From NCBI GenBank assembly GCA_003448685.1, contig DLXW01000106.1:6746-25190 (forward strand): a stretch of 18,445 bases of DNA, written 5' to 3'. This stretch comes from Cyanothece sp. UBA12306 (GTDB taxonomy: Bacteria; Cyanobacteriota; Cyanobacteriia; Cyanobacteriales; Microcystaceae). Below, one piece after another: positions 1 through 18,445 of this stretch (positions within the stretch are counted from its first letter, which is position 1; every line of letters starts with the position of its first letter). The position numbers and the translations under genes were made by a program. Under the pieces are notes generated by a model, which was not told the DNA's origin, ran no database searches, and was given only the letters and a program-made list of their open reading frames with translations.

Positions 1-213
1 AAAAGGAAAAGATCCAGCAAATACCCCACAGGCTAAACCACGAGCAATCGCTGCTGGAGTTCCTCGCAACCGGCGGAATTTTAATAACCAATAGCGGCAA
101 GATCGATTCCATCGAAAACCTAGACGTTTAACCTGTATATTAGATTTGGGAGGTTTTTTTTCCTTCGTTAACACCGAAACTCGAGAATAATTAGAAGAAT
201 TATTTAAGGCCAT
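1..213 (-). CDS. DUF2062 domain-containing protein, N-terminal part (cut by window edge)
   Basis: An open frame of 71 codons starts at the ATG whose complement is at 211-213 and runs without a stop off the left edge. The first 25 or so residues are polar. They are followed by a basic stretch and then RRLRGTPAAIARGLACGVFA and GSFPF, which resembles the opening of the DUF2062 membrane domain. Members are small inner-membrane proteins of unknown function with several hydrophobic helices; those would lie beyond the window. The gene is divergent from mnmE, with 113 bases between the two starts, so both promoters should lie in that gap. The family call rests on the motif only, because most of the domain is outside the window. 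Confidence 0.7.
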   Translation of the reverse strand, partial: MALNNSSNYSRVSVLTKEKKPPKSNIQVKRLGFRWNRSCRYWLLKFRRLRGTPAAIARGLACGVFAGSFPF

Positions 214-326
214 TACTGGTCAAAATTAAATAACTATTTTTCTATATTACCAGTCTTTTTCATAATCGATAATCGCAAAAAAACCTTTATCAACAAGAGA
301 AAATATCTTGTAGTTAAGTAAAGTTT

Positions 327-1709
327 ATGGTTGAAATTGTTACATCAGGAGACACGATAGCCGCGATCGCTACTGCTATTGTTCCCCAACAAGGGAGTAT
401 TGGAATTGTACGTCTATCGGGAAGCGAATCCCTAATAATCGCCCGTCAGCTTTTTCATACTCCTGGGAAACAAAAATGGGACAGTCATCACATTCTCTAT
501 GGTTACATCCTTGATCCCCAAACTCAACAGGTGATCGATGAAGCCCTATTATTATTGATGTTAGCTCCTCGTTCTTACACCCGCGAAGATGTGATTGAAT
601 TTCATTGTCACGGGGGTATTATTCCTGTACAGCAGGTGCTGCAATTGTGTTTAGAACAAGGGGCAAAATTAGCCCAACCTGGAGAGTTTACCCTAAGAGC
701 GTTTCTCAATGGCAGAATTGATTTAACCCAAGCTGAAAGTATTGCCCAATTAGTGGGAGCGCGATCGCCTCAAGCTTCTCAAATGGCTGTGGCAGGGTTA
801 CAAGGCAAATTAGCCCATCCTATTCGTCAATTACGCGATCGCTGTTTGGATATTTTAGCGGAAGTTGAGGCGAGAATCGATTTTGAGGATGATTTACCCT
901 CTTTAGACCAAAATTTGATTATAGGGGGGTTACAGGGGATTTTAGGAGAAGTTCAGACTATTTTGGCTACGGCTGATCGAGGGGAATTATTGCAAACTGG
1001 GTTAAAGGTGGCGATTGTGGGCCGTCCTAATGTGGGAAAATCAAGTTTGTTGAATGCTTGGAGTCGTAGCGATCGCGCTATTGTTACGGATTTACCAGGG
1101 ACAACGCGGGATGTAGTCGAGTCTCAGTTAGTGGTGGGCGGAATTCCGATCCAGGTCTTGGATACGGCTGGGATTCGCGATACAGTGGATACAGTGGAAA
1201 AAATTGGGGTTGAGCGATCGCGTCATGCTGCTGAACAAGCAGATCTTATTTTACTAACTATTGATGCTCAAATAGGATGGACGAAGGAGGATGAGGAAAT
1301 TTATCAATTGGTTCAGGATTGTCCTTTAATTTTAGTTATTAATAAGGTTGATTTGGGTTGCTCTGATTCTCTTCAATTGCTACCAGAAATTCAGCAAATT
1401 GTCAAGACAGTTGCTTCACAAAATCAAGGTATTGAGGACTTAGAACAAGCAATTTTAGCTTCAATTAAAATGAAAAATATTGAGGCAGCTAATCTTGATT
1501 TAGCAATTAATCAACGACAAAAAGAAGCTTTGATTCGAGCTAAAATTGCCCTAGAACAGGTAGCAGAAACTATTGCCAATCAACTTCCTTTCGATTTTTG
1601 GACAATTGATTTAAGATCCGCTATTCAAGCATTAGGAGAAATTACGGGAGAGGAGATTATTGAATCAGTTTTAGAGCGAATTTTTAGTAAGTTTTGTATT
1701 GGAAAGTAA
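327..1709 (+). CDS. mnmE: tRNA uridine-5-carboxymethylaminomethyl modification GTPase MnmE (TrmE)
   Basis: MnmE works with MnmG to modify U34 of the wobble position in certain tRNAs, in the cytoplasm, using a folate one-carbon donor and GTP hydrolysis. The 460-residue length is normal. The N-terminal folate-binding domain occupies about residues 1-120, then comes a helical region interrupted by the GTPase domain (about 222-375). GTPase motifs visible are GRPNVGKSS from residue 232, DLPGTTRD at 255-262, DTAG at 279-282 and NKVD at 339-342. The C-terminus FCIGK carries the catalytic cysteine (C457) at its conserved place. The ATG at 327 gives the usual N-terminus; no strong ribosome-binding site is visible. 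Five HIP1 octamers fall inside the gene. It converges on frp across only 38 bases. Confidence 0.98.
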
Positions 1710-1715
1710 TGGCAA

Positions 1716-1748
1716 AATTTAGAATTTAGAATTTAGAATTTAGAATTT
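1716..1748. repeat. Heptamer tandem repeat (AATTTAG)n
   Basis: Four perfect head-to-tail copies of AATTTAG (1716-1743) are followed by a five-base partial copy. The array fills the short gap between the convergent mnmE and frp genes and touches the frp stop codon. Short heptamer arrays of this kind (STRR) are known in cyanobacterial intergenic DNA. No transcription terminator is visible in this gap. Confidence 0.85.
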
Positions 1749-2068
1749 TACATACGAGCCAGAGCATTAATCTTGGCCAACTTGTTCGGCTCTAAAGCTT
1801 TTAATTCATCGAGACTCAGCCATCCTTCTTTGAGTAAGCGAGCAAAGACGAAGATAAGGACTGAATACCTATAGTCGTACTTGCCATCGATCTCATGCCT
1901 TCTGGCACTCAAGAAGTCGTGCAGTCGCCACAAGTCATCAATCTCAGCAGTATCAATCGCTTTTTGTCGCACTTCCTCAATCAGACTGTTGATTTCTCGC
2001 TCGTAAGCTCTCTTAAAAATCTCATCAGCCGCTTTCTTCTCATTTTCAGACCAGTTAATTTCACTCAC
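1748..2068 (-). CDS. frp: Fluorescence recovery protein (FRP)
   Basis: FRP binds the C-terminal domain of photoactivated orange carotenoid protein, speeds its return to the dark form and detaches it from phycobilisomes, restoring light harvesting. The 106-residue all-helical protein contains the family signature DDLWRLHDFLSARRHEIDGK at 44-63. W47, H50, D51 and R57 align with functional W50, H53, D54 and R60 of Synechocystis FRP as I recall that sequence, at a constant offset of three. The start is a GTG at 2066-2068; an in-frame TAA lies directly before it and the only other methionine is the last residue, so no longer ATG start exists. The gene looks complete. It lies 232 bases downstream of the truncated ocp, the usual ocp-frp order, and may have its own promoter in that gap. 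Confidence 0.93.
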   Translation of the reverse strand: MSEINWSENEKKAADEIFKRAYEREINSLIEEVRQKAIDTAEIDDLWRLHDFLSARRHEIDGKYDYRYSVLIFVFARLLKEGWLSLDELKALEPNKLAKINALARM

Positions 2069-2300
2069 TTAATCATTACCAAAGGTTGGATTTGAAAAAA
2101 GGTAGCTTTTTACAATACAAAATAGGGCTTGCTTGCTACCTGAGGACTTCCCAAGAAGAATTTATCCAATTTTATCAAGGAAATATTTAGACATCACTAT
2201 AGCGTGACCATACCTGTTGTGCCTACCAAGATATTTGGAACATTTTCTTATTTGGAAGTCCCCTATATTCGGATTGAAATTTCTCTCACTTAGCCCTTTT

Positions 2301-2912
2301 CTAGCGAACTAGGTTTAAGAGTTCTTTAGGAGATGCTAGTAAATCTATAGCTACAAAGAAAACTTTGTTTTCAGGGTTGAGCAAGAAGCGCCAGGCTATA
2401 TTCATGCCCACATTGCCCCCAAACCAAGGGGTTTGCACTTTGCCAGTCACTTTGATCTGAGTATAGCCCTCATCTGCCGATTCCTCAACTCCCTTTTCTG
2501 GGATTAACTTGAGGTTTTGGCATTCTTCCCTAAAAAACTGTAGCACCTTATCCTTACCCACAATCGGTTTTTGGAAGGGAGGTTGCAAAGCCCCATCAGC
2601 AGCAAACAGGGCGATAAGCTTGTCAAAATCGTTGGCATTCAAGTTGTTCATGTAGTCCAGAACGGTGGGGTTGCTAACGCCTTCAATCTTGACTTGAGTG
2701 CGTTGGGACATATCTTTGGGAGGAACTACTGGTTCTGCTACGCGTGAGTAGCTACCTAATTTGCTGGTATTGAAGCCCATATCCACTACAGCATTGCGTA
2801 AGACAGTAATTTGCTGGCCCGGATCAAGTCCCTGAATCGTTTGCAACACTGCTGAAGCATTGGCAGAAAGCTTGTATCCTTCGGGAATGGGAGCCACACT
2901 TCCCTCGTCCAT
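2301..2912 (-). pseudogene. ocp: Orange carotenoid protein, 5'-truncated (C-terminal domain plus linker only)
   Basis: OCP binds a keto-carotenoid across two domains; blue-green light separates them and the N-terminal domain quenches phycobilisomes. The frame here encodes 203 residues, against about 317 in full-length OCP. It opens at MDEGSVAPIPEG, which aligns near residue 117 of Synechocystis OCP, so most of the helical N-terminal domain is absent. An in-frame TGA sits three codons before this ATG, and no other frame of the 54 bases up to the Uma2 gene resembles the missing part. What remains is well preserved: R39 (R155 equivalent), the interdomain linker, and a CTD with Y87 and W174 (Y201 and W288, carotenoid keto-group contacts) and E130 (E244). 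It is either a recent pseudogene or a C-terminal-domain-only protein. Independent CTD homologues exist in cyanobacteria, but they do not usually keep NTD residues as this one does. Confidence 0.88.
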
Positions 2913-2941
2913 CCACTTTGATCATGTCCCGAGCAATAGTA

Positions 2942-2958
2942 GCTTAATATTATTAAGC
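2942..2958. repeat. Perfect inverted repeat GCTTAAT-ATT-ATTAAGC
   Basis: A 7-base perfect stem with a 3-base loop sits between the end of the Uma2 gene and the start of the truncated ocp, directly beside a second inverted repeat. It marks the region where the front of ocp has been lost. It could be a hairpin in RNA or a scar of rearrangement. Confidence 0.6.
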
Positions 2959-2981
2959 CCTCCAAATTATACAATTGGAGG
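2959..2981 (-). terminator. Possible hairpin at the end of the Uma2 gene
   Basis: CCTCCAA (2959-2965) and TTGGAGG (2975-2981) form a perfect 7-base stem around a 9-base loop. The structure overlaps the Uma2 stop codon at 2967-2969. On the minus strand the stem is followed by GCTTAATAATATT rather than a clean T run, so termination efficiency is uncertain. If it works, it would limit read-through from ccs1 and the Uma2 gene into the ocp remnant. Confidence 0.4.
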
Positions 2982-3572
2982 TAAAATCGACGTTAGACTG
3001 AGCATCAAACGAGGGAGTGCTAGGGGTGTCACCTGATGGGGTTCATTAAGAATTAAATGGCTAGTATAACCTGTAGGAGTGGGATCACGGAAAATGTGAA
3101 GTTGGCGGTTTTTAACATCTAATACCCAATAATCAGCAATATTTGCTTGAGCATAAAGTTTTTCTTTGATTTCGCAGTCTTGTTTGAGAGTTGAATCTGC
3201 AACTTCTACTACAAGATAAACTTCATCGGGACGAGGATGATGGTCAGCGTAATCTAAAATGGTTCCTTTGGCAATAATTAGATCGGGTTCGGGTTCGGAA
3301 AAATTATCAAGTCGAATGGGATCTTGGGTACTCACAAAAACAGACTGATCCGCAAGTAGTCTATCGAATTGAGTCGCTAATAAGCGTAAAGCAGTCACAT
3401 GAGGTATTCCTTTAGCAGTCATCAGGATAATTTGTCCGTCAATTAGTTCAGTCCTTTCATCGGGATCAAGAATACCTAATTCACTCATCTGATGATATTC
3501 TTGAACTGTCCAACGTTTAAGAGAAACTGTTTCTAGAGGTACAGTTTGGAGTGGGATATTTAAAGAAGTCAT
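2967..3572 (-). CDS. Uma2-family restriction endonuclease-like protein (DUF820)
   Basis: This 201-residue protein has the layout of the Uma2/DUF820 family, a PD-(D/E)XK nuclease fold found in many copies in cyanobacterial genomes; biological roles are mostly unknown. Visible motifs are DERTELIDGQI with E42, EPEPDLII with D97, YLVVEVADST with E123, and the distal helix D132-x3-K136 leading to YAQANIADYWVLDV. These are the usual positions of the active-site acidic and lysine residues, so the enzyme looks intact. Its ATG lies only two bases after the ccs1 stop codon, so it is probably co-transcribed with ccs1. It ends 54 bases before the truncated ocp. Copies of this family vary in location between strains, so a recent arrival here is plausible but not shown. 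Confidence 0.9.
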   Translation of the reverse strand: MTSLNIPLQTVPLETVSLKRWTVQEYHQMSELGILDPDERTELIDGQIILMTAKGIPHVTALRLLATQFDRLLADQSVFVSTQDPIRLDNFSEPEPDLIIAKGTILDYADHHPRPDEVYLVVEVADSTLKQDCEIKEKLYAQANIADYWVLDVKNRQLHIFRDPTPTGYTSHLILNEPHQVTPLALPRLMLSLTSILPPIV

Positions 3573-3574
3573 AG

Positions 3575-4942
3575 TTATTTTTCTGTTTTATTGTTAGCTG
3601 TTTCCAAGTTATCTAAAATGGCTAATAATTCCCGTTCAAAAGTGACTTGTGCGCGATTAGTTTTCCCACCAAGATAACAGCGATCGCCTTCTTGTAATAC
3701 CCAAATTTGGGAATGGGAAACATAACTCATAATCACCCCAAGCATCAATAAACCAAACCCAGTATAAACAAAAGGAATGCCAGGATCAGCTTTGATTTGT
3801 AATCCCGTACTGCCAATTAATTCATGTATTTTCAGGGTAACACCATCAATATCAATTGCCATTCCTGGACGAATAGCAGTAAAAAGATCGCCATTTTTGT
3901 CGTAAACCATCATGGTTCCCTGTAAGTCTCGAGTTAATAGAGATACCCCTTCACTCAAATCTGGTTTAATAGGAATCCAAGTTCCCCAAAGATTTCCTTC
4001 TCCATCACCTTTTAAGGGAGCAACAGGAATTTGAAAAATAGGACTATTATTAACTTGAGCCTTAACCGCAGCAATTCCCCAACTAGTTTGATAAAAAGTA
4101 ACTCCTTCATGGCGTAAAGGTTGATTGACAAAAATTGTTTTACGATCTAACTCTTCTCCTTGATTATTAATTACAGAAAGATCGGAATAAAACTGATCAA
4201 TATCACCATTAGGGGTATAATCAATCCAAAATCTATTAACCCTAATTCCCCAATCCTTGGGAATTAAGGAACTCGAAAAAGGTCCAGCTTCAATAATATT
4301 TTTGACTTGAAAACTTGTACCGCTAGGAATCATTTCTTGTGCCAAGAATCCTGTTAATGCTCCCCCAATTGCTCCCCCGAGAATTATCAACATAGCAGCA
4401 TGAACAATAATAGGTCCAATTCGTCCAATAATTCCTTTACGAGCATAGATAGATTGATTATCTTGGAATACTTTATAACCCTTATTTTCTAATAAAGGAA
4501 TCACACTAGAGACAGATTTGTTGCTAACTTGTCCGCTTAAAGCAAGTTTTTCAAACTGTCTGGGTTTCTGATAAAAACGCCAACTACGGGCAGCTTTTAG
4601 AGCAGGAAATTGACGGTTAAAAGTACAAGCAGTGAGACTGGTTCCTAATAAAATTAATAAAGATAAAAACCACCAAGTAGTATAAACATGATTTAAGCCT
4701 AAAATCAAAATAACTTGCCAGGTTAAAAAGCCAAATAATGCTGGTTGTTCAGGATAATTTTCTTGATAAAAAGCTAAACTCTCTCCTTGTTCAATAACAG
4801 TTCCACTAATACTAAATAAGGCAATAACTAATAAAAGAATAATGGCCAAACGCAAATCAGCTATGGTTTTAAGAATTTGCTGCCATGCTTGTTTAATTAA
4901 TGAGCCAAAATCGTTGTTTTGGGAAGCATCAGAAATGGTCAT
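3575..4942 (-). CDS. ccs1: Cytochrome c biogenesis protein Ccs1 (ResB family)
   Basis: Ccs1 (CcsB/ResB) pairs with CcsA in System II cytochrome c maturation, bringing haem across the thylakoid or plasma membrane and keeping apocytochrome cysteines reduced for haem ligation. The 455-residue length matches cyanobacterial members. Membrane segments appear at about 31-50, 70-85 and 89-106, then 175-198, and a last one at 392-409 after a large lumenal domain. H181 (IIVHAAML) and H410 ([10 protein letters not shown]), flanking the third-loop and final segments, are candidate conserved haem-associated histidines. The lumenal stretch contains [18 protein letters not shown], characteristic of ResB. 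The ATG at 4940-4942 gives the expected polar N-terminus before the first membrane segment. A HIP1 site lies at 3680-3687. The gene is divergent from psbK with 250 bases between them, room for two promoters. Confidence 0.95.
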
Positions 4943-5192
4943 AGTTGAAATTTATCTAAAGATTTAAGACTGGCAATGCAAAAATGTGGTAAGTATTTTT
5001 TACCATCAAGATTGTTGTCTAACTGATCATCATTATATCTTTAAATCCAAGGTAAATTTTTGTCAGCACTATCGGTTTAAAAACAAGAACTAAAACAGTC
5101 CTTTGAAAATCAATGATTGTCAATGGCATAACTCATGGTACGATCTTGTTTGATCCATTAAAAATAAAACTAAGGGAAGGTAAATTAAGAAT

Positions 5193-5330
5193 ATGGAATT
5201 AGCTCTTTTATTAGCCAAATTGCCTGAAGCCTATCAAATTTTTGATCCTTTGGTAGATGTACTACCCGTTATTCCTCTTTTCTTCTTAGCACTTGCTTTT
5301 GTATGGCAAGCTGCTGTCGGATTCAAGTAA
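5193..5330 (+). CDS. psbK: Photosystem II reaction centre protein PsbK
   Basis: PsbK is a one-helix subunit of the photosystem II core near CP43 in the thylakoid membrane. The gene encodes 45 residues: a short leader of eight residues (MELALLLA) that is normally removed, then [18 protein letters not shown], a family hallmark, and a single membrane helix ending WQAAVGFK. The leader/mature boundary at K9 matches known PsbK processing. A purine-rich AAGGGAAGG at 5172-5180 lies 12 bases before the ATG and may serve as ribosome-binding site. A strong intrinsic terminator begins 28 bases after the stop codon, so the gene is probably expressed as a short single-gene transcript. Confidence 0.98.
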
Positions 5331-5357
5331 GTTTTGAGTTAATCTCGTTAAGATATA

Positions 5358-5391
5358 ATAGGGGTATCTTCGACGAGATACCCCTATTTTT
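5358..5391 (+). terminator. Intrinsic terminator after psbK
   Basis: A perfect 12-base stem, ATAGGGGTATCT (5358-5369) with AGATACCCCTAT (5376-5387), encloses the six-base loop TCGACG and is followed by a run of five T (5387-5391). It lies between psbK and the pirin gene in the right orientation to end the psbK transcript, and separates the two genes transcriptionally. Confidence 0.93.
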
Positions 5392-5432
5392 GTCAATAAA
5401 TGCTAAATTGACTACTTAAAGTTAAAGCTAAA

Positions 5433-6134
5433 ATGATTAATCTGCGTCGTTCTCAAGAAAGAGGCCTTGTTGATTTTGGTTGGCTAGATAGTAGACACAC
5501 TTTTTCTTTTGGTCATTACTACGATCCCAATTTTATGGGATTTTCTAGCTTAAGAGTGATTAATGAAGATAAAGTTATCCCAGGTAAGGGTTTTGCTACC
5601 CACGGACATCATGAGATGGAAATCATTACCTATATTATTGATGGTGCCTTAGAACATCAAGATAGCTCAGGAAATAGGTCAATTATCCGTCCTGGAGATG
5701 TGCAAAGGATGTCAGCAGGGACAGGTATCAAACATAGTGAATATAATGCTTCTGAGAGTGCTCCAGTTCATTTACTACAAATTTGGATTTTACCCGATAC
5801 TCCAGGGTTAGAACCAAGTTATGAAGAAAAGCATTTTTCAACTCAAGATAAACAGGGAAAATTAAAGTTAATTGGTTCAAAAAATGGTCGAGATGGTTCA
5901 GTTACTATTCACCAAGATGTTGATTTGTATAGCTCTATTTTAAGTAATGGAGAAACAGTTAAACATTCTTTAAATAACGAGAGAAAAGCTTGGATACAAG
6001 TAGTTCAAGGTTCAGTTCAATTAGAAAATTATCAACTTTATATAGGAGATGGAGTAGCTATTTCTGATGAACCAAGTCTCTCTTTAACAGGAATTTCTGA
6101 TAAGTCTGAAATTTTGTTATTGGATTTAAGATAG
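5433..6134 (+). CDS. Pirin family protein (YhhW-like bicupin)
   Basis: This 233-residue protein is a bacterial pirin of the short, YhhW-like type, a bicupin metalloprotein. E. coli YhhW shows quercetin 2,3-dioxygenase activity in vitro, but the physiological role in cyanobacteria is unclear. The N-terminal cupin has HTFSFGHYYDP (22-32) and the metal-binding set H57 and H59 (in GFATHGHHEMEIITY), H101 and E103 (in GTGIKHSEYN), matching YhhW ligand spacing. RPGDVQRMSAGTGIKHSE is a family signature. The C-terminal cupin (about 140-233) lacks metal ligands, as usual. The ATG at 5433 gives MINLRRSQERG, the standard start. The gene is monocistronic between the psbK terminator and an IS-like remnant that begins within about 20 bases of the stop codon. 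Confidence 0.94.
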   Translation: MINLRRSQERGLVDFGWLDSRHTFSFGHYYDPNFMGFSSLRVINEDKVIPGKGFATHGHHEMEIITYIIDGALEHQDSSGNRSIIRPGDVQRMSAGTGIKHSEYNASESAPVHLLQIWILPDTPGLEPSYEEKHFSTQDKQGKLKLIGSKNGRDGSVTIHQDVDLYSSILSNGETVKHSLNNERKAWIQVVQGSVQLENYQLYIGDGVAISDEPSLSLTGISDKSEILLLDLR

Positions 6135-6151
6135 TGATAGTAATAATTTTT

Positions 6152-6249
6152 GGAGTAAGACTCGCTGGTACTTGTATTAGAAAGCATCACTCGTTGAATC
6201 AGGAATCTCCCGCTACATTGCCTGATTCTATTAGCGGTGAGAGTGTCAA
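6152..6249 (+). mobile_element. Remnant of an IS200/IS605-family right end
   Basis: The stretch ends in GGTGAGAGTGTCAA (6236-6249), very close to the reverse complement of a second end at 13733-13746 (13 of 14 bases). Such ends follow tnpB (orfB) genes of IS200/IS605 elements in cyanobacteria. One frame reads RLAGTCIRKHHSLNQESPA, which looks like the decayed C-terminal tail of such a transposase-associated protein; no other part of the gene remains. Two interleaved inverted repeats are present: GAATCAGG (6196-6203) with CCTGATTC (6221-6228), and CCGCTA (6210-6215) with TAGCGG (6232-6237), typical of structured single-strand ends. Assignment is by pattern and memory of the family, not by a database match. 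Confidence 0.5.
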
Positions 6250-6280
6250 ATATGCCTTACAATATCGTATTTTAAAAAGT

Positions 6281-6610
6281 CTACAAAATTATACACAAAG
6301 GTGATATTTCTGGTCTTTGTTCATAACTACACTTGAGCATAACTGTTTTTCCTTGTCTATTTTTAGCTTTGCATAAAACTGCTCCATCCCCATCATTATC
6401 TTCTGCTTCACATCGCCAAGCTTCTAATTTATTTCCGTGAGCAAATGCTCTGAGGTTTCGTTCAGCTGGTTTTCTAATCTGGCGACTTTCAGGGTTTTCT
6501 AAGAGATTGTGTAAGGCAATAATGATCACAATGATCACAATCAATAGACCAATAATCAAATCCACCATAGAAAAGTTTTTCTCTTGTTTACTTTGATAAT
6601 TTAAAGGCAT
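6281..6610 (-). CDS. Small membrane-anchored hypothetical protein with four cysteines
   Basis: I do not recognise a family. The 109-residue protein has a polar N-terminus, one strongly hydrophobic segment at about 16-34 rich in isoleucine and valine, and a soluble C-terminal part with four cysteines (C67, C80, C94, C106) spaced 13, 13 and 11 residues. The even spacing suggests two disulfides in the periplasm or lumen. EAEDNDGDGAVLCKAKNRQG has an acidic turn that might bind a cation, but this is inference. The start at 6608-6610 is ATG; a second ATG at residue 15 (6566-6568) would place the hydrophobic segment at the very N-terminus like a signal anchor, and is a fair alternative. The base composition is like that of its neighbours. 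Confidence 0.6.
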   Translation of the reverse strand: MPLNYQSKQEKNFSMVDLIIGLLIVIIVIIIALHNLLENPESRQIRKPAERNLRAFAHGNKLEAWRCEAEDNDGDGAVLCKAKNRQGKTVMLKCSYEQRPEISPLCIIL

Positions 6611-6672
6611 TGGTTAAAAATTGGCAATTAATTTAAGTACCTTGACACAAATCAACTTTAATTATGCAGTGA

Positions 6673-6723
6673 GTGGGGAAGAGAGGGAAGACAAAAATTA
6701 AACTATTGCTTAATTCTCCCCAC
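6673..6723. repeat. Imperfect inverted repeat between two small minus-strand genes
   Basis: GTGGGGA (6673-6679) pairs with TCCCCAC (6717-6723), and an inner AATTAA/TTAATT pairing tightens the loop. The arms carry purine-rich GAGAGGGAAG-type sequence. It could be a transcript-end hairpin for the gene at 6781-7101 or a dispersed intergenic repeat; no clear T run follows the stem on the minus strand. Confidence 0.45.
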
Positions 6724-6780
6724 ACTCTCTACCCCGTCAAGTTTTCGAACTTAATGGATTTTTTTCTATCAAAAAATTGA

Positions 6781-7101
6781 TCAGAAAGGAAGAGATAATC
6801 GTACTCTTTCTTCAGGAGCAGGACGTTCTTCTCGAATATCAAGAGAGGGAGAACCATTACGATCAAATATTCTTATTCTTGTTTGTGGTCTGCGTTGTTC
6901 TTCTAATCCGACATTTAAGCGACCATTGTCTCCCGAAATTCTAACATTTGTTCTCGAACGACGATAACGATCATTAGAAGTATTAATTCTAATATTATCT
7001 CCAAGTTCAATGATTTGAGCTCTTACTGGCAATATAATTAAGGAAACTGAACTAACAATTAAGCCACAACTAAACAATTTACAAACTAAATTTTGTGCCA
7101 T
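6781..7101 (-). CDS. Small exported arginine-rich hypothetical protein
   Basis: I recognise no family. From the ATG at 7099-7101 the product has 106 residues: a signal peptide (basic K8, hydrophobic core about 9-25, cleavage likely after LPVRA at 28) and a mature part of about 78 residues rich in arginine, asparagine and aspartate. The mature part has short repeating beta-strand-like units, NIRINTSNDR, NVRISGDNGR and RIRIFDRNG, suggesting a small beta protein in the periplasm or outer envelope. The frame extends five codons upstream to a TTG, but GGAG (7111-7114), nine bases before the ATG, supports the ATG. It is transcribed in the same direction as the gene at 6281-6610, 170 bases away, with a hairpin between, so the two need not be an operon. 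Confidence 0.65.
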   Translation of the reverse strand: MAQNLVCKLFSCGLIVSSVSLIILPVRAQIIELGDNIRINTSNDRYRRSRTNVRISGDNGRLNVGLEEQRRPQTRIRIFDRNGSPSLDIREERPAPEERVRLSLPF

Positions 7102-7494
7102 CGGAATGATCTCCAAAAAATGGTAGATTAAGAACCAACATAAACTAAATTATAGCTATATATTTACTTTATTATCTTCACCCAATTGGATGATTAATCA
7201 GACACTTAAATGATGACATCATGATATATTATCTGATTTTTCTACTGAATAAAATACTGATTGTTCTCAAAATATTTTTTTAAAATTCTTCTTTTTCTAT
7301 CTGTAAAAATCAAAGAAAATAAAGGAACGATCTTTAAGAGCAATTTTTGTTGCCTTTTTAATTAACAAAAAAAACAAAAATAGATTATTATGATTGGCTA
7401 ATCTAATGTGACATTGCCAAATTTCTCAGAAGTATTACAATTAATGATAATCGTAGGCGATCGCTTACAATATAATGATTATCAAAGGTAACAA
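7102..7494. other. Divergent intergenic region with promoter-like elements, no gene seen
   Basis: This is the longest gene-free stretch and separates the exported protein (-) from tldD (+). It is very AT-rich. Visible items are a near-palindrome ATGATGACATCAT at 7210-7222 (possible operator), a hairpin TTTTTGTT (7344-7351) with AACAAAAA (7364-7371), a HIP1 octamer at 7457-7464, and a perfect TATAAT at 7471-7476 placed 18 bases before the tldD ATG. If that hexamer is the -10 element the tldD leader would be only about 12 bases; no good -35 is seen. I find no tRNA, small ORF with support, or known riboswitch. Confidence 0.5.
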
Positions 7495-8934
7495 ATGCAA
7501 ATCAATCTTCAAACTATCCTCAATAATATTGATTTAACCGCAGATTGGATCGGATTACGTCAAGTTACAGAAACTAATACAACCCATTCCATGAGAGACG
7601 GTCAACCACAAAGCAATGGTAGAACTAAAACCAAAGGAATTATGGTAGAAGTCCTAGTTCAAGGACAATTTGGTTATAGTGCCACTAATTATCTTACAGA
7701 AAAAAGTATCCAAAAAGCTGCTGAAGCAGCATACAAACAAGCTATAAGTGCCGCTAATTGGGGTATTCATCCTTTCAGCATTGACCAAAGACCAAAAGCA
7801 GTTGGTCATTACCACTCACCCTACTTAAAACCCCTAAATTCATTAAGTACCCAAGATATTAATGATCTCCTTTTTAAGGTTTGTGAAATTCTTAAAGTTT
7901 CCGACAAAATTGTCAAAACCAGTGCCTTAGTACAAATTACTGAAACCGAAGTCCAATTAATTAGCAGTAACGGTTCTGATATTTATCAAAAATTTCTTTT
8001 TATCACCAGCAATTATACAGCAACTGCCCAAGAAGGTAATATTATTCAAACTCGAACCGATAATGGAATGAGCGGTCGTTGTTATCAAGGAGGAACAGAA
8101 TTACTGGAGTTGGAAAGTGCTTTAAGTAGGGCAAAAAATATTGGAGAACAAGCAGTAGAATTACTAACAGCACCTGATTGTCCTACTACCACAACTCAAT
8201 TGGTATTGGCTCCCGATCAAATGATGTTACAAATTCATGAAAGTATCGGCCATCCCTTAGAAATTGATCGCATTTTAGGAGATGAACGTAACTATGCTGG
8301 ATCAAGTTTTGTTAAATTGTCAGACTTTGGAAATTTGACCTACGGATCGCCTTTAATGAATGTTACTTTTGACCCTTCAGTATCAGGACAATTTGCTAGC
8401 TATGCTTTTGATGATGGGGGTTTAGTAGCTAGTCGTGAATATTTAATTAAAGATGGAATCCTATTAAGAGGTTTAGGAAGTTTAGAAAGTCAAAGCAGGG
8501 CAAATATTCCTGGAGTAGCTAATTTTCGTGCTTCTTCTTGGAATCGCGCGCCCATTGATCGTATGGCTAATATTAATCTTGAACCTGGAAATTCTAGCTT
8601 TGAACAGATGATTTCTGACATTGAATACGGAGTTTATATGGAAACAAATCGTTCTTGGTCTATTGATGATTATCGCAATAAATTTCAGTTTGGTTGTGAA
8701 TATGCTAAACTAATAGAAAATGGACGATTAACTAAGACATTAAAAAATCCTAATTATCGTGGTATTACTAATCAATTTTGGGGAGGATTATCGCAGGTAG
8801 GAGATGGGGAAACAGTCAAGATATATGGCAGTCCCTTTTGTGGCAAAGGAGAACCAAATCAAATAATTCGAGTTGGACATTCTTCTCCTATTTGTGTGTT
8901 CGATAATATTGAAGTTTTTGGAGGTGTTGCATGA
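7495..8934 (+). CDS. tldD: TldD-type metalloprotease (TldD/PmbA family)
   Basis: TldD and TldE (PmbA) form a heterodimeric zinc protease that trims unfolded peptides; in E. coli it removes the microcin B17 leader and degrades CcdA. The 479-residue protein carries the zinc-binding HExxxH motif as HESIGH at 248-253, followed by PLEIDRILGDERNYAG, which fits the catalytic TldD subunit. The C-terminal part, with GVYMETNRSWSID, GCEYAKLIENG and a final beta-rich domain, is also typical. AAAGG at 7484-7488 is placed six bases before the ATG. The stop codon overlaps the next gene's ATG by four bases (ATGA), implying translational coupling with the partner subunit. No peptide substrate or RiPP precursor is evident next to it, so a housekeeping proteolytic role is more likely than natural-product processing. 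Confidence 0.93.
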   Translation: MQINLQTILNNIDLTADWIGLRQVTETNTTHSMRDGQPQSNGRTKTKGIMVEVLVQGQFGYSATNYLTEKSIQKAAEAAYKQAISAANWGIHPFSIDQRPKAVGHYHSPYLKPLNSLSTQDINDLLFKVCEILKVSDKIVKTSALVQITETEVQLISSNGSDIYQKFLFITSNYTATAQEGNIIQTRTDNGMSGRCYQGGTELLELESALSRAKNIGEQAVELLTAPDCPTTTTQLVLAPDQMMLQIHESIGHPLEIDRILGDERNYAGSSFVKLSDFGNLTYGSPLMNVTFDPSVSGQFASYAFDDGGLVASREYLIKDGILLRGLGSLESQSRANIPGVANFRASSWNRAPIDRMANINLEPGNSSFEQMISDIEYGVYMETNRSWSIDDYRNKFQFGCEYAKLIENGRLTKTLKNPNYRGITNQFWGGLSQVGDGETVKIYGSPFCGKGEPNQIIRVGHSSPICVFDNIEVFGGVA

Positions 8935-10274
8935 ATTTAGATCGCCTAGAACAGTTAGAATCTAGTTTTAATCAGTTGTCTGATTTTTTAATTAATAAAT
9001 TAAAAAGCGGTGAGCATATTTCCCTAGAATTAAGTGGTGAAAATACTCAATTTGTGCGATTTAATGGAGCAAGAGTTCGACAAACGGGACTGGTAGCTGA
9101 TGGAAATATTAAACTGAGTTTAATTGCTAATCAGCGTACTGCTTTTGTTGCTTTTCCTTTTACTGGAAATTTCATAATAGATCAAGAAATAGCATTAGAA
9201 AGTCTTGATTATTTACGTCAAGAAATACACCAAATTCCTGAAGATCCCCATCTAGTATTACCAGAAAATAAAGGAACAACAAGAGAAGTATATCCAGGTA
9301 ATTTATTAGCACCAGAGATGGTAGTACAAACTATAATATCTGGGATACAGGAGCTAGATATGACAGGAATTTATACTGCTGGTCAAGTAATTCGGGGTAA
9401 CGCTAATTCCGCAGGACAAAATCATTGGTTTGCTACAGATTCTTTTTGTTTAGACTACTCTTTAATTACTCCTTCAGAAAAAGCAGTTAAAGGTGTTTTA
9501 TCTGGTCAAGAATGGAATTTTCAACAATACGAAAATCAAATAAAGTCTTCTCAAAATCAACTTTTAGTCCTTAATAAATCTCCCAAAGAGATCCAACCTG
9601 GAGGTTATCGTACCTATTTTGCACCTGCTGCTACTGCTAATCTTCTTGGTATGCTTTCCTGGGGTGCAATTAGTGAGTCATCTTTACGTCAGGGGGGAAG
9701 TGCTTTAATGAAGTTAAAAGAAGGTAAAACACTCTCTCCTAAGCTCAATATTCAAGAGAATTTTAGTCGAGGAACCGTTCCTAAATTTAATGAATTTGGC
9801 GAAATTGCCCCTGATATTCTCCCCCTAATTACTGAAGGAAAATTAGTTAATACTTTAATTAATTCTAGAACTGCTGCTGAATATAAAATTGAAGCTAATG
9901 GTGCAAATTATTCTGAGTCTTTAAGATCTCCTGAATTAGGGACAGGAAACTTGGCAAACGAAGACATTCTCAAAACATTAGATAGAGGATTATATTTATC
10001 CAATCTTCATTATTTGAATTGGAGCGATCGCCCAGGGGGAAGAATTACGGGAATGACTCGCTACGCTTGCTTTTGGGTCGAAAATGGCGAAATAGTTGCC
10101 CCTATTAAAGACCTAAGATTTGATGAAAGTCTCTATAACTTTTGGGGAGAAAATCTGAAAAATTTAACCAATTTCTCAGAGTTTATACCTGAAACCAGTA
10201 CCTATAGAAACCGTAAAATAGGGGGTAGTTTAGTACCAGGAATGTTAGTTAATAATTTTCAATTTACTTTATAG
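8931..10274 (+). CDS. tldE: TldE/PmbA-type partner subunit of the TldD protease
   Basis: This 447-residue protein belongs to the TldD/PmbA family but has no HExxxH motif, as expected for the non-catalytic TldE subunit that shapes the substrate channel of the heterodimer. Family traits include the N-terminal region with an ARVRQTGLVADG-like strand, a central GGYRTYFAPAATANLLGM (matching the PmbA segment before the pseudo-active site) and the C-terminal GGRITGMTRYACFWVENGEI and PIKDLRFDESLY. It overlaps the upstream tldD by four bases and should be made in equal amount. A HIP1 site lies at 10024-10031. The stop codon at 10272-10274 is followed by 67 bases before the next start, with no obvious terminator. 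Confidence 0.92.
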   Translation: MNLDRLEQLESSFNQLSDFLINKLKSGEHISLELSGENTQFVRFNGARVRQTGLVADGNIKLSLIANQRTAFVAFPFTGNFIIDQEIALESLDYLRQEIHQIPEDPHLVLPENKGTTREVYPGNLLAPEMVVQTIISGIQELDMTGIYTAGQVIRGNANSAGQNHWFATDSFCLDYSLITPSEKAVKGVLSGQEWNFQQYENQIKSSQNQLLVLNKSPKEIQPGGYRTYFAPAATANLLGMLSWGAISESSLRQGGSALMKLKEGKTLSPKLNIQENFSRGTVPKFNEFGEIAPDILPLITEGKLVNTLINSRTAAEYKIEANGANYSESLRSPELGTGNLANEDILKTLDRGLYLSNLHYLNWSDRPGGRITGMTRYACFWVENGEIVAPIKDLRFDESLYNFWGENLKNLTNFSEFIPETSTYRNRKIGGSLVPGMLVNNFQFTL

Positions 10275-10341
10275 TATTTAATGGAGATAAGATAATGTGA
10301 ACTGTGTTATGATTCTAGAATGATATTCAATAAAATTGCTG

Positions 10342-10743
10342 ATGGAACCATTAACAACATCTGCGATCGCTCTTGCTTCTGTTATCGCTACCAAAGCATT
10401 AGAAAAAACTGGACAAAATCTAGGGGATACTATTTGGGAACAGACAAAACATTTTGTTAGCATTCTTAGGGAACAATCTCCTGATACTGTCGCTATAATC
10501 GAAGAAGCACCTGAACAGCCTTTAGACTATAATAAAATGGTCTTAGAGAGTGATCATCAAGATATTGCTATCAGTTTAGATAATTTAGCTAATCTTTACT
10601 CTTTTCAAGGACGTTATGAAGCAGCAGAACCTTTATATCTAGAAGCATTAGCTATGAAACAACGAATCTGGATAAGTGATCATCAAGATATTGCTACCAG
10701 TTTAGATAATCTAGCTAATCTCTATATACTTGAAAACTATTAA
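10342..10743 (+). pseudogene. Truncated TPR (kinesin light chain-like) protein stub
   Basis: The frame encodes 133 residues from the ATG at 10342; an earlier in-frame TTG at 10336 is less likely. The N-terminal part (MEPLTTSAIALASVIATKAL) resembles a helical leader found at the front of large cyanobacterial multidomain repeat proteins. It passes without a frameshift into a 42-residue TPR unit, SDHQDIAISLDNLANLYSFQ and GRYEAAEPLYLEALAMKQR, then a second unit that stops after NLYILENY. The two units are also near-identical at DNA level with a 126-base period (10549 and 10675). Family members usually have many units, so this looks like a protein shortened by repeat contraction and an internal deletion. 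TPR proteins act as protein-binding scaffolds. A short functional product cannot be ruled out. A HIP1 site lies at 10363-10370. Confidence 0.6.
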
Positions 10744-10779
10744 ATATTTATTAATTAATTTTTAAAGGTGCAATTTTGG

Positions 10780-11295
10780 TTAATAAACTGGTTGACCAAT
10801 AATATTACCTTGGGGACTATATCGGCAGATTAAAATGTCATTTTTCTCGGTTTTAGAAATAGCACAGCCTAACTTAGTGGTATTTTTCCAAATTATTTGA
10901 GTATAGTGACCAACATCACTCCAATTGCCAGTAGAACTAATCTTATTAGGGTTAAATAGTCCAGGGATAAAATACTGCTTTTCTCGTCCCCAACGGTCAA
11001 CCATTTGAGTATAGCTTAATCGGTTCGAAGGGCCTAACCAAAGATTTTCTCCTTGTCCACTTAAATTAGGATCATGTTGCAATTGATTTCCTCCTAAAGA
11101 AGCTAAATAATCTGCCCATTGTTGAGCCTGATTTGCTAATCTATCAGACCATTTTAAAGACGGAACATCAACCTCTTGACGATACTTATTATGAGCAGAT
11201 AGAACCTCTTGTTTAAAATTAGGTTGACTGACAACAGGTTGATTAACAGTGAATAAAGAACTAACTAAGATAATCGATCTTAAAAGTTGTTTCAT
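10780..11295 (-). CDS. Secreted CAP-domain (SCP/PR-1-like) protein
   Basis: The 171-residue product has a signal peptide of about 23 residues (cleavage near VVS-QPNF) and one CAP/SCP domain filling the rest. Signature parts are AHNKYRQEVDVPSLKWSDRL (34-53), GENLW (82-86), VGHYTQIIWKNTTKLGCA (128-145) and ICRYSPQGNIIGQ (156-168). The cavity residues H74, E83, E105 and H130 look like the usual CAP tetrad. C144 and C157 probably form a disulfide. It resembles plant PR-1 and eukaryotic CAP proteins more than the long bacterial SafA/YkwD types. Bacterial function is poorly known; sterol or lipid binding is established only for some eukaryotic members. The gene is convergent with the TPR stub and divergent from the FHA-PBP gene; no operon partner. 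Confidence 0.92.
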   Translation of the reverse strand: MKQLLRSIILVSSLFTVNQPVVSQPNFKQEVLSAHNKYRQEVDVPSLKWSDRLANQAQQWADYLASLGGNQLQHDPNLSGQGENLWLGPSNRLSYTQMVDRWGREKQYFIPGLFNPNKISSTGNWSDVGHYTQIIWKNTTKLGCAISKTEKNDILICRYSPQGNIIGQPVY

Positions 11296-11480
11296 TGGTT
11301 AAAATCCAGAAAATTATTATATAAAACACAAAAATTCTAGTTTTGACGAAAAAGTTGAAATTTTTTAAATGTTGCCTCAAAGGCAAGAAGTGCTGACTTC
11401 TGAGTGCGTTAAGTAAACCGAGATCAAGATGGACTCAGATCAATCATAAGCTAAAATAAGTCATCATATCCTCCGAAGCT

Positions 11481-13736
11481 ATGACCCAAAAACCTCCATC
11501 CCCTCCCAAACAAAATCTCAGTCAATTGGTTACCCAAGCAGTTCAAAAGCTAGCGAAAGGTAAACTTAATACCTCAAATCTCAAACAAGGGGTAAAAGTC
11601 CCCGAATTATGGATACAAGATGGAGAAGAAAAGCGTCCCCAAATTTACTCATTAATCGGCGATCGCTATATTTTAGGGCGTAGTTCAAGATCCTGCGATA
11701 TTACCATTGTCAATGCGGTTGTCAGTCAAGTTCATTGTTCCTTGCACAGAGACAAGAAAAACCCCCACCGCTTCATCCTCAAAGACGAACACTCCACCAA
11801 CGGAATTTACCTCAATAGACGACGACTCAAAAGTCTATCTCTGCGTCACGGCGATGTCATTACCCTTGGTCCACCAGAATTAGCCAAAACCGCTAAATTA
11901 ACCTATCATAACCCCCCTCCTGTTTGGCAAAAAGTCATTTCCTATAGCTTCTACGGGATGATCGGACTCTCAACCCTTTTAACCTGCGCTATCATCTGGG
12001 AAAGTCGTAAATATAGTGTTTATCCCTTACCATCAGGAGTTAATGGACCAGTTGTTATTTATGCTAGGGATAACAAAACTTCCCTCAACCCTATTAGTAA
12101 ACAGACCCACCAAGAAATTAACGATTTAAGAGACTTTTCCTCCTATTTACCCAAAGCCCTAATGGCTTCCGAAGATAGCCGGTTTTATTGGCATTTTGGG
12201 GTTGATCCCTACGGAATTATTAGAGCTTTAGTAATTAATTCCCAAAATGAAGGGATTCGTCAAGGGGCCAGTACCCTTACCCAACAGTTGGCCCGTAGTT
12301 TATTCCCAGAAGTGGGGCGGGAAAATACCGCTGGACGCAAGTTACGGGAGATGATTGTTGCCCTAAAATTAGAGGCCGTTTATAGCAAAAATAAGATTCT
12401 CACCACCTATCTTAACCAAGTCTATCTAGGAGTAGGCAATTATGGCTTTGAAGATGCCGCCCAATTCTATTTTGAAAAGTCGGCCAGGGATGTAACCTTA
12501 GCTGAAGCAGCTACCTTAGTAGCTATGTTACCTGCACCCAATCTTTATAATCCAGTTCAAAATTACGATACCTCTGTGCAACTACGCAACCGTGTGATAA
12601 CTCGCATGGCAGCCTTGAAAATGATTACCCTCGAAGAAGCTGCTCGAGCTAGGCGATCGCGGATTGAAATTAGTCCCAAAGCGACTAAAGCCCTATCCAA
12701 TAGTATAGCTCCCTATTTCTATGGTTACGTTTTTCAAGAATTACGAAGCTTATTAGGAAATGAGGTGGCTAAAGAAGGCAATTTTATTGTAGAAACGGGA
12801 TTAGATCCTACACTACAAACTAAAGCCGAGAAAGAACTCAAAAATAAGGTTAAAACTGCTGGAAAAACCTACGGTTTTGACCAAGGAGCAATGGTGACAT
12901 TAGATAGTCAAACGGGGGAAATTTTAGCCTTAGTTGGGGGAGTAGATTATAAACAAAGCCAATTTAATCGTGTTACCCAAGCTAAACGCCAACCTGGATC
13001 AACTTTTAAGGTGTTTGCTTATGCAGCAGCTATTGAAAAAGGAATATCTCCAGGTAAAGTTTACTCCTGTAGGGGAGTTTTTTGGATGGGACAAAGATAT
13101 AAACCCTGTGAACGTAGTGGAGGGGCAGTGGATATGTATCGGGGTTTAGCCCAGTCTGAAAATGCTATCGCCCTCAGGATCGCCCAGGATGCAGGATTAA
13201 ATCGAGTCATCGAGATGGCCAAAAAGTTAGGCGTAGAATCGGAGTTAACGCGATCGCCAGGCTTGATTTTAGGACAAAGTGAAGTTACCGTCTTGGAAAT
13301 GGCTGGAGCCTATGCTACCTTTGCTAATCAAGGGGTATGGAACCGTCCCCATGCTATTCGTCGTATCCTCGATGGAGGAGACTGTTCTGATGTTAATAAC
13401 CCACAGACTTGTCGAGTGATTTACGATTTCAAAGAAGATAAAAATAATACTAAACAAGCTATTTCTCCCCAATTAGCCCAAACTCTGACCAATTTATTGC
13501 GAGGAGTGATTAAAAGCGGAACTGGAAGAGCAGCTAGTATTGGACTTGGAGAAGTGGGAAAAACGGGAACTACTGATAAAGCAGTCGATCTTTGGTTTAT
13601 GGGATATGTCCCTAGTCGTAAAGTGGTGACAGGAGTGTGGTTAGGTAATGATAATAATGCTCCCACTAAAGGTAGTAGTGGACAAGCGGCAGCTTTGTGG
13701 GGAAATTATATGGGAGAAGGGTTAGCTGCTAATTGA
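11481..13736 (+). CDS. FHA-fused class A penicillin-binding protein (PBP1A-type)
   Basis: This bifunctional enzyme polymerises and cross-links peptidoglycan at the cytoplasmic membrane. Order of domains in 751 residues: an FHA phosphothreonine-binding domain at about 55-135 (GRSS at 66-69, S82-x2-H85, STNG at 105-108), a membrane segment at about 155-175, a GT51 transglycosylase with E231 in ASEDSRF and QGASTLTQQLARSLF, and a transpeptidase with S507-TFK, S559-EN and K694-TG. All catalytic residues are present. The cytoplasmic FHA part suggests control by, or docking to, a Ser/Thr-phosphorylated partner; FHA-PBP fusions occur in other cyanobacteria. The ATG at 11481 gives a basic, proline-rich N-terminus; TCCTCCGAAG just upstream is not a clear ribosome site. 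The TGA stop lies inside an IS-like end (13733-13746), so the very C-terminus may have been altered. Confidence 0.95.
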   Translation: MTQKPPSPPKQNLSQLVTQAVQKLAKGKLNTSNLKQGVKVPELWIQDGEEKRPQIYSLIGDRYILGRSSRSCDITIVNAVVSQVHCSLHRDKKNPHRFILKDEHSTNGIYLNRRRLKSLSLRHGDVITLGPPELAKTAKLTYHNPPPVWQKVISYSFYGMIGLSTLLTCAIIWESRKYSVYPLPSGVNGPVVIYARDNKTSLNPISKQTHQEINDLRDFSSYLPKALMASEDSRFYWHFGVDPYGIIRALVINSQNEGIRQGASTLTQQLARSLFPEVGRENTAGRKLREMIVALKLEAVYSKNKILTTYLNQVYLGVGNYGFEDAAQFYFEKSARDVTLAEAATLVAMLPAPNLYNPVQNYDTSVQLRNRVITRMAALKMITLEEAARARRSRIEISPKATKALSNSIAPYFYGYVFQELRSLLGNEVAKEGNFIVETGLDPTLQTKAEKELKNKVKTAGKTYGFDQGAMVTLDSQTGEILALVGGVDYKQSQFNRVTQAKRQPGSTFKVFAYAAAIEKGISPGKVYSCRGVFWMGQRYKPCERSGGAVDMYRGLAQSENAIALRIAQDAGLNRVIEMAKKLGVESELTRSPGLILGQSEVTVLEMAGAYATFANQGVWNRPHAIRRILDGGDCSDVNNPQTCRVIYDFKEDKNNTKQAISPQLAQTLTNLLRGVIKSGTGRAASIGLGEVGKTGTTDKAVDLWFMGYVPSRKVVTGVWLGNDNNAPTKGSSGQAAALWGNYMGEGLAAN

Positions 13737-13795
13737 CACTCCCACCGTTAAACGCTACCGCGTTATAGCGGGGGTCTTCACCTCGACATTTCAAG
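13733..13795 (-). mobile_element. Second IS200/IS605-like end, overlapping the PBP stop codon
   Basis: TTGACACTCCCACC at 13733-13746 is the reverse complement (13 of 14 bases) of the end at 6236-6249. It is followed by a structured segment in which CGCTA (13753-13757) pairs with TAGCG (13766-13770), then GGGGTCTTCACC, the layout seen at right ends of IS200/IS605 elements in cyanobacteria. No transposase remains. The TGA that ends the penicillin-binding protein gene is bases 2-4 of this end, so the boundary coincides with the gene's last codon. The inner boundary is approximate. Confidence 0.5.
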
Positions 13796-13811
13796 ATAAT
13801 ATTTTGAACAC

Positions 13812-13843
13812 ACCCCATCTAAATCAAAGATTTTAGATGGGGT
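13812..13843. terminator. Hairpin between convergent PBP and DUF4168 genes
   Basis: ACCCCATCTAAA (13812-13823) and TTTAGATGGGGT (13832-13843) form a perfect 12-base stem with an eight-base loop. The position between two convergent genes suits a bidirectional terminator, but there is no strong T run on either side, so it may act as a transcript-end stabiliser instead. Confidence 0.6.
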
Positions 13844-13899
13844 TAGGGAAACGATTTTGTTCAAGAACAAATTATAGAGTTTGTCCTTGAAAATTAATT

Positions 13900-14394
13900 T
13901 TATTGAGGAAGACCCAACATTTTGGTAATTTTGGTTTGGAGAGATTTATCGTCTTCTACTGCGATGGCAATTTCATTAAATCGCTTTACACTAAAGCCTT
14001 CAGACTTTACCATTGCCTGTAACTTCTCTTTGTAAGTTTCGGTAATTGACTTAATTTTTGGTAAAGCTTGCTTATATTGTTGCATTTCTTCAGATGTAAC
14101 CCCTTCAGCTGCCTGAGAATTGGAATTACTTTGTTGCTTAGCAATTTCTCTAAAACGTTTTTGGGTTAATCCTTCCCGTTGCAGAACCGTGACCATCATA
14201 TCTTGGGTTTTTTTGGCCAATTTGGCTTGTTCCAGGATAATTTTGGCAAATTTTTCTAATTCTTGGTCACTAACATTAGTGGACTGAGCTTGAGCGACGA
14301 GAGAGTGACTGTGATTAGAGACTGGAATAGCATTAGCTCCGGACATTAGGGGAAAAATTGTGGCCAATCCGCTCAAAATCAGTTTGTTAAACAT
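13900..14394 (-). CDS. Exported DUF4168 family protein
   Basis: The 164-residue product has a signal peptide (hydrophobic core about 5-20, probable cleavage after ANA at 22) and a helical mature part that fits DUF4168, a family frequent in cyanobacteria with unknown function. Two related helical units can be seen: VSDQELEKFAKIILEQ to LTQKRFREIA, and VTSEEMQQYKQALPKI to FSVKRFNEIA, separated by a serine/asparagine-rich linker. Each ends in a (K/R)RF-N/R-EIA motif, so the protein appears to be an internal duplication. It is likely periplasmic or envelope-associated. The ATG at 14392-14394 is the only start that keeps the signal peptide. It is downstream of natA by 167 bases on the same strand, with a heptamer repeat array between. 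Confidence 0.82.
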   Translation of the reverse strand: MFNKLILSGLATIFPLMSGANAIPVSNHSHSLVAQAQSTNVSDQELEKFAKIILEQAKLAKKTQDMMVTVLQREGLTQKRFREIAKQQSNSNSQAAEGVTSEEMQQYKQALPKIKSITETYKEKLQAMVKSEGFSVKRFNEIAIAVEDDKSLQTKITKMLGLPQ

Positions 14395-14481
14395 TCTTTG
14401 ATTTTCCTTCGTAATTTAATATCTGGCTATTAGTCTATCGAACAATTATCAATTTGGGTTTAATTGTGGGGAATCCATCAT

Positions 14482-14502
14482 TCGGCACTCGGCAGTCGGC
14501 AA
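14482..14502. repeat. Heptamer tandem repeat (TCGGCAN)3
   Basis: TCGGCAC, TCGGCAG and TCGGCAA follow one another without gaps in the intergenic space between natA and the DUF4168 gene. This is another STRR-type heptamer array, of a sequence class distinct from the AATTTAG array at 1716-1748. Confidence 0.7.
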
Positions 14503-14561
14503 AAAATCAAAGTGTACCCCATCAAAGTGAAAAACGCTATATTTTTTGGTTAACTTTCTAA

Positions 14562-15341
14562 TTAGTCTCCCAAATAAGCTTCAAGAACCAGGGGATTATT
14601 TTGAATTTCTTGGGGAGTTCCATTGGCTAAATTAGTCCCTTCTGCTAATACCCAAATGTGGCTACATAATGACATAATTACATCCATATTGTGTTCAATA
14701 ATCAAAAAAGAAATTCCCTGCTTATTCCAAGTAACAATATGCTCACAAATTTGTCCAATCAAAGTGGGATTGACCCCTGCGGCAGGTTCATCGAGTAAAA
14801 TGAGTTTGGGACGAGTCATCAAAGCTCGGGCAATTTCCAATAGCTTACGCTGACCTCCTGACAAAGCTCCAGCATAATCATAAGCTTTAGGAGCTAAACC
14901 TACTGATTCGAGAATTGACAGCGCTCTTTCCTTATTTTCTCGTTCTTCTGTCCTAATTTGACTTTGCTTGAACCAAACTTGCATTAAATTTTCTCCTGTT
15001 TGTTTTTGAGTACCCAATAACATATTTTCAAGTACGGTAAGTCGGGACAGCACTCTCGCTACTTGAAAAGTCCGAACACAGCCTTGTAAGGCAATCTCAT
15101 GGGGTGATAAAGGGTGAATAGGTTGACCATCAAAAATTACTTCCCCTTCGTCAGGATGAATAAAATTGGAGAGCAGGTTAAATAGGGTAGTTTTCCCCGC
15201 ACCATTAGGGCCAATTAAACCGGTAATAGTACCAGTTTGGACTTTAATCTGGGCATGATTAACGGCTCTTAGTCCGCCAAAACTTTTGGATAAATGGTTC
15301 GCACTGAGTAAATTAGAGATTGTTAAATCAGAATTTATCAT
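14562..15341 (-). CDS. natA: Branched-chain/neutral amino-acid ABC transporter ATPase (LivG/NatA type)
   Basis: This is one of the two ATP-binding subunits of a HAAT-type amino-acid importer; the cyanobacterial N-I system (Nat) takes up neutral amino acids and recovers leaked ones. The 259-residue protein has Walker A GPNGAGKTT at 44-52, Q-loop Q93 in VRTFQVARVLSRLTV, signature LSGGQ at 160-164, Walker B ILLDEP at 181-186, DEPAAGVNP and the switch H217 in IIEHNMDV. FQ-x-ARV-x-SRLTVLENMLL and LSNFIHPDEG favour LivG/NatA over the UrtD urea ATPase, though short motifs cannot exclude a related substrate. Permease and binding-protein genes are not adjacent, as is often true for cyanobacterial nat genes. 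The ATG at 15339-15341 fits; a small polar extension precedes the ABC domain. Confidence 0.85.
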   Translation of the reverse strand: MINSDLTISNLLSANHLSKSFGGLRAVNHAQIKVQTGTITGLIGPNGAGKTTLFNLLSNFIHPDEGEVIFDGQPIHPLSPHEIALQGCVRTFQVARVLSRLTVLENMLLGTQKQTGENLMQVWFKQSQIRTEERENKERALSILESVGLAPKAYDYAGALSGGQRKLLEIARALMTRPKLILLDEPAAGVNPTLIGQICEHIVTWNKQGISFLIIEHNMDVIMSLCSHIWVLAEGTNLANGTPQEIQNNPLVLEAYLGD

Positions 15342-15506
15342 TGAGCAGTAGTTTGGCCTTTTGGCAAAATTAACTATAAACTAAGATAATAACAACAAAA
15401 TCGCCGTTTCATTTCGTAAACAAGTTTGTTATAGTAATGCTAAATGATTAGTCAAAGTCAATATTGACTCAGGTCTTGGAGTCTAAAACAAGGGGGAAGC
15501 AAACTA

Positions 15507-16292
15507 ATGACAATCAATCCAGCAATCAAGACAAAAAAAAAATTCTGCTTTTGTACTTTAGCTATTGGCTATCGTTATCGATTGATGGCTAAAAATCTAG
15601 CTCAAGATTTAGCTAGTTATTCTCCAGGAACATCATTTTATATCCTAACAGATAATCTTAGGGATTTTTCCCAACAAAAAAATGTAGTTGCTTTTAGATA
15701 TCATCGGCGTGGAATTCAACACTGTTATAATGATAGGCGATTTATATTTGAACAGGCTTTAGCTGACTTTCCTGTTGCTATTCATATTGATGCTGATACT
15801 AAAATCCTCGGCGAATTACCTGATGATCTTGATGCTCCTCCTGGTGTTACGGGGATTCATGAGAATCTTATTGAACATATTTCTAAATATCGACCTGATA
15901 GGTTCGAAAATATTCGTAAAATCGCCGAAAAGCTAGACATTCCCCTAGAGAAATCCCAATGGATAGGAGAATCTTTATTAATAGTTGCTCAAGATGGAGG
16001 GAAAGAAAAGGAATTTATTAAACTCTGGGGGTTAATTGCAACTTATGCTGAACTTAAAGGTATTTATAGTGGACAAGGAAATTTAATGGGATTAGCAGCA
16101 GCTAAAATAGGGTGGGAAGTTTCCACCAATTCTAGTTGGAAAACTCTTTATCAATTGACGAAACATCTTGATGCTTCCCATTCAGTAAAAAGAAGTTTTT
16201 GGGAGCAATTACAACGAAGAATTGGTTATCATTATCGACTCAATAAAGAGCGTTTATTAGCCTTAAAAGATTTTGATTTTTATTATCGCTAA
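15507..16292 (+). CDS. Putative GT-A-fold glycosyltransferase
   Basis: The 261-residue protein looks like a nucleotide-sugar transferase of the GT-A fold, though I cannot assign a numbered family. It opens with FCFCTLAIGYRYRLMAKNLA, a typical first strand and helix, then FYILTDN and, at 91-98, AIHIDADTKI with a DxD motif (D95, D97) that in this fold binds the metal and UDP-sugar. Later WIGESLLIVAQDGG and SGQGNLMGLAAAKIGW resemble the acceptor-side motifs of GT8-like enzymes. There is no signal peptide or membrane segment, so it should act in the cytoplasm, perhaps on cell-surface glycans. AGGGGGA at 15491-15497 lies nine bases before the ATG and supports this start. Neighbouring genes give no pathway context. 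Acceptor and sugar donor are unknown. Confidence 0.65.
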   Translation: MTINPAIKTKKKFCFCTLAIGYRYRLMAKNLAQDLASYSPGTSFYILTDNLRDFSQQKNVVAFRYHRRGIQHCYNDRRFIFEQALADFPVAIHIDADTKILGELPDDLDAPPGVTGIHENLIEHISKYRPDRFENIRKIAEKLDIPLEKSQWIGESLLIVAQDGGKEKEFIKLWGLIATYAELKGIYSGQGNLMGLAAAKIGWEVSTNSSWKTLYQLTKHLDASHSVKRSFWEQLQRRIGYHYRLNKERLLALKDFDFYYR

Positions 16293-16497
16293 CTTGCTAA
16301 TTTGTCCGAGTAATCTGTCAATGACTACCTATAAACTTTCAAACAAGTTACAATCTATAAAAACAGTAACTATTTACCTGATTATCGCAATAATATGGTC
16401 TAAAAACTGGCTTGTTCAAGGTGTTAGGTGAAGTCTTCGTTGAGCCGCGAAAAGTTTTTGAAACGAGGCATAAATCCTCTTAACAAATACTATGTAG

Positions 16498-16527
16498 AGA
16501 CTTGGTGACTTCAGACTTGGTGACTTC
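16498..16527 (+). repeat. 15-base tandem duplication in the HPPD leader
   Basis: AGACTTGGTGACTTC occurs twice head to tail (16498-16512 and 16513-16527) just before the HPPD start codons. Its length is a multiple of three, so it lengthens the in-frame upstream extension without breaking it. A related stretch, GGTGAAGTCTTCGTT, occurs about 80 bases upstream. Confidence 0.8.
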
Positions 16528-16543
16528 GTTAATAATGGGTGTC

Positions 16544-17641
16544 ATGGAAATCGATCATATTCATTTTTACGTTGAAGATGCAGCACGACAAAGAGATTGG
16601 TTGATTGAGAAAATGGGCTTTCAATCAATCAGCCATCAAATCAATCATCAGACTCATACCGAGATGGTGACTAATAATCACGTAAACTTTATTATTTCTT
16701 CGCCCCTTAGTTTTTCTAGTCCAGTTGCTCGTTATTTGAAATCTCATCCCCCTGGAGTTGCTGATATCGCTTTTCGAATTGAAAATCTGTCATCTTTTCT
16801 TGAAAAAGCAAAATGTACTAATCAGCAGATACTGCAACCTACTATAATAGCTCAATTGACTAATGGTCAAGTTAAATCAGCTAAAATCAGAGGTTGGGGT
16901 TCCCTTAATCACACCTTAATAGATCAAAGTAGTTCTCGAATTTTTAGTTACTCAAAAATGATCCCTAAAACTAATATTGTTGGTATAGATCATGTAGTTT
17001 TAAATGTTCCTAAAAATCAATTTTATTTGGCAGTAAACTGGTATAAAACTTTATTTGGCTTGCAAACTAATCAGAGTTTTAAGATTGAGACTAAGCGTTC
17101 AGGTTTATCGAGTGAAGCTTTAATAGATGCTTCAAAAAAAATACAGTTCAATATTAATCAACCTAGTTCAAACAATTCTCAAATCCAGGAATTCTTAGAG
17201 AAGAATAATGGTTCGGGAATACAACATATTGGGTTACAAACAACTAATATTTTGCAAACAGTTGCTCAAATGCGTCAACATGGTTTACAGTTTCTTCCCA
17301 TTCCTTTAACCTATTATCAAAAACTAAAACAGTCGGCTAAAAAGCTAAAAGTTGAAATTTTTAGTCAACTCGAATGGGAGAAAATTCAAACCGAACAAAT
17401 TTTAGTTTGTTGGCCACAATATGAGCCTCAATTAATCTTGATGCAAATCTTCACCAAACCAATTTTTGATCAGCCTACTTTCTTTTTTGAATTTATCGAA
17501 AGACGTAATCAAGCAAAAGGATTCGGAGAGGGAAATTTCCAAGCCTTATTTGAGGCAATAGAAACAGAACAAATCAAAAGAAAATATCATATTGATCATG
17601 ATCAAGAAAACTTTAAGCAACAGGGAATAGTTAAGATTTGA
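16544..17641 (+). CDS. hppD: 4-hydroxyphenylpyruvate dioxygenase
   Basis: HPPD is a non-haem Fe(II) enzyme that turns 4-hydroxyphenylpyruvate into homogentisate, the aromatic precursor of tocopherol in cyanobacteria. From the ATG at 16544 the product has 365 residues, in the family range. Two VOC (glyoxalase-fold) modules are visible, starting at MEIDHIHFYVEDA and at NIVGIDHVVLNVP (144-156). The iron ligands are H150, H228 (GSGIQHIGLQ) and E316 (PTFFFEFIERR), followed by GFGEGNFQALFEAIE at 326-340, the conserved C-terminal lid. The open frame reaches upstream to a TTG at 16502 through a 15-base duplication, and an ATG at 16535 also exists; MEIDHIHFYVED is the family-like start, so I prefer 16544. 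No good ribosome-binding site is seen. The gene is alone, between a glycosyltransferase and a small exported protein. Confidence 0.93.
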   Translation: MEIDHIHFYVEDAARQRDWLIEKMGFQSISHQINHQTHTEMVTNNHVNFIISSPLSFSSPVARYLKSHPPGVADIAFRIENLSSFLEKAKCTNQQILQPTIIAQLTNGQVKSAKIRGWGSLNHTLIDQSSSRIFSYSKMIPKTNIVGIDHVVLNVPKNQFYLAVNWYKTLFGLQTNQSFKIETKRSGLSSEALIDASKKIQFNINQPSSNNSQIQEFLEKNNGSGIQHIGLQTTNILQTVAQMRQHGLQFLPIPLTYYQKLKQSAKKLKVEIFSQLEWEKIQTEQILVCWPQYEPQLILMQIFTKPIFDQPTFFFEFIERRNQAKGFGEGNFQALFEAIETEQIKRKYHIDHDQENFKQQGIVKI

Positions 17642-17884
17642 TACTAACTATTACTTTTTGTAAAACTAAAGTAAGTCATCTTTTATAATTTCATAATTAT
17701 TAGGGACTTGATTAATAGTTATTTTAATGGTAGGCTTAATGGCAAGACGGGAGTTTCAGTAACTTTGGATACACAAAATCAAGGCGATTAATCTGAGAAT
17801 ATAAAATATATATAAAGAATCAAAGCATTATCAGAACTCTTGTCTAAAATTCGGGCAAACATCTCTTTGAAAAACTTAACAAAA

Positions 17885-18223
17885 ATGAACATACTGAAAA
17901 ATTTAACAGTAACTGCTATCTCAGCAAGTATGATTTTAGCTTCGGGTAATCAATCAGTCTTAGCATCAAAGATCTATCCTAATCTTGAAAAAATTGGCAA
18001 TAACCATGATTTAGCCATGAGTTCAACCCAATTAATTGAACAAAGTTCTCTAATTTCGAGTTCTAATAAGGCTGTAGAGATCCAAGATTCCGCCATTTCT
18101 GCTGGGATTCCTCAACCAATAACTCTAGGATTTTTCTTAGTTATGGCCGGATTAGGCGGGTTTTTTAAGCTAAAAATTGCTCATGCTAAAATCAATCAAC
18201 ATTCAACATTTATCAGCGATTGA
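17885..18223 (+). CDS. Small exported protein with C-terminal membrane anchor, unknown function
   Basis: I do not recognise a family. From the ATG at 17885 it has 112 residues; the frame extends 15 codons upstream to a TTG at 17840, but the ATG places the basic MNILKN before a hydrophobic signal sequence (7-20) with likely cleavage after SVLA at 27. The mature region is serine-rich and polar (28-73). A hydrophobic helix follows at about 78-94, introduced by GIPQPIT and followed by lysines KLK, then a 15-residue polar tail. The P-x-P, helix, basic order resembles a PEP-CTERM sorting signal, but the canonical VPEP and terminal arginines are missing and the tail is long. A simple C-terminally anchored periplasmic or thylakoid-lumen protein is equally possible. 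No clear ribosome site is seen. Confidence 0.55.
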   Translation: MNILKNLTVTAISASMILASGNQSVLASKIYPNLEKIGNNHDLAMSSTQLIEQSSLISSSNKAVEIQDSAISAGIPQPITLGFFLVMAGLGGFFKLKIAHAKINQHSTFISD

Positions 18224-18424
18224 GTTATCGAGTCTCGTTTTTGGGATCTTACAAGCTGTTATTGATGTATACTGGTTGTGTTTGAGATTATTAATAAGCC
18301 TTGAATAACATCAAACTTGAATAAATTGTAAGGTTAAAAAAGAAGAATCCAATCTTGATCTTGACATGGAAAAAAATGTAACCGACGGGAGTATGCCAAA
18401 AGGGTTAATCGTTAGTTAAACAAA

Positions 18425-18445
18425 TTGACATCCTCACGCGCCGTA
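18425..18445. mobile_element. Start of a third IS200/IS605-like end at the window edge
   Basis: TTGACATCCTCAC at 18425-18437, followed by GCGCCGTA at the cut, has the form of the terminal sequence of IS200/IS605 elements and matches the ends at 6236-6249 and 13733-13746 in 11 of 14 aligned bases. The expected subterminal hairpin and any transposase gene would lie beyond the window, so whether this is a complete element cannot be told. Confidence 0.45.

Follow-up and report, generated by a model that had tools for sequence, protein, structure and literature searches.

The window analyzed here (18,445 nucleotides of Cyanothece sp. UBA12306, corresponding to C272:6746-25190) contains an uninterrupted reading frame for only the later part of an OCP, which raises the question of whether the frame persists as the remnant of a broken gene or as a shorter protein in its own right. 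We favor the first answer: with a probability of roughly 70%, the frame is what is left of a recently broken, probably borrowed ocp1 gene lying beside an orphaned frp.

The ocp1 fragment and its neighborhood

The locus is composed of the following features, in which percentages refer to identity with genome G006:

327-1709, (+): mnmE, 84% to G006, in which ccs1 is distant from it
1716-1748, no strand: 7-base tandem repeat AATTTAG x4.7, precisely in the gap from mnmE to the frp end, on the far side of the foreign-looking piece from the junction
1748-2068, (-): frp, intact fluorescence recovery protein gene, 106 aa, GTG start; PF18032, E 3.3e-39, profile positions 1-99 of 99
2301-2912, (-): ocp1 3' fragment, OCP residues 117-319 (203 aa), comprising the end of the NTD, the linker and a complete NTF2-type CTD
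2967-3572, (-): Uma2-family gene, directly upstream of the fragment, with low GC3 like its neighbors
3575-4942, (-): ccs1 (ResB), 86% to G006

The original prediction had the frame opening at OCP residue 117 and running for 203 residues, and alignment to OCP 5ui2 bears this out: residue 1 of the fragment corresponds to residue 117, and the match extends without gaps over residues 117-317 (383.9 bits). Also as predicted, the frame, which starts with ATG, contains no internal stop or frameshift and keeps the equivalents of R155, Y201, E244 and W288 (Synechocystis numbering, with an assumed offset). The C-terminal NTF2 domain characteristic of an OCP1, with Y201 and W288, is present and is matched by its profile; of the helical N-terminal domain, which is complete in an OCP1 (Carot_N 1-151), the fragment covers profile positions 104-150 of 151 only. 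The helical domain holds the carotenoid, and without most of it no OCP function is possible; because most of that domain is missing, the fragment would be unable to work as an OCP. The frame lies away from the contig ends (C272:9049-9657), and an essential part of the ancestral gene is gone together with its start, as in a pseudogene. One feature counts against its being a remnant: M117 coincides exactly with the start of the frame, which would be convenient for a shorter protein.

The next gene downstream, on the same strand, is frp, which the original prediction had not named. FRP is a regulator acting on OCP, and the gene found here matches PF18032 over its full length (133.7 bits, against a cut-off of 26.6). 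On its other sides the piece is bordered by genes whose arrangement differs between genomes. The distance between mnmE and ccs1 is 1.9 kb in the window; in G006, which by identity of mnmE and ccs1 is the nearest genome, a long distance separates the two, and in the congener G002 they lie on different contigs. The Uma2 gene has a best G006 match of 62%, which does not adjoin ccs1 there. A weak consensus scan of positions 2913-3650 on the strand of the fragment found no promoter-like site. Elsewhere in the window, the end of a short ORF at 10336-10743 reads by eye like tetratricopeptide repeats with an early stop; the ORF is possibly the opening part of a broken TPR gene.

The junction upstream of the fragment

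The DNA between the Uma2 gene and the fragment can be divided as follows:

2913-2966, (-): junction, from the Uma2 stop to the fragment ATG
2916-2939, (-): 24-base block occupying the position of OCP codons 108-115 (G F W Y x L G x) but dissimilar to them in sequence, with a TGA inside
2922-2924, (-): in-frame TGA, codon -4 from the ATG
2940-2951, (-): N-I-K-L, in the reading frame and register of OCP 104-107; probably a leftover of the missing half

The in-frame stop that had been placed three codons ahead of the ATG is indeed there, as the TGA at 2922-2924, with three sense codons between it and the start. The codon immediately 5' of the ATG encodes W, as it does in 41 of 54 relatives. Further upstream, NIKL stands at exactly the spacing of OCP residues 104-107. 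In an in-register codon test, devised after the NIKL match had been noticed, four consecutive in-register majority residues appeared in 10 of 50,000 dinucleotide shuffles, and 6 of 129,981 54-mers (from five loci of the source genome and G006) held an equally long in-register run. Counting matches without requiring a run gave a weaker result, which 508 of 50,000 shuffles reach. An anchored DNA alignment of the junction lent no support to a remnant (shuffled sequences did as well in 234 of 400 gapped and 11,297 of 20,000 ungapped trials), partly because its profile is out of register in at least 14 of 46 rows. ATIAR, which matches OCP 23-27 out of frame (4 of 1,500 shuffles), is a rival that overlaps NIKL, so that at most one of the two can be right; a simple deletion combining both is ruled out by their order.

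A trace of the missing NTD half therefore probably stands in the junction, in the form of the 12-base match encoding NIKL. The original statement that these 54 bases hold no such trace has become doubtful, although the anchored alignment gave NIKL no support and the ATIAR match competes with it. The NIKL reading moves the break from residue 117 to about residue 104. Provided that NIKL is real, the 24-base block is best seen as a separate rearrangement, because point change of about 2% would hardly scramble 24 bases; the TGA within that block looks like a second lesion and resembles breakage.

It is unlikely that the junction is an artefact of assembly or binning and that an intact ocp1 is really present at this site. 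The genome is a draft known from one assembly (370 contigs, 87.7% complete), and the unclear origin of the 24-base block fits such an error; but the junction lies inside a 25-kb contig, its DNA (searched for repeats) has only a single match in the genome, the flanking mnmE and ccs1 match the nearest genome, and no Carot_N piece fitting the missing half was found in the assembly. The one other Carot_N match in the assembly belongs to an HCP on contig C343. This HCP (165 aa) and then a CTDH (132 aa) are encoded 182 bases apart at L115:641-1719, with the CTDH at L115:641-1039; the gene beside the pair looks by eye like radC. An arrangement of HCP then CTDH is described for Anabaena HCP4-CTDH in PMC6123778. 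The genome search proposed earlier for an intact ocp or an HCP was thus answered in two ways: no intact OCP was found in this 87.7% complete assembly of 370 contigs, and an HCP was found, paired with a CTDH.

Origin of the ocp-frp pair and age of the break

The fragment and frp stand apart from their surroundings in composition, with GC3 values of 0.48 and 0.49, respectively, versus 0.16-0.34 in the 14 other window ORFs measured; the GC3 of the G002 ocp is 0.33. Besides the window's own entries, the best OCP match in the database is P0002 (88%), and the best FRP matches are P0122 (87%) and P0124 (84%). P0002 and P0124 are both listed with a 2,286-base contig, and similarity to that pair exceeds similarity to the congener G002, which has a full ocp (81%) and frp (59%) at another location.

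Kinship was examined in phylogenetic trees, whose rows are partly the best matches of the window. In a tree of OCP only, the window groups with P0002, Spirulina and Arthrospira, but the support of 93/85 stays under the star threshold. In the FRP tree it falls within a starred 33-row group from which all 12 rows representing genomes of its own family are absent, but which includes P0167, named a Microcystaceae MAG protein; for FRP alone, sisterhood with G002 is not rejected (p-AU 0.124). The joint OCP and FRP tree (48 rows) places it in a starred seven-row group (97/94) with P0002, P0015, Spirulina, Arthrospira, Geitlerinema and Baaleninema, and sisterhood with G002 is rejected there only marginally (p-AU 0.0325). 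A clade uniting all family rows with the window was strongly rejected, a result that carries no information on the window, as the rows of the family are themselves scattered. Against a foreign origin stand the unstarred OCP placement, the FRP result for G002, the position of P0167 and the choice of tree rows. Overall, the kinship of the pair points to other cyanobacterial families, and we infer from these sequence comparisons that ocp and frp were transferred horizontally into a rearranged site.

A full-length ocp at the same locus in close relatives, which the original prediction had suggested looking for, did not appear in the genomes searched. The matches in G006 are HCP- and CTDH-like, and neither ocp nor frp was found there; the G002 pair is located elsewhere; and G001 and G003-G005 (single contigs of 2.5-3.1 Mb) gave no match to either query. 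Since the relatives searched lack ocp at this locus, the gene is probably an acquired one, broken either before or after its arrival, and not an ancestral ocp that was lost at this site.

The fragment shows no decay. Among 101 columns at least 97% conserved across 153 relatives, it departs at one (D164N), which is one of 24 in the NTD stub; none of 71 columns in the CTD and none of six in the linker is changed, and 60 of the 153 relatives have as many or more departures. Under an unconstrained model that counts substitutions only, the probability of seeing so little change without any stop falls to 0.046 at 2% substitutions per site and to 0.012 at 3%, implying that the break, if the frame is unconstrained, would date to less than about 2% substitutions per site. 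NG86 comparisons of the window with seven relatives, for the NTD stub and the CTD, gave a dS that was undefined in 5 of 14 cases and above 1.5 in 8 of 14; where defined, dN/dS for the CTD was 0.005-0.078, and most of that divergence presumably predates the break. Judged by its sequence, the fragment is either young or constrained, and one sequence cannot separate recency from purifying selection. The earlier suggestion that the loss is very recent is the half of that alternative that we favor, given a single changed column, while constraint would look identical.

A recently broken, borrowed gene could have arisen as follows. An ocp1-frp pair would have entered the cyanobacterium by horizontal transfer and come to sit at a rearranged site between mnmE and uma2-ccs1. 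When ocp1 became joined to the uma2 flank, its promoter and first third (residues 1-103 or, on the rival reading, residues 1-22 and 28-115) would have gone missing, whether the pair was complete at first and then suffered a deletion or the 3' part alone was integrated. On the NIKL reading, a second small change would have replaced codons 108-115 and placed the TGA ahead of M117. The remainder would be a 5'-truncated remnant whose frame is still intact, decay having had too little time to show, and frp would be without its partner. Any translation would depend on read-through from ccs1-uma2 and on the ATG at codon 117, and would yield a free CTD like the one made in the laboratory, called COCP. 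Such a free CTD may in principle be able to bind FRP and carotenoid; there is no sign of selection for it. The anatomy, the foreign composition and kinship, the undecayed frame and the failure to find a second OCP in the assembly are observations, whereas transfer, recency and loss of function are inferences.

Free CTDs and comparison with known systems

Shortened ocp genes were sought in other genomes. Matches at E <= 1e-55 occurred in 257 of 388 genomes of the class (the source genome included), and an open frame of fewer than 300 codons was seen in three of the 150 matches listed: the fragment, L151 (G332) and L152 (G278, at a contig end). Among these matches the short form is thus unusual. 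The G332 gene (L151:4824-5783) is a full ocp interrupted by one TAG, at codon 116 immediately ahead of ATG117, and frp follows downstream (5971-6285); the TAG could be a nonsense mutation or a sequencing error. No second case in which the NTD DNA is gone was identified among the matches listed. A database search for shorter proteins returned 373 matches; among the best 120 of 373, many are on contigs of 1-2 kb, and the recurring lengths of short entries (159, 182, 203, 237, 246, 259 and 273) fit internal starts at contig ends, while some short OCP entries (such as P0251, P0294 and P0274, again among the best 120 of 373) are on long contigs. The database assigns the short OCP P0001 to a 25,021-base contig and the frp product P0121 to one of 25,190 bases, the length of the window's own contig; these are possibly two assembly records of the same locus. 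Among the titles and abstract openings listed in searches of the open-licence literature, none concerned a natural OCP1 reduced to its CTD.

These surveys bear on a decidedly unlikely reading, in which a CTD-plus-linker protein is being maintained that binds ketocarotenoid, is modulated by the neighboring FRP and passes pigment to the resident HCP. Its chemistry is sound: the earlier remark that CTD homologues can carry carotenoid agrees with the isolated Synechocystis CTD, which, according to PMC6123778, dimerizes, binds carotenoid and hands it on. The unchanged CTD columns, the intact FRP next door and the 165-aa HCP in the genome all suit such a protein, as does an AlphaFold2 model with a mean pLDDT of at least 80 in 11 of 13 ten-residue blocks over fragment residues 71-200. 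The NTD stub, by comparison, is mostly below 50 pLDDT (a full-length control is poor there too, with block means of 32-64, so that the low values do not set the fragment apart), and its roughly 48 residues have lost their partner helices. The HCP, moreover, already has a CTDH beside it. According to PMC6123778, all CTDHs lack four residues after Synechocystis residue 278, and insertion of these residues into a CTDH hindered carotenoid uptake; in our alignment this stretch is present in the fragment and gapped in the genome's own CTDH. The failure of the weak scan to find a promoter-like site and the lack of a second NTD-less case among the matches listed also weigh against maintenance. With the second lesion at the junction added to the resident CTDH, the four retained residues and the promoter result, the original suggestion of a new CTD carrier born by deletion is left unsupported.

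The published direction of evolution, as given in PMC10172135, is that HCP-like and CTDH-like ancestors fused into OCP and that FRP was acquired by transfer. An OCP1 sensor domain and FRP, delivered by the transfer or left by breakage in a cell with HCP and CTDH, with the free CTD kept as an FRP-controlled carotenoid carrier for HCP, would amount to a reversal of the OCP fusion in nature, for which we see only a slim chance. A useful reversal of that kind would be new, if true; should the protein be made, nature would offer its own counterpart of the laboratory CTD and, with it, a test of whether undoing the OCP fusion can be useful. Read as a remnant, the locus offers a modest example, apparently a recent one, of the acquisition and breakage of a photoprotection operon in a cell otherwise equipped with HCP and CTDH.

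Like a CTDH, the fragment has an NTF2-type domain without a working NTD, and does so in a cyanobacterium; unlike one, it is not a stand-alone domain free of NTD and linker, since it retains about 48 NTD residues, the linker and the four-residue insert, and its identity of 88% to an OCP1 versus 38% to the genome's own CTDH leaves practically no chance that it is an old, ordinary CTDH gene. It is nearly the same piece of protein as the laboratory isolated OCP CTD in PMC6123778, from which it differs in about 50 extra NTD residues and in being known here from its gene alone. It shares with the G332 ocp a frame that reopens at ATG117 and an frp downstream, but there all of the NTD DNA is present and interrupted by the single TAG, whereas here that DNA is gone. 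Compared with an OCP1 (PF09150 plus PF02136), the fragment is without the first 116 residues and their start, and has a TGA in the junction; its residues 117-319 are unbroken, with 79-88% identity to the other matches listed, and the locus has the same arrangement of ocp followed by frp.
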